Positions 1 through 64,000 of a stretch of 64,000 bases of DNA are shown here, in pieces (positions within the stretch are counted from its first letter, which is position 1; every line of letters starts with the position of its first letter). The notes beneath the pieces were generated by a model. It did no database searches and was not told where the DNA came from. It worked only from the letters and a program-made list of their open reading frames with translations. The DNA lies in the NCBI GenBank assembly GCA_015179045.1, contig WHUZ01000071.1, forward strand, positions 271,857-335,856, given 5' to 3'. Source of the DNA: Kalaharituber pfeilii (lineage: Eukaryota > Ascomycota > Pezizomycetes > Pezizales > Pezizaceae). The position numbers and the translations under genes are program-made.

Positions 1-811
1 CCAAGAAGATAGATCAATACCGAAGGGCGATAATACAAATCTATTAAGACCGTACATTCCACTGCAGAGGAATTTCCGGTCGAGAACTATGTTCGGAAAT
101 GCAATGCTAGAAAAAAAGTGTTATCACAGCATTCTTGTTTTTTGTGATAAACGCTGGAAATTCAACTTAGGCCCACATCTGATAAAATCGTGAGGAGCCT
201 CTGTGTCTGTGTTCTTATTTTGCGCAAGCCTAAATTTACTTTTAGAATTCATTACACAACATACCAGATTCCGCGCAAGGGAGCTCCCCAAAAGGTAGGA
301 TCAGCATTAATCTCTGCAATCTTTCGCAGATAATAGGAAACGCTGACTAGATTTGGTTAATTTAACTTCGTTGGACGCAGTTATTGGAGGACGTGAACGT
401 TTCGCATTCAAGGTTCCAATACGTATCATTGGATTGTCTCGTCCTGATGATGGCGTTGTTTACAGTATGTGCTTTGCACATCATTCTAGCGATTGTATCT
501 CTAGGTGTGCTACCTGGCTATCGATAGCTAGCCGTACGTGCCATGATCTTGCTTGATTACGCCATGCCTTGATGTAGGGCAGTACCCACCATGGGAAGGA
601 ATCCAGATTCAAGGCCATCGTTGACATTTATGTGGAGGTGGGGAATTTGAAGCGCGGGGAAGGTGTTCCAAACCTTAATTTGGCTAACTCTTGGATTGCC
701 TCCCATTTTTAATTTGATTTCGAATTTTTTCGAAATTGATTAACGATCAACTTGGTTAACGCTTGAGGCGATTCCTGAGGGAATGCAGTTGCCATTGCAC
801 ATGCCGACGTT

Positions 812-850
812 GGGGTGGGGGGTGGCGGGTGGGGGTTGGGGGGGGGGGAG
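812..850 (+). repeat. G-rich tract with G-quadruplex potential
   Basis: Five consecutive runs of three or more G are separated by one to three bases, ending in a run of about twelve G. The spacing fits an intramolecular G-quadruplex on the plus strand. No function is implied by the sequence alone. Confidence 0.5.
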
Positions 851-1420
851 AACTTGTGCTTTGGGCGCGGGTTGCGATTGCCTGCCGGTGTACGAAGGCC
901 CTTAGGTAGGTGCTCTGCCCGCCTGGATCTTCCCAGTTCCCGGTCGGGCATCACTGCGGTTCTATTTGCAGCGTAAAGCACTCTACAGTATTTACCTGCC
1001 TCGCTGAGGCCGCAGGCCCTCTGCTGCAGGTGCATGTATCCCTACTTATTAAGGTACGGGAGCGCGGAGCTATATGAACTGCAAGGAGCTAACACGTAAC
1101 AGAATTTGCACTGCATGCGAAAAAAGGGAGGACGGTTCCAGAACGATGTCGATATCCAGAGGGCAACTTCTGCGCATACATGCTGCGCTTTGAAGGAATT
1201 TTAGTTACCTGATGCCCGCATGCGACGTAAGCATGCTCGATGCGTTTATTTGGCAACGGCCACTTGTTTTTCTGACTGTGTCTTGCCACACTCGTCGGGG
1301 GCAGGCCGCAGTCCCGCAGGTTCTGAGTGGTGCGGCGGCTAGCGTCGAGTCAGCGGGGCGTCGACGCTGAGTGGCTACAGCTGGCGTGGTGCTGTTGTGG
1401 GGTTAACCAGTTGTTGAATG

Positions 1421-1457
1421 GTGCGAGTGCGAGTGCGAGTGCGAGTGCGAGTGCGAG
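1421..1457 (+). repeat. Hexamer microsatellite (GTGCGA)n
   Basis: About six perfect copies of GTGCGA in tandem, ending in GAGGGCC. The array lies about 715 bp upstream of the Argonaute start codon. Confidence 0.85.
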
Positions 1458-2171
1458 GGCCAGGCCCGCAACGCAACACAACACCTGCACATCTTTTTTT
1501 GTCATCCCTGCTCGAATGTTGACTGACATCTTGTTCCCACACTGTCAGTGAATCCTGCCCTTCCCCCCCCTACTCTCACACACACACTCTTCACACGAAC
1601 GCACTCGTTTCGTGCTGCTTTTCATTCAAGTCCATTCACCTACCTGAGGCTGAAATTCACTGGCCTGTCGTAGCTCTACAATCGTCTAGCTTGTGACGCC
1701 TGACGCAGCAGCCAGCATTCAGTTGTGCGTTGTTGCAGGCCTTCTCGCGGTTCAGGAGTTCTGTCAGGCCCCGTCCCACTCACATTCTACATAAACGAGA
1801 CAACTCGCATACCTTTGTCGAACCCCCTCCCACTCCTACACCCCCTTTCACCCCCCTTACATCAACGCAAGTCTACTCCATATATCCATTTCCTCTGTTC
1901 GAAGTTCTTAGTCACAACAACCAAAAATTTATTCCGCAACAACGCAATTTTGTTCGGATACCACCGTATATCTAGGGTTGTTGCCTTAGGGTTTTCGAGA
2001 ACGCAAACAAGAGGTTATCACTTCATTGAGAAGTACTACACAGCGAAACAGGCGGTTTCGTTATTTTTTTACGGAAGCTTTGGACCGAGTTGTTGGTGGT
2101 CTTGGAGAGTGAGCAGAGCTGCGAGCACACCGAGTTTTTTTGAGAGATTCGCAACTGTCGAGGTAGAAGAT

Positions 2172-5100
2172 ATGTCTGGTAGAGGTGGACGAGGCCGTGG
2201 AGGCGGCGACCGAGGAGGGAGAGGCGGCGGCCAGCGTGGTGGAGGTTATGAAGGACGAGGCGGTCGAGGAGGCGGATACGGAGGAGGAGGAGGAGGTGGT
2301 GGAGGAGGTGGTGGAGGTGGTTATGGGGGTGGTGGAGGCGGGTATGGAGGTGGTGGTGGTGGAGGTGGTGGATACGGTGGAGGAGGTCGCGGAGGCTATG
2401 GCGGCGACAGGGGCGGAGGAGGATATCGTGGAGGTGGAGGCGGCGGTAGGGGAGGACGACCATCGGCCGACTATGGCATCTTCAATCCCGGTCACCCGCC
2501 TATTGTTGACGAAAAGCTAAACTCCCAAGCCGATGCACTTGTCGCGAAGATTGTCAAGGAAGAAGGAAGCCTCCCGCGCCGTCCAGGCTTCGGAAAGGAT
2601 GGAATTCAAACCATTGTACGTGCCAACTTTTTCAAAGTTGAGCTGCCAAAGAGCCCGATCTACCAGTACGATGTGGACTTCTCGCCGAATGAGAAGAAGT
2701 CCGAGAAACGCCAGAGGCTGTTTGACTTGATGCAAACTACCGCAGAATTTAAGAGCCTTGTCCCAGATCCCGCATACATTGCTCATGACGCCTCAAAAAC
2801 GATCATTTCCGCGGTCAAATTGAAGGTTGACGACAAGGTTAAGAAAGAATTCCCAGTGAAATACTATGACGCCGATAGCGACAAACCTGGCGAGTATGAC
2901 AAGGAGTACCAGGTCTCCATTTGCCTTGTTCGCGAGATGAACTCATGGGAATTAGAAGAATATGTTGCTGGCAGAAGCATGGACTACGACTCTTCAATGA
3001 TTATCCGCGCACTCAATATCATCCTTGCTAAATTCCCTGCGACTGCTATTTCCCAAGATAAGAGGATTGTGAATTTTGGGCAGAACAGGTTCTTCATAAT
3101 CGAGAGGAGCCCAGTTGACTTGGGAACTGGATTGATTGCGTACAGGGGTTACTATTCGTCGGTTAGGCCGTCCTTTGGAAAGGTACTGTGCAATATCAAT
3201 GTGTGCACGGCGGCATTCTTTAAGCCACAAAACCTGGCTGGGATGATTGACGAAGTGTTTGGTGGTAGAGGGGGTATGGGTGGCATCCAAAAGAAGTCGT
3301 TGAATGGATTGAAGGTCAACACGACTTACATGGGCAGGAAAAAGAGGTTGGTTATCAGCGGCATCGGAGATAAGAATGCAAATGATGAGAAGTTTTTTTG
3401 GGATGAGGAAAACCAACAAGTCTCAGTGGCATATTTCTTCAAGAAAAGTAAGGTTTTCTTCTCTTTCTGTGTTTGTTTGTTGCCGCTAGGGGAGTAGATT
3501 GCTAATCTTACTTACAGAATACAATTACGATGTCAAACGGCCAGATCTCCCGTGTGTGTGGCGTCCTATGGGTGACAAGCGTGCATACATTCCTGCGGAG
3601 GTGTGCATGATTGTCGAAGGTCAAGTCTTCAAGTCCCAACTTACTGGAGACCAAACTAGTCGCATGCTGCAAGTTGCATGCCGTGCACCAAAGACAAATG
3701 CTGAGCTGATCACTGGCGAGGGCATGACTATCCTCGGACACAGGGGCGGGCCAAACCAGACTCTCCAGAACTTTGGCATGAAGGTAAGCGAACAGATGGA
3801 GGCAGTTTACTCGCGCGTTCTCCCCTCTCCACAAGTCAAGTACAAGAACACGACTGCGTCGATTGCGCCGAATTCTGCAGGATGGAATCTCCGTTCGTTG
3901 AAGTTCCCTGCATCCGGCACGCTTAAGAACTGGGGTGTGCTTGTCATCCGCGATAATCGCCCGACGGATTTCCAGTCCCCAGAGGCAATCCCCCCGGTGC
4001 TGGCTCAGTTCGTGAGCATGTGCAGGACGTCCGGAGTGAATGTCACAGATGAGCAGCCGCGATGCACCAAGGGCGCAGTTCTCCCGCCGCGAACCCAATC
4101 AGACCCGCTCCGCGACGGAGCAGCCAGAGCGATCCGTGACTCAATCCAGCATATCATTAAATCTCAGCGCAAGCCTGGCGCCACTGAGCTGCCGAACTTC
4201 CTTTTGGTGCTCCTGTCGAACGACGACAAGAACGTCTACAACCACATCAAGTACCTGGTAGACTGCGTCTTTGGGATCCCGACAGTCTGCTGCCAGACGG
4301 AGAAGATCACAAAGGAGAAGGGGCAGATGCAGTACCTGGGTAACATTGCGCTCAAGGTGAACTTGAAGACGGGTGGGAGGAACCATGAGTTGGGGGGTGA
4401 TGCATTGAAGATTTTGGGGAATGATTCGATTGTGTTGGGGGCGGATGTGACGCATCCGACGGCCAAAGTTAGTGTGAAGCATACGCCAAGTATCGCGGCG
4501 GTGGTGGGAAGCTTTGAGAATACTTATAGCTTGTATCCGGGATCTTTGAGATTGCAGAAGAGCAGACAAGAGGTACGATCTTTGTTTCCAACCCTCCCTT
4601 CTCCCCTTTTCCCCTTCTCCTTGCCCCTTCCCCCTTTCCCCTTCCTTTTCCTGAGCCCTCTCCTTCTAGCTCGTTACCCTGAACTTGCTAACGTGATCGT
4701 ACCACCAACCTAGATGATCGAACACCTCGACGAACAAGTCGCCGATCGTCTCCGCTTCTACCGTGCCAACAATCCCAGCAAAAAACTCCCGCAACGCATC
4801 TTCTACTTCCGTGACGGTGTCTCCGAGGGGCAATTCCAGATCGTCAATGAAGCTGAGCTGCCTCTGATCCGCAAAGCCTGCGCCGCCGCCTCGACCAACG
4901 ACCCATCTTACCGCCCTAAGATCGCAATCATCATTTGCGGGAAGCGTCACCATTCGCGGTTCTACCCTACCGATGACAGGCATACTGACGGGAAGGGCAA
5001 CTGTGCTCCCGGGACCGTTGTGGACCGTGGCGTGACTAGCGTGTGGGACCATGACTTTTACTTGCAGGCACACGTCGGGCTGCAGGGTACCGCGCGCTCG

Positions 5101-5522
5101 GCGCACTACTACGTGACGTATGACGACATGGGACTCTCCGCGGACGGGCTCCAGAAGCTGGTGCATAATCTCAGTTACTTGTTTGCGAGGGCGACGAAGG
5201 CCGTTAGTTACGTCCCGCCAGCCTACTATGCAGACATTTTATGCGAGCGCGGAAGGTGCTATTTGCAGGGATTGTTGAGTGGAAGGTCACAGCATGCGTT
5301 TGAGGGTAGTAGTACTGTGAGCAGTGAGGGGGGCAACGGGAAGAAGAAGGGTGGTGGTGGGAGGGGGGCAGAAGAGGGGGTAATGGTGGAAGTAGTGCGG
5401 AAGCAGATGCGGCGAGGAAGAAAATGGATGAGGAGGAGGCGGCGATGATTATGGCGGAGGCTCAGAAGCAGTGGGGAACTGGACCGAAGCCGGAGGTATC
5501 GAGGTATATGTTTTTCTTGTAA
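2172..5522 (+). CDS. Argonaute (RNA-silencing slicer), three exons, frameshift near the C-terminus
   Basis: Small-RNA-guided endonuclease of RNA silencing (QDE-2/Ago1 type). The exons are 2172-3447, 3518-4572 and 4714-5522. Intron 1 (70 nt) and intron 2 (141 nt) are GT-AG with CTAAT/CTAAC branch points. The ATG at 2172 opens an RGG/poly-Gly tail (residues about 1-95) typical of fungal Argonautes; the frame stays open back to 1725. N, PAZ, MID and PIWI regions follow. PIWI residues are visible: D735 in GADVTH, E777 in SRQE (last codon of exon 2), D811 in FRDGVSEGQ, and D951 in PPAYYAD. This is a DEDD tetrad, as in budding-yeast Argonaute, where animals have H in the last position. The exon 3 frame runs into an unrelated Arg-rich tail ending at 5448. 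The frame offset by one base, beyond the G6 run at about 5364-5369, ends in SRYMFFL and stop 5520-5522, a normal Argonaute C-terminus. A one-base indel is the simplest reading, giving about 1046 aa. Confidence 0.95.
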
Positions 5523-7649
5523 AGAGGGTATGATGGGAAAATTTTATCTGCAATGACATGGTAGCTGTGGAGGATGAATGGAGGAAGAATATGCATGGAT
5601 TTGACGAGCTTGTTGGATGTGATTGCTCTCTTTTTTTGCTTTTATTTTTTATATATGACTTTTCTTGATTTGTGATGTTGAAGAAATGAGAAAGAAAGAA
5701 TGCAGATGTTCGAATCTTGAATCTCTACACCCTTCTTTTGTTACTTTCTTTTCATTTTATTTTTTTACTTTTCTCTTTACAAGTGATGAGCTTTTGTTTT
5801 GCTACGCTATATTGTTATCTTTTGATTGCTGATTGCATGACTTTTGATGTGATTGAGTGGCTTAATTGATTACAATGGATATCTTGCTTTTCTTTATTTT
5901 TCCCCTTACATATTTTTATTTTTGCTTCCCCTTAAGAGTGAAATGTGAAATGTGAAATTTGAAAGTCGGGAAAAACAGACAATTGGAAAAAAAGAAAAAA
6001 GAAAAAAAAAAAAAGACAGTGAGAATGACCAAGGTTAATTATATGTGTTTGTACTTATGGTCTCTTCTTTTTTTTATTGGCTAACGGTAAGTGATGACTT
6101 GACTTGACAGAGGGGGAAGGGAGGTGGATGGTGGATGTGGATGTGCACGGGGACAGGGCTTTTTAAAAGAGACAAAGGAGAAAAGCATTGAGGGATTGTT
6201 GGAGATTGAGGTTGTGTTTGAGTTTATTTGATCTGTGATGGAGGGGGGAGGGGGGAACGGGAACGGGAACGGGAAGGGGAAGAGGGGAAGGGAGGGGGTG
6301 CTTTTTGCTTACTGCTTACATTATCGTTATACGTATTCAGTTACATTAATGTCCTCCGGGGGAAGGGGGAAGTGAGGAGGTCGTTAGTATAGTGTACTGT
6401 TTTTAATTAACTGATGGTATGAGAGTTGAGTTTTTGTTGTGACGATAAATGAATGTGAGAGAGAGCTATAGCCAGTTTTCACTATAGTGAGGGTTCACGT
6501 GCTGGGCCCAAGGTACGCAGGGGGTGAAAAAATAATTGTCAAATGCGGAAATTTTCAGTGTATGATATTCAGATCTCAAGCGTGAATTCAGTTCCTTACC
6601 AAACTGCCAATATCATGTCTTGACGCCGCTTTGGATGCCCGGCTTTAGAGAAATAGAAGATATGTCACGCTCACTAGGGAGTGGGACAATGCCCAAGAGA
6701 AATGACTTCAGAAGACTTATGCAAATTATTTCCTAATCCCGATGGCAAAGCTAATGGTATTCTTCTTCAATGCCTATTGATATTGAAGCAGTCAGGTACA
6801 CTAAAGGGGGTTTTTTTTTTTTCTTTTTTTCTTTTTTTTGTATTGAGATAATCTTGAATTAAATTACCACTCGTTACATAAGGCAGTACTGAGGCCAACC
6901 ACCCCCTCGCTATTTCACTGTAGCAAGGAGACTTTACATGTAGCTGAATATAATTAGTCCTGAAAAGTTCTTCACTCTCACTATAGCGCTTGTTTTTACG
7001 ATTGCCAGGGCGTTTTAGCTGCATGCAGAACCTACTGTATCTCGCACTATAGCTAGGATTTTACTATGTATAAGGAGTTTCAGTATAGCCGGGGTCGCCT
7101 GTACCAGCATAAATTCATAAATCTCAAACTTTGCCAAAAGCGGCCAAAGCTCATCAAGGGGTAATATTTCAAAGTGCATGGAGAGTAATGATAGTACTTT
7201 TCAGGTGTATAAGCGATAGGGTATCCTATATTACTCTGTAGAAGATAGCTCATACAGAGTCGTGCTGCGAACAAGTGCCATCATCTTCAGTGTCTTGCTG
7301 GCTGCTAAACCCACTTTGGCACTACCTGCTCTATCACCATGGAATGGAATCTATGCACGGAGTGTTCTCGGAGGTGATGTTTGGAGAATGAGTGCAACTG
7401 CTGTATCCTTTGCCTCTTCTATTTCTTCATGTTTCAAAGCCGGGTCTATCTTCGTAATATATATTAGGAGCTCACACCGTTATATCTTACACTGAAACTG
7501 GCTCAAATTGCCTAGCCCCTGGGAAGATGCAGCTATGTGTGGGAGTAATCTCTCAAGGAGGAAAGTCCTTGACAGGGTAGCGAAACTAGTAGGCGTGCCA
7601 GCAGAATAGTTAGATTAGATTAGATTAGATAAGATAATATTTGATTGTT
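5523..7649. other. Intergenic region
   Basis: No gene supported. It contains the presumed Argonaute 3' UTR, T-rich and purine-rich low-complexity stretches, and a short GGGAAC repeat near 6255-6275. An open frame at 7262-7495 has a signal-peptide-like start but no ATG. An ATTAG-type pentamer repeat (about 7612-7634) lies directly upstream of the formyltransferase start. Confidence 0.6.
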
Positions 7650-9097
7650 ATGGCAAAGATGAAGGTTCTGCCGCATCTAATCCCCAGATTACCGAGAAGA
7701 AGCAATACAGCCATCGGGATGCTTCAGCTGCCCTTGCTTCTGCTCAAAAGGAATGCATCTCCACCCGCCACACTTCCTTTTCTCTTCGCAGAGCGCCTGT
7801 GCCGAAATGCACTCGCTTTCTGCTTCTCCAACCGGACATCGTTCGCTCCCAACTCGGCCCGATCCTCGAGCACGGTGTCTACCCGCCCCCCACTACGCAT
7901 TCTCTTCTGCGGCTCAGACCACTTCAGCGCAACCTCACTGAAAGCTCTCCATCAAGATTATCTCCAGGACCGCCGCTCTATCGCCTCAATTGATGTTGTA
8001 GCTATCAAGAGCAAGTACGCCGGACGAGGTCTCAAAACGCTCAAAGACGGTAAGTCAGCCCTCTTCCCGGTCCTCCTATCCAGCCCTGTTATACATCACC
8101 AAGACAGCATCTAACACATAGGCTTGAATTACACAGTCCCAATTAAATCTGTCGCAAAAGAACTCATGCTCCGCGTCCATGAAATTTCGACTTTTACCGG
8201 CTGGGAGGTATTCACCCAGTACCACCCTACTCTCCACATCCGCACCACCCCACTGACACACATTTCGAGCCCCCCAACCCTACCCCTGGCCAATTTTTCA
8301 ACCTCGTCATTGCTGTCTCCTTTGGCCTCTTGATCCCCCGCCGCATCCTCTTCGGCGCCGAGTACGGAGGTATCAACGTCCACCCCTCCCTCCTCCCAAG
8401 CTACCGCGGCCCCGCCCCAATTTACCACGTCCTCCTGAATGGAGAACCTTTCACCGGAGTCACCATCCAGACTCTCCATCCGACTCGCTTTGATCATGGT
8501 AAAATTCTCCTACAATCTCAGGAGGTCCCAATCCCACAAGGCACGCAATACAACACCCTCCACGACAAACTCGCCATCCTCGGTGCGGAAATGCTTCTCA
8601 GAACCTGCCGAGAACGACTCTTTGTTCCTCCGGCCACATTTGTCAACTCTCCATACCCCCCAAGTGAGGCACCAAAGATCCAAGCAGAGATTGACAGCCG
8701 AATCCGTTTCAACGAGCAAGACGCTAGGGAAATAGAGCGGCGATGCGGTGCGCTCACCACCCTCTGGTGCAAGCTCGGGGAACCAGAGCTTCTTGACCGG
8801 CGCAAACGAGTTATCTTTACCCAGCTATCGGTCTGGAGTGAGGCCAAGCAAGGCCCAGTAAGAAAGGAGTTCACGGCGGAGGGAGAGCCTGAGACGATAA
8901 AGAGCCGAATGCGCATTAAGCCGGGCACATGGCATTTTCAGCAAACCAAGGGGAAGATTGGGGTCATGCTTGTTAAATGCAGAAGAGGTTGGATCCAGGT
9001 TGGTGGTCTCAAGATAGAGGGAAAGAACCTCACACATGCAGGCGAGTGGGCAAGAAGTATGGTTGCGAATGCGAGAGGTCCTTGGATGTTTTCATGA
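7650..9097 (+). CDS. FMT1: Mitochondrial methionyl-tRNA formyltransferase
   Basis: Transfers a formyl group from 10-formyl-tetrahydrofolate to Met-tRNAi for mitochondrial translation initiation. The exons are 7650-8049, 8122-8207 and 8270-9097, giving 437 aa. Both introns (72 and 62 nt) are GT-AG and restore one continuous frame; intron 2 has a CTGAC branch point. The N-terminus is rich in Arg, Ser and Leu with few acidic residues, as expected for a mitochondrial presequence. The formyltransferase core is seen in ILFCGSDHF, in FNLVIAVSFG, in the active-site segment NVHPSLLPSYRGPAPI, and in the HPTRFDHGKIL segment with the catalytic Asp. The C-terminal anticodon-loop-binding-type domain is shorter and less conserved. 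I chose the ATG at 7650; a second Met three codons later is equally possible. Splice sites are predicted from reading frame and motifs, not from transcripts. Confidence 0.93.
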
Positions 9098-10385
9098 CAT
9101 AGCAAGCAGGAACGCCACTTATTCAAATTGGAGAAAGGGATGTGCTAGTGAAAAGAGTGATTCAGTATTGATTCATAGAAAGGCCACTGCGCCTGTAGTA
9201 GGCAAATAGATGCAATGGTAATTTAATATGCTGGGGAGGTGCGAAGGGTGTCTCCAGATATATAAGAACTGCATTGTACAGCAATAAACCTAATAATAAA
9301 AGCAAAAGAGGCACAAATATTTCACCAAACAGGAATAACAGATAGCAATAGTCGTATAGAGAGAGTATAGGGGATAGGAAAGTTCCGTGTGTAGGGTGTG
9401 AGGTGGAGAGGGGTCAAAAGAGGCTAATATGGTACACGTAGGATGTGGTGGGGAGGTGAGGAGGATGAGGACGGTGTGGCGGATAGGGGGGAAAGGTTTT
9501 AGTTTTTTGTGTTTCTAAGTAGTGGAAATACTAGATGTATACTTTATTTAATAGTTGAAGGTATAGATGAGTAGCTAAGGTAAATACGACTTGGAAGGGG
9601 ACGGGGGAGAAAGGGAAGGGGAAAGGGGAGGCTGGGGAGAAAGCTTGTGATGTTGGTAGATTTGGGATTGACTGGTTCGTAAGGATATGGGTATGGGGTT
9701 TTGAGTGTGAGAAGTGAGGGATGATGGTAGATGGGAATGAGGGGAGGTTGGGTGATGGGAGAGAGGGGAGGGACGGGAGGGACGGGAGGGACGGGGGGGA
9801 GGGAGGTTAATAGAATGAATGGATGGATGGAGTATACATGGCAAGATATATGATGTGTAACGTGTAGTACAGAGGGAACGGAGGAGGCGGGTAGTTCTAG
9901 GATGTGGATTAATCCGAGAACCCGAATGTGCTAGGGAAGGAATGGAATAAATTTTCGGGGACAGAGTTGTGTGGACGATGAGATCGATTTCGAGAACAGG
10001 GTTGTATGTTGATGGGGAAAAAAACGCTAGCCCCCAAGTTTGAAGAAGGAAAGAAAAAAGGAAGTAGGAGGGAAGGAAAAAGGAAGTAAGATTGGGTAGG
10101 GAATGCAAGTAATCTGGGGATTAGCCAGTGTAGCTACGATATTGGGAGTTTTAATCTCGGATGATTTGGTTAAGAGGGTGGATGAGCGGGAGTAGAGGTC
10201 GAGAGAGGCCGTATATATCAATCAAATTCGGTAAGTAGATTACAGCAAAACGCGCCTGGGAACGAGGATAACGAAGAATATCAACTTGAGTTACGAAATG
10301 AACCGTTGAACTGGGGTCCATTTTTTTCTGAATGTTATTAAAAGCACATGGTGCTATCTGCGACTAAGCCACCATCCTCCCCTCC
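9098..10385. other. Intergenic region with long polypurine tracts
   Basis: No gene supported. It lies between the 3' ends of the formyltransferase gene and the converging minus-strand gene. The plus strand is strongly purine-rich from about 9590 to 10090, and the 178-codon open frame on the minus strand there is only a Pro/Ser/Leu-rich translation of polypyrimidine. Within it, 9765-9807 has repeated GGGAC blocks with G-quadruplex potential. Confidence 0.6.
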
Positions 10386-11405
10386 CTACTTTCCAAATAC
10401 ATTCTTCAACAACCCCACTCCAGACTCCACCAACTTGTCCTTCAGGTCGCCACCCTCACTTGACAGCTTAGTCCCCTCACTCTTCCTTTCCCCAAGCCTC
10501 TTTGCAAATGCACTCTCCTTCGCCGTGGAGCCGCCGTGACCATCGGCTTCCTCTGCTTTACGCTGCTCTGCCTCGTTGATGGAGGATGCCTTGTCGAAGG
10601 ATTTCGCAAAGTGGGTGAGACCGGCGACGGCGACTTGGGTGCCGACGGACTGCCAGTCGATGTTGGCTTCTTGGTTTGTGAGGCCGGGTTTGGGGCTCGA
10701 GGCGCTGGTTGTATTGCGGGTGGTGTTGTCTTGGTAGGCGGAGGAGCTGGACTCGTGGGTCTCTCGACGAGAGGAGAAGTCGTTGTCGTCCCGGCGAGAA
10801 CCGTAGTTGTTGGCTGGACGGGAAGAATAGGAGTCGTTGGCATCTCGGCGGGAAGAGCCATAGCTGTCATTCTCATCCTGGCGAGATGATGAGAAATTAT
10901 CTCCGCGGCTGCGGTCATTACCCCGATCACGGTCACCCCCGTATCCGTACCCCTCATTCTCCTTACGGCCATAAGATGATGAGTCATTATCTCTATATCG
11001 ATCACCATATCCACCTCTATCTTCATGTTCATCCCGATTATGTCCTCCAGCGCCGCCGTATCCACCACCATACCCTTCCCTCTCCCTTTCCCGGTCTCCG
11101 CCATGCCCACCATATCCGGCACCGTCGTCTTTGCGGCTATGGGAACTATAGTCTTCACCTCCTCCGCTGCCATAGGTGCTATCCCGCACGCCATATCCTT
11201 CCCGCTGATCCTCCCGTGCATACCCCGCCTCACGTGCGTTCTGCCGATCACGCTCGTACGAGTCGTGCACTGCGCTGCGACCGGAGTAATTGCTGGAGCC
11301 GTACTCGCCGTCGCGATTACGGTCATTGCCGTAGCCGTAGCCGCCGCGACGGTCGGAATGGTCGCGGTCTCGGTCACGGTCGTTGGAGCCGTAGTCGAAG
11401 GACAT
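10386..11405 (-). CDS. Low-complexity hydrophilic Gly/Asp/Arg/Ser/Tyr-rich protein
   Basis: A single uninterrupted frame of 339 aa with an ATG at 11405. I do not recognise a named family. Residues about 1-235 are a low-complexity region of RDRDRD, GYGG, SSRRD and YGSS motifs, with almost no hydrophobic residues, so probably disordered. Residues about 245-339 are more ordinary, containing DWQSVGTQVAVAGLTHFAKS and a Lys/Glu-rich segment, and ending in VESGVGLLKNVFGK. The conserved-looking tail behind a disordered head suggests a real gene rather than a repeat artefact. Such composition is seen in hydrophilins and in RNA-granule proteins, but there is no RNA-binding domain here to support either. 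Other frames over this interval are shadows. Confidence 0.8.
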   Translation of the reverse strand: MSFDYGSNDRDRDRDHSDRRGGYGYGNDRNRDGEYGSSNYSGRSAVHDSYERDRQNAREAGYAREDQREGYGVRDSTYGSGGGEDYSSHSRKDDGAGYGGHGGDREREREGYGGGYGGAGGHNRDEHEDRGGYGDRYRDNDSSSYGRKENEGYGYGGDRDRGNDRSRGDNFSSSRQDENDSYGSSRRDANDSYSSRPANNYGSRRDDNDFSSRRETHESSSSAYQDNTTRNTTSASSPKPGLTNQEANIDWQSVGTQVAVAGLTHFAKSFDKASSINEAEQRKAEEADGHGGSTAKESAFAKRLGERKSEGTKLSSEGGDLKDKLVESGVGLLKNVFGK

Positions 11406-14400
11406 TGTGCGCGCGAGATCTGGTGGACCTTATGCGAATGCTGCTTGTGTTCGGTATATTTGTTTATCCGTGCTTCCGGAGGACTTTATCCAGAGAACAG
11501 GAAGATCATTATATTAGCGAATAAAATGCCATAATCGCGAAGAGGTGAAAAGAACAAGCAACAACATGTAGCTCCTTGGATGAATGGTGAGGGATGACGA
11601 CTTATGATGTTATCGGAGAAATTGCGGGGTAAAATCATGGCATTAGGGTGAGAGATAAAATCCGGATCGGAATTGTTCAAACAACGCAAAGGGAAGGGAA
11701 ACTTACAGGATAATCAATTTAGGGGGTCACTGATCAAACACGTACGGTAACTCCCCTTTTGAATCAACTGAGTCGGTCGGTTGCTTGCAGCACAAAATGG
11801 CTGGGGTTTAGAGAGGGCCAACACATGTTCGCTATCAGCTAGACTAGACCTTGCAGAAGCACCCAACAGGCCTAGCAACCTCGCACAGCGATATCCCTTG
11901 GTGAAATACCGGCGATCAATCAACTCCGCCATGCAAAAATAGAGCGCTGTCGCTCATGCTCGATGTAGAGTATTGTAAGGAAAGCTTGATTTTGGTTGTA
12001 ATTGTCCTATGCCGTGCGAGTGGACAATTACTGTAACCTGTATACCGGTGTTCCTGATTGGTTTGGCATATCGACGTTCAAAGATTTGTGATTGTGTCGT
12101 AATATGGTCCGGTTCCGCAACGAATCAAGTGTGGAGTGTTGCCACTGAGTAATGCTTGGTGATAATTCGGTTGCCAATTTGAACAATGGTTCGTCGCAGG
12201 TAGATGCCAAGATTTAAGCAAATGGCATTGTTGCTTCGCCATGCATATCCTATTGTTTCTAAATCGGTTCACAATTGGATTGAGAGGAAGTCCACTCTCG
12301 TTGCACCATATGCCGTCACAACTCAGCAGAAGGTGCTCCTGGCGATCGATTGCGTGCAAATTAAAAAGTCGTGATTTGTAACCGATTATTGTAGAAGTGG
12401 GGAAGAAATTGTGTGGCAGTGGGTAGAGTAGAACCATTCCACCGAGAGGACTGCGGAAGCAAACCCAAGACGCAAAACACTTTAGATGCATGCACTGACG
12501 ACAGAGCAGAACCGGTCCTAAGTGTCGAGGTACCGGAGAACTGATAATTGGGAGGTGTACCCTAATTTCAGAAGATTATGCTAAGAGTGGAGAGTGTAGG
12601 GAGCGTTTCTTTATGGACTTTGCAATGGTAACCTCATGAACTCCTCTTTGATGGGAGTAATCAGTTCCGAACGGCATATTTCCACACACAAACTGCAGTA
12701 CCACGCAAAAATCGGTATCTCTATGGTTTCGGAGAACAGTTGTTAGCAAACTAACGATGTAAATACCGCTTATGGAAAAAGAAAAGTGGGGTACAGAGAT
12801 GTGCAAGTAATACCGCGAGAGGCATAATCTGCTCCCTATAGGTATTTATTGTGAGCTCATTTTCCATCCATCACCAACAAATCCAGCTGCAGCTACGTTA
12901 TCAACACCTCTGTAGTGGGAAAGAACCTGTTTGAATCTCATTCCTGGAAACGCGTTGCGAAAGGCATCTGCTGTCACGGGATCCCACTCAGTTCGTCTCA
13001 TCAGATTGTTTCATAAGTCGCGTGTCGCAAGGGCGGCAACTTCGAAGATCTCACCGGTTGATTGAAGGGAAGGCATCAGTATTGGAAAGAATGCGAGCGA
13101 GAAGAGGTGCAGAGGTGAATGGTCAAGAGGAAACGGTTACGAAGTGCTGGAAGGCCAGCTCCTATCCTGGGAAGCTTCCGTATTGGGAATCTCAAATATA
13201 GAGGGCCCTGCGCGACTTGGCACTTCGCACCAACGACAATCCCTTACCCTGAATAACTGCCGTCAGAGGGCCAGAAGGTACAGTAATAAGAACCTTTTGG
13301 CGAGACAAGTATCCAACCAATCAAGACAATAACTATAAAAACAAGTAATCTTAATATACAATTTTTAAGTATATTTGGCCTTAAAACCAGGCTGCTCCTT
13401 TCGTACCTCCATTTTCGTAGCTCCATATCACATTTTTTTTTCTTTTCTTTCCTTCTTTCTTTCAATATCAGTAATCGAACGACGCCAAGAAGGCTATGGT
13501 GAGAGCTTAAGCTCCGTACATAAAAAGAGAAGGAAATTAATGAAACGCCTCATCTCGTTTATCCCACCAGCTGTACTACAATCACGTCATTACACTATTC
13601 ATTGCTGAAGCACAGCTGGTTGTGGGCATGCCCTAATATGCTCTTAATCCTGTCTCATATCATACGTAGTCAGTTCTTGGGCTGTGGTTTGGAGCATGAG
13701 TGCAATACCTTGAGCACGAACTCTAAACTCAGTAAGCCAGCGACTACAGGACTCCTCCTATGTTTACTTGCAATGAGTAATAATTATATTCCCAAAAACA
13801 GAGCTCCGAAGTTGTAAACACAGGAAAGTGGGTTGAGACCATGACCTCGTGGGAACCGGTGCATAATTAACCAGTTCCTGAGCGCAATTAATTCCAACAG
13901 TGATTGGTTGCTGCGATATATTGCAATCGAGTGAGCTCCTACGTTGACATATCTCTATCTTAATCCCTCATTTGTGGAATAATGCTCAGTCTGCGCGTAA
14001 TTCCAGCGATCCTACTTTAGGGTGCATGTAGACGTCATTGGTCCAAGTTTGACTTCAACCCTCAGTCGAAAAAGACCGGCTCCAAGTAGGCTCCATGAAT
14101 TCAATGGCAAAGTGGCCTGATTTTTCCAATATCTAGACAATTACTTCCTTAAAATTCTGTTAGTACGCAGAGAAACCAACTATACATAGCATTAACATTT
14201 TAGGTCAAGCTAAGGCCTAAGGTGCCAAAGGTGGTTCAAGGATGGTTTTGCGTTGAATAGAGCATGCTTCGTGGGGAAATCATAGCCGAGCTGGCATAAT
14301 TGAGTGGGCTAGACACAGGCGTACATGCGCCCAAACAATAATACTGAGGCTAGCCCATTGTCCAAACTGCCCAAGAATAGTGTCCCTACATCTTAATTAC

Positions 14401-14695
14401 AGGGGGATTGTCCATGATTAAGCTCAAACCTGTTCTCGAGCTCAAACCGTGGAACACAATTTATATTATATGCGCTGACACTATAGTACAGTCTATCTAA
14501 ATTCAAAGTATTAAGAGAACATGAAACCTGATGACAGAAAACACGCACGCTCAAGCGACAACACCACAGAAACGCCTCATGAAACAAGTAAAAATGGCTA
14601 AGGAATTAAATGCAAACACTAAATGGGCCCATTGGTGCTAGTAAGCACTGGGAACCGAGGAACGTTGTAGGGTAATCAGACTTCAATATCCCTTT
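11406..14695. other. Gene-poor intergenic region
   Basis: About 3.3 kb with no coding signal I can defend. The longest frame (12078-12491, minus) has no recognisable motif and no supporting splice structure. No LINE tail, tRNA or tandem array was seen. Confidence 0.5.
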
Positions 14696-15479
14696 TTACC
14701 AAACAAACCTCAGTCCATTCAAATCCCTCTGCATCTGCCCCCTTACTGCTCCCGCTGGAAACCTCGCCGTGTGTGTATCTGTCATGAACCCTTTCGGATT
14801 CTCCTCAATCTGCCTAACATGAAATCCTTCACCAGTGTCCTTCCCTTGCGGGTCCTTAATCCCAGTAAGGAATGGCCCTTTGAGACAGCCGATGGTATTC
14901 CGGCGGCAATCGTCGCCTTCGGGATTCGGGAAGGCAATGCGTGGTGGGCCGGACTTGCCGACCTCGGCTTCGTGAATGTGTGTGGCGGTGTTGGCAGGCG
15001 ACTGGTACTCGCCGCGGACGCCGAGGAGGGTGATATTCTGTAATAGACAACGGGCGTTAGCTTTGGCCTTTGGGGCTGATTGGATGAGGAGATAGAAGGG
15101 AGCCGTACATAGCAGATCACGTTCTCGTGGCTATTGATGCCATAGTGGAAAAAGCCGACTGCGCCTGGCTCGCCAACAACTTGTGTATTGTTTGCGTTAA
15201 CCACATTTTCAGGTTGCGCAAAGATTGTGTATGTTGAGGTAAACTCAAAGAGCTAAGGACGTAAATCAAGTTAGCACAAAGGTCTCCCGGCATACGATCA
15301 GCAAGACTATGACGCACCCATCCTGAATGTGTATACACTACAGGCTCCTTGTTGACCTTCTCCTGCTTATGATCCGTCCTTCCTTGCAACGTATATGATC
15401 TGGGCACTGGACCGGCAGATACAATTGCTGCTGCGCTAAGAGCGGCAAGAAGCGAAGTAAGCGTTGATGTGACCTTCAT
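14696..15479 (-). CDS. Secreted CHRD-domain protein
   Basis: The exons on the minus strand are 15479-15318, 15252-15109 and 15037-14696, giving 215 aa. The introns are 65 and 71 nt, GT-AG, both phase 0; intron 2 has a CTAAC branch point. Residues 1-22 form a signal peptide (MKVTST, a hydrophobic Ala/Leu core, then AGPVP), so the protein should be secreted or cell-wall associated. The remainder matches the fungal CHRD-type family: ICYNITLLGVRGEYQSP, ATHIHEAEVGKSGPPRIAF, a conserved Asn-Thr-Ile-Gly-Cys, and FPAGAVRGQM near the end. The exon join between ICY and NITL falls inside the conserved block, which supports the splice model. Family members are common in ascomycetes, are about this length, and have no settled biochemical role. 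It is not the classic Cu/Zn superoxide dismutase, although some databases label the family that way. Confidence 0.9.
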
Positions 15480-17325
15480 AGTGAATTGGTATTGATATTG
15501 CCTTGTGTTGTTTGGTTTTGCAATATGTATATGTCCGTCGTATTAGATGTACTACTTCTAGTCAAAGAAGTAACTTTGTTTCCAGTACGAGGTAAAGGAG
15601 ACTAGCTCAACAACAATAAAAAAATAAAAATAAATATTAAAAATAAGTACTAAATGAGTTTCGTCGCCGACGAAAACTGGAAGAATTCGAAGAATAAAAG
15701 AAATTGGAGAGGAGCTAGCTCTCAACAATGAATGGCAATGATCAATGATGAAGGATGAAGAATGGTGGAGAGGTGGGTGGGGAAGGAGCGAGACACCAGA
15801 TTTATATTCATAGGTCAATGCTCTGGGTTCTTCGTGCAAGACAGAGTGGACAAGGGAGGCTCGTACAACGTTCAAAACGTTAACATTCTCGGCATATTGG
15901 CGCGTAACAATGCAATTGCAGAAGCGATATTAACCATAAGGTCGTGCGTGCTCCGAGATCCATGGTATATTGAACGCCGTTATACTCCGCAATAGTAACT
16001 CCTTGTCGGTATCATGCACGTGCGGAGAGGTAAGATGGGCGCGCGCTAGTCCTAGAGCACAAGGCTACGAGTCTTATGACCCCCTGTGATAGAAACTTGC
16101 ACGAAGCTTCTTAGAATACGGACTAGAGCGCTCAGCAATGGATCCGGAAACACGAATGGTATGGCATTGCAACCTTATTTTGGCATTGGCGCTCGCATCG
16201 CAACATACAGTAGGTGCTTCAATGTTGTCGGAACCTAGTGTAAATCAACTTCAGACATTCCAAGACTCCTGCCGAGTTTGAATTGTCCTTATCTGAAACC
16301 CTGTGTGGTATTTGTGTGCCAGGTTTAACCCAGGTCCGGCACGGTGGAAATTTGACAGTGACTCCGTTTACCGGGATTATATCGCATTAGTACATTGAAA
16401 TGAAACGATAGACTGCTATTCAACACTCACATCTGAGTGTCGCTACACGGGGGTTATCCGATTATATATGGTGGGTTGGTTCAAGATGGATACTCTTGTA
16501 ATAGTTTTTTCCTTTTTTCCAATTCCTTTTTTTGCGTTGAGAGAAAACATTCTGTGCTTCGCGAATGCAAAGTTGCTAGGCGCACATACATCACTTGTAG
16601 TTGAAACGGGGAAACAGAAATGATTCTCGCTTTGAAAACCGTTCATGACCACCAGAACTGCCGCTGTTGCTCGTTTTACCGAGTCTTGGCACCCTCCGGC
16701 CCGGGCCGCAGTACCGTAGCCGCCCTCCGAAAATAAGCATGTCTTCTTCGTGCGACAGAAACCATGCGTCTACTGGTGGCTTAAGTCCCACGTGCAAGAT
16801 GGCAAACAAAGTAAGCGCCGAGAGGGCGGGTGCAAAAGCTTGCAAATACTTTGGTTACTAGATTACTTATTTCATAGTAGATTCTGCTATGAAAAGCTGA
16901 TTCTGAGTGTGGACGATGCTTTGTACGGTAAAGCCGGGCTTTTTTGGTGGTTTGTTATATTTTATTTTGTACTCATATGCATCCTTGAGGAAATATGACG
17001 AATGTGCGGTCGATGTAGGAACATAAAGTAAAATGCAAATGAAACAATCAAGAACATCTAAATATCGCATGAGGGCAGATGTGGATGGACGTTTATCGAA
17101 TCTTAACCCTGGTTGTACGGCCCTGCAAGGACCATTTGACTTATGAAGGCGGGAAAAACTTCCATAATATAAGAAAGAAAACTAGGAAATAGGTCTGGAT
17201 ATGGAACTTGGCAGCAATATCCCCTTCAGAAATTGACACCTTCACTGATTGGATAAGTGGAAAGGATATCTCTGTGTCATTTCAAATGTACTCATATAAA
17301 ATAGATGATCTAACTGCTATCAAAT
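15480..17325. other. Intergenic region
   Basis: No supported gene. The frame at 16591-16845 (minus) begins with a hydrophobic, signal-like stretch but has no ATG and no visible family match. Confidence 0.5.
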
Positions 17326-17413
17326 CCCTTTGTGGTGTAGTTGGTATCACACTCGGCTGTAATGGAAGTTTCAGTAAACCGATTGGTCACCGGTTCGACT
17401 CCGGTCGAAGGGA
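17326..17413 (+). tRNA. tRNA-Tyr (GUA) with a 15-nt intron
   Basis: A full cloverleaf can be drawn. The acceptor stem CCCTTTG pairs with CGAAGGG (one G-U pair), with discriminator A at 17413. The first pair is C1-G72, the identity element of eukaryotic tRNA-Tyr. The D arm has A14, G18-G19 and A21. The anticodon loop is C-T-GTA-A with anticodon 17359-17361. The intron at 17363-17377 sits after position 37, the normal site for nuclear tRNA introns and typical of tRNA-Tyr. The T arm is ACCGG-TTCGACT-CCGGT. One weak point is a C-T mismatch at pair 27-43. A TTTTCTTTT stretch just downstream can serve as the Pol III terminator. Confidence 0.93.
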
Positions 17414-17716
17414 CTTTTCTTTTACATGTATGTTTTTTATTGCCATCACTGTAGCAATCCTCCAACCTTCGGAATCAAATTTCATCTTCAAACTTGTTTA
17501 CTTCCCTATGTTGTGGTTATGACCTGCAGCAGCAAGCGACGCGGCTCAGTTCGGGGGATGGTTACACTACATTATTAATTTAAATTAGTTGAACCAAATT
17601 TAACTCGCTTTAACGACGTGTTGGTAGATCCTTTCCTGGGCACGAGACTAGATTCTTTCCAAGCTTGCGAGATGCAGTTAATAAAGGCTTGATGTACTAA
17701 ATCTATGAAGAAGATT

Positions 17717-17879
17717 CTTTTTTTTTTTTTTTTATGTCATTACTCACGTGCCGCCCTATGGGCTATGGCGAGGTTTAAATACATGGAAGATAAAACAAGA
17801 AGTACATAGGAAAGGAAAAATAAAGTTCCCTAGATACATCGCCACGCCCACTCCACTGCAAATAGAAAAATCAAAGTTT
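17717..17879 (-). mobile_element. 5'-truncated LINE family A, 163 bp
   Basis: The 13-bp target-site duplication tatgaagaagatt lies at 17704-17716 and 17880-17892. On the minus strand the element ends in the family A hairpin (CTCGCCATAGCCCATAGGG...) followed by poly(A). Only 3' UTR sequence is present. Confidence 0.9.
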
Positions 17880-17954
17880 TATGAAGAAGATTTATGGACA
17901 TAGTTAGTTAACAGGTCCAATCGGTCTGCCGAGCCATTTTGACATGCCGCGACA

Positions 17955-18600
17955 TTTTTATCATCACTCGCATGCCGCCCTGTGGGCTATGGCAAGATTA
18001 CGTACAAATAAGGAAATATATAGACTAAAACAAATTACAAACTAAAAGGCGTCATTGGGGAGGGAAATCCTTCTCTATCCACCTCATAAACTCCACCATG
18101 GGGTCCCCGCCTCCCCTGCCTCTGGTGGCTTGTATATCGCCTCCAAGCCACCCGGCCGCCTTCTCTTCCAAACTCGACACCTGTGCCATATGTGCTGCGT
18201 CGTTTCCTCCTCTTTCCCGCACCATCTGCAGTCTGGCCCCTCCGCCTTGTCGATCTTGCGCCTCCAGGCTCGCAAGCCTTTCCCTCCCAGCAGGCCCGCC
18301 AGGATACGCGCTCCGAAGCCCCTGTCTCTGTACTATGTAGGGGCTTATAGTCCAATCCCAGCCTGTTTTTTTCCCCCGCACGTTGAGCTTTGGCTAGTTT
18401 GTGCATCCCCGCCTCCGTCACTATCTCGTCTTGGTATTGTAGGAAGGCTCCTATCTTTGCTGCTCTGTCCGCTTCCTCGTTGCCTCTCAGGCCTTCCCCG
18501 GTCCTTTCTTCAATCCTGCTGCCGTCCGTGTATACCACGCCATAGTGGAGTCTACCACATCACCTCCCGGAGTGAGTCTTGGTCTCGTTTCTGAATATTA
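17955..18600 (-). mobile_element. LINE family A fragment with internally deleted RNase H
   Basis: On the minus strand it ends in the family A hairpin at about 17960-17990. The outer stem here is CTTGC/GCGAG, which still pairs through a wobble. The minus-strand frame 18035-18538 begins YTDGSRIEE, the first RNase H motif, and runs directly into GNEEADRAAKIG, the last motif, so the central RNase H segment is missing. The 3' part carries the QYQDE-TVTEAG-like region and, in another frame, the CRWCG knuckle, which indicates frameshifts. The right boundary is uncertain and no target-site duplication was found. Confidence 0.75.
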
Positions 18601-19015
18601 AAGCTGAGACGGCCTTATATACTCCTTTCAGGGTCACTATGTGGATTGCGCCCCCCACCTTAAGCCCCTTCGCTAAACTTCCGCTCCCTTCAGAACCAAC
18701 TGCCATTAACTATACCCGCCGAGTTGCAGTCCATGCCCTCACCTATCCCCAGTGGTATCTCAGCCCTTAGGCCCCCCACAGGACTCAAAGTATAGGTTTA
18801 ACATTTCATGACTAGTGGTTCTGTAGCACTGTGGTGAGTGGTGACTCCGAAGTTTCAAGCATTGACGGCCTTAGAACCGTCCTGTCGAGCCCTTTAAGCC
18901 TCTACAGCTTGGCTCAACGTGACAATTTTGGTGCTGTATTCCTCGGCAAGAATCTTAACAGCTACTGTAAACTCATGCGTCAATTATACAGGAACAGCCT
19001 TGAGCATGCACTCAG
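18601..19015. other. Spacer between two LINE fragments
   Basis: No gene supported. Part of this interval may be further LINE family A sequence upstream of the RNase H region, but I could not identify reverse transcriptase motifs. Confidence 0.4.
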
Positions 19016-19031
19016 CTGCACAGAATGGTCG

Positions 19032-19257
19032 TTTTTTTCTTTTTTCTTTTTTTTTTATCATTACTCGTATGCTGCCCTATGGGCTATGCCGAGATAAAAT
19101 ACAAAGAAGATAGACAGAAATAAGAGGGAAGAAAGATAACAAGAACTATAGCATACTAAGTCCCGGCATTATCTCTCCATCAATCTTATCAGCTCCGCCA
19201 CTGGGTGCCCTTCCCCTTCTCTTGCCTCCGGGGGCCTGTATATCGCCTCCAGCCTGC
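19032..19257 (-). mobile_element. 5'-truncated LINE family A, 226 bp
   Basis: It is flanked by ctgcacagaatggtcg (19016-19031) and ctgcacaggacggtcg (19258-19273), a 16-bp duplication with two mismatches. On the minus strand it ends in the family A hairpin (CTCGG/ACGAG variant) and an interrupted poly(A). It encodes only the last codons of ORF2, with a GGDIQAPGG-like stretch. Confidence 0.8.
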
Positions 19258-19273
19258 CTGCACAGGACGGTCG

Positions 19274-22198
19274 GAACATCTTCCCTTTTTTGGCAGCTAG
19301 CCTTTAGCCTTACGGAGTTGAGTTTGAATTCTATGCTGCGGATGCTTCTGCTTATATCAGCGATGAACCCACGAGTGGAGGACGCACTGGCTTCCAATTC
19401 AAAAGAAGCAATATGTTCAGCTACTGGGCTCGTCTGCATATGTACGGCAGATTAGATCTGTTCTGCAGTCACGGTACTGTCTGCCGCATCGCCGTTTGCT
19501 TTCACCCAGTTTATCTCTCATGCTAGCTTCAAATTGCCTACAATGACAGCTACAGGCTTTGCGAGCTTGACTGCGGGTACATAATCCTTTGTGATATCAT
19601 GGCCCCCTGCTGTAGTTACTGGCAAGAATTGGCTTTCGAGAGGGAGGCCTCAGGCAGCGGAGAGTAACAGTTGTATAGAGGCAATAAATCAATCGCGACC
19701 GTATCATGACCTGCTCCAGACGCTGACGTCTAGAAAATCCTTCTCAATCTCAACAAAACACTCAGTACAGTAGTCCACCAATTGCTTCGAATTCTCCTCA
19801 AAGGTATCTACATAGTTGTTAAGTTTTCTCTTTCATTAGCATGTCCAGCTACATAAATATACGGTGCAACGATTCGGTTCGTTGTTTATTAACTAATGTA
19901 TTCCTATATGCATTCATTGAGGTGGTAGCCCTAGGGTGAATATGGAATGGGAATTAAATATACTTACACGCAATTGCCGCCACATGAGATATAGCATACT
20001 GCAGTAGCAGCGCACAAATATGGGTCAACAGGAAAGGCATCTGAGTTGGCGCAGCGGCGCAGTGCACCGGTTACATAGAAGATTACATTGCACCACTGCT
20101 GGTGCAGATGCCTCCCCACTCTATGGAGCATTTGTAGGGATCATGCGTCCCACTTTCCCAGTGAATTGATATAGACACTTTTCCCTTAACCATCCTCTGA
20201 GTTTTGTCCTAAGATAGTCTGAAGTCAGAACATCTCTAGACATTGCCCAAGGTAATAAGCTGTATGCATTACCCTCAACTTGCAACAGTAAAAATTCAAG
20301 TTGGAGCTTCACGGTATTTTAAATCGTTATTTCAAAGTGAGCTTTTATGAAGTATGTAAGCTTCAAATTAGAGGTAGTTTGGTCTTCATTTGATTTGTGA
20401 TGGCATCACCCATGCAAGGTTTCAGCTGGAGAGCTCGAGAGCGAACGGTATGCACATACTCCTTGATAATTTAACAGATCGAAGGTTTCCACCTGTTCTT
20501 CGGACACAGTGCCAGAAGCTCTATGAACAGCAAGTCATTTCATGTGCTGCAGCTGGAAAGGAAGCCTCAGCCTGAATCGACTTCGTCGGAGACCCTTATA
20601 AGGCTCTACCTTTTTGTTTGCGAGGAACTTCTCAATTCTAGCGATAACATCAACCCTACCACGCATTCAAGCTTTGCCAACTAGCCGCACTCTGGGATCC
20701 CTTGTTATATCCTCGCCGGATCTATGTTTTTTCTTTTTTTTTCCCCTCAATAGCTTTTAGAAGTTTCAGCTCTAGATACAATATCTCCGTAGAAAGATAT
20801 CTAGTTACTGAGTGGCATACTCAGCTGCAAATGGCTGCAGTTAGTCACGTCTTTATGCCTAAACCATCGTAAAATGCTGCAGCTGTACCGTACAGCATGG
20901 GGGATAATACATTTAGGCCTGTATTCGAAGAGCCCAAGAGGTGGTTTTGGTCAGCAGGGATATTTCATGAATACGTCAACTATGGTGTCCTTCACTACTG
21001 GACTCTGGTACTGAAAGTAGATGCAATTCTTTGAGAAGTTGATTCGCTTACCATATTGTTCTTTTGTCAATCAGGATCTGAGTATACCAGGATGGTACAA
21101 AGAGAATCCAAATTGGGCGGGTGGGGAGAAGAGGGAACACAATCGCTCTCTTCCAGTCGTGTTTGCGTTAATTCTTTAATTTATTTTCCTTTGCATACTA
21201 TTCCTTTTGTAGTTATTCTCATCATAGCCCCAGGGTGGTATACGAGTAATGATATATATAACAATCCAAAATGAGCTTTTTTTTTAATTATTATTATTAT
21301 TATTATGATCACGTAACCCCGCTTGCAGCTATATAGGTATGTTCATGGATGAGAAACTATACAGAAGCAAAATAAGAGGTAATACTGGAGGCCTGTTTCA
21401 GAGAGCATTTCAAGCTCAACAAAGTCATGTATTCATCAAGCGGCGGAAACGCAGGTGCTGCTTGTTTATCCTGTACTGCAGTTCCTGCCACTGGATTCTG
21501 CTGAACAAATCACTTGATTGTTGACAATATATTACTTGCTCCCAAAAAAGTGACACTGGGTCCGGTTCCTTGAATTCATCCTCACCAGGCTAATCCTGAT
21601 CCATCATCCATTGGGTCCACCTCTTCTGAGCCTGCCAGTTCTAGGTAATAGGTATCAATCACATGATCTAATGTTGCCTCATCAGTGTCTTCTATGACTC
21701 CATAGCTGGATCCACCAATTCTGCCACTTCAATAGAAGTCTTCAGTATTGGTTCTTATTCAGTACATGTGAGATACTATAGATTGGTCAATCTCTTTCTT
21801 ATTACTTAAATGTCTCCTGAATCCAGATCTGTAGCTTTTGTTGCTTTAATCTCTGGGTGTTACCGAAATGAGAATTTCACCACTAATCATGATCCCTTCT
21901 AGTATTTGCGCTATGCAATATGAAAGGTCCAACTACTTAGTAAATCAGTGAAATTGGCCGGCAAACTGCTATCCATCCAGTAAACGAAAATATCCAATGA
22001 TCCCACCGGCCCAAGCTCGGGCCAGCAAAGTTCATCTAATACTGTATGACAGGTTTGTCTGTAGAATCAACGGACGTCGTGCCGTCTCCATGGCACGTTC
22101 ATGTACCAGCATTACAAGTTACCATGCTACGAATGGAACAATTCTTACCTTAAATGTACGCTGTTCGACCTCGTTGCGCGATCGTTTCTTTTCGAATT
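19274..22198. other. Gene-poor region
   Basis: No supported gene. It contains one short family B LINE tail (listed separately) and AT-rich stretches. Short open frames lack any family resemblance. Confidence 0.5.
21277..21330 (-). mobile_element. LINE family B tail, truncated within the terminal hairpin
   Basis: The plus strand shows a T run, an ATT triplet run, then ATCACGTAACCCCGCTTGCAG, which is the reverse complement of the family B 3' end. The hairpin is cut about half way. A target-site duplication is not clear. Confidence 0.65.
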
Positions 22199-22210
22199 CA
22201 TTACCCAGCC

Positions 22211-22270
22211 TTTTTTTTTTTTTTTTTAATATCACATGACCCCGCTTGCAGCTGTTCGCCATGGCAGGGC
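22211..22270 (-). mobile_element. Hairpin-only retroposed LINE family B tail, 60 bp
   Basis: The target-site duplication is cattacccagcc (22199-22210) and cattatccagcc (22271-22282), 11 of 12 identical. The insert is 17 T followed by the complement of the family B terminal hairpin. It stops exactly at the GCCCTGCC base of that hairpin; no upstream LINE sequence is included. Confidence 0.9.
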
Positions 22271-22660
22271 CATTATCCAGCCTATTTATCGCCTTAATAG
22301 GAAGCGATCGCGAAGAACGATCGATCGGCGGAAGAGAGGCGTCTAACTCAGAGCTGGGCTGGTTACATGACTGCTCGATCCTATATAAATAACAAATTAT
22401 TGCAACGCTGCAAGAGAAGAGATGCTCTCGATCCTCAATTCCCGGGGCAAAATTGCTTTTCCGGAATTGAAGGATCCGTAGCAGGGTGGAGCTACTAGTA
22501 CACGCGCAGGTATGCATCAACATCTAATAACTATGAGGACAAAAGTATGGTAGTAAGTTTGTTCGAGCCAGCTCTAAGAACTACGTGTGGAGATACCATG
22601 GCTACAACTTCGTTTTGGCCTAGTATTACAGTACATCCTGGTTACATACAGTCAAACCTC

Positions 22661-22716
22661 CCTCGCCATAGCCCGTAGGGCGGCATGCGAGTATTGATAT
22701 ATAAAAAAAAAAAAAA
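22661..22716 (+). mobile_element. Hairpin-only retroposed LINE family A tail, 56 bp
   Basis: The 15-bp perfect target-site duplication atacagtcaaacctc lies at 22646-22660 and 22717-22731. The insert starts at the hairpin base (CCTCGCCATAG), continues through GCGAGTATTGATATAT and ends in poly(A). The target, TACAGTCAAACCTC followed by repeated ATATTGGAT motifs, resembles the end of a pogo-like DNA transposon, but no second end was found. Confidence 0.92.
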
Positions 22717-22731
22717 ATACAGTCAAACCTC

Positions 22732-23296
22732 TCATATTGGATCCTATCATATTGGATAACCTATCTTATTGGATCAACTTTGCTAGCCCCAATGAATCGG
22801 GCTGATGGAGATTACTGGCCTCTGATGCCTAGAAGCAAATACCCACTGCTGCAGCACTTCACTAATAATGGCAATGGTACTGTGGCATCCGGAAAATGCG
22901 CAATATCTCGGTTGTGCGCAATACCTTAGTACAGAAACGTACAATGCTATACTATAGGTCTGGAGCTTTTATAAACCGTGTAAAGTAATATTGCACTGGT
23001 AGTACCATTGCAACTACTGCTTGAGCAGGTGAAGTACTGTGGCAAGTGGGTATTTGCTTGTACGCATCATGTTATTTCGCAGAATATAGAGGTAATACAA
23101 CAATAGATACTATAGCTGTAGCTTTTTTCCCTTTTTTTTCCTTCAGATTCAGAATCAGCGCTATCAATTTAGTCTAATATATTTCTGTGAGTGAGTGTCA
23201 AACTGGAAACTTGGTGCCGGGAACAGTGCCCAAGGTGTTGGCTCGTTACCCATACAACGTAACAACTTAACGAAAAATGCTCCTTTTTAGAATCTA

Positions 23297-23331
<35 letters not shown>

Positions 23332-25995
23332 ATAATTGGATTTCTTATGCCATTCATGTTGTCTATTATCTTTCTGTAATTTTTCTACTACTTTATTGAT
23401 TTTCAGTTGATTTTTTCGAAGGGGACTCAAATGTGGTGCAGGGGTGGAGGGAGGGTCCGCTCGGATGCATATCTCGCGACTCCAAGGGATACATACCGGC
23501 AACCAACTCATCAATATAATGTGTCAATCGTGTAAAATGAACAGGGACGTATCATGATCCAAGCTGTGGAGCAATTATCCACTGCAGCCATTGACTACCG
23601 GTGGACGCAAGTTTACAAAGCAGAAACCTCAGATCCTGCCTAAATGCGTTAGATAGGGCCCGGTGACGAGGAGTACAAAATAATATTGATGGGTGGGACC
23701 CGGATGTTTTCAATTGTCAATCGATATCAATGCAATTATCAATAACGAATTCTTGGAAAAACCCCCACGTGGTTCAGCTCCGCAATTGCGCGTTCACGCG
23801 CGCTGTTGCGAAGAACCATGAGAAGTATCATAAACACAAGCTTATGCAAAAAAAATGAATCCATGCCAGTTGAAATTATTCAGTGCATTTTCGAAGCCTA
23901 TGTACTGTACCCAGACTCTGGAGTAAAACGCAAGAGTCTCCACAAGAAGCAAATACAATACCATATCCAGCAACCCGTCACCGGTGCCATGCAGAAAAAA
24001 AGCATTGGGAAACCCCTCTTATTGTTGCCTACACCTCCTATCCCTCCTACTTTCCACTGGCGATGTGCGATACAGGACCTGACCTTGCTCCATTGTACTC
24101 GCTCGTTCGGAAAGTATTGGAACGGCTGACAAATGCACAAAATTATGTAATGCATGCAACTCATATTGCTGTAAAGTGTAACCCACGGTCTAAGGCTTTA
24201 ACCCGTGCTCGCATTCATTATCATCTGACAATATCCACATCATAGTCTTTTGCTGTTGCCTCTGTTATTGAATAGTTGCTAGTTGCACCAAATGCAAGGT
24301 AAGTAAAATAGTAAAGTAGCTCTGCAGTTACTAAACATATGTAGGTCCGGAGGTCACCAAAAAGAAGAGCTGCAATACTTCTTAGCTTGCAATACGCTAA
24401 TGTACCCTACGAGGCTACTTCTACCAGTATACTAGATGTACCTAAAACTACATACTTTAATGTACTCAGCACAGCGTGCCATTGCAGGAGCTGCCAATAA
24501 GAGTTCTGATTTCTGTTCAAGTTTTGTTCTAAACTCTGCAGATTTTAATCCTATTAACAAAAAATCTGGTCTTATAAAGAAAAGAATCTAGAGGTGCTCG
24601 GAAAAAAGTCATGACAACCAGTAGCATGGAGTGGGTTGGTTGTGGAATAAGACTACTGTGGATGAGATCAATTGGCACACCTCTACTCTTTCTGGGATTA
24701 TGGCTCACTTTATTAGAGCTAAGGAAAACAATAATTATCATATAAGATATTCTTAACATAATACTGCATCACTGAATCATTTGTACAGTGCTGTGTGGTG
24801 GTGCGTACAGTATGAATGCGTGCAGGAGTAGGGTGAACAGGAAGTAATCTTGATTATGCAATATGCAAGTATTACATAATTTATGCTGTTCCAATACTTT
24901 TTGAACGAGCAAGTATTCACTTCTTTTGCTTGCTCCAGGTTTCCTCATAAATTTGTTCGACCCAAACATTTTTACCGAAAAAACTAAAAGGCTATATTAC
25001 CTTTACTTTAGGTCCCGATAAATGCTGATCAGTCATGCTTATCAGAGGAATTTTGAGGCCATGCCTGACGCGACACTTTTGAACGTGGGATGCCTATCCA
25101 GGTCATTTTTTGTTTGCTGAGGCCAAGGCGCCACGGTGACAGGGCCAGTGGGTTTGTCGCAGTTTTGGATGAGTTATCATATGCTAGCTTGCTCAACTCT
25201 TGTTGTGGAAACTCACGTCTGCGGGTTGGTTAGGAACTACGGCGATGTGTATAGTCCATTTTCACCTAAATTCTTCCTAACCGAGTTTGTACAAATTCTT
25301 TCGCTTTTGGGCACTATTTGAGGGGGCCTTGTACGGAGTATCAACTAAATAGGTACTCTACTTTAGGACACTGCAGAGATACCAGGTCGGAAGATCGAAA
25401 GCACCAGGAAAATGACTTATCATCCATGCACAAAATGATGCTGGCAAGTTCCGTCTCAGAAAGAAGAAACCCCCAGTACCGCGTCGCCGCATGATCTGCG
25501 AGTCGCGATATGGAACGGAGTCACATGTGCATGGGCTGGAGACTACAGTTTGCGTCCCCGCTCAGTCGGTGGCAAGATTTGCTAATTTCTGGTGAGAAAA
25601 TCAAATATAAAATCTAGAAACGTTATCTTATGTCTTAAGTCACATTTACTATAAATCTCTTAAGCGTTTGAGTGTAGTTGCTATAAAACAAAAGTGCATA
25701 GATGAAAACTACTTCTGTAGGTTAACGTGACGATACAGACGCTTTATTATGCTTTTCGAGCGTAACACAAGATGCACCAACTAGCTTCTTACCTACAATT
25801 GCACAGTTTAAGTAAATTACTCTCAAATACACTTGATTGCGGTGAGTGACTCGAGCAACAGGTTATGCACTTGTCTAGTCATACAGTGATATGTTTAGGA
25901 AGTCATGAAAACAGGGAACTTGTGCGATCCGCGTATTAATTTCACCTCAAAGATTATCATTTCCCACCTCATTACAGTAAGTACTAAGTAGGCAC
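22732..25995. other. Gene-poor, repeat-derived region
   Basis: No supported gene. It includes a run of about 33 A near 23298-23330 with no LINE tail beside it, and a possible relative of the 26.7-kb MITE at 23190-23490. Confidence 0.45.
23190..23490. mobile_element. Possible diverged relative of the 26.7-kb MITE
   Basis: The blocks GCTCCTTTTTAGAATCT, GCCATTCATG-TGTCTATTA, TTTTTCGAA and GCTCGGATGCATATCTCGC occur in the same order as in the MITE at 26695-27025. The ends are too diverged for terminal inverted repeats to be defined. Confidence 0.45.
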
Positions 25996-26694
25996 TAGCC
26001 GGAAAAATAAGTATCCGGACAGGGATCAATGCATATTATGCGCTATGCAGTATTCGGTGTAGACTAGCATATTTTCGTATACTTGGCTGTAGATCTATGA
26101 GAACCAGGACAAAATTCACCATAGTGTCTAAATTTATGTCAGAAGTATCCGAACAGCTGATATAATGGGTCTTTACACCGTCAACATGATAGGTCTTAAG
26201 ATTCCAAGACTATTCTTTAGGGGCGGCTGGTCTGGACCTTTTTCAAGGCTAACCTGAGGGCTGTTCTATAAGCTGCTCTGGAGGAAGCTATTCCCGAGGC
26301 TAATCGATAGGTTATTATGCTATACACTATGCTACTTCAGTAGTGTACTCTAACTAACTGCTTTTGTAATTTATTGTTTATTGTTTATTTAAGTGAGCAT
26401 TTTGAAAGAGGGGGGGTACCCCTCATTCAAAAAAATTGTTTCGAACGTTCTATGATATCAAACAATAAAACAGGGAACAGACCCCGGTTTTATTTCAAAG
26501 CGGGGTTTGAATTTCACATAAACCCTTAGGGGAAGGCACCATATCAGAAGTAGCATGTCCGGACAGCTGACATAATGAATTTGGCGTCTTCAACACTTTG
26601 TACCTCGATAACTCAGACCATGCAGCAGTATAAACACAAGTACAAGGCCTCTATACATAATTAATATTACCAAAAAAAAGACTCAGCTATCATA

Positions 26695-27025
26695 CAGTGC
26701 GTAGGCAAAGTCCTCGGCACTATGCAGTATAAGGAAAAGCATTTTACGAAGCTTTGGAGTCAGGAGACATGCATCCGAGAGGATTCCTCTTGAGAAAACA
26801 CAACTCAACCGAAAGTACTCCTTTTTTAATTCTGAGAAAGGGTTTAGATTTTCTGATGCCCATTCATGCGGTCTATTAATTTTTTGCAATTTTCTGGCTA
26901 ATTCATGGAATTTAAGCACCTTTTCGAACAGTACTGAAAACAGAGGTGCAAGGACAGTCTGCTCGGAATGCATGTCTCGCTTTTCCTTATACTGCATAGT
27001 CCCGAGGACTTTTGCCTACGCATTG
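26695..27025. mobile_element. Tc1/mariner-like MITE, 331 bp
   Basis: Terminal inverted repeats of about 45 bp start CAGTGCGTAGGCAAAGTCC on the left and end GGACTTTTGCCTACGCATTG on the right. Both ends are flanked by TA (26693-26694 and 27026-27027), the Tc1/mariner target. The CAGTG terminus is also typical of that superfamily. There is no internal transposase frame. Confidence 0.85.
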
Positions 27026-27384
27026 TACTTAATGAGGAAGATACTAATATTCTCATAGGTCCTGAAATAACCCTCCGGGTAAGAGCAGCTATTGTGGCAT
27101 CAAGGTATTCACATATATTGAATAGCATGAGCAAGTCACTATCAATAAGGGCCATCTCAAAATAATGAAAATACCAAAATCAATGTGTGCTGAAATTATT
27201 GACAATGCAGTTCTAAGAGCTTTACAAATGCGTGCTAAGTTAGCTACAAATCTTGAAGCCATGAAAAGTTCAAAGAAATGAAAGTATCACCATCAGAGGT
27301 AGGATACTGCTGTTTTTATTTTCACTGCTATAGTAGTGCTGTTCCAGAGGGAGTTCGGGAGGCAGCTATTGACATGCTGTTCGA

Positions 27385-27505
27385 CGGGCTCTTCCGGAGG
27401 CTGTTCGAGCGGCCCTTTCAGAGGCTATTTCAGAGGATGTTACGGAGGTTGTTCCGGAGGCTATGCCGGAGGCTATGCCGGAGGCTGTTTGAGAGGCTGT
27501 TTTAA
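27385..27505 (+). repeat. Imperfect 12-bp tandem repeat
   Basis: Degenerate tandem copies of a 12-nt unit close to CGGAGGCTATGC. Because 12 is a multiple of 3, all frames stay open, giving an artificial RRLFxRLF-like peptide. I do not regard it as a gene. Confidence 0.7.
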
Positions 27506-28183
27506 AGGCTACCAGTAATGCTGATGGTGGGAATAATTATGTAGCACGATACCCAAAATATAATAGTAGTGAGAATAGCTTGAAACACCCTCTGGGGCAA
27601 CCTCCGGAATGGCCTTTTGAAATAGCCTCCAGAATAGCTATACCATATAGAGGATAGTTAAATTCACATTTGCATCATTTGCACCGAGTCCTGCTTGCAT
27701 ATATAATATCCAGTAGTGCATTCTTATCCTCCAGCGGAAAATGGCTGAACACCTCTACGCTTTCGCTTTTTAGATACATTGGTACTTGACAGCTGTTTCT
27801 TAAGACCTAGTGCTCTCTCTTGGAGCTTGAGAGCTTATGCTGTCTTTTGCAGTGGATTGACAGCTTGTTTACTGGCTTATAATTTCTGCATTTAAGGTGT
27901 AAATGTCTGCATAACAAAAAGTTTTCTAGATTTATTATTTACTCACGTCCAAGTGCTTAGAGAAAACTCCCCCCTACTTACGGTGGAAATGTACCCTAAT
28001 AAAATTTGGGTCGAATCTCATATAAATCCTTAGGGGAAGGCACCCAACGAAATTTAGACACTATCGCGAATTTTGGACTGGATATCTACAGCCAAGTATA
28101 CGAAAATATGCCAGTTTATACCGAATACTGCATAGCGAATTATATGCATTGATCCCTGTCCAGATACTTATCATTTCGGCTGG

Positions 28184-31100
28184 AAGCTCAACCCCCTGCC
28201 ATGATTCGACGATTATGAGCATGGAATTGGTGTCGAGCAGAACAAGTTTTCGATCGACGTGCATAGACAAATCTTCTCTAATCAAAATCAAGTTTATAAT
28301 AACTCCTAAAGATATCGGTCTTACTAGTACTTGGTGCCATGGTCCCTGTGTTGCTTTCCCGGTTGCATGCAAAATGGTACTTTATTTATTGCCTAATACC
28401 TGAGATTACCGAACCATTTGCAATACAAGAAAAATATTGGAGATATCCAAGTCGGTTCAAGGACATGGGAAATTACGCAATCATTATCAATAGAAGTCGA
28501 ATCTCCTAGCTGAGCATAAGGCAGGGCAATATTATTCCTTTACTGGTTTCTTGAACCGACAATGTTAGTATGTCCTCGTTGTATTAGGAACATGTGCTTG
28601 TGTCCAGTCTCGCTAACGATAGAATTGTGACACGCGTAGTGCTAATTTGAGTACGGCATACAAGGTGCCTTGCTAATGCAGAAAAGATAGGTATCTAGAC
28701 TATCGCCTGAAGGATATTGAATCTTGAGTTTAATTATTCCTTTCGATAGCTGTCTCGGCTTGAATGCCGGCCTTGTTCAAGTATGAAGAAAGCTCGTGGG
28801 AAATCCAGATCAGTAATAATATCGCAAAAAATTCAAGGGTTCAAATCTGAGTGACGGCATCAATCGTTGGTGTAAATGATTGTGTGTGCACTTAAAGCGT
28901 AAGTTTCCTTGTTTGGGTAGATGGGTACCCCAGATGTAAAATGATCACGTCAGGGCTTTCATGCTATTGGTCACTAGAATGTGCATGCAAAAAAAATGGA
29001 AGCACTGACGTTGTTCCAGTGTACTTTAGCTTTGGATCACCTGTTTTAGAGAGGTCAATGTTGGCTGAAGCTAGCTAAAGTATGGCATGGCGGACCATCT
29101 GCAGAACTTGATCCCAGCAAATAGTAACAACCTATTGTTCCATAGCTGATGGACCAGCCCAAGTGCGAGCACTCGATCAATAGCTGCAGGCTTTTAGTAT
29201 ACCTTGAACATAAATTCTCCTGTGGTAAGGTTCTAGAAGCTGAGCTTTCACCACTGTAGAAAACTCTGGCAGCAAGACTCAGCTGGGGCATGTACCAACT
29301 AAAAAACGTGTGAGGCAATTATGCATCTACAAGGATGTGACATTACCTGTAGGTCTGAGGGCGCTTCTAGAAGCTTGCCACAATTGCACTCATGTGGAAC
29401 CGATGATTTCCGAAAATGTACCGACTGAATTCGTGATCAGACCTCATGCCAGATTAGCCATCGATGGAAATAAAACTCTGAAATATGCGCGGGCACATAC
29501 AATCTGCACAAGGCTTATGCATTACTATGGGTTACTTTGATTGTGTTGTGATGGGAAGTCCTTGTTCGCCAAATCATTGCATCGGGTTGCCAGACATTGT
29601 TTCAAAAACTTTAGAAGGACCCGAATAAAGCGCTTATTGGTTAAATATGCATGTATGTTTCAGAAGCTGCTACCATAGTGTGGGGCTATCATATTAGGTC
29701 AGAATTTTAATCCCTCTGATGTGTTGACAGGCGCAAAGTCAAATTCAACCTCATAAGGTACATAGCCTCGCTAGCAAGTATGTAGAACAGCAATGGAAGG
29801 GTGACACAATTCCACCATGGCATTTCAGCTTGAATGGTGGACCTCGGACTAAAGAAACGCAACCTCTAAGTTTTCCCTGGTCCATCCGGCAGTTGCAATC
29901 CTTCCAGGGGAGATATGTGTCATTCCCAGTCACTGCAGGTCGAGTGACACCTTTGTCGTTCGGTATTTAACACATTGCTTTAGCGAGATGTTTTTGCAAG
30001 GCTGGATAGCGATGGGGATGCATGTGACACTTTTACGCATCTTCGTTAGACTAAGTTAATATGATTGCCCGGGGACTTGTGATGTGTGCCAATATATTCA
30101 ACACATAAATTGGAATTTGATACGGATCTGATACAATTTGAGATGCGGTGTATGCGTATAAGCAGCCGCCTCAGACAATAGCACCTACCCGTTCAGTCAC
30201 CGTTGTCACAAAGCCTGGTTTTTGCAATTCACATGTCAGAATTTGTTAGAATGCCAAGGCTCATGGATGGAGTTTTTCCCTAACTTGGAATCAACTGAAC
30301 ATTGCCAAGCGTCTACACGATGGCGTCCTAGTCAGCTTAATAAGACCTCAGAACCAAAGGTTCGGCGGAACTAACTAATCCGTGATGGTTAGGGTAGCAC
30401 TTGTGATCGTCGTTTGTGCCAAGAGTACATTGCTATGAGAGATATGCTACTGATCGAGCTCTCCTGGTCGGTACTAGGATTTCATCATAGCTTTTGAAGA
30501 ATGCGTAATATTGGTTGAGGAGTACCGTACATGCATCACATTAGATGTTACTCTGAGAGGCCTCATTAGCCTGGAGCCGCATGTATTGTAATTTCGATAC
30601 TCTTAAATCAACTCATATCAATGTCCCGAAAAGTTTGAAAAAGGGATCACAAACTCAATGGTTCTCCTATATCTAATCCCAAGTCCGCCACAGTCAGACA
30701 ACAACCCCCATTATTGCCATGCACGGTATGCCGACATTACGCTACTAGTAGCGGGCACAGCCGACTGCAACCTTAACCCTGCAGAATTTCGCAAAGTTAA
30801 ACGCAGGGGGCTGTGACGGTATCGGTAAGAGCGGGTACTACTGTACCATGCCTTGAACGTGGGCGAGAGGAGAAAATTGACAGGACAACATGCCAATAAG
30901 GATCCTTACTGGTACATAGCGCTTTTAGGTACATTGATAATGGAACCTTTGTACTCCCGAAAGCGAATAATAACTAGGGCGTTGTAATTCCAGATTCAGG
31001 TCTGAATTCCACCGGTCAGCCGAGCGCCCGGTGACTCTCCCTCTGATTTGCGTCTGGCGTCGGGTACTAGCAGCAAGCGGCGGCGCGGCCACCGCCCGCA

Positions 31101-34100
31101 ACCTCGTATCCATGGCAAGCCTCTCTGCTAGCAACCAAAGCGGAATAGAGATATCCTGCCATATGAATACCAACCCAAGAACCATCTGAAGGACAGGATT
31201 TTGCTTTTCTTAGTTTCCTTCCACGTGGAGGAAGTGCTAGTCGCCTGGGTACAACACCAAATGTGAGCTGGAGTTAATGCTTATATCACCTAATCTGGTG
31301 GACAGCATGCTATCCCCCATGTCAGAGAGTGGGACGCGGTGGCTGCAGTTCGACTGGGCCCTGGGAGCGAAAATATCTATGAATGCTGGATTTTTTCCTA
31401 CAAGGGATCGAATCATTTTGTGATAGACTCGGTTAATAGGTCGTAGTTCTCAAGTAAACCTAAGTAGGTACACTTTCGAGCTGTCACGCAATTTCCTACC
31501 GATAAAATGAGCATCCGATGCCGCCCGTGACCTACCTCGTTGTTCAAGTAAGGGGCTTCCACAATTAGGGCACTTTGCTTTCTGTACGACAGCTGTGTCA
31601 GTTTTCCTTTTTGGTCACTTGTGCATTGATTCTGTATCTTCGTTCTCAGTGAGTGTTGACAGTTTAAGAGGAGATCCGAAGTGGGTGGCGAAAACAAAAC
31701 CAAATTACATCGAACAAGCAAAGGCAGGATAAGATATTAGCGGTCGTCATCCAGTACGTACTTATTACAGAGAATTTGGCACAATATTAGCCAAATTAGC
31801 GTATCTCGACTATACTTGCCAGTGGCCAGACTCCGATTACCCGACTGAAACGTTCTGAGTCTCTGTTGAACCTTTAGAGGACCCGAGAATTATCCGGCAT
31901 CATCACATTCGAGAAGCACGATCTGAACTTCATGATATCACTCCAGTTCTCCTATCATCAAATGGTTCTCGCTCTCTAGCTCTTTGCCGACCTCATCTGC
32001 GTTGTAAGCGGCGCCGGCATTGCATCGGGACCCAACTCAGCGGCGTTCTCCAGTTCTGCAACACCCCCGGTCGATCAGTAAGATACTCCGAGACCGATAT
32101 CTTAAGCGGAAATATTTCTCGAAGCCGAGTTGCCGCTACTAGAGGAGAGAAGAGACATTGGTTAGCGCAACGGATGTTTCCATGAGACTAGACAAAATCA
32201 AATACTAGTACACAAAACGAGGGAAAAAAAAGAAAAAATACAGGGAATTAGGGTATCTCGAGAGGAACGGGAAAATATTTATCTTTTGCATTACAGGTTG
32301 CTATTGAGCAATAATCGGCGTTTGTACAGTTACCTGGGAGGAAAGGGGGGCAAAATAGGGCAGCGCGCAGGCCTATTAAGAGTTCGAGTCAGTAGGTTTG
32401 CTTCCAAGTCTGCTTATCGAATGTTGGTGATCGTCACCGAATAAGTTTGCCCGTTGTACCCTCTGCGCGGCCTTGCGATTGGAGGAGACAATTCTTCTCC
32501 CGGACCAGGTCCAGTTACCCCCACGTCCTGCTCTTCGTTAAATGTTTGTACCGTACGCATACACAAGGCAATTATGCTTTGGGAATGCAATCACCAGCTC
32601 GTGTCGTGCCGCAATTGTTTCAAGTCTAACATTTGATAGAAGCTTGCAATTGCTGAGTTCTTAGACACCACTCAATACATTTCCTTGAACCAACTTTAAA
32701 GCTACTACCTTGCATAACTCACGTTCCACGACCTGCTAGCGAACGGATTCTAATTTCTCCTTTACCTTCACCTAGTCTGGTTCCAACCAGACTAACCTTC
32801 ACCTATTTTTCCGCCAAATAGAGCCCGAGTTTTATATTTTTCGAATTCGACTCGTCTCCCATCATAACTTTCAGTTATCACTGCACGATCCTCGCCGACC
32901 TTTTCCTGCGCTTATCAACCAGGTCTTGGATCTCGGCGACCTCTTTCCTTTTTGACCCCACACCGCGCGTGCATCTCACATTTTTAGGGTTCGGAGGCAC
33001 ACGGATTTTCTGGGCTGCGCAATACCCCTGGTAGTCACTGTCAGCACTCTATTGCATATTGTTAGTGATAGCGATGCAACGTTAATTGCCTGCCTGCATC
33101 AGATCAGCTCGCGATCGAAAGCTAGAAGGAGCCTGCCGCTTCTTACTTACTTAGTTAACCTGCAGCGGGAACAGCAAACACGCATAGGGCTTTAATATAA
33201 CACTGATGATTTTACGGGGAACGCTGCAAGTTTCTAAATATACAAAAGTTTATTACAGGTTTCCTGCATTAAACAAATATTTACAGCTCCGATAGCCGCT
33301 CCGAAACATTGCATATCGGTTAATAAGTATAACACACTTGAGGCTGACGTACAGCGGCAGTTGGACAAAGGTTCGATCAGGCAGCAGGGCACGCCGCACG
33401 GAAGTTTCTGTGTTCACTGCCTATTTCGTAGTGTCGGTTTCTGAGTTATAGTGTCGTTCTGCATTAAAGAAGCGCTTGTAGAGTGCTAAACGGAAAAAAG
33501 AAAAGAAAAACAAAATAAAGAACCAGATTGCGTACAGTGTTTTGCTTTTTATTAACACTTTTTTTTATTTTTATTGTTTTGGTTAGCGAGCGTAGGGACG
33601 GACTGGACTGCGCATACTCTACTCTAGCCTCTAGCTAGTTTCCCTCCGTCCTGGAACACGCTCCGCAGCTTCACGTTTTCGGTTTCCAGCTCGGGGGTGA
33701 GGGGTATTGCCCAGTTGCCTGCCAATTGCACATCTCCGGAGTGGGGAACACCTACGCTGACGCTGACGCGCGCAGCTACATAGATATACACTCGATTGCG
33801 GTAAGCTGGGAAACTTGGCTTGTGTGCTCTGTTATCAGCTAGAGCTTTTGGCTCGGGTAATCCTAATCGGACGTCGGGGTTCAGGTTCGGGGACTTGTTT
33901 GGCCTCAGAGAGAAGGGGTCGTGTGCACAGTCATATATCATCAGAGACAGCGTCACACGTTTGTCAGCGGAGCTGCCGGACAGAGATTACCTCGTCAATT
34001 GACAGACCAATCTGGCGGTTGCAGGGTCTTACCGGGGACGTGCGGTCATCGAGCCATCATCTACTTTCTCCCCCCACAGGTAAGCTTCCTACGACCCCAC

Positions 34101-34190
34101 TCACCACACTAGCGCCGTCTGGTTGGCCACCCCCTTACCCTCCTCCCGTTGATAGTGCCTATATACCCCCCCTTCCCCGCTGCTCCAAAA
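28184..34190. other. Gene-poor region and kinase upstream region
   Basis: About 6 kb without a coding signal I can defend. Open frames are short and have no recognisable motifs. From about 33650 the composition becomes GC-richer, and 33800-34190 is probably the promoter and 5' leader of the kinase-like gene; a CACAG/GTAAG site at 34078-34085 may belong to a leader intron. Confidence 0.5.
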
Positions 34191-36764
34191 ATGGCAAAAC
34201 CCCGCAGCATCGCCAGTCCCAAACGTCTCAAAAAACCCGTCCGCCACCCCACCGATCCCGCATATGAGATGGGCTCCATCTGGGACGGTATCGAACCGAC
34301 GCGGACTAAGACACTCCACACACGGAATCTCAACGGTGACCTGGCAGCCCTGAACGCATCGATGTACGGCTACGGAGGGCATAGCGCGTACTTGCCGATG
34401 CCAGCACCGCAGAGGCCTGAGCAGTTTGCGTGGTGGGATCAGCAAAAGATCAGGGAGACGGTGACGAGGAAATGGGTGTTGGAGCATATCGTACCGGAAG
34501 GGGTGAAGAAAGTCAGTTTACCAGCGGGGGGGCTGTCACTAGCCACAACGGGGTCGACGGGAGGGTCCGGGAGAACCCGGTCGGTGGAGAGCGGGAGTGT
34601 GAAGGCGGGGTATACGACATATTCTGCGGCGGAATTAAGAAAGAGGCTGGACACACCAATGAGCTTCGGAGATGGATTGACGGAGTCAACATACGTAGAG
34701 TGGATTCTTGGGCATGCAAAGAAGTTCTTCTTGGTGCTGTGGGAGCTGGGGATCCCCGAAAGAATATTCCAGATTGTGGATGGCTCTTGGGATGACGAGG
34801 ACCTGCCGCTCACCGCGGAGACTGTGGTGAGGTTGGGCTTGGAAAATCCGGGGCTCGAAAAGCGGTTTTTGAAGAAGCAGCACATGTTTTTGCTCCGGAT
34901 GCTTGAGGAGGGGGATCATGTAGACTATTGTGAGGACGAGACGGTGGCGCTCGAGTCCGCGAGCGGGAGGAGGCAGCTGGCGGCCGGGGGTGCGGGAGCT
35001 GGTGTGGTCGGGATGGCAGGATCGCGGCTCCAGGCGGTGGGGCTTGGGGGGCTCGGAGGTACGGGCATGGTGGTGGACAAGGTATATTTCCCACGATATA
35101 GGGAGGAGTTTTACATGCGGGCGCGGATACCGCTGGAGCCGGTCGACGACAATGGCAAGGAAGATAGCGACGGTGGTGGCGGGGGTGGTGGGGTGCACGA
35201 CGCGATTCCTCGGGAGACCTTCCTGGCAGAGATTGCGGCCAGCAAAGCGGTGTCGCATAAACATATTGTCAAGATCCACGCATCATACACTCACCAAGAC
35301 TATGGGTATCTGCTACTCACGCCGGCGTGCGAGCTGAACCTCAGCCAGTTCATCAAGTACACGCCGTACACATTCAAGGCGATGCCGAAGCCGCGGCGGA
35401 GAAGGGTGCTGTTGGAGTGGCTGCACTGTTTGGCGGACGCGCTGGCCTTCATGTACGAGAGGGGCGTTGCGCACCGGGACATCAGGCCACGGAGCATCAT
35501 GGTCAACCAGGTGACGTACCAGATTTTGTTTGCGGACATTGGGAACTTCAGGCGGCTGGACGCCGGGGGGGTGAGGTCGCCAGGGCATGATCAGGAGAGC
35601 TACGAGTATGCTGCGCCGGAGCTTTGGCAGCGGGCGATGGTGTATGGAGAGGGCGGGAGTCCTGGTAGCACAGTGACGTTCCACGGGAGAAGGACGTTTC
35701 GGAGGGGGAGCAGCGCTGCGTCGACGGCCAGCGCAGGGCAGGACACGTGGAGCACCGGATCCCCTCTCAACATTATCCCGAGCTACCAGACAGGGTCCAC
35801 CGGGTCCGGAGGGGGTTTCGGAGGAGGATCTTCGCTGCAAGTAGGGCTATCGCAGTGGGTTGCTACGTCGAACAATCCGTCAAAATCAGATGTGTTTTCG
35901 CTGGGGTGCATCTTCTTGGATATCCTGTCATTCCTGATGAAAAGGAGGGCGTCAGCATTTACTGCGCACCGGAGCAAGAAGCAGAGGAGGCCGCGGCAGA
36001 CGGCGACGCCGGATCAGTCTTTCCATGCGAACTTGCCGCAAGTAGAGACCTGGATCGAGGACTTGGAGCAAGATGCCGAGAAGAAGGGCGATGTGACGGT
36101 TGCCAGGACGCTGCGGTTAGTCAGGGCGATGCTGGAAAGGGAGCCCGGGGATAGGCTCCAGCCGAGGCAGGTCGCGCACGCGCTCAATAAAATTCTCGAA
36201 TGGGAGTTTGTGAAGAGAGAGGTTGGTGGAGGGGGCGACAAGCTCGACGGGGAGTTGGCGGGAGAGCGGAAGCTGTGCTGCGAGCCGAGCGGTGAAGCGA
36301 ACGGGACAGGGTTCAACACATTCGGGCTCGTCGGAGAGCTAAAGTTGTGGCCGACGGCGGAGACGGGCAGGACGTCGGCGCCGGGTTCGAGCGCCGGATC
36401 GGGCGCCGGATCGGGCGCGTCGATGTATTCGAGCGCGAGCAGCAGCGCAGGGTCTAAGCATGGCAGTGACGGGATGGGATTTTTTTGGGACGATTCGGTA
36501 CTACTAGAGGAGGAGTCTGAGGCGGAGTCTGAGGCGGATTTCGATATCAACGTGAGAGCGGTAGAGGTCGGAATCGCAGGAATGCGGGTGGCTTCATCGC
36601 AGGGACAGAGAACCGTGAGCAAGCCGAGCGGCGGAAGAGGTGGGATGGCGAGAATGATGGTGGTACAGACGTCGTGTTCAGGACCTGCGGAAGCACCCCC
36701 ACCAGAGACGAAAGTGGTGAGGATGAAGAGGTCTATGGGAAGATTGTTTGGGTTTGCGAGGTAG
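34191..36764 (+). CDS. Fungal protein-kinase-like protein with degenerate catalytic motifs
   Basis: An uninterrupted 857-aa frame from the ATG at 34191; codons upstream are open but have no ATG. Residues about 1-170 are a low-complexity, basic head. About 170-240 is a conserved-looking block with VEWILGHAKKFFLVLWELGI. A kinase fold follows at about 300-480, with a small-lobe EEFYMRARIPLE segment and HKHIVKIHASYTHQDYGYLLL. The catalytic loop is HRDIRPRSIMV (H428, D430), the Mg loop is ADIGNF (D449), and YAAPELW (475-477 = APE) follows. Canonical HRDxKxxN has lost Lys (to Arg) and Asn (to Ser), DFG is DIG, and no clear Gly-rich loop or VAIK lysine is seen. It is therefore either a divergent kinase or a pseudokinase. 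The C-terminal third is Ser/Gly/Glu-rich. This architecture occurs in Ascomycota proteins with no assigned function. Confidence 0.85.
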   Translation: MAKPRSIASPKRLKKPVRHPTDPAYEMGSIWDGIEPTRTKTLHTRNLNGDLAALNASMYGYGGHSAYLPMPAPQRPEQFAWWDQQKIRETVTRKWVLEHIVPEGVKKVSLPAGGLSLATTGSTGGSGRTRSVESGSVKAGYTTYSAAELRKRLDTPMSFGDGLTESTYVEWILGHAKKFFLVLWELGIPERIFQIVDGSWDDEDLPLTAETVVRLGLENPGLEKRFLKKQHMFLLRMLEEGDHVDYCEDETVALESASGRRQLAAGGAGAGVVGMAGSRLQAVGLGGLGGTGMVVDKVYFPRYREEFYMRARIPLEPVDDNGKEDSDGGGGGGGVHDAIPRETFLAEIAASKAVSHKHIVKIHASYTHQDYGYLLLTPACELNLSQFIKYTPYTFKAMPKPRRRRVLLEWLHCLADALAFMYERGVAHRDIRPRSIMVNQVTYQILFADIGNFRRLDAGGVRSPGHDQESYEYAAPELWQRAMVYGEGGSPGSTVTFHGRRTFRRGSSAASTASAGQDTWSTGSPLNIIPSYQTGSTGSGGGFGGGSSLQVGLSQWVATSNNPSKSDVFSLGCIFLDILSFLMKRRASAFTAHRSKKQRRPRQTATPDQSFHANLPQVETWIEDLEQDAEKKGDVTVARTLRLVRAMLEREPGDRLQPRQVAHALNKILEWEFVKREVGGGGDKLDGELAGERKLCCEPSGEANGTGFNTFGLVGELKLWPTAETGRTSAPGSSAGSGAGSGASMYSSASSSAGSKHGSDGMGFFWDDSVLLEEESEAESEADFDINVRAVEVGIAGMRVASSQGQRTVSKPSGGRGGMARMMVVQTSCSGPAEAPPPETKVVRMKRSMGRLFGFAR

Positions 36765-37779
36765 GGGGTAGACTTTCTGAGTTGATCCTCTGGATAATAT
36801 GACCAAAATCCGGGATACTTGGTATATGAACTTGGGGACGAAAAGAAAGCTGGTAAATAATTGGGCTTTATGTTATGGCGTTTGAATTTGCCTCTCTCTC
36901 GTTGGATTTTTGTCGTCATCATATACTTGAGTTTATATATTGTCCCCACTTGCTTGTTTGCTTCTTATGAAGGTTCCACTGCACTTCCGGTCATTGAGAA
37001 ATATGGTGCGGGTGTTTTTGGTTTAGTTCAAGTTTGGGTAGCAAAACTGGATTTACTAATGTACAGTCTTTTTAAGTACGACTCTAACATTTTTGAGGAT
37101 CTCTATGGTTGAATTGAGTTTTTGGGCTTTTTCTTTTATGTTTTTGCTTTTGTGTCAATATCGGTCACTGGGGTTTGGGGGTTTTGAAAAATCATTATAT
37201 GTACATAATTTTTTTTTCTTCTTTGCTTTACATTGTTTATTATTATTTCTTTTGGTACATGTGATGGATTATTGACATGCCTGTTTAAATTCATAACTTT
37301 AGCGAGCGTTGTTAATATACCGCTTATTTTTGCATCTGGCACCAGGTGCGTATTGCGTTCTACATATATCTTAAATGTGCACTGTTATCTTGCTATATTT
37401 TCTTCCCTCGAGATTCACATGGTCAATTTCGCGTTTTGTTTGCTTCGGTGGTGGGTTATAGGACATAATTCAGCAAGAGTAAATCTGTATGTATCAAGTA
37501 CATGCATTCTGGCGAGCTTCTCTATGGTGCATATAATTCATCATATTTTCGATTTCCAAGGTTGAGAACGAGATGGGATTCACCGACATAGGCGTGGCAT
37601 GCTAGTATTTTAAGCTCATAATCCTGACTAAGCTTAGCGGTGCAGGGATGGAGCTTGTATGACAATCCGTGTGTCACCCTGGCAAAAGAAACTCAAACTC
37701 GATTCAACTTCAGAACTACATGTAAAAAGACGGCAGCTACGTGAAACGTTACATATAATAAACATCTAATGCCATGGGA
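36765..37779. other. Intergenic region downstream of the kinase-like gene
   Basis: T-rich sequence with no supported gene. Short frames encode hydrophobic peptides typical of T-rich noncoding DNA. Confidence 0.55.
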
Positions 37780-38252
37780 TCATTACATATAAAGAAAAAA
37801 GAGTGCACTCGTAAGCGTGATAACGTGAACTTTTTGAATGATAAAAACATGGACTAGCAAAAGAACACAGTAAGAAAATAGTAGACAGCCCAAGTCCCTG
37901 CAGTAGATTGGGCTGATTAGAGTGAGGTTAGTGAATGAAGAAAGAGAAAGAAAGGGAAACAAACAAAAATGAAAGGTCCCTCCAGGGTGCGAAAGGGTAT
38001 TTGCATGGATGATTAGAATGGGCCACTGGCCATCAGGAGCTCGTTATGGTGAAACTAGAGGGTTATCTACCATACTGTCGTAATCAATAGTATGCCCACC
38101 AGTGGGCACACTAGAGATGCTCTGCTGAACCGGTCAATGCAGAGCAAGATGCGTCCATGGATCAGTACCGAAATTTCTGCAAACCCGATCAACGCCATCC
38201 AGACATACACCACCCTGGCACCATGCCAAACTGAAGTTGATCTTGAGGCGCA

Positions 38253-38402
38253 CTAGCGGATACAAGCGGGGCAAGGAAGGTTGTCCACCACGGTATCAAC
38301 CCGAGGGTTGCCGCAGTTGGGCTTAAAAGGACACAAGTTGATGATGTCAGGTTTTGAACAGTTCTTGCACATAGGACAGATGGTTTTAGTGATATGGCAC
38401 AT
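38253..38402 (-). CDS. Small cysteine-rich protein, paralogue 1 (49 aa)
   Basis: A single-exon frame, ATG at 38402, stop TAG at 38253-38255. It begins MCHITKTICPMCKNCSKPD and ends PCPACIR. It has eight cysteines (positions 2, 9, 12, 15, 24, 30, 44, 47) in 49 residues, several as CxxC pairs, and no signal peptide. The paralogue at 41362-41526 keeps the cysteine spacing while most other residues differ, which is the main argument that it is a gene. CxxC pairs suggest zinc binding. Small ascomycete proteins that begin MC and carry such pairs are common and mostly uncharacterised. A conserved TATA box and leader lie upstream. A splice acceptor just before the ATG is possible, so an upstream noncoding exon cannot be excluded. 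Confidence 0.75.
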   Translation of the reverse strand: MCHITKTICPMCKNCSKPDIINLCPFKPNCGNPRVDTVVDNLPCPACIR

Positions 38403-38717
38403 CTCGGCAGGTTTCTGTGGCGGCGAGAAGAGAGACTACTGGATGCGTAGTTTGAAAGAGTGTGTGAACACTTGTTTTCTGGAGTGAATGCGACTGTAGT
38501 TGTAATTTGCTTGGTAGAGTTATGAGAGGATAATAGGCACCTGGGTAAGGAGGAGGGATGCACGTCAAGTGGCTTCCTGGGAGGTGGTACTATAGAGAGT
38601 GACTGTACTTCTGGGAGGCAATACTGCTTGCAGCGTGGGTGGCTCTGCCAGGGGATTTTTGTGTTGTGAATTGAATTAGTATGAGGGGGAACTGAAGTGG
38701 ACGGGCCAAAAAGACGT

Positions 38718-38725
38718 CTATATAA
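38718..38725 (-). promoter_or_regulatory. TATA box of cysteine-rich paralogue 1
   Basis: Minus-strand TTATATAG, 316 bp upstream of the ATG. The paralogue has CTATAAAG at nearly the same distance (319 bp), and both are followed by a GACG motif. The matching position in diverged copies supports a core promoter. Confidence 0.6.
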
Positions 38726-41361
38726 GTAAATCATCTGCAATTGAGCCTAGGAGTAAGAAGAGGGAAGATCTGAAGCGTTGGATGTCGAAAATTTTTGATA
38801 GTTCACAATGAAAAATTTTGTTGCACATTACCACAGTTTGGAACGAATGGAAGGTGGGAAGGTTGAGATGGAGAACTTGAGAATAGGGCATTATTATTAG
38901 ATGAGCCTACGCGCATGAGGGTACACTTTTGATGACATTTTTTATGTTGGGTTGTTTATATAAGATAAAAAGGGGTGCGGTTGGGTAACAGGTCAGAATT
39001 GAGGGTAACGTCACATGTGGTTACAGATGGATTTCACAACCGAGACTAAGTGACAAGATGTTGGTGCGCTAAACTCTAAAGATGAGCCTACTTGAGCCTA
39101 CAAACTACGGGAGATTGTGAAAAAGGTTGTGTAGAAATTTTTCTACTTTCGCTAGAGAGTTGAGGCAACGGAAAATTTTTTTCCCGTTAATTAAAGAAAC
39201 AATCTTCAATTGGTGTAACCTGTATGCAAGGAGGGGTAGAGGTGATGGCTAAAATTGGAGCGTGTGCACATGACGTATTACAATAATTAGTAAGTTAGAG
39301 AAATAGTTGAGTGAGTTTAGGATGAATTTTTTTTTTTTTTTTTTGTTCGGTCGCGCAATTACGGATACAGGCTACCAGCGGCAATGATGAAGGTTGTGTG
39401 TATAAATAGAACAATAAGATCTCAATTGGTTAAACGTAGGTTCTGGCAAGCAGAGTGCAGTTGACTTAGTCTGAGGTGATTCGAATAGTGGTATACTTGG
39501 TAGGTCAATGGGAGATTATACATACCTCGTGAGGGGTAAAAATTCGATGGTTTCAAGTTGTAGACTGTCGTTGAGGGCTGAGGTGGTACAATGTTTGCCT
39601 TATCCAAATTCCAGGTACCGAGTGTCTAGCCTTATGGTTTGGATCTCAGCTCTCCATGTATCCCGGGGCATATGCAGCGCCAAGATCCTTGATTTTCTTT
39701 TCTTTTTTTTTCATATTTTTTTTTTAGATTTTCATTTTCCTTCGTCTTTGCTTGTTTTTTTTTCTAATTTTTTTTTTCTTTCTTTTTAGAAAGGTTCATT
39801 GACCATATACTCCCTACTGGAATATGACGGGTCAGGGATGCCGTGTGCGAAAAAGAATGCCATGTCCCCTCTTGAGAGAACATGCCATGTCGTCTCCCTC
39901 TTGTTGGTAACACAAAGGTCGTGTACGTCCCACGCTGGTGACAACTTCATAGGTAGTAATATATCTGGTGAGAACGTTATAGTTTTCTCTATTTCTCCTG
40001 TATATAAACCATATCTTTATTTGGTATCAATGAATCAATTACTTTATCATATTATATACAGAGCCCCCACACTGCAATGACTGCCCCATACTGCAAGGCC
40101 AATACTACCACCTCCACGAACCCTCTGTACACTACTGAAATAGGTACTTGCATTGGTATGGAGCTGCATTCAAACATGAAAGTCTTTAGTGGACAAAGTC
40201 TAAGGAGGTTTTGTGTAAGAAGTCCATAATTTTCGACAGTGAAAAATCTCTAAAAGGCATGGCTAGAATGCATGGTAGTGAAAACCAATAACAGTCTTTA
40301 ACCGTTTTAGCATACTTGAAACAATTGATATAGCCTATATCCTTAGAAGTTTTATTCTTCCTTGAGCTTTTCTTGCAACACTGGGATATTACCAAATCTT
40401 CCATAATTTTGTCGGAGCGCCGACCGTTACAATAAATACCCGCATGCGTTGACAGATTATGCCCTGAGACCTGCAGCTGCTCGCGACTTAGGGAAAGAAT
40501 AGTAAGTTTGCAGGAGGCTATGAAGCGACGGAGGGTCATCAAACTCGTAGAATATTAAGCTGGAGAATTGAAGTGGTAACAACTCACCCCACTCAACTTT
40601 AAATCTGCTGACTCGTCAGTTTTCCATCAATGAAAGTCCTTTCGTAGGTGTATATGGGTACCTGGGGCGTTGCATAATTCTCTAGGCCTTCTCTCACCCC
40701 GAGTTCTTACAGTAAGTCTTAACTTTCACTGTCATTGATTACTTCACGTCCCTCGAGATTTTTATACGTTATCGTTGCACTTTTTATTTCATGTGACGGT
40801 GAGATATATGTTTGGGATATGCTTCTTTTGAGATGCTCGTAACGGTAAAAATTTGAAAGTATCAATCACTGACAGCATACATACAAAGAAACAAGAGCAG
40901 AGTACACCCAGAAGCAGAAAATTTTAAACATGACGAAAGCGTAGCTACTTGCATGGTAAGAACCTTTACGAGCAACAGAAAACAACAATGTCAGTCCGAA
41001 TCTCTCAGTATATTGGGAAGGTTGAAGCGAGATTAATGAAAGAGAACCATAGTATGAGAAAAGGAAGGAAAATAAAAAGACGAAATTCCTCCACATAGGC
41101 GAACGGTGCTTAAATTGTTTGGAGGACTAGCCTGGGCCACTTGTCGTCAAGAATTGGCCATGATGAAACTGTAATCATAGCTGCAGTGCTCGTAACTTCA
41201 TTGTATGCCCCACCAGTGGACACACTCGAGACCATTTTGCCTGTTGAACCGGCCAAGGCAGAGCAAGATGCGTCCATGGCATACCCCCAAAATTTGTGGC
41301 AGTCTGAACGTCATCATATAGACATACACCAGCCTGGCATCGTGATAAACTGGAGTTCATC

Positions 41362-41526
41362 TTAATTTGTACTGGGGGATTTGGCAAGGCAAGTGAGGCA
41401 AACACGTTTGACGACCTCGGTTGTAACCTTAGGCGAGCAGTTGGGGTACTTGTCGCATTGTTCTTTGGTGTCAGGCCTTTGAGACCCACAGTTATTGGGG
41501 CAGGAAATTTTAGTGATCTTGCACAT
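41362..41526 (-). CDS. Small cysteine-rich protein, paralogue 2 (54 aa)
   Basis: A single-exon frame, ATG at 41526, stop TAA at 41362-41364. It begins MCKITKISCPNNCGSQRPD, ends CLTCLAKSPSTN, and has seven cysteines (2, 9, 13, 24, 30, 43, 46). Relative to paralogue 1, MC-ITK, the cysteines at 2, 9, 24 and 30 and the final CxxC are kept, while the rest has largely changed and the tail is five residues longer. Conserved cysteines amid divergence fit selection on protein structure. No signal peptide is visible, so an intracellular, possibly metal-binding, protein is likely. Function unknown. Confidence 0.75.
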   Translation of the reverse strand: MCKITKISCPNNCGSQRPDTKEQCDKYPNCSPKVTTEVVKRVCLTCLAKSPSTN

Positions 41527-41844
41527 CGTAGCGGGTTTCTGCTGCGGGGAAAAGAGGATACTGGACGTGTAATCTACAGGAGTGAAAGAACTTATTTTGC
41601 GAATGCTTGTTTTCTGACGTGATGTTGTGACTAGGTATGAAGTGCTTGTTTATGAGAATTGCTGCCTGGGTAAGCAAGAGGGATGCACGTCAAGTGGCTT
41701 CCTGGCAGGTGATACTTGGTCCAGTAAAGGAAGTCACTGTACTCTTGGAGAGCGATACTGCTTGTAGCTTGGGTTGCTCAGGACCAGGGATTTCTTTGTT
41801 GTGAGTTGAAAGTCAATTTGGGGTAGAGGTAGACAGACGGGCGT

Positions 41845-41852
41845 CTTTATAG
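41845..41852 (-). promoter_or_regulatory. TATA box of cysteine-rich paralogue 2
   Basis: Minus-strand CTATAAAG, 319 bp upstream of the ATG, in the same position as the TATA box of paralogue 1. The leader between them keeps GCCACTTGACGTGCATCCCT in both copies. Confidence 0.6.
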
Positions 41853-42735
41853 AGGTTCAATTGAGCCTAGGCATAAGAAAAGGGTGCAGATGGAGGAACT
41901 GGAAATAGAAAATTTCAATAGTTCATTATTAGAAAAAAAAGTTTCGATGAAAGCAATTGGATTTATTTGGTGTCACCGGCGAGCTTGCACACTTGTTTTG
42001 CGGAGTCGATGTGAAGTGGGGAAATTGAAAAGGGGTCACTGTTATCAAGATGAACGCACGCGCATACGGTCACAGTTTGGATGAGAGTGCTATGTAGGAC
42101 TACGTAGTTGAGGTAAATGGGCAGTTGTTGGGTAAAGATTGAGGGTAACAACAGACGTGGTTACGGATGTGTGAACGAGTAATCTGGTTGCAAAACCCTC
42201 AACGGTACTAGGGTTCGATAGCACTGGAGAGTCAATGGCAAGAAATTGGTGCGTCAAACTCTGAAGATGAGCATACAAATCATGGAAATTATGAGAGGCC
42301 TGTGAAGGATTTCTCCACCATACGCGGCGAGCTACCGGAAGATTTTTTCCGTTAATGTAGTGACCAAATATAGAAACATTTTCCATTACAAGGGCAAAAA
42401 GCGGAGCGTGAGCACTTGATGAATGACAATAATTAGCAAGAGGTATAATTGAGAGAGTGTAGGATGAAAGTTGTGTGCACTTATGTTATGATGACATCGC
42501 AATTGGTTGAAACTGGATCATGGCAAGGAGATTGCCATTGACTTGACTTGAGGTGATATCATCGTGGTATACTTAACCGTAAATTGGGGATTATACATAG
42601 CTTTATTGGCTTAGTGAGCGCTCATGAGGGCTGCCAATTCGATCGTCTCAAGTTGTCAACTTTAAAGGTCAAATGTGGCGTGGTGCAATGCTTGTCCAAA
42701 TACCTGGTACCGAGTGTCTAGCATTAAGACCTTGT

Positions 42736-43329
42736 CCGCTCTGTATGTATGTTTCGGCTGTCAGCCGACCGCCGCAGTTTTCAATGCGCTTTGACAAGTG
42801 GATCAGAGAATGGGGAAGTCGCAAGCGTTATATTTTTAGACGACGGAGCTTGAGCTGAAGAGGTAGGGTGAGGTTGCAGCCTACGCTCTTCCGTCGCCGA
42901 AATTCATAATAGAAATCATTTCCTGCTTTCCTCTGAGCCAGGGGTACATTCTGGGCTTCTGAGGGGTGGAATGATTTTTATCAAACCTGCCGAGGAGGAA
43001 TAGAAGTACCGTACAGTACAGGACCGAGCGGGACTCGCATAACATAGGAGTTCAAGTGCTCTGGAGGAGGAAGATAAAATGGCCATCTTGGAGATGTGAA
43101 TTTATCTGCTCGCTCGACCAGATAAGGTAGAAAGGAGTATACTCCACTGCTACTATATTCTCCCGTGACATCATATTTGTATGATATTATCCGGCCGCTT
43201 CAGACACGTGATTGGATGGAATTACGTTACGTGTTTTCTATAGTGCAAATGAGGAGAGCGAGTCCTGGGCACATAGGCTTGCGAGCAGCGAACAAGGTAA
43301 TAATACATTTGTGCTCTGTTGAGAGATTT
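42736..43329. other. Spacer, nothing recognised
   Basis: No gene or repeat recognised between the segmental duplication and the LINE ORF1 relic. Confidence 0.5.
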
Positions 43330-43707
43330 AACAGGGCTTGGGATTCGCTCTGATATTGACCCTGGTTAAGAATGCAAGCGGTTAAAAGTTGTTTGCGGAG
43401 GAAAAAGACATTGCTGCTGGAGGAAGGGAAGAAGACAAGCTCGGCAGTACTGTACTTGGAGAAGCAGACCGAGCTGGACAGGGTAAGGCTAGGCGGGAAA
43501 TGGCTGAGAATGAGCCCATACGAACAGGATAGGGGACGGAAGTGAAGGTTGTATGGACTTTCCACCCGCACCATGTTATAGCTTCGCGGGCCCCACATGT
43601 ATTTACTGGTAGCGTTTATTTCTTTTACTTTTAATAAAACCCTCGCCATAGCCCATAGGGCGGCATGCGAGTACTGATATAAAAAAAAAAAAAAAAAAAA
43701 AAAAAAA
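43330..43707 (+). mobile_element. LINE relic: ORF1 fragment joined to a family A tail
   Basis: The frame around 43390-43530 gives LLEEGKKTSSAVLYLE and VRLGGKWLRMSPYE, matching the ORF1 fragments at 45606-45866 and 57795-58650. About 110 bp further on, the family A hairpin (CTCGCCATAGCCCATAGGG...) at 43642-43671 leads into 27 A (43681-43707). ORF2 is absent, so this is an internally deleted derivative or two adjacent fragments. No target-site duplication was found. Confidence 0.7.
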
Positions 43708-44182
43708 TTGTTTGGGATGATTATGACTGGAGTGACGTTGGAAGGTTTTGAATGGAAGTTATGTATGGATGTTAAATGGCATGGGTGCAAATCTGTGGGC
43801 GTCTAGTGGTGGTGCTGGTTGGCATGATGAGAAAATGTGACATGCGGTGCGTTTGCACGGACACGCAGGTACTACTTGCTTTAACTTGGGGCTGAAGGGC
43901 CACGTAATGAGGTACATGGTTGGAAGAGCTTGTTCACAAGTTTTTATATGACAACAGGTGCCTGTGAAAGATTCTGGGCCAATTGGTAAATATGGAACTT
44001 GCTGATACCCTACACAGATTCGCTTCTGAATCTACCTATGGTGTATAAATCTTGATCCTCAAACCATTCCACTTTCGTGCATGATGAGGAGTGTTACTGG
44101 CTGCTAAGAGGCCCGACATCTCGCTTCCTATAGCTACTAGTAACAGGGACAGGCTGAGCATCAACTGGGTGTGAGGACTTGC

Positions 44183-44184
<2 letters not shown>

Positions 44185-44237
<53 letters not shown>

Positions 44238-44283
44238 ATTCACGTAACCTCGCCTAGAGGCTCTCAGCCTATGGCATGACCAT
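44185..44283 (-). mobile_element. 52-nt T run with a diverged LINE tail
   Basis: A run of 52 T (44185-44236) is followed by GATTCACGTAACCTCGCC and CTATGGCATGACC, a diverged complement of the family B tail. It is the longest homopolymer in the window. No target-site duplication was found. Confidence 0.6.
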
Positions 44284-44861
44284 TTATTACCACTAGAAAT
44301 ACCTGTCTATGGAGTCAAGATTTGAAAGTGCCTAGTGAACTATATATGGCACAGTTTCAACTGTATACACATGCAGAAAACAAACCCTTCCGTAATTTTT
44401 TCTGGTGTCAACAGATTCAAATTTTGTAGCACAAGTTTATAGTCGCATGTATTGCCCAGTGTTATAATAGCAGTGTGAAGTTATGTAATGAGGTTAGTTG
44501 AGGGAGCTTGGCTTGCTCCTGGCGAATTGGTTTGATTCTTGAACATTATAGTCCACTGCAGTGTCGTAAGGTTCCAAAGAATGCCATAACTGGGTGTCAC
44601 GTTTATGATTCAGCGTACTTGCGCACACCCTGCTGCAGTGTAAGTTACAACATCCTTTCGGGTGCACCTGGACACCATTTCAGGTATCCTCATACAAAAA
44701 GCCGACACCCGTGAAATTGACCCCCCGCCCGAGTGTAGCGACGACACCCGACACTTTGCACCACAGTGAGTAGCATGGGTGATCCGGCCCACAATCCGGT
44801 GTCACAGACCTGCCTCAGACACTCTTGCGAAGTATCATTAGTATTATACATGTGTATGGTC

Positions 44862-45179
44862 ACCGTAGTGAGCGGCACGAGCTAGCTCGAGCCGAGCTGG
44901 AGGGTGAGCTCGAGCCTGGATTGATTATATACATAATATTGACAAACTAAACTAAACTAAGCTAAATTTTCATCTTTCTCACTGCTATCAGCTAAATTCT
45001 GCATTTCAAAGTTGTTGGTAGGTCAGAATGAGCTCCAAGTCTCTAATTATTACTATATTAGGTATTTACAGTTTATGAAACCTTGCACTGGCTAAGCATT
45101 TTAGCGAGCTGTCAAGAAAAACACAAGCATGATCTTGGGTCGTTTGAGCTCGAGCTGGCTCGGCTCGTGCCGCTCACTA
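44862..45179. mobile_element. hAT-like MITE, about 318 bp
   Basis: Terminal inverted repeats TAGTGAGCGGCACGAGC (44866-44882 and, inverted, 45163-45179), followed inward by GAGCTCGAGC-type motifs. Flanking GTATGGTC (44854-44861) and GTATGGTG (45180-45187) match at seven of eight positions, consistent with the 8-bp duplications of hAT elements. Four extra bases separate the left duplication from its repeat. No transposase. Confidence 0.65.
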
Positions 45180-45605
45180 GTATGGTGTACTCTACTTAGT
45201 ATGCTGGTATCAGGTGTCACAAGAGTTCTCCAAAGCTAGAGTGCAAACTGAGGTGTATATCTCATGCTGCATTTTGGTGGCTCTATGGGGTATTGGAGGT
45301 GACACCCAAAGGGTATCAGGATTAGGGGCCGCAAGATCACCTTGATACCTGCTCTGGTGTCAACGCAGGAAAATTTATGTAGGCGAAACCAAGTACGGGT
45401 GTACATGACATCTGCCACGGGAATAACCCAAGTTTCGCATACAACCCTTGCACCGCAGCGTACTTGCATGTATCTATCTACACGATTTCACCGTGGCTTC
45501 CGATGAACAAATGCAGACAGAGAGTGGACCAAGCACAACAGTTGAACAGTACATACAATGGGCTCTTAATCAGTCTCCATTGCATCCTCCCATACCCACC
45601 TGCTT

Positions 45606-45866
45606 TCATTTATCTCTCCTTCCACTATTCCACTCATACGCATCCCATCTGTACTTCTTACCTCCGATGCGTAGGATCTCTGGTATTTGACTGGTCCTAC
45701 CTGCCCCCTCTAGGTACACAACAACAGAAGTAGTTGCCTTTCTCTTCCACCTCTCTTGCTTTAACAGCCATCGAGCCCCAGCAATTTTTGTGCCCATTTT
45801 ATTATCCACCTCCAACCACTTCCAAACATTCCTCAGTCTCCTGGTCACTTCTATCTCATGTGACAT
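45606..45866 (-). pseudogene. LINE ORF1 (EKA-like) fragment
   Basis: The 86-codon frame contains TRRLRNVWKWLEV, GARWLLKQERWKRK, TTSVVVYLE and LRIGGKKYRWDAYEWNSGR. The motif order matches the ORF1 remnants at 43.4 and 57.8-58.6 kb. This resembles the ORF1 of fungal Tad1-like LINEs, the proteins labelled EKA-like in powdery mildews. The fragment lacks the rest of ORF1 and any tail of its own. The assignment rests on recalled family features plus the three-way match inside this window. Confidence 0.65.
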
Positions 45867-45928
45867 GAACTACTACTGTTGAAGCGGCAGGTTGTAGTTC
45901 CAAGTTTTCTGGTAAAAGGGGCTTGCTC

Positions 45929-45960
45929 ATTAATGATATAAAAAAAAAAAAAAAAAAAAA
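45929..45960 (+). mobile_element. Minimal retroposed LINE tail: 11 nt plus poly(A)
   Basis: The perfect 15-bp target-site duplication aaaaggggcttgctc lies at 45914-45928 and 45961-45975. The insert is only ATTAATGATAT plus about 21 A. That 11-mer is the segment after the family A hairpin, as seen at 48340-48352 (complement) and 54923-54932. It is the shortest insertion in the window. Confidence 0.88.
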
Positions 45961-46067
45961 AAAAGGGGCTTGCTCTTTGTGCTAGAAGTGGCCCTGGTGG
46001 TGGTGGTTTTTCCTTTGGCACGGGCAGGTGGGTCTCTCTTCTTCATACTGGGTGACGCCGGAGGGAC

Positions 46068-46200
46068 TTTTTTTTTTTTTTTTTTTATGATAAATCAGTA
46101 ATCGCATGCCGCTAAGGGCTATGGCGATATTTAGTTACTGATGAAAGATAAGGAAAAGATACAAGATTCTAAGTAGATGTCCCCGGATCCTCCTGTGTGA
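46068..46200 (-). mobile_element. LINE family A 3' fragment
   Basis: A T run is followed by ATGATAAATCAGTAATCGC and the complement of the family A hairpin. Here the outer stem is ATCGC/GCGAT rather than CTCGC/GCGAG, a paired change. The upstream boundary is uncertain. Confidence 0.7.
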
Positions 46201-46633
46201 AAGGGAAGTAACAAGTTTCCAAGTCATGGCAGTAGATGAGGGGACATCCTTCCCCTGACCGACGTGGCGACAGAAATGATTTTTCAGGATAAAATTTAGA
46301 TCAACAGAATTAGTGCACTGAAAACTGTTGATCCAAGTAAGTATTGCGAGCAATCACATTGTGGTTGGGAAGTCGCTCCAAAAGCTCGTTCTGTGGGGGT
46401 TGTTGTCGGAGGACTTGGGATACACGAGACTCTGTGCACATTATGTCTAACCACTATGTAATGGGAATGAGCGCCTTGAGAGGTTATTTGAGGACACTCA
46501 CTGCTCTTGCAGAGTTTCGAGGAACTGCTTTGCATTTATCATTGCGAGGGGCTTAGGGTTCTAATTTTCCCACCATTACCGTACAAAAATACATTATGTG
46601 ACCGTAAAGTGATGGTCGAGAAAGTGCTGAGTG

Positions 46634-46716
46634 TTTTTTTTTTTTTTTTTTTTTTTACGTAACCCCGCTTATCGCTACTCGCTATGGCAGGGTTCCTGGA
46701 CCGAAGTCCTTTGGCC
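46634..46716 (-). mobile_element. LINE family B 3' fragment
   Basis: A T run is followed by ACGTAACCCCGCTTATCG and GGCAGGGTTCCTGGACCGAAG. On the minus strand this gives GGACTTCGGTCC, a UUCG-type hairpin, followed by the terminal hairpin and poly(A). The 5' boundary is uncertain and no target-site duplication was found. Confidence 0.7.
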
Positions 46717-47035
46717 CCACCTGTTGTTGAAAATGGTATAATGCAACGTCCAGTCTTTCTACCACGTTCTCTTCTTCTGTATCATTCTGTAATGTTCTAC
46801 CACTTTCTACTAATTTCTAGTTCTCTCATACGTAATGTATTCGTTTGTCATACATCATGTTTTCTAGATGTTTCTCTCTCTACGTCTTTACTCTTGATAC
46901 TTTTAGATTCTGTAAATCATTATGTCTTTTGTAATCCTTACATTAGTACTAGTAACATAATTTTCGTCAAATAAGATACATAATTGTCAAGTCTATATTT
47001 TCCCTCCGCGGGCTTCAAACCACACATACATCTTC

Positions 47036-47508
47036 TCAACGAAAAACTTTTGGTGCAATGTCATCGTCTCCAGACGTATCCCTAATAGCAGCATGTAGCT
47101 TGTCTTCTGGTCCACCCTCACCCTCAAAATCCTTGTCGACCGTAGGTCTCCCTCCGCCTTTTCCACCTACTTGATCGCCTCCCTCCTGCGCAGGTATTAC
47201 TCGACCAGTAGACACTGATCCGTAAGTTACATGAGAGCCAGGAAATTCGCTTTCCGTCATTTTGTCAATTCCGGACTCAAGAGCTGGAAGCGGCGCCCCC
47301 GTTAGAAGAATTCCATGTTTAGCTCTGAAACGTGGGGTCTTGGCTAGGGTAGGGGCTTACTGCTGTCGCTCACGATTCTATTCTTGTGAAGGGGATTGGG
47401 AACACCACCTCCGGCACCACGCTTCGACTTTTGCGAATCCAACTCCCTTTCAATACGCTTGAGTTCCCCAGGTGGTAAAGTGCCTTCAGCTGTATCTCGT
47501 CCACTCAT
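47036..47508 (-). CDS. Small hydrophilic protein, two exons (131 aa)
   Basis: The exons on the minus strand are 47508-47361 and 47283-47036. The 77-nt intron begins GTAAGC, has TTCTAACGG as branch point and ends TTCCAG; it joins the frames in phase 1. The ATG at 47508 starts MSGRDTAEGTLPPGELKRIE. Exon 2 contains TESEFPGSHVTYGSVSTGR and DKDFEGEGGPEDKLHAA, ending DDDIAPKVFR. The protein is Gly-, Asp-, Glu- and Lys-rich, with no Cys, membrane segment or signal peptide. I do not recognise the family. The clean splice structure and continuous frame on both sides argue for a real gene. The composition recalls stress-associated hydrophilins, but that is inference only. Confidence 0.78.
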
Positions 47509-47886
47509 TCTGAGCTATGAATGTGTAACGTTCGGAGTGATTGCGGGGGTCGAGAACACGCATACGGTCAAATTGTAATTCGATAACAATAGGATGTTGC
47601 AACTGTGGTATATTCATTAACTGGTGTTTGTGAGACCTATAAAACAACCCTTATGTGGCACTGTTTTTGTTGCGTCATGATAACGTTTTGGAAAGGTGTA
47701 GTCATGATCAGCACGTTCGGGTTCATGTGAGGAAATGTCACGTGATCCTTTGCTTGGCCACTTCAGAAACAGCACAGTATAAAGATCGTAGCTGTAAAAT
47801 GTGAGGAATGCATAGCAACGGTATACAAAACATGGGCCGATTCGTTCAATCTAATTAAAAATTCCATCCTGCGATGTGCTGTTTCC

Positions 47887-48123
47887 TTTTTTTTTTTTTT
47901 AACCATTGCTCGCGTGCCGCCCTGTGGGCTATGGCGAGGTTATTTACATAGGAGATAGTAGAAGTAATATGAGATATCAGAAACATAAAATGAAGCTAAG
48001 ATCTTGTAGCATCATCGTATCCCCTGTCTCGTGTAATTGGAGAAGAAAATAAAGACAATGTCAGGTTCCCGCCCATGTTAGCATGTCCGCCAGCGGGTCT
48101 CCCCCCTCTGCGCCCTTCCCCTT
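47887..48123 (-). mobile_element. 5'-truncated LINE family A, 237 bp
   Basis: The target-site duplication is tgtgctgtttcc (47875-47886) and tgtgctgtgtcc (48124-48135), 11 of 12 identical. On the minus strand the element ends in the family A hairpin (loop CAC variant) plus poly(A). It holds 3' UTR and the last ORF2 codons. Confidence 0.85.
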
Positions 48124-48320
48124 TGTGCTGTGTCCTGTAACCGCCGCAATTAGTACCCTACAGGGCCACTGCATAGAACAGACGCCGCGCGCCGGTCCCT
48201 CTATGTACTTGCAGGAATTGAAAGTTTGTCAGCTAATGGTATTTATTAGGAATCAGAAGTTGTATCTAGCTCTGCAAATCTGCTTGAACGTGCTAAAGCG
48301 GCGCGGCACTTCCTTGCCTG

Positions 48321-48384
48321 TTTTTTTTTTTTTTTTTTTTATATATCATTAATCGCTTGCCGCCCTATGGGCTATGGCGATATA
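48321..48384 (-). mobile_element. Hairpin-only retroposed LINE family A tail, 64 bp
   Basis: The 10-bp target-site duplication tccttgcctg lies at 48311-48320 and 48385-48394. The insert is 20 T, ATATATCATTAATCGC and the hairpin complement, ending at GGCGATATA. A third tccttgcctg lies at 48441-48450, which may mark a second event. Confidence 0.85.
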
Positions 48385-48868
48385 TCCTTGCCTGTGGCGG
48401 GAACTGGCAAAGCATGAGCTGGGGAAATTACTTTATATCATCCTTGCCTGCACATTTAGATGAGTAGTTAAGCAGTAGCATTTCCCCTGATAAGCATGCG
48501 CGGCTAACGAATCATATGCACAGTACCACGGCAGGATGCGTCTTTCGACCGGCAAATTAAAACTTTGTGCTACGAAGATCTTAGCGACAATCGGCACAGG
48601 AGCCCTGGACATATATATCATATGTAGTCTAGACACGGCTGGCCCTGGCCACAACTATGTTTAGCAGTGCCCAAATCACTGTAATTTGGGGAGCATCTTG
48701 GATTAGAATTTCCCACGTACGTTTAAGTTTGACCGCTGGTTACAAGCTGAGATAAGCCCAGTGTTGCTATCAGCAGTGTTCACTTAAGCGAATCATAATT
48801 TACGGTACTAGGTGCAGTTACTCGCGATTAAAGCTCTGACATGAAGCGAGTACGACTAGTCCAATGCG

Positions 48869-49551
48869 CACATCGGCATCGCAGGCAACGAGGCGGCGGA
48901 CGTCGGAGCAAAAAAGGCGGCGGATAGAATAGGGAAGTCGGTGGTGACTGAAGGCGGATTGCGCCAGAAGTGGAAAAAACTGCGCGCAGCGGAGAGGAGG
49001 GAAGTGGGGTATGGGGGAGGGACAGTGATGAGGTGGAGCAGGGGGGCCGCGACGGCTTTCACCAGGCTGCGAACGGGGAAGGGAATGGGAAAGGAATGGG
49101 ACATTAGAGTGGGGAAAGCGGCGGAGGGGAGTGTGTGCAAATGCGGACAGGAGCAAACAGCGGACCACCTAGCGTTTAGGTGCGAAGAGGTAGAGTACCC
49201 GGAAGGATGGGGAAGGTGGGAGGATATAGACGAGAAAAAGTGGTTGGAACAGCAAGAGAACGGGGAGGCGGTAGACGTGCTGGGTGAATTTTTCGTTGCA
49301 TTGAAGGTGTTAAGGGGAGGGGTTGAAATTTTCGTTTGTTCGAAGGTGGCGGCGGAGGAAAGATGTAGCTATTTTCATTGCCTCGGAGAGGTGGGGCGGG
49401 GAGGGGTTGAGAGTTTCGTTTGTAGAGGAGGCGGCGGAAGTAGCGGTTAGAAAAGCCTGCCTCCGGGCTTTGAGGGTCTAGACCCAGGGGCCCTGCCTTG
49501 GCGAACAGCTGCGCGCGGGGTCATGTGATATAAGAAAAAAAAAAAAAAAAA
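48869..49551 (+). mobile_element. 5'-truncated LINE family B, 683 bp
   Basis: The 15-bp perfect target-site duplication gactagtccaatgcg lies at 48854-48868 and 49552-49566. The frame opens inside the RNase H end (HIGIAGNEAADVGAKKAAD). It continues through a basic region to a zinc knuckle, CKCGQEQTADHLAFRC (C-x-C-x8-H-x4-C), and stays open to 49450. The 3' UTR has GGGTCTAGACCC and the terminal hairpin, then TCATGTGATATAAG and poly(A). It is cleanly integrated and relatively young. Confidence 0.92.
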
Positions 49552-49566
49552 GACTAGTCCAATGCG

Positions 49567-50393
49567 GGGGAATATGCATGTATTTGTGTCCTGCTCTCCC
49601 TGTGTAATACAGGTCGGGATCAGCTGAGGCAAAGAACTAAGCAACATGCAAGTTCTTTGAATTTTTCGCGAAAATACAATGCTGGTATGACGTTGATCTG
49701 CAGCAAGCAGCTGAGGATAAGAAGCTGTGGCCTTTTGCACATGGGTGATGCTCAAACTTACGGAGCAATGTGCATCCTGGACACGGAACAGAACCGGCAG
49801 TTTGGTTTTGGTGTGCCAAGCGGGGATCATGTGGTCATGAGGCCACAGATCAATAAACCTTAATTCAAAGTCAAAAAGGTCGCAGAACTGCAGCAGTCGT
49901 TCAGCCGCAGTTATGAGCACATTCCGGAATGAATGTCAGCCAGAGAAGAATTGGCTTTGACTGATACATGTCTAAGCCACATACAAGTCATCATGCAATA
50001 AATCCTACACTAATGTGTAGATTTCCTACACCACACACCCTTGCGGGGAGATAATCTTATTTAATATTCAATATGCATGGGAAGCGGCGTTGAAATGGCA
50101 CAGTTCATTGATGGGTCATAATTTCATCCTGCGAATCTGAAGTTCATGATATGATCATGTTCCTTTAGATGCCAGGATTTCCCGCACCACATGCGGTCAG
50201 CATCTCAATACTTCAATCTTGCAGTTACGGGGCGGCACTTGGTTATGGATTTCTCAGTGACTAACCCCTTTTGTCATAACTCAACCGCATTTACAGGGCG
50301 CATAGCGTTCATGTTGCCGTTAAACCTCAGGACGACAATTAAGGTATACAGCAAGTTGGGCTATATCAACTGCCGCTGCAAGCAGGCTTGAAC
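49567..50393. other. Spacer, nothing recognised
   Basis: No gene or repeat supported between the LINE copy and the tandem duplication. Confidence 0.5.
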
Positions 50394-51029
50394 GTTTTCA
50401 GTACCTCCAGTCGAATCAGATACGCAACCAGACTGATGGGTTGAGAGGTCCAACACAAGAGGCTATGACCAGTTATTGCAATAGGTGCTGTTTGAACTTT
50501 AAAAGTAGGCTCGTGAGCACATAAATGATCAATATGAAATGATACCACATAACGTGATCCCTCCTTGACCCTCAAGTGCTGCAAACAAGGAGGAGACCCT
50601 AAACTCAGCCATAGATTCAAGTCCTAAATCTCGATCCGGAATACCTTAAGGTGAGAGTTCAGTTGGCATTTGACTTCGCTACCCTGTTCTTTCGTACATG
50701 TATCATACCCCGTTTTCAGTACCTCCAGTCGAATCAGATACGCAACCAGACTGATGGGTTGAGAGGTCCAACACAAGAGGCTATGACCAGTTATTGCAAT
50801 AGATGCTAGTTGAACTTTAAAAGTAGGCTCATGAGCACATAAATGATCAATATGAAATGATACCACATAACGTGATCCCTCCTTGACCCTCAAGTGCTGC
50901 AAACAAGGAGGAGACCCTAAACTCCGCCATAGATTCAAGTCCTAAATCTCGATCCGGAATACCTTAAGGTGAGAGTTCAGTTGGCATTTGACTTCGCTAC
51001 CCTATTCTTTCGTACATGTATCATACCCC
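50394..51029. repeat. Tandem duplication of a 318-bp unit
   Basis: The units 50394-50711 and 50712-51029 are nearly identical, beginning GTTTTCAGTACCTCCAGTCG and ending TACATGTATCATACCCC. Only a few substitutions are visible, so the duplication is recent. Neither unit contains a supported gene. Confidence 0.93.
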
Positions 51030-51651
51030 GCGGGGATCGAAGACATTTCGGGTTAATCACCACACAACATGTGGCATTCGGAGATGTTCAGTGGCGAGTT
51101 GGTTGTATGATAATCTTCTTTACGCCTCCTTCTCGGAATCTAGGCTGGGAGGGTTCTGAGTTCTATCAAGCCGTGGGCGCGCGGTTGCGATTCGTGGCAA
51201 CGAGTACTCGCACATTCTATCACCCTCGCCAACCGTTATGAAAATGGAAAAGGTTATTCTTGTGCCTAACAGCTGACGTCATGTTATCCATAAAAAATAT
51301 AATGCAAATCTCCAGATTTTCTTGTTTTAAAGACCTCAGGATCGCCCAGCATTACTGCGACATTTGGTCATCGTTTGGTGTGGAAGATCTTGCGAATCCT
51401 TCCGGTTCGCGAATCGATATTCGGAGCCCTGCTTATTTCACACGCATTTCAGCCTCCATATAGTGACAGATCGGGTACCTCCCAAATTCAAGTTGCACAA
51501 TGCGTACCTAGCACATCTTCTTGACAACACCCGGAATACTTGGCGGCTGCGGTTAAACTCGATATCGATTTCAGAATTTCTTTTTTTGCCCTCCTTCCGA
51601 TTTCTGGGGATTACTTTGGCTTCTACAATTTTTCGAAAATAATTTTGCTTA

Positions 51652-52929
51652 ATGCCATCAAGGACCCTGATTTTCAACCCAGGGGAGGGGACAAAGTCGC
51701 CCCCGTCCCCTGCGCTGATCCCGACAAGTTCCTCGTCGTTTTCCGGTTCGACGTCGGCCTTATCCTTACCGTGCACCGAGATTACATTTTATGCAAATGC
51801 GGACCTAATACTTGAAGTATTTAATGAAAAGAAGGAAATGCTGCACCTGAGAGTTGCATCGACAGCGCTTTGTATTGCATCTCCGGTTTTCCGCGCGATG
51901 CTTTCTCCGGACCGATTTTTGGAGGGCAACATACTCTCTTCATGCTCTCGTAAGGGAACAAAATTCACTCTGACGCTCCCAGAAGACGATCCAGAGTCGC
52001 TCATCATACTGTGTAATATTCTACACTTCAATAACTATAACGTGCCACGAGCAATTTCCGTTAATTCCCTCGCACGGTTATGTGTACTTCTTGATAAATA
52101 TGTATGCACATTGGCAGCAGCGAGCTGGATTGACTACTGGTTCGGTCATATGCCAGTTCCTAAAGCTCCTTCCACTCCAGAGCCGGATGGGGAGGACCGG
52201 ATTTTGATAGAGGCAATGTGGTTGTTCATCTCGGTGGTCACAGGGGACAGCCAGCGGTTCTCACACTTTTCTGCTCTTCAAATGATGAGTTTACGTGCCT
52301 TGGATGTAATGGATAGCCAGCATAGAGAGTGGTTCAATAGGCTCCCCAGTAAGATACAAGGTATGTATCACTACCACTTTGGAATCGCTTAGATGTTTTC
52401 AATACAAACTGGGATGATTGAGGATATTAATAACGATTCTAACTAAAATTCAGATGCCCTTATGACGGGTAGCCAAGAGGCCATCCTAGCTACATCGCAA
52501 ACCCTCCAAGATTTTTGCACCGGAAAACAGACCAGGTGTCAGCTTTCTCTAGCAGAGTGCTCTCGTGGAGCCCATGGTGGGCCTGTTGTCACTCCAAAGG
52601 ACTGCGATGCTCACTTTATTGGCATCCTTTTGCAATCGATGCAGATCGAGATGCTCGCTCCGGAATTCTCTGCCTTTAACATTCTTACGGACCCCGGGTC
52701 CTGGCAAGGAAGTGTTAACGAGTTACTGGATCGTTTAGAAGGAATCGCGCAGGGTCTCGCCAATACTAGGCTGTTTGTGCCACCGCACATGCATTGTCAG
52801 CAGGGGAGGGCGTTGTGCAGGAAGCTTCGCGAGTTGAGGCACTCGCTGGGTAGAAACGGTTTAGTGCTCGCAGAGTTCAGAGGGGGCTTTGATGTTAAGA
52901 AGTTACTGCGTAAGAGTCAGCAAGTTTAG
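51652..52929 (+). CDS. BTB/POZ domain protein
   Basis: The exons are 51652-52360 and 52454-52929, giving 394 aa. The 93-nt intron starts GTATGT, has a CTAAC branch point and ends TTCAG, joining in phase 1 (SKIQ-D-ALMTG). Residues about 1-40 are a Ser/Pro-rich head. A BTB-like fold follows at about 45-150: TEITFYANADLILEVFN, then MLHLRVASTALCIASPVFR, a hallmark BTB helix pair, and FTLTLPEDDPESLIILCNIL. The rest is helical with no recognised domain. Many ascomycete genomes hold large families of such single-BTB proteins. Without a second domain or a CUL3-binding motif I can identify, the role is unknown. The start is the first ATG of the frame. Confidence 0.88.
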
Positions 52930-53086
52930 CGTATCCGATAGCTACACCCCGGCCCGTCATGTATGATCTTTGGCGTTGGTTCCAGGTCGCTCTTTCTCTT
53001 TGTGTCAAATTCGTTGCTGAGGGTTGAATTTAATTTTGTTCACTTTGTTTTTCTCCTGTGTACTTAGCTTCAATTATATGAGATAC

Positions 53087-53136
53087 TTTTTTTTTTTTTT
53101 ATCATTACTCGCGTGCCGCCCTATGGGCTATGGCGA
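53087..53136 (-). mobile_element. Hairpin-only retroposed LINE family A tail, 50 bp, in the BTB 3' flank
   Basis: The 12-bp perfect target-site duplication tatatgagatac lies at 53075-53086 and 53137-53148. The insert is 14 T, ATCATTACTCGCGTGCC and the rest of the hairpin complement, stopping at GGCGA. It begins 158 bp after the BTB stop codon, so probably lies in that gene's 3' UTR. Confidence 0.93.
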
Positions 53137-53148
53137 TATATGAGATAC

Positions 53149-54439
53149 ACAGCACGAATACGGAAAGGCTGCGATGAATTGAGGCATTCGGCTCCTGTCT
53201 CCTGCATTCAATTTCGTGCCACTTAATTTCAATTTCAGGTAGTTTAGCTGCAATGTCAGCGCAACTACTTTGCCTGGAATGCAGTGAGCGTGCATGGCAG
53301 CAAATGGAAGTATGTTTGCCTCATGCAACTGCTTTTCAATGAAAGTTGTCGCAGTCCATATCGTGGTACTGTAACCAGCCAAAAGTCTGAAACACCTGTT
53401 ACAAATATGCTATTCCATACCGATTTATTAGCTTCGTAAGGGTGAATGATACTGTCACATACGCAGAATTAGCATGTTCAGCAATAACAGCAATTATCTG
53501 ACTTACACTCGCCCACAGTACCGTTAAAGGCGCTTACCAAATTCCATGTGTCGGAACAACAGCAGCCCTAGCCGGATCCTCACCGCCCCTTCCTCTATAC
53601 CAATAGAATGTCTCCCTGGCCTCCTTTGTGCGGCCTCTGCCTGCACCTCAACGCCAATCCCTTCCCTGCCCTGTGATGCTTACTAACAGGAGGCCATATG
53701 CAGATGCGACCACTTCACAAGCCCTACATTTGGCCCCGCCATGGCGAAGAGCGAAGTTACGTGGGGTAAAAGGAAAAAAAAAGCCCTACATTTACATGAG
53801 TACGCAGACGAATTGGAATTTGGTGTAATTGAGGTGTAAAGGACCACAGGCTTTTTGGGGAATAACGTCACTGACCGGGATCCGGCGCATTACCGGGATC
53901 CGGCGCACTTCCGGAATAAAAACAATAGCCTCCTGTAAGGCCAAATCTTCATAGAAGATAACCAAATTGCACATACAGCTTGGAGAGGTATAGGAAAGTA
54001 ACTTCCGCACCTCAGTTAGCCAATTGGAAATTTTGAATGATACTCTATGGTGGTAGTTGCATCTGAACCCTATGCAGGTGTAAAATGGCAAGATGGCTAT
54101 TGAGGACCTTGAGCAAGTGCATATACCTTCTATAGTATGTATTCAAGAGATCTGGAATGTTTCATGATGATTGGATACATATGGAACAAGTGGTGAGCCA
54201 ATATCCATACATATATTTTTACTGCCAGAAGTGAATTTTGACATTCAGTCTGTATATATTTCTAAAAATATGAGGCATGTTCAAAATGCTCTAGAATATA
54301 ACTCTACACATAGGAGAATATATCTTGAGTAGCCTATAGGTATAGGTATTGACAGAAAGTAGAAATCAATAGGAATATCTACCCAATTAGGTAATGCATA
54401 TTCCTTAATGCACCATACATGAATGCTGCAGTCCTAAGC
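53149..54439. other. Spacer, nothing recognised
   Basis: No gene supported. A short tandem of ACCGGGATCCGGCGCA-like units occurs at about 53875-53910. Confidence 0.5.
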
Positions 54440-54934
54440 TATGAAACTTCAGAAATATAACCTATCTTGGCGGCTGTGTCTGCTTCCGTGTTGCCGCTTA
54501 TTCCCTTGTGTCCTTTCACCCACATGACTGCGACGTCCAAGTTTCCTGTCTCGACTCTCCTTTCCCAGGCCTCCCTGACTCGCTGTGAGGCACCTTCGTG
54601 GTTAGGTTCTCCGTCGGCGGTGGAGACACCGAATAGGCAAATCCGACTCCCCCGAATGCCGGTGGTGCGGGAGAGCACCGGAAAACACAACACACATTAC
54701 CACAGACTGCCTACCATGGAAAGCTAGGATACCAGGCGGAATGGAAGACTTGATGAAACCAAAGGAAGCCGGGGATGGGGGGGACAAGCTGGCGGAGATT
54801 ATAAAGTGGGCCGGGGAATAGAGTGGCTGCATTAATTCCTTTTATTATCATTTTCTTATCAATTTCTTTCCATTGCATGCACTTAATAACATCGCCCTAG
54901 CGGCAAGCGATTAATGAAATAAAAAAAAAAAAAG

Positions 54935-54966
<32 letters not shown>

Positions 54967-55375
54967 CCGTCGGCGATTCTCTGGAGTTTGGTTATGGCTG
55001 TTTTGCAGTCGGTGATGATCAGTAGTTCATTCGCCGAGCTCTCCAGTGCTTCGCACATGGCGAGGAGCTCCGCGTCGTTGACGTTGCTCAATCGGCCTAG
55101 GTATTTGGAGGTCCGCTTCGGTGGGTGTGGAGTGTATGTTCCGGCCCCAGAGGCATCTTCTATTCGGCTGCCGTCAGTGTAGTGACTCGTCCATCCCTCA
55201 TCCTCGGCTAAGGCGATGGCCTCTTCCCACTCCGCCTTGGTAGTGTCTGCGGGGAGGGGGGTTAGCCTTGCTAGTGGGAGAGCCTTCCTGGAATGTCCGC
55301 TGCCAATTAGCAGCTGCAGTACAGCAGGAGCATGTCTGTATTTATAGATCATGCAGTATTCGTAATGATTGGCTA
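54440..55375 (-). mobile_element. LINE family A fragment interrupted by another LINE
   Basis: On the minus strand the RNase H frame runs from the right part (55352 downward: WTSHYTDGSRIEDASGAG, then ELLIITDCKTAITKLQRI). It resumes to the left of a nested insertion with PNHEGASQRVREAWERRV and MWVKGHKGISGNTEADTAAK. The frame ends at about 54440 with no 3' tail, so the 3' end has been lost. The nested insertion occupies 54620-54963. Confidence 0.85.
54620..54963 (+). mobile_element. Nested LINE family A copy, 344 bp
   Basis: The perfect 12-bp target-site duplication tctccgtcggcg lies at 54608-54619 and 54964-54975, inside the RNase H region of an older minus-strand copy. It carries the end of ORF2 (the CRWCG knuckle region) and a 3' UTR. 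It ends with the variant hairpin ATCGCCCTAGCGGCAAGCGAT, then TAATGAAAT and a long poly(A). Confidence 0.92.
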
Positions 55376-55393
55376 AATTGAGTAATTCCCCAT

Positions 55394-56322
55394 GCGATCC
55401 AGAAGGCAGGCAGGGAGGGAAAGGGAAAAACCGAGGAGGTGAGGAGAGTGGTGGATGCCGTGGCGAGGAGGAAGAAGAAGGGAGGGGACGCGAAAATGAT
55501 GTGGGTCAAGGCTCATATCGGAATTGCAGGGATTGAGAAGGCTGATGAGTGGGCAAAGAAGGGGACGGCGGTGGAAGGGAAAGAGGTGCCCACCGGGAGC
55601 GGGGTGCGCCAGAGGATTAAGGCGTGGAGGAAGGAGAGAAGGGAGGTGGAAGGTTTCGGGAAGGGGAAAGTAATGGAGTGGAATAGGACAGCGGTGTCCA
55701 ACTTCACAGCATTACGACTGGAGAGAGGAAGATGCAGGGTGTGGTTGAAGAGGATGGGAGCGGCGGAATCGGAGAAGTGCAGCTGCGGGGAGGCCCAGAC
55801 GGGGGCGCACCTAGCCTTCCAGTGCTGTCAGCAGAGGTTTCGCCCAGAAGGCTTTAGAGAATGGGGGGATATGGAGAAGAACTGGAAAAGGACAGTAGAG
55901 AATGGGGAGGAGTGGGATGAGTTGGAAAGGTTCTTCTCCGGGATCAGGTTCTAGGGCGCCGTGCGATTTGCCGTCGGGGAAGTTTGCTTGCCGGGGAAGT
56001 TTGCTTGCCGGGGAAGTTTGCTTGCCGGGGAGGTTTGCTTGCCGGGGAAGTTTGCTTGCCGGGGAAGTTTGCTTGCCGGGGAAGTTTGCTTGCCGGGGAA
56101 GTTTGCTTGCCGGGATGCGAAAGTGTAGAGAAGAGGGGAGGGGGGAGAGGGGGAGATATATAGTGGAGCCTCCCTGAGGCAGAAACCGGAAGGACCATCC
56201 GGAGGTTTCTGGAATCAGGTTGTAGAAGTAGATAGAAATTTCTTTGTTTGTTAAGCCTGTCTCCAGGCTTCGAGGGCTTGCCCAGGGACCCTGCCATGGC
56301 TTGGCGCTGCAAGCGGGGTTAT

Positions 56323-56356
<34 letters not shown>
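55394..56356 (+). mobile_element. 5'-truncated LINE family B, 963 bp
   Basis: The perfect 14-bp target-site duplication gagtaattccccat lies at 55380-55393 and 56357-56370. The frame stays open to 55954. It has RNase H end motifs (MMWVKAHIGIAGIEKADEWA), a basic region with RERGRCRVWL-like sequence, and the knuckle CSCGEAQTGAHLAFQC. The 3' UTR contains a 17-bp minisatellite (55976-56113), GGGCTTGCCC, and the terminal hairpin before poly(A). With an open frame and a perfect duplication it looks young. Confidence 0.93.
55976..56113 (+). repeat. 17-bp minisatellite inside a LINE 3' UTR
   Basis: Eight tandem copies of GGGGAAGTTTGCTTGCC with exact 17-bp spacing (TTTGC at 55983, 56000, 56017, 56034, 56051, 56068, 56085, 56102). 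One copy has GGAGG instead of GGAAG. It lies just after the ORF2 stop and is not seen in the other family B copies here. Confidence 0.95.
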
Positions 56357-56358
<2 letters not shown>

Positions 56359-56370
56359 GTAATTCCCCAT

Positions 56371-56690
56371 CGTGCTACCGCCACACAGAGGTGAACTTGC
56401 GACCGTGCTTGTTTATGTAACTTTGTCATGAGACTGTGCGAAGTGGAAGGAGAATGTCTCGCACTCTGCGATGGCAGGACCTGCGAGTTGCGTTAGGCAG
56501 GCGCCCACTTCTACTTAGATGATTCAAAGGAGAACACAGTTAAGAACGGACAGCATAGTGAACTGAACTCTTTAATGATAAAACTCCCTCAGGACGCAGC
56601 CTGTAACTGGGGCTGATAGTGTTTGCGCGAGCTCAACTGGTCTGCCTGAACTGGCCTGGATGGCCTGAACTAGCCTACATGCTTCAGACC
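56371..56690. other. Spacer between LINE insertions
   Basis: No gene supported. A short run of GGCCTGAACT-like repeats occurs at about 56640-56675. Confidence 0.5.
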
Positions 56691-58905
56691 CTGACTCCAA
56701 AGTAGCCATCTCCAAACTCCAGAAGATAGCCAACGGGGAAGCCGCACACGAAGGAGCATCACAGCTGGTCAGGGAAAGATGGGAGGCGAGAATCAGAAGA
56801 GGCGACCTGGACGTGGCAGTACTGTGGGTAAAAGGCCACAAAGGAGTCAAAGGAAACACGGAAGCAGACAAAGCCGCCAAAATCGGCGTCCACCTTCAAT
56901 ATCAAGACGAAACAGTCACCGAAGCGGGCATAAGACAGTTAAGCAGATCATGGAGGGCCGCGGAGAGGAACAGGCTGGACCTCAACTACAGACCACTACA
57001 ACGTCTGGGACGAGGAGTCTCGATACTTGCAGGCATATTGGGGGGCAAGGGCCTAAGACGGTGGGGGTACACAATAGGCAAAGTAGACAGCCCGGAGTGC
57101 CGGTGGTGCGGCGAGGAGGAGGAGACCACCTCCCATGTACTAATCCGGTGCAAAACCTGGAAGAAGAAATGGCCGGGAGGAGAAGCGGACCTGCTCAGAC
57201 CCCCGAAAAGCAACCAGGACAAAGACGCACTGGCAGACATTCTAGATTGGGCAGGACAATAACAGCCAGACGGACATCCACCATTTTTCTTCTCATTCTT
57301 CATTTATTTTCTAGTCTATATTCCGAGGGTGTGGAGCCGGGGAGAAGATCATACTATTCTGTATTTATCTCGCTATTTTGTATTTATTCTCGCCATAGCC
57401 CTTAGGGCGGCATGCGAGTACTGATATAACACAGCGACAACCACTTCGACAGGACGAGCGCTTGAAAAGCCACTTCGCAACCACAACGTCCCCCCCAGCG
57501 AAACCTACATAGATCGGAAGTGCTCGGTGCGCTGAGTCTTTTCATCTAATTTTCATTCCAAAATACCCAACTCCTCAAGTTTCCCCCTTGGGGTAAAGTT
57601 TCGAGGAAATATTCAGCTCCCCACTCCGTTGCTAGCACACCAACATCCTCGGACCAATAGATTCATGGCATTGGGTAGTCTAGCACCGAAAAACACACTC
57701 GCAGGTGCCAAAATAACCCTGGCCAGAAGAACCCGTCTCGAGGCCTCACTATATAAGTCTATTCGAGCGGCTTGGTGGAGTCAACATAACCTATATGCTT
57801 GAAGCAGTAAGAGAAGTCATTAACTACATTAACCAATGTATAGAAGACCAAATGACAAGATCAAATTTCGAACCAACAGACAGGTTCCTGGAGGAACTCC
57901 GAGCCTTATACTGTTATACCAATGTCCTTGCAACAAGGGTGGGAGGGTACACATGTACAGACCGGCATGCAGATATTGTGAAGCGTGACTCCAAGGAAAG
58001 GAAACCACAAACCGAACCAGAGATACCACCACAGCTGTCATATGCAGCAATTATCTCTCAAAACATTCTACCAACACTACCAGCCCTCAAAAAGTCTTCC
58101 ACCCCCTCAGCGCAACTATCAATGAAGGGCAAGAAGGTACCCATTGCCCCCATTCCAACAAATGGACAGTCTTCGAAGTCCTCAAAAGCTCCGAAGAAGC
58201 CTTCAGAAAAGATGACATCCCCCATCTCTATACAAAACTGGAAAATACCCCCGACGCGAGAAGTCAATAAACCACAGACTGGAAAGCGACAGTTGAACCT
58301 GCCTCAGCCTGGTCATGCAATTGTGGTACACGGAATCGCAACATTCAAAAGGCTGGGAAAGGTTAGGGACTGGAATAGAGAAGGTGAATCCATAGATGGG
58401 GAGTATAGTTGCAGCCTGATAGTTGTTAAAGAAGGAGAGGAGGGAAGGGAAGAAGACTAGCTCGGTAGTAATCTACCCAAAAGGGGAGGTAGAGTCAGAT
58501 GGTCAAAAACTATTGAAGGTAAGGTTGTCGGGGAGATGGCTACACTCAGAATTGTATGAGTGGAATAGAGTGGGTACAAGAGAGAAGGGGAAGGAGCAGG
58601 ATAACAGAAAAGACATGGATGAAGCAGCGGTAGAGGAGAAGGAAGAGTGATCCAAGGGATGTGAGGGGAGAAACATCCGCGGTACGCTCTTTAGCTACGA
58701 AATCGACTGCCCAAGACACGGACGTACTTTCACCGCGCACCCTAGCTTATTTTGTTGATGTCATATCAGTGGACGTGTTTGTATGTAGTTGCACAGGTGC
58801 CTATCTCCGGGCCATAAGGACTTCGGTCCAGGGACCATGCCATGGCGAACAGCTGCAAGCGGGGTTACGTGATTTTTTTTTCTTTTTTGGAAAAAAAAGT
58901 ACTGA

Positions 58906-58938
<33 letters not shown>
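56691..58938 (+). mobile_element. LINE family A copy split by a nested family B element
   Basis: The outer target-site duplication gcttcagacc lies at 56681-56690 and 58939-58948. The first part (56691-57428) has an open ORF2 end: SKVAISKLQKIANGEAAHEG, VLWVKGHKGVKGNTEADK, YQDETVTEAG and CRWCGEEEETTSHVLIRC (C-x2-C-x8-H-x4-C), with the stop at 57260-57262. The hairpin at 57391-57420 leads into GTACTGATATA, where a family B element is inserted. The last bases, TATT plus poly(A), resume at 58910-58938. Confidence 0.88.
57429..58898 (+). mobile_element. Nested LINE family B element with ORF1 but no ORF2
   Basis: The 11-bp target-site duplication gtactgatata lies at 57418-57428 and 58899-58909, inside the tail of a family A LINE. 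The element starts with a long leader (ACACAGCGACAACC...). It holds an ORF1-like frame (57795-58460) with LSYAAIISQ and a KGKKVP basic region. After a frameshift it continues in 58423-58650 with SSVVIYPKGEVESD and SGRWLHSELYEWNR. ORF2 is missing entirely. The end is GGACTTCGGTCC, the family B terminal hairpin, TTACGTGAT and an irregular T/A tail. It is an internally deleted, probably non-autonomous derivative that still transposed. Confidence 0.85.
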
Positions 58939-58948
58939 GCTTCAGACC

Positions 58949-59598
58949 AGTCCAGGCCATCAAAAGCTCCGATGCGGCGGCCTGATCGTTGGCCTGGCTG
59001 GTTGGGAACACGGACATTGGCGAGTTAAACCCGGGACTTTGCTATAGTCTTTCCAAGTACTTACCGTACGAATTTCCAGACCTCAATGAATGCTATACAC
59101 GTGTCAAAGGTGCCTTATACACCGCGCTCTCCCGTCGTCGATCTGGAAGAGGAGTATCATTGTACTCTGCCCATGGCTGGTGGTTCCAGCAGGACACCAG
59201 TCCCTATTCGAGGTCTAACAAGTCGTTAGTTCTGTCAAAGGACTATACAGTTAGGGTTAACGTTAGTGCCTGAAACAAGATTGCCTCCTTTGTTCGGTAC
59301 TAACGTACCTTGCAACTGGCAGTTACTTACGTAGCATTTGATATGCGGTAATTCTTTGATATGCTCATTCGCGTCCACAGTGTCCAGCTACACTAGTATT
59401 TTATATTTAGAAAGAAGCTGGGATGGGCACGTTATATGTGTTTTTCCCAATTCACTGGTTCTTTGTTCCAGCCACATGACTTTGACTCTTTAACGCAATA
59501 GGAAGCCCCACTACTTTATTATCCCCGCTATAAGGCCGGCGCCGCTTATGGCTCGACTCGTAAATTTCAATATCCTACCAACAATGACACTCATTTGG
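58949..59598. other. Spacer, nothing recognised
   Basis: No supported gene. The frame at 58989-59273 has no family resemblance. Confidence 0.5.
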
Positions 59599-59610
59599 GA
59601 GTTGGGATTC

Positions 59611-59673
59611 TTTTTTTTTTTATATATATATATATCATTACTCGCGTGCCGCCCTGTGGGCTATGGCGAGAGA
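59611..59673 (-). mobile_element. Hairpin-only retroposed LINE family A tail, 63 bp
   Basis: The target-site duplication is gagttgggattc (59599-59610) and gagttggaattc (59674-59685), 11 of 12 identical. The insert is a T run, an AT dinucleotide run, CATTACTCGCGTGCCGCCC and the hairpin complement ending GGCGAGAGA. No other LINE sequence. Confidence 0.9.
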
Positions 59674-59725
59674 GAGTTGGAATTCCGCAGCGCGGGACGT
59701 GACCTGCGGGGCTATGCTCAAGTTC

Positions 59726-60836
59726 TTTTTTTTTTTTTTTTTTCTTATTTCATTAATCACGTGCTGCCCTTCGGGCTAGGTACATAGTTAAGGGAAAATT
59801 AATGGAAATAATAGGAGGGTACTGGAAATAGCAATATCAGGCCTAGGAAAGAAAAGAAGAGAAAGGGTGTCCAATCCTAAAGTCCCATTCCGTCTTGTCT
59901 TTATCGCCCCGCCCATTCTAATATGTCCATCAGTCTGTCTCTGTCCCCGTCCGTCCTGTCCCCGTCATCGTCCCTTGGGCGACATAGGTCTTCAATGCCT
60001 CTCGGGCATCTCTGTTTCCATACCCTGCACTGGGTCAGCACGTGTTGGGTGGTCTCGTAATCTTCGCCGCACCAGTGGCACTCCGGGCTGTCAGCGGTGC
60101 CGGTTTTGAATTTCCAATGTCGTAGGCCCTTGCCCCCGAGGATGCCGGCTAGGGTGACAACCCTGTGTCCTAATCGTTGTAGTGGTTTGTATGTGATTTC
60201 TAGTCTGTTCCTTTCGTAGGCTCTGTTGGCCTTGCCTTGCTGTCTCCACCCGGCCTCCGTGACTGTTTCATCTTGGTATTATAGGTAGGTGCCTATTTTG
60301 GCTGCCTCTTCCGCTTCCGTGTTGCCGGGAATTCCTTTGTGACCTTTCACCCACATGATTGCCATGTCCAGGCCTCCTGCTTCTACTCTTTGTTCGCATG
60401 CCTCCCTGACTCGTTGTGAGGCCCCTTCGTGGTTGGGTTCCCCTTTGGCGATTCTCTGGAGTTTGGTTATGGCTGTCTTGGAGTCGGTAATGATCAGTAG
60501 CTCGTTTGCCTGGCTCTCTAGGGCTTCGCTCATGGCGAGCAGCTTTGCGTCGTTGACCGTGCTTAGTGTGCCCAGGTATCTGGAGGTCCGTTTCTGGGGG
60601 TGTTGTGTGAATGTCCCAGCCCCGGAGGCGTCGTTCATCCGGCTGCCGTCTGTGTAAAAGCTGGTCCACCCTTCATCTTCTGCGTCGGCGATTGCTTTCT
60701 CCCATTCCGTCTTTGTGGTGTCTACCGGGAGTGTTGGTAGCCGGGCCAGTGGGAGGGGGTAGCGGTGGTTCAGTGTTCCTCGTAGGTATCAAGCTTCCGG
60801 GTCCTGATCCCGGATCGGCTCGTTCTCGAATTGTCT
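59726..60836 (-). mobile_element. 5'-truncated LINE family A, about 1.1 kb
   Basis: On the minus strand the frame 60638-60279 has ASGAGTFTQHPQKRTSRYLG, ELLIITDSKTAITKLQRIAK and IMWVKGHKGIPGNTEAEEAA. YTDGS lies just upstream in frame. A stop after KIGTYL breaks the frame before the YQDETVTEAG region, and a CxxC knuckle follows at about 60070-60110. It ends in a truncated family A tail and poly(A). A possible short target-site duplication, tcaagttc (59718-59725 and 60837-60844), defines the ends; it is only 8 bp, so the right boundary is tentative. Confidence 0.85.
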
Positions 60837-60909
60837 TCAAGTTCGTTTTCCTTACAAGGAACCATATACCAGATTCAGTTTAAAAATCTAACAAGCAAAC
60901 ATTACCTTG

Positions 60910-62153
60910 ATGCATCCCATCGGCCGTCTCTGCTACGACATTGTCTTTCTTCTAATTGCCATGGTTGTCATTGCCCTGCGCGTCTTCATCACTCGCTTCT
61001 GGCGTCATGCATTAGGATCCAGGGCGTTGTCTCTCAGATACACCTGGACAAACCTCGTCGCTGATGTCGCATTGTTCTTTCTCTTTGCGTTCTCCGCAGC
61101 CAGTCTGGGCCTCGACATGTGGTTGACAAGAGAGGTACTCAGGTATTGGAGAAGGAATGATGAGTTTTTATTGCCTGAGTTGCGGCTGCCCTTACAATGG
61201 GTACAGGTGTCACTGAAGGTGAGTAGGCAGTAAGGGCGAGAATTGTAGATTGCATAGACCTAGGTCAATATACCTCTGGAGCTTCAAGAACTGACACTCG
61301 GTGTAGGTATTTCTGTTTCACCAGGTTGCGTACATTGTAACCCTGTGGTGTGTTAAAGCCGTACTATTCGCGATGTACATCGATATTGCCAAAAAGACGC
61401 CAAAGAAATATAGCTATGCACTCTATGTAGGAGGTGCTGTTACCGCCGCCACAGGGGTTGGATGTCTGTTCACAGTACTATTGTGGTGTCGGCCACTTAA
61501 ACGAGCCTGGTAAGTCATAAGCATTGTGCACGGGAGGCAGTTCGAACGTACAAGTCCCAAGCTAACATATTGACATGGCGCATGTGCACCGATGAATCTG
61601 GTTATACGAAGGAGCATAATGGAGTTCTGCGCCCCGGCTGCGATTCCGCTGTATAATTATATTCTCTTTTCACTACACATGATTACGGATTTATTAGGTT
61701 GGCTCCACTTCTTGCTACTCGCGAGGCTGGAATGCTTAGTGGCTGCTGTAAGCTAAACTGACATCCTACTATGCAAAAACACCTTTAGCACTTTTCGGCG
61801 GCATCTCCATTATGCTGCATCTTCGTCTTAACACAGCCCGCCAGCGCACGGCACTTGCATTTGTCTTCTGCCTTGGCCTCCTCACAATGGTTGCTGCAAG
61901 TGTATTGTTGCCTCTAGGTTTAAAGCTGGCCACAGCAGAAGGTGACGCTGCATATGATCTCCGAGAGGGCATTTTCCTCATGGCAGTCGCGGAGGTGGCG
62001 TTGGCAATTTTTACGTGCTGTTTGCCGGCACTTAGGGTGTTTGTAAGAAAATGGATCGATATTGATCAAGAGGGGAAACAGAACAAGGGAGGAGGTGGTG
62101 GTGGTGGCGATATAGGGCGGTGGGAAACTCGAGGCTCTTGCCAGTTGTTATAG
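60910..62153 (+). CDS. Rhodopsin-like seven-transmembrane fungal membrane protein
   Basis: The exons are 60910-61218, 61307-61509, 61612-61697 and 61789-62153, giving 320 aa. The introns (88, 102 and 91 nt) are GT-AG and keep a single frame; the third has a weak GTTGGC donor and is the least certain. Seven hydrophobic segments are visible: YDIVFLLIAMVVIALRVFI, LVADVALFFLFAFSAASL, VAYIVTLWCVKAVLFAMYI, YVGGAVTAATGVGCLFTVLL, AIPLYNYILFSLHMITDLL, ALAFVFCLGLLTMVAASVLL, and FLMAVAEVALAIFTCCL. The R/N/D-containing loops and the DLL...R-RTA arrangement resemble the fungal rhodopsin-domain (PTH11/SAT4-like) integral membrane family. No retinal lysine or CFEM domain was found. The tail is Gly-rich. The ATG lies 73 bp from the end of a LINE insertion, so the promoter must overlap LINE sequence. 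Confidence 0.82.
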
Positions 62154-62296
62154 TAGTTCTGGGCGGGAGCTGAAGGATTTGAACGCACCATGGAGAAAGA
62201 CGTCAATAGGACCGGAAGGTGACGGAAAAAGCAGCTAAGGTAGAGGGCCCTGATTGTAATGAGTGAGCTCGGGATGTATATGGAAAGAAAACAAGC

Positions 62297-62778
62297 TTTT
62301 TTTTTAAATTAAATATCACGTAACTCTGCTTATCGCTGTTTGCTATTTTAGGGACCTTGGGTCAATACCTTCGATGCTCGTGGGCAAGCATTTTTAAAGA
62401 AAAACTACAGCCATCTACATGACTCCTGGCCCACCTATTTATACTTTCAAGAAGTAGAATAGTTGCTCAAGGATAACCGCTTTTTTACCAGTTTCCTACC
62501 TTTCCACCCACTTCCCTTACTCCACATCCTCCCACATGCCCACCTCTCAGGGTACAACACCTATTCATATCTGGAGGCCAGATGGTCCGCTGTCTGATGC
62601 TCTCCACACCTACACTCTGCTCCCATCCCCATTCGAATTTTGACCTTCCAACTCTTCGCCATTCCCTTTCCCGACCTCAACCTCGTGAACCTGGTAGCGG
62701 CTCACTGCTCCACCCCATGACCTTCTCCCGTCCATACTGTATTTTACCATATCCAGACGCACTACACACTACAATTCG
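62297..62778 (-). mobile_element. Degenerate LINE family B copy, minus strand
   Basis: On the minus strand it aligns with the knuckle region of the 48.9-kb copy: a CRCGEHQTADHL-like frame with stop codons. It then runs through a degraded 3' UTR to AAGGTCCCTAAAATAGC, CAGAGTTACGTGATAT and poly(A) (T run from 62297). It faces the plus-strand copy starting at 62793. Confidence 0.75.
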
Positions 62779-62792
62779 ACGCACCTTCCTAC

Positions 62793-63178
62793 GGACCACC
62801 TGGCGTTCAGGTGTGAAAAGGTGGCGTACCCAGAAGGATGGAAGGCTGGACGGACTTCGAGGAGAGAAAGTGGTGGAACAGCAGGAGAACGGGAGGAGGT
62901 GATATCCTGGAACAACTGTTCCACTCTCTGAAAGCGTGAGGAGGCGGAAGCGGGAGGGGCGAAATTTCGTTTGTATGAAGGTGGCGGTGGAAGTATGATG
63001 TAGCTAGTTTTTATTGCCACGAGGAGGTGTGGCGGGAGGGGATAGATTTTCGTATGTAGAGTAGGTGGCGGAAAGGTAGTTAGATATGCTTGCCCCGGAG
63101 CATCAAGGTTTAGGCCAGGGCCCTGCCATGGCGAACAGCTGCATGCAGGGTAACGTGACAAAAAAGAAAAAAAAAATT
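62793..63178 (+). mobile_element. 5'-truncated LINE family B, 386 bp
   Basis: The target-site duplication is acgcaccttcctac (62779-62792) and acgcactttcctac (63179-63192), 13 of 14 identical. It starts at GGACCACCTGGCGTTCAGG, just after the knuckle's first cysteines. It ends CCTGCCATGGCGAACAGC, GGGTAACGTGAC and poly(A). The frame is broken. Confidence 0.88.
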
Positions 63179-63289
63179 ACGCACTTTCCTACTAGAACTG
63201 AGCGAATGAGAACCTGTATCATTTTCACGCACAGTACCTACTTTTCTATACGCCTTTTAGGAGAGTTAAGCAGCTCTGTTCTTTAGATT

Positions 63290-64000
63290 CTATGTTTCTA
63301 GTTTAAAAAAGAAGTAGTTATAAATAAATTATATCTTTATACATTTTTACATAAGTCTTAGTATATGTTAGTATAGTAAAATTGAAGATATAAAAATCTA
63401 TCTATAGAACCTATACGAAATTAATAAAAATATTTAAATACTTTATTTAAGTAATCTATTCCTATTAAAATATATATAAATAATCTTAATATATTTTTGA
63501 AAGTAATAATAAAGCTGTTTATATTTATTAAAGTCTATAATATAGTAAAAAAGTAATTATATTAAAAAGAAAATAAAAGATAAAATAAAATACTAGTATA
63601 TAAATTTACTTTTATATTGATATAAATTATAAATAAACTTTTTTATCTTATTTACTATTTTTATATTTTTTATAATATATTTCTTATTCTTTTTTATAAT
63701 TTTTATTTTTTAATAGTTTTTAGTTAATTTTAAATTTTATATATTAAAAAGTAAACTACTTTTATGATATTAGTAATTAAGCTTAAGTAAAATCTTATTA
63801 AAGAGTTGAGTCAGCTTATATATTAATAGTAGTTTAGTAGTAATAGATTAAAAACTATAGTAGTAGTAGGTTGAAAACTATAGTAGTAGTAAATTAGTAG
63901 CTAAGTATTATTATACTATAGTAAGAGTAGTAGTAGAAAAGTAAGAAAAACTAGATAGATTTATTAATTAATAAGACAATAATAAAATAAAAAAGAGTTA
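63290..64000. other. AT-rich, TA-rich block (RIP-like)
   Basis: The composition changes abruptly near 63290 to almost pure A/T, with many TpA steps, TAGTAG runs and very few CpG or CpA. This is how repeat-induced point mutation leaves old repeats in Pezizomycotina. No frame is open and no parent element can be recognised. An AT-rich isochore of other origin is possible. Confidence 0.75.

Follow-up and report, generated by a model that had tools for sequence, protein, structure and literature searches.

In the stringent-type LINE/SINE pairs, such as those of UnaL2 and ZfL2, non-autonomous RNAs carrying the 3' tail of a LINE are mobilised by that LINE, as appears to be the case here. LINE/SINE tail pairing has been reported for the Tad1 clade (PMC4176376), and the fungal pairs with a shared tail include Mg-SINE/MgL and SINE2-1_BG/Tad1-24_BG (PMC3747384). 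For Mg-SINE and SINE2-1_BG, a tRNA promoter is listed in that paper, whereas the inserts described here consist of the tail alone. In human L1 and Alu, a conserved stem-loop near the 3' end has been reported (PMC5135761).

5'-Truncated LINE copies share with our inserts the target-site duplications, the poly(A) and a similar target preference. Here, however, the 5' ends also cluster at hairpin feet, besides scattering. In the MINE/MGL chimeras of Magnaporthe, which involve a fungal LINE, the LINE part has non-random ends and hairpins are predicted near the sites (PMC2104539). The reverse transcriptase (RT) of MGL is described there as changing template at 230-5461 nt from the 3' end, where it moves to a second RNA; the sites follow GCC, and the hairpins are upstream of them. 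In contrast, our inserts show no second RNA, and their hairpin is located 3' of the end. Tailless retropseudogenes of therian mammals likewise have duplications and preferred ends related to RNA structure; their preferred end is the 3' end, oligo(A) is missing, and the authors favour internal priming (PMC5322556). Exonuclease-resistant 3' fragments of the sfRNA type, in which the 5' end is set by RNA structure (PMC3968743), may serve as an analogy for the template proposed below.

LINE tails shared with SINEs are thus already known, also in fungi. What differs here is the lack of a head and a 5' end fixed at hairpin feet. In the open-access literature searched, we found no description of retroposons that consist of the tail hairpin only.

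Hairpin-only inserts in the window and in the genome

The window is the whole stretch of 64 kb of fungal DNA that was analysed. It contains inserts of two families, A and B, each with its own terminal hairpin. An earlier note on this DNA had claimed that five inserts consist only of this hairpin and poly(A) between target-site duplications, and that their 5' ends lie at or near the hairpin base. Both claims were confirmed, with duplications of 11-15 bp and with the left borders of two inserts set at 48322 and 22212 (Table 1). Position 48321 is an A common to the poly(A) and the duplication, and the left border of that insert was placed at 48322. A linker of ~10 nt separates the hairpin from the poly(A) in all five. 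Long copies with duplications are also present in the window. Measured upstream from the hairpin foot, they start at 107 and 185 nt in family A and at 326, 620 and 893 nt in family B.

Table 1. Hairpin-only inserts and related features in the 64-kb window
Feature	Position	Strand	5' end relative to hairpin foot (nt)	Remarks
Hairpin-only insert, family A, 56 nt (hairpin, linker and poly(A))	22661-22716	+	+1	Inside a repeat end resembling a DNA-transposon terminal repeat
Target-site duplication, left copy, ATACAGTCAAACCTC, 15 bp	22646-22660	+		Flanks the insert at 22661-22716
Target-site duplication, right copy, 15 bp	22717-22731	+		Flanks the insert at 22661-22716
Hairpin-only insert, family B, 59 nt	22212-22270	-	-1	Duplications 22271-22283 and 22199-22211, 13 bp, 1 mismatch
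Hairpin-only insert, family A, 63 nt	48322-48384	-	+3	Duplications 48385-48395 and 48311-48321, 11 bp
Hairpin-only insert, family A, 50 nt	53087-53136	-	-1	Duplications 53137-53148 and 53075-53086, 12 bp
Hairpin-only insert, family A, 63 nt	59611-59673	-	+3	Duplications 59674-59685 and 59599-59610, 12 bp, 1 mismatch
Shorter insert, linker (ATTAATGATAT) and poly(A) only	45929-45960	+		5' end at the 3' foot of the A hairpin; 15-bp duplications 45914-45928 and 45961-45975
Longer B copy, 3' tail, lineage B2	49489-49551	+		Copy starts 620 nt upstream of hairpin foot
Longer B copy, 3' tail, lineage B3	56287-56349	+		Starts 893 nt upstream; upstream frame resembles a LINE RNase H end
LINE frame fragment with RNase H domain	54897-55505	-		PF00075, E 3.8e-07

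The repeat end that is split by the insert at 22661 looks like the terminal repeat of a DNA transposon, and its uninterrupted 25-nt sequence was found at 51 other places with at most one mismatch. An A insert in locus L003, ~10 nt longer, has a duplication similar to that of the 22661 insert (ATACTGTCAAATC and ATACAGTCAAACCTC, respectively). Since the duplications are alike, both inserts may be located in transposon ends of one kind. Elsewhere in the window, a 17-bp unit (CGGGGAAGTTTGCTTGC) forms a tandem array at 55941-56144, and 300 bp are directly duplicated at 50393-51010 (spacing 318, 98% identical). Argonaute-like frames were detected at 1704-5448; the best named match of such a frame was from Wilcoxina mikolae (57% identity over 39% of the query). 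The genes of the window resemble those of filamentous fungi, and on the basis of this one gene the host probably belongs to the Pezizales. Because of these frames, the fungus may have RNA silencing.

The genome (78,031,657 bases in 360 contigs) was searched with the two hairpins, and copies of every length were counted. Family A was found at 3650 places (26-nt pattern inside the hairpin, at most one mismatch) and family B at 2867 places (34-nt pattern, at most two mismatches), whereas the reversed A and B patterns gave 0 matches each. Judged by the duplication, 25 of the 124 sampled A copies with at most one mismatch were hairpin-only, which extrapolates to ~700 hairpin-only A inserts in the genome. 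In family B, exact copies with a flank unlike that of the LINE numbered 195 and 118 in two lineages described below.

A hairpin is predicted by folding for both families. The A hairpin has 9 pairs at -13.9 kcal/mol, and in two variants with linker 4 and 5 of 200 shuffles folded as well; the loosest fold was that of the 28-nt A core alone (16/200). The B hairpin has 11 pairs at -15.4 (11/200). Over 161 A copies, the foot pair was C-G in 131, A-T in 18 and T-A in 1, and the top inner pair was C-G in 151 and T-A in 7. The hairpin, with these two covarying pairs, is kept while the adjoining sequence varies among long copies. In tail-only copies, the median distance from the hairpin end to the duplication was 26 nt (A) and 22 nt (B), and thus an oligo(A) tail is present; in long copies it was 26 nt in both families. 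Identity with tailless retropseudogenes was rejected on account of this oligo(A).

A SINE with a head was also rejected. No pol III-type head (tRNA, 5S or 7SL) was seen in the inserts, which are made up of hairpin, linker, poly(A) and a few extra bases, and Rfam gave no match at the five window inserts. Like a SINE, family B does have a 3' tail in common with a LINE, since the B tail occurs on an element with RT and RNase H.

Distribution of the 5' ends

The reading covered 30 loci of each family, 60 additional stretches near listed A places, and the window. The A sample consists of the first 95 of 100 listed places (contigs C1-C11), and the B sample of the first 30 listed places (C1 and C2), each with copies met by chance and those of the window. 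Loci L001-L008 were excluded because they had been retrieved by similarity to a tail-only copy. Distinct copies dropped for a short flank were 1/162 (A) and 5/61 (B). After removal of duplicates, 161 A and 56 B copies were usable, of which 89 and 41 have a duplication. The loci extend 1-1.5 kb upstream, so that longer copies fall into the class without duplication (72/161 A, 15/56 B). The threshold in the main count was 9 in the hairpin zone and 10 elsewhere.

Inserts with a duplication that start between -6 and +7 nt from the 5' foot of the hairpin made up 34/89 in family A and 20/41 in family B. As a share of all usable copies, these hairpin-only inserts are 34/161 and 20/56. In family A, 33 of the 89 ends lie at -3 to +3, against 0.7 expected from the density at 4-300 nt. 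Two others are found at 4-48 nt (+7 and 16) and 28 at 49-258 nt, and the remainder are scattered to 1374 nt. In family B, 20 of the 41 ends lie at -4 to +5 (0.1 expected), one at 16 nt, five at 34-39 nt and 15 at 291-1423 nt. The prediction that the lengths would peak at the hairpin foot rather than form a smooth distribution was borne out in the sampled copies, and random 5' truncation without a preferred end point does not describe either sample.

When right flanks were swapped between copies, duplications appeared in the hairpin zone in 2/803 (A) and 0/274 (B) pairs, and outside it in 27/803 and 8/274 pairs. A few of the scattered end points of long copies are therefore probably due to chance. 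With a threshold of 11 everywhere, the hairpin zone still holds 28/75 A and 15/35 B ends. Chance or search bias was thus rejected as the cause of the peak, since the swapped flanks gave values near zero and the peak survives this threshold.

A scan for poly(A) yielded 84 inserts after removal of L001-L008 and duplicates: 43 start at the foot, 29 are longer, 5 start inside or 3' of the hairpin, and 7 are other, about three of these being tails missed by the search expression. The ratio of 43 to 5 is biased, because most loci had been chosen for a complete hairpin. The five ends inside or 3' of the hairpin can be set against 22 foot inserts that were not retrieved on purpose (15 A and 7 B, a hand count that includes the window's own five). 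Two of the five start at the 3' foot. Shorter inserts with duplications that consist of the linker or the hairpin 3' arm and poly(A) were seen at window 45914-45975, L038 ~1377, L105 ~329, L030 ~2500 and L082 ~1542.

Three hairpins are predicted in the 3' end of family B. A small one stands in the middle, between the terminal hairpin and an outer one (AAGCCUG/CGGGCUU). This three-hairpin tail is not clearly more stable than its shuffles, of which 46, 16 and 63 of 200 folded at least as well. In three lineages, the middle stem is GGAC/GUCC, GGGU/ACCC and GGG/CCC, respectively; since both arms differ together, it changes in step. The five B ends at 34-39 nt (5/41) form a second cluster at the foot of the outer predicted hairpin, and they come from two lineages. 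In addition, 20 of the 47 TC-type copies with a GG flank (see below) were read as a separate, selected sample. Ten have a duplication: seven of these start at 34-38 nt and three at the terminal foot (0, -1 and -4), and none elsewhere within the ~130 nt read upstream. The remaining ten are without duplication, and some of them are longer copies. No peak of ends was detected at the middle hairpin in the B sample or in these 20 copies.

Probable shared LINE machinery, sources and lineages

The 59 tail-only or second-hairpin inserts were compared with paralogous sites. For 12 of them, a paralogous site was found that lacks exactly the insert and one duplication, the best paralogue being 99% identical; for the other 47, no empty paralogue was present among the loci read. 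Two A tail-only inserts, at C6:195818 (L106) and C1:178267 (L040), interrupt the hairpin of an older A tail. Since the insert sits in that hairpin, the empty site is in these cases the family's own sequence.

The target preference of tail-only and long copies was compared by eye. In family A, C precedes the nick (position -1) in 23/34 tail-only and 34/55 long copies, and A follows it (position 0) in 19/34 and 33/55. In family B, the values are 8/20 and 8/16 for C, and 11/20 and 11/16 for A. The mean duplication lengths of tail-only and long copies are 12.5 and 13.0 (A) and 12.9 and 13.9 (B). Because target signature and duplication length resemble those of the long copies, the tail-only inserts were likely made by the same LINE machinery. 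The proposal of the earlier note that LINE tails are mobilised without the LINE, in two families, is supported by the duplications, the empty sites, the shared target preference and the sharp peak.

The reverse-transcriptase family gave 150 scored matches. One of these, at C90:258782-259525, falls within an open frame of 1248 codons. The stretch from C90:260300, assigned to this frame by arithmetic across 0.8 kb that was not read, contains the end of a frame nearly identical to another in which RNase H was matched; the three-hairpin B tail and poly(A) come next. A LINE with RT, RNase H and the B tail is therefore present. An A tail was found downstream of a frame whose matches to RNase H and zf-RVT are weak and fall short of the curated cut-off. 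To name this LINE as a member of the Tad1 clade would be to argue from the fungal host and the RNase H.

Other long A and B copies have a putative ORF1 frame directly 5' of the tail. No Pfam family was detected in the two frames taken for ORF1. Such copies are probable half-LINEs, for which HAL1 of mammals is a comparison. The HaTad1 names listed for Blumeria are another (PMC3747384). Putative half-LINEs of ~0.8-1.4 kb were seen at L028/L029 (C2:213728), L112 (C8:153854), L063 (C2:533018) and others, and four B copies start 1305-1423 nt upstream of the hairpin. The feature visibly common to the source elements is the tail.

Two lineages of family B were distinguished by exact copies. GGGGTC (TC type) has 195 copies with a non-LINE flank (HH) and 47 with a GG flank; GGGGTT (TT type) has 118 and 245. 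The tail-only share thus measured differs strongly (odds ratio 8.6, p 3e-32) while the hairpins are nearly the same; the HH and GG patterns miss tail-only copies with G in the flank, and the GG class includes some tail-only copies (3/20 read). The base at the hairpin foot was counted by hand in the first 100 listed copies of each class. Among TT copies with a non-LINE flank, it is G in 77, A in 19 and T in 4; among those with a GG flank, it is A in 92, G in 6, and C and T in 1 each. TC copies with a non-LINE flank keep G at the start position in 97. Where the duplication resolves the start of B tail-only inserts, 15/20 start at the same position, three one base later and two three bases later, and 8/20 have 1-6 added bases of non-LINE sequence.

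At the variable site GCA?GCG, the TC copies with a non-LINE flank have 46 C, 33 A and 20 T (100 listed, one G dropped, hand count), and the 47 with a GG flank have 22 C, 18 A and 7 T. Since both TC classes share a similar variant mix, the tail-only copies derive from several LINE sources, and at very different rates; some tail-only copies are, as noted, contained in the GG class. One master copy as the source was rejected, as the variant mix speaks against it. In family A, the variant TTGATAT was found in 8/34 tail-only and 7/127 other copies.

How the 5' end may be formed

The minimal retroposons are best accommodated by a template RNA in which the hairpin determines the 5' end, an explanation to which we give somewhat better than an even chance. 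Short polyadenylated RNAs consisting of the terminal hairpin, the ~10-nt linker and poly(A) would arise from the 3' ends of many LINE transcripts, and half-LINE transcripts would probably also supply them. The transcript would be trimmed from the 5' side, by 5'-3' decay or processing, to the foot of the stable hairpin, with ~0-3 nt left. The LINE machinery would recognise the hairpin and poly(A), and the insertion would be made by the LINE's own endonuclease and RT, the latter copying to the template end and often adding a few extra bases. Run-off addition of extra bases is known from work on other RTs. We infer that the end is made at the RNA level, presumably by a nuclease, and that the hairpin is what the protein binds.

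The RT moves inwards from the poly(A) and the ends sit at the 5' foot; thus, the whole hairpin was copied. Since the ends lie on the side where the RT exits the hairpin, we favour a template RNA ended by the hairpin. Such a template would account for the exit-side ends, the second hairpin, the extra bases and the lineage differences, which would reflect RNA supply. The earlier note had left a choice between an RT stop and a processed tail RNA. Mobilisation of the tail alone stood; the choice leans to the hairpin-set template, given the exit-side peak, the few ends inside or 3' of the hairpin, the second peak and the lineage shares. A stall of the RT on entering the hairpin was rejected, since it predicts ends at the 3' foot, where only two were seen in the poly(A) scan, against the 22 foot inserts not retrieved on purpose.

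Some observations count against a hairpin-ended template. The lineages that differ in tail-only share also differ at the foot base (G or A), so that the base itself might influence the RT. Extra bases can equally be added when an RT detaches early. The middle B hairpin has no peak, and the stability of the B tail is not clearly above that of shuffles. The start of B inserts is one base further in than the outermost RNA pair that could form, which a plain exonuclease stop would not predict, and the A ends spread over -3 to +7. Moreover, MGL is a fungal LINE with reported fixed sites of RT dissociation (PMC2104539).

The RT may instead let go of a long LINE RNA after copying the hairpin, with the hairpin as a handle or with the cDNA folding back and RNase H helping, and the unfinished cDNA would be joined to the target. 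We regard this as rather unlikely, though more probable than the other rivals. The peaks at the 5' foot of two hairpins and the RNase H of the LINE are in agreement with it. The same is true of the MGL RT, reported to leave its template at fixed sites (PMC2104539), and of stringent LINEs, which bind the tail stem-loop (PMC4176376). However, near-identical hairpins have very different tail-only shares by lineage, and the ends lie ~0-3 nt past the foot, where the copied arm would not yet have left the enzyme. Furthermore, MGL sites follow GCC with predicted hairpins upstream, whereas no GCC was found 5' of the A or B ends and the hairpin is 3' of the end; an MGL-type template-switch site was rejected on these grounds. 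The LINE bases 5' of the A ends are mostly AC (A in 40 and C in 44 of 52), those of the B ends are GG, and those before the second B hairpin are GAT or GGT in three long copies.

It is improbable that a longer cDNA folds as a single strand and that a host nuclease cuts its 3' flap at the foot before joining. The flap nuclease Rad1-Rad10 would be a candidate. Ends at the feet of two hairpins, together with target features like those of long copies, would be obtained in this way, but G-U pairs in the B foot and stem become mismatches in the cDNA. Moreover, the lineage with a cDNA stem one pair longer (the A allele) has fewer tail-only copies, and the lineage differences are left without explanation.

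Slightly less probable still is that the tail-only copies form an independent mini-SINE lineage, propagating from source loci that are themselves tail-only. This would suit the TC type, in which 195 of the 242 exact copies have a non-LINE flank and 3/20 of the GG-flanked ones are tail-only too, and the enrichment of TTGATAT in A tail-only copies. Against it, the two TC classes have a similar variant mix (a test weakened by the tail-only copies in the GG class), several A and B lineages take part, a promoter could not be accommodated in 35 nt, and B2 copies of greater length are present. Ordinary random 5' truncation, with the cluster at the hairpin due to chance or a search artefact, is very improbable: scattered ends do occur (55/89 A), but 33 ends fall within 7 nt against 0.7 expected, the swapped flanks give 2/803, the search pattern is blind to upstream sequence, and the sampled lengths are not smoothly distributed.

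Returning to the hairpin-ended template, a more specific proposal is tentative, and we hold it at a little under an even chance. The fungus would make discrete polyadenylated tail RNAs (~45 nt of hairpin and linker, plus poly(A)) by halting 5'-3' decay at the feet of terminal hairpins, and these would have been retroposed hundreds of times. No natural LINE template would be shorter, and a single hairpin would serve both to protect the RNA and to recruit the RT.

For genome annotation, such inserts of 50-70 bp are easily overlooked or mistaken for degenerate LINE ends. A template of ~45 nt plus poly(A) would be a small, defined substrate for work on target-primed reverse transcription. The positions of the ends make it testable whether broken templates or an early RT stop give rise to short LINE copies, and what role the tail hairpin has. 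The inserts are a natural experiment on what a LINE needs in its RNA, and the answer appears to be no more than a hairpin, a short linker and poly(A).
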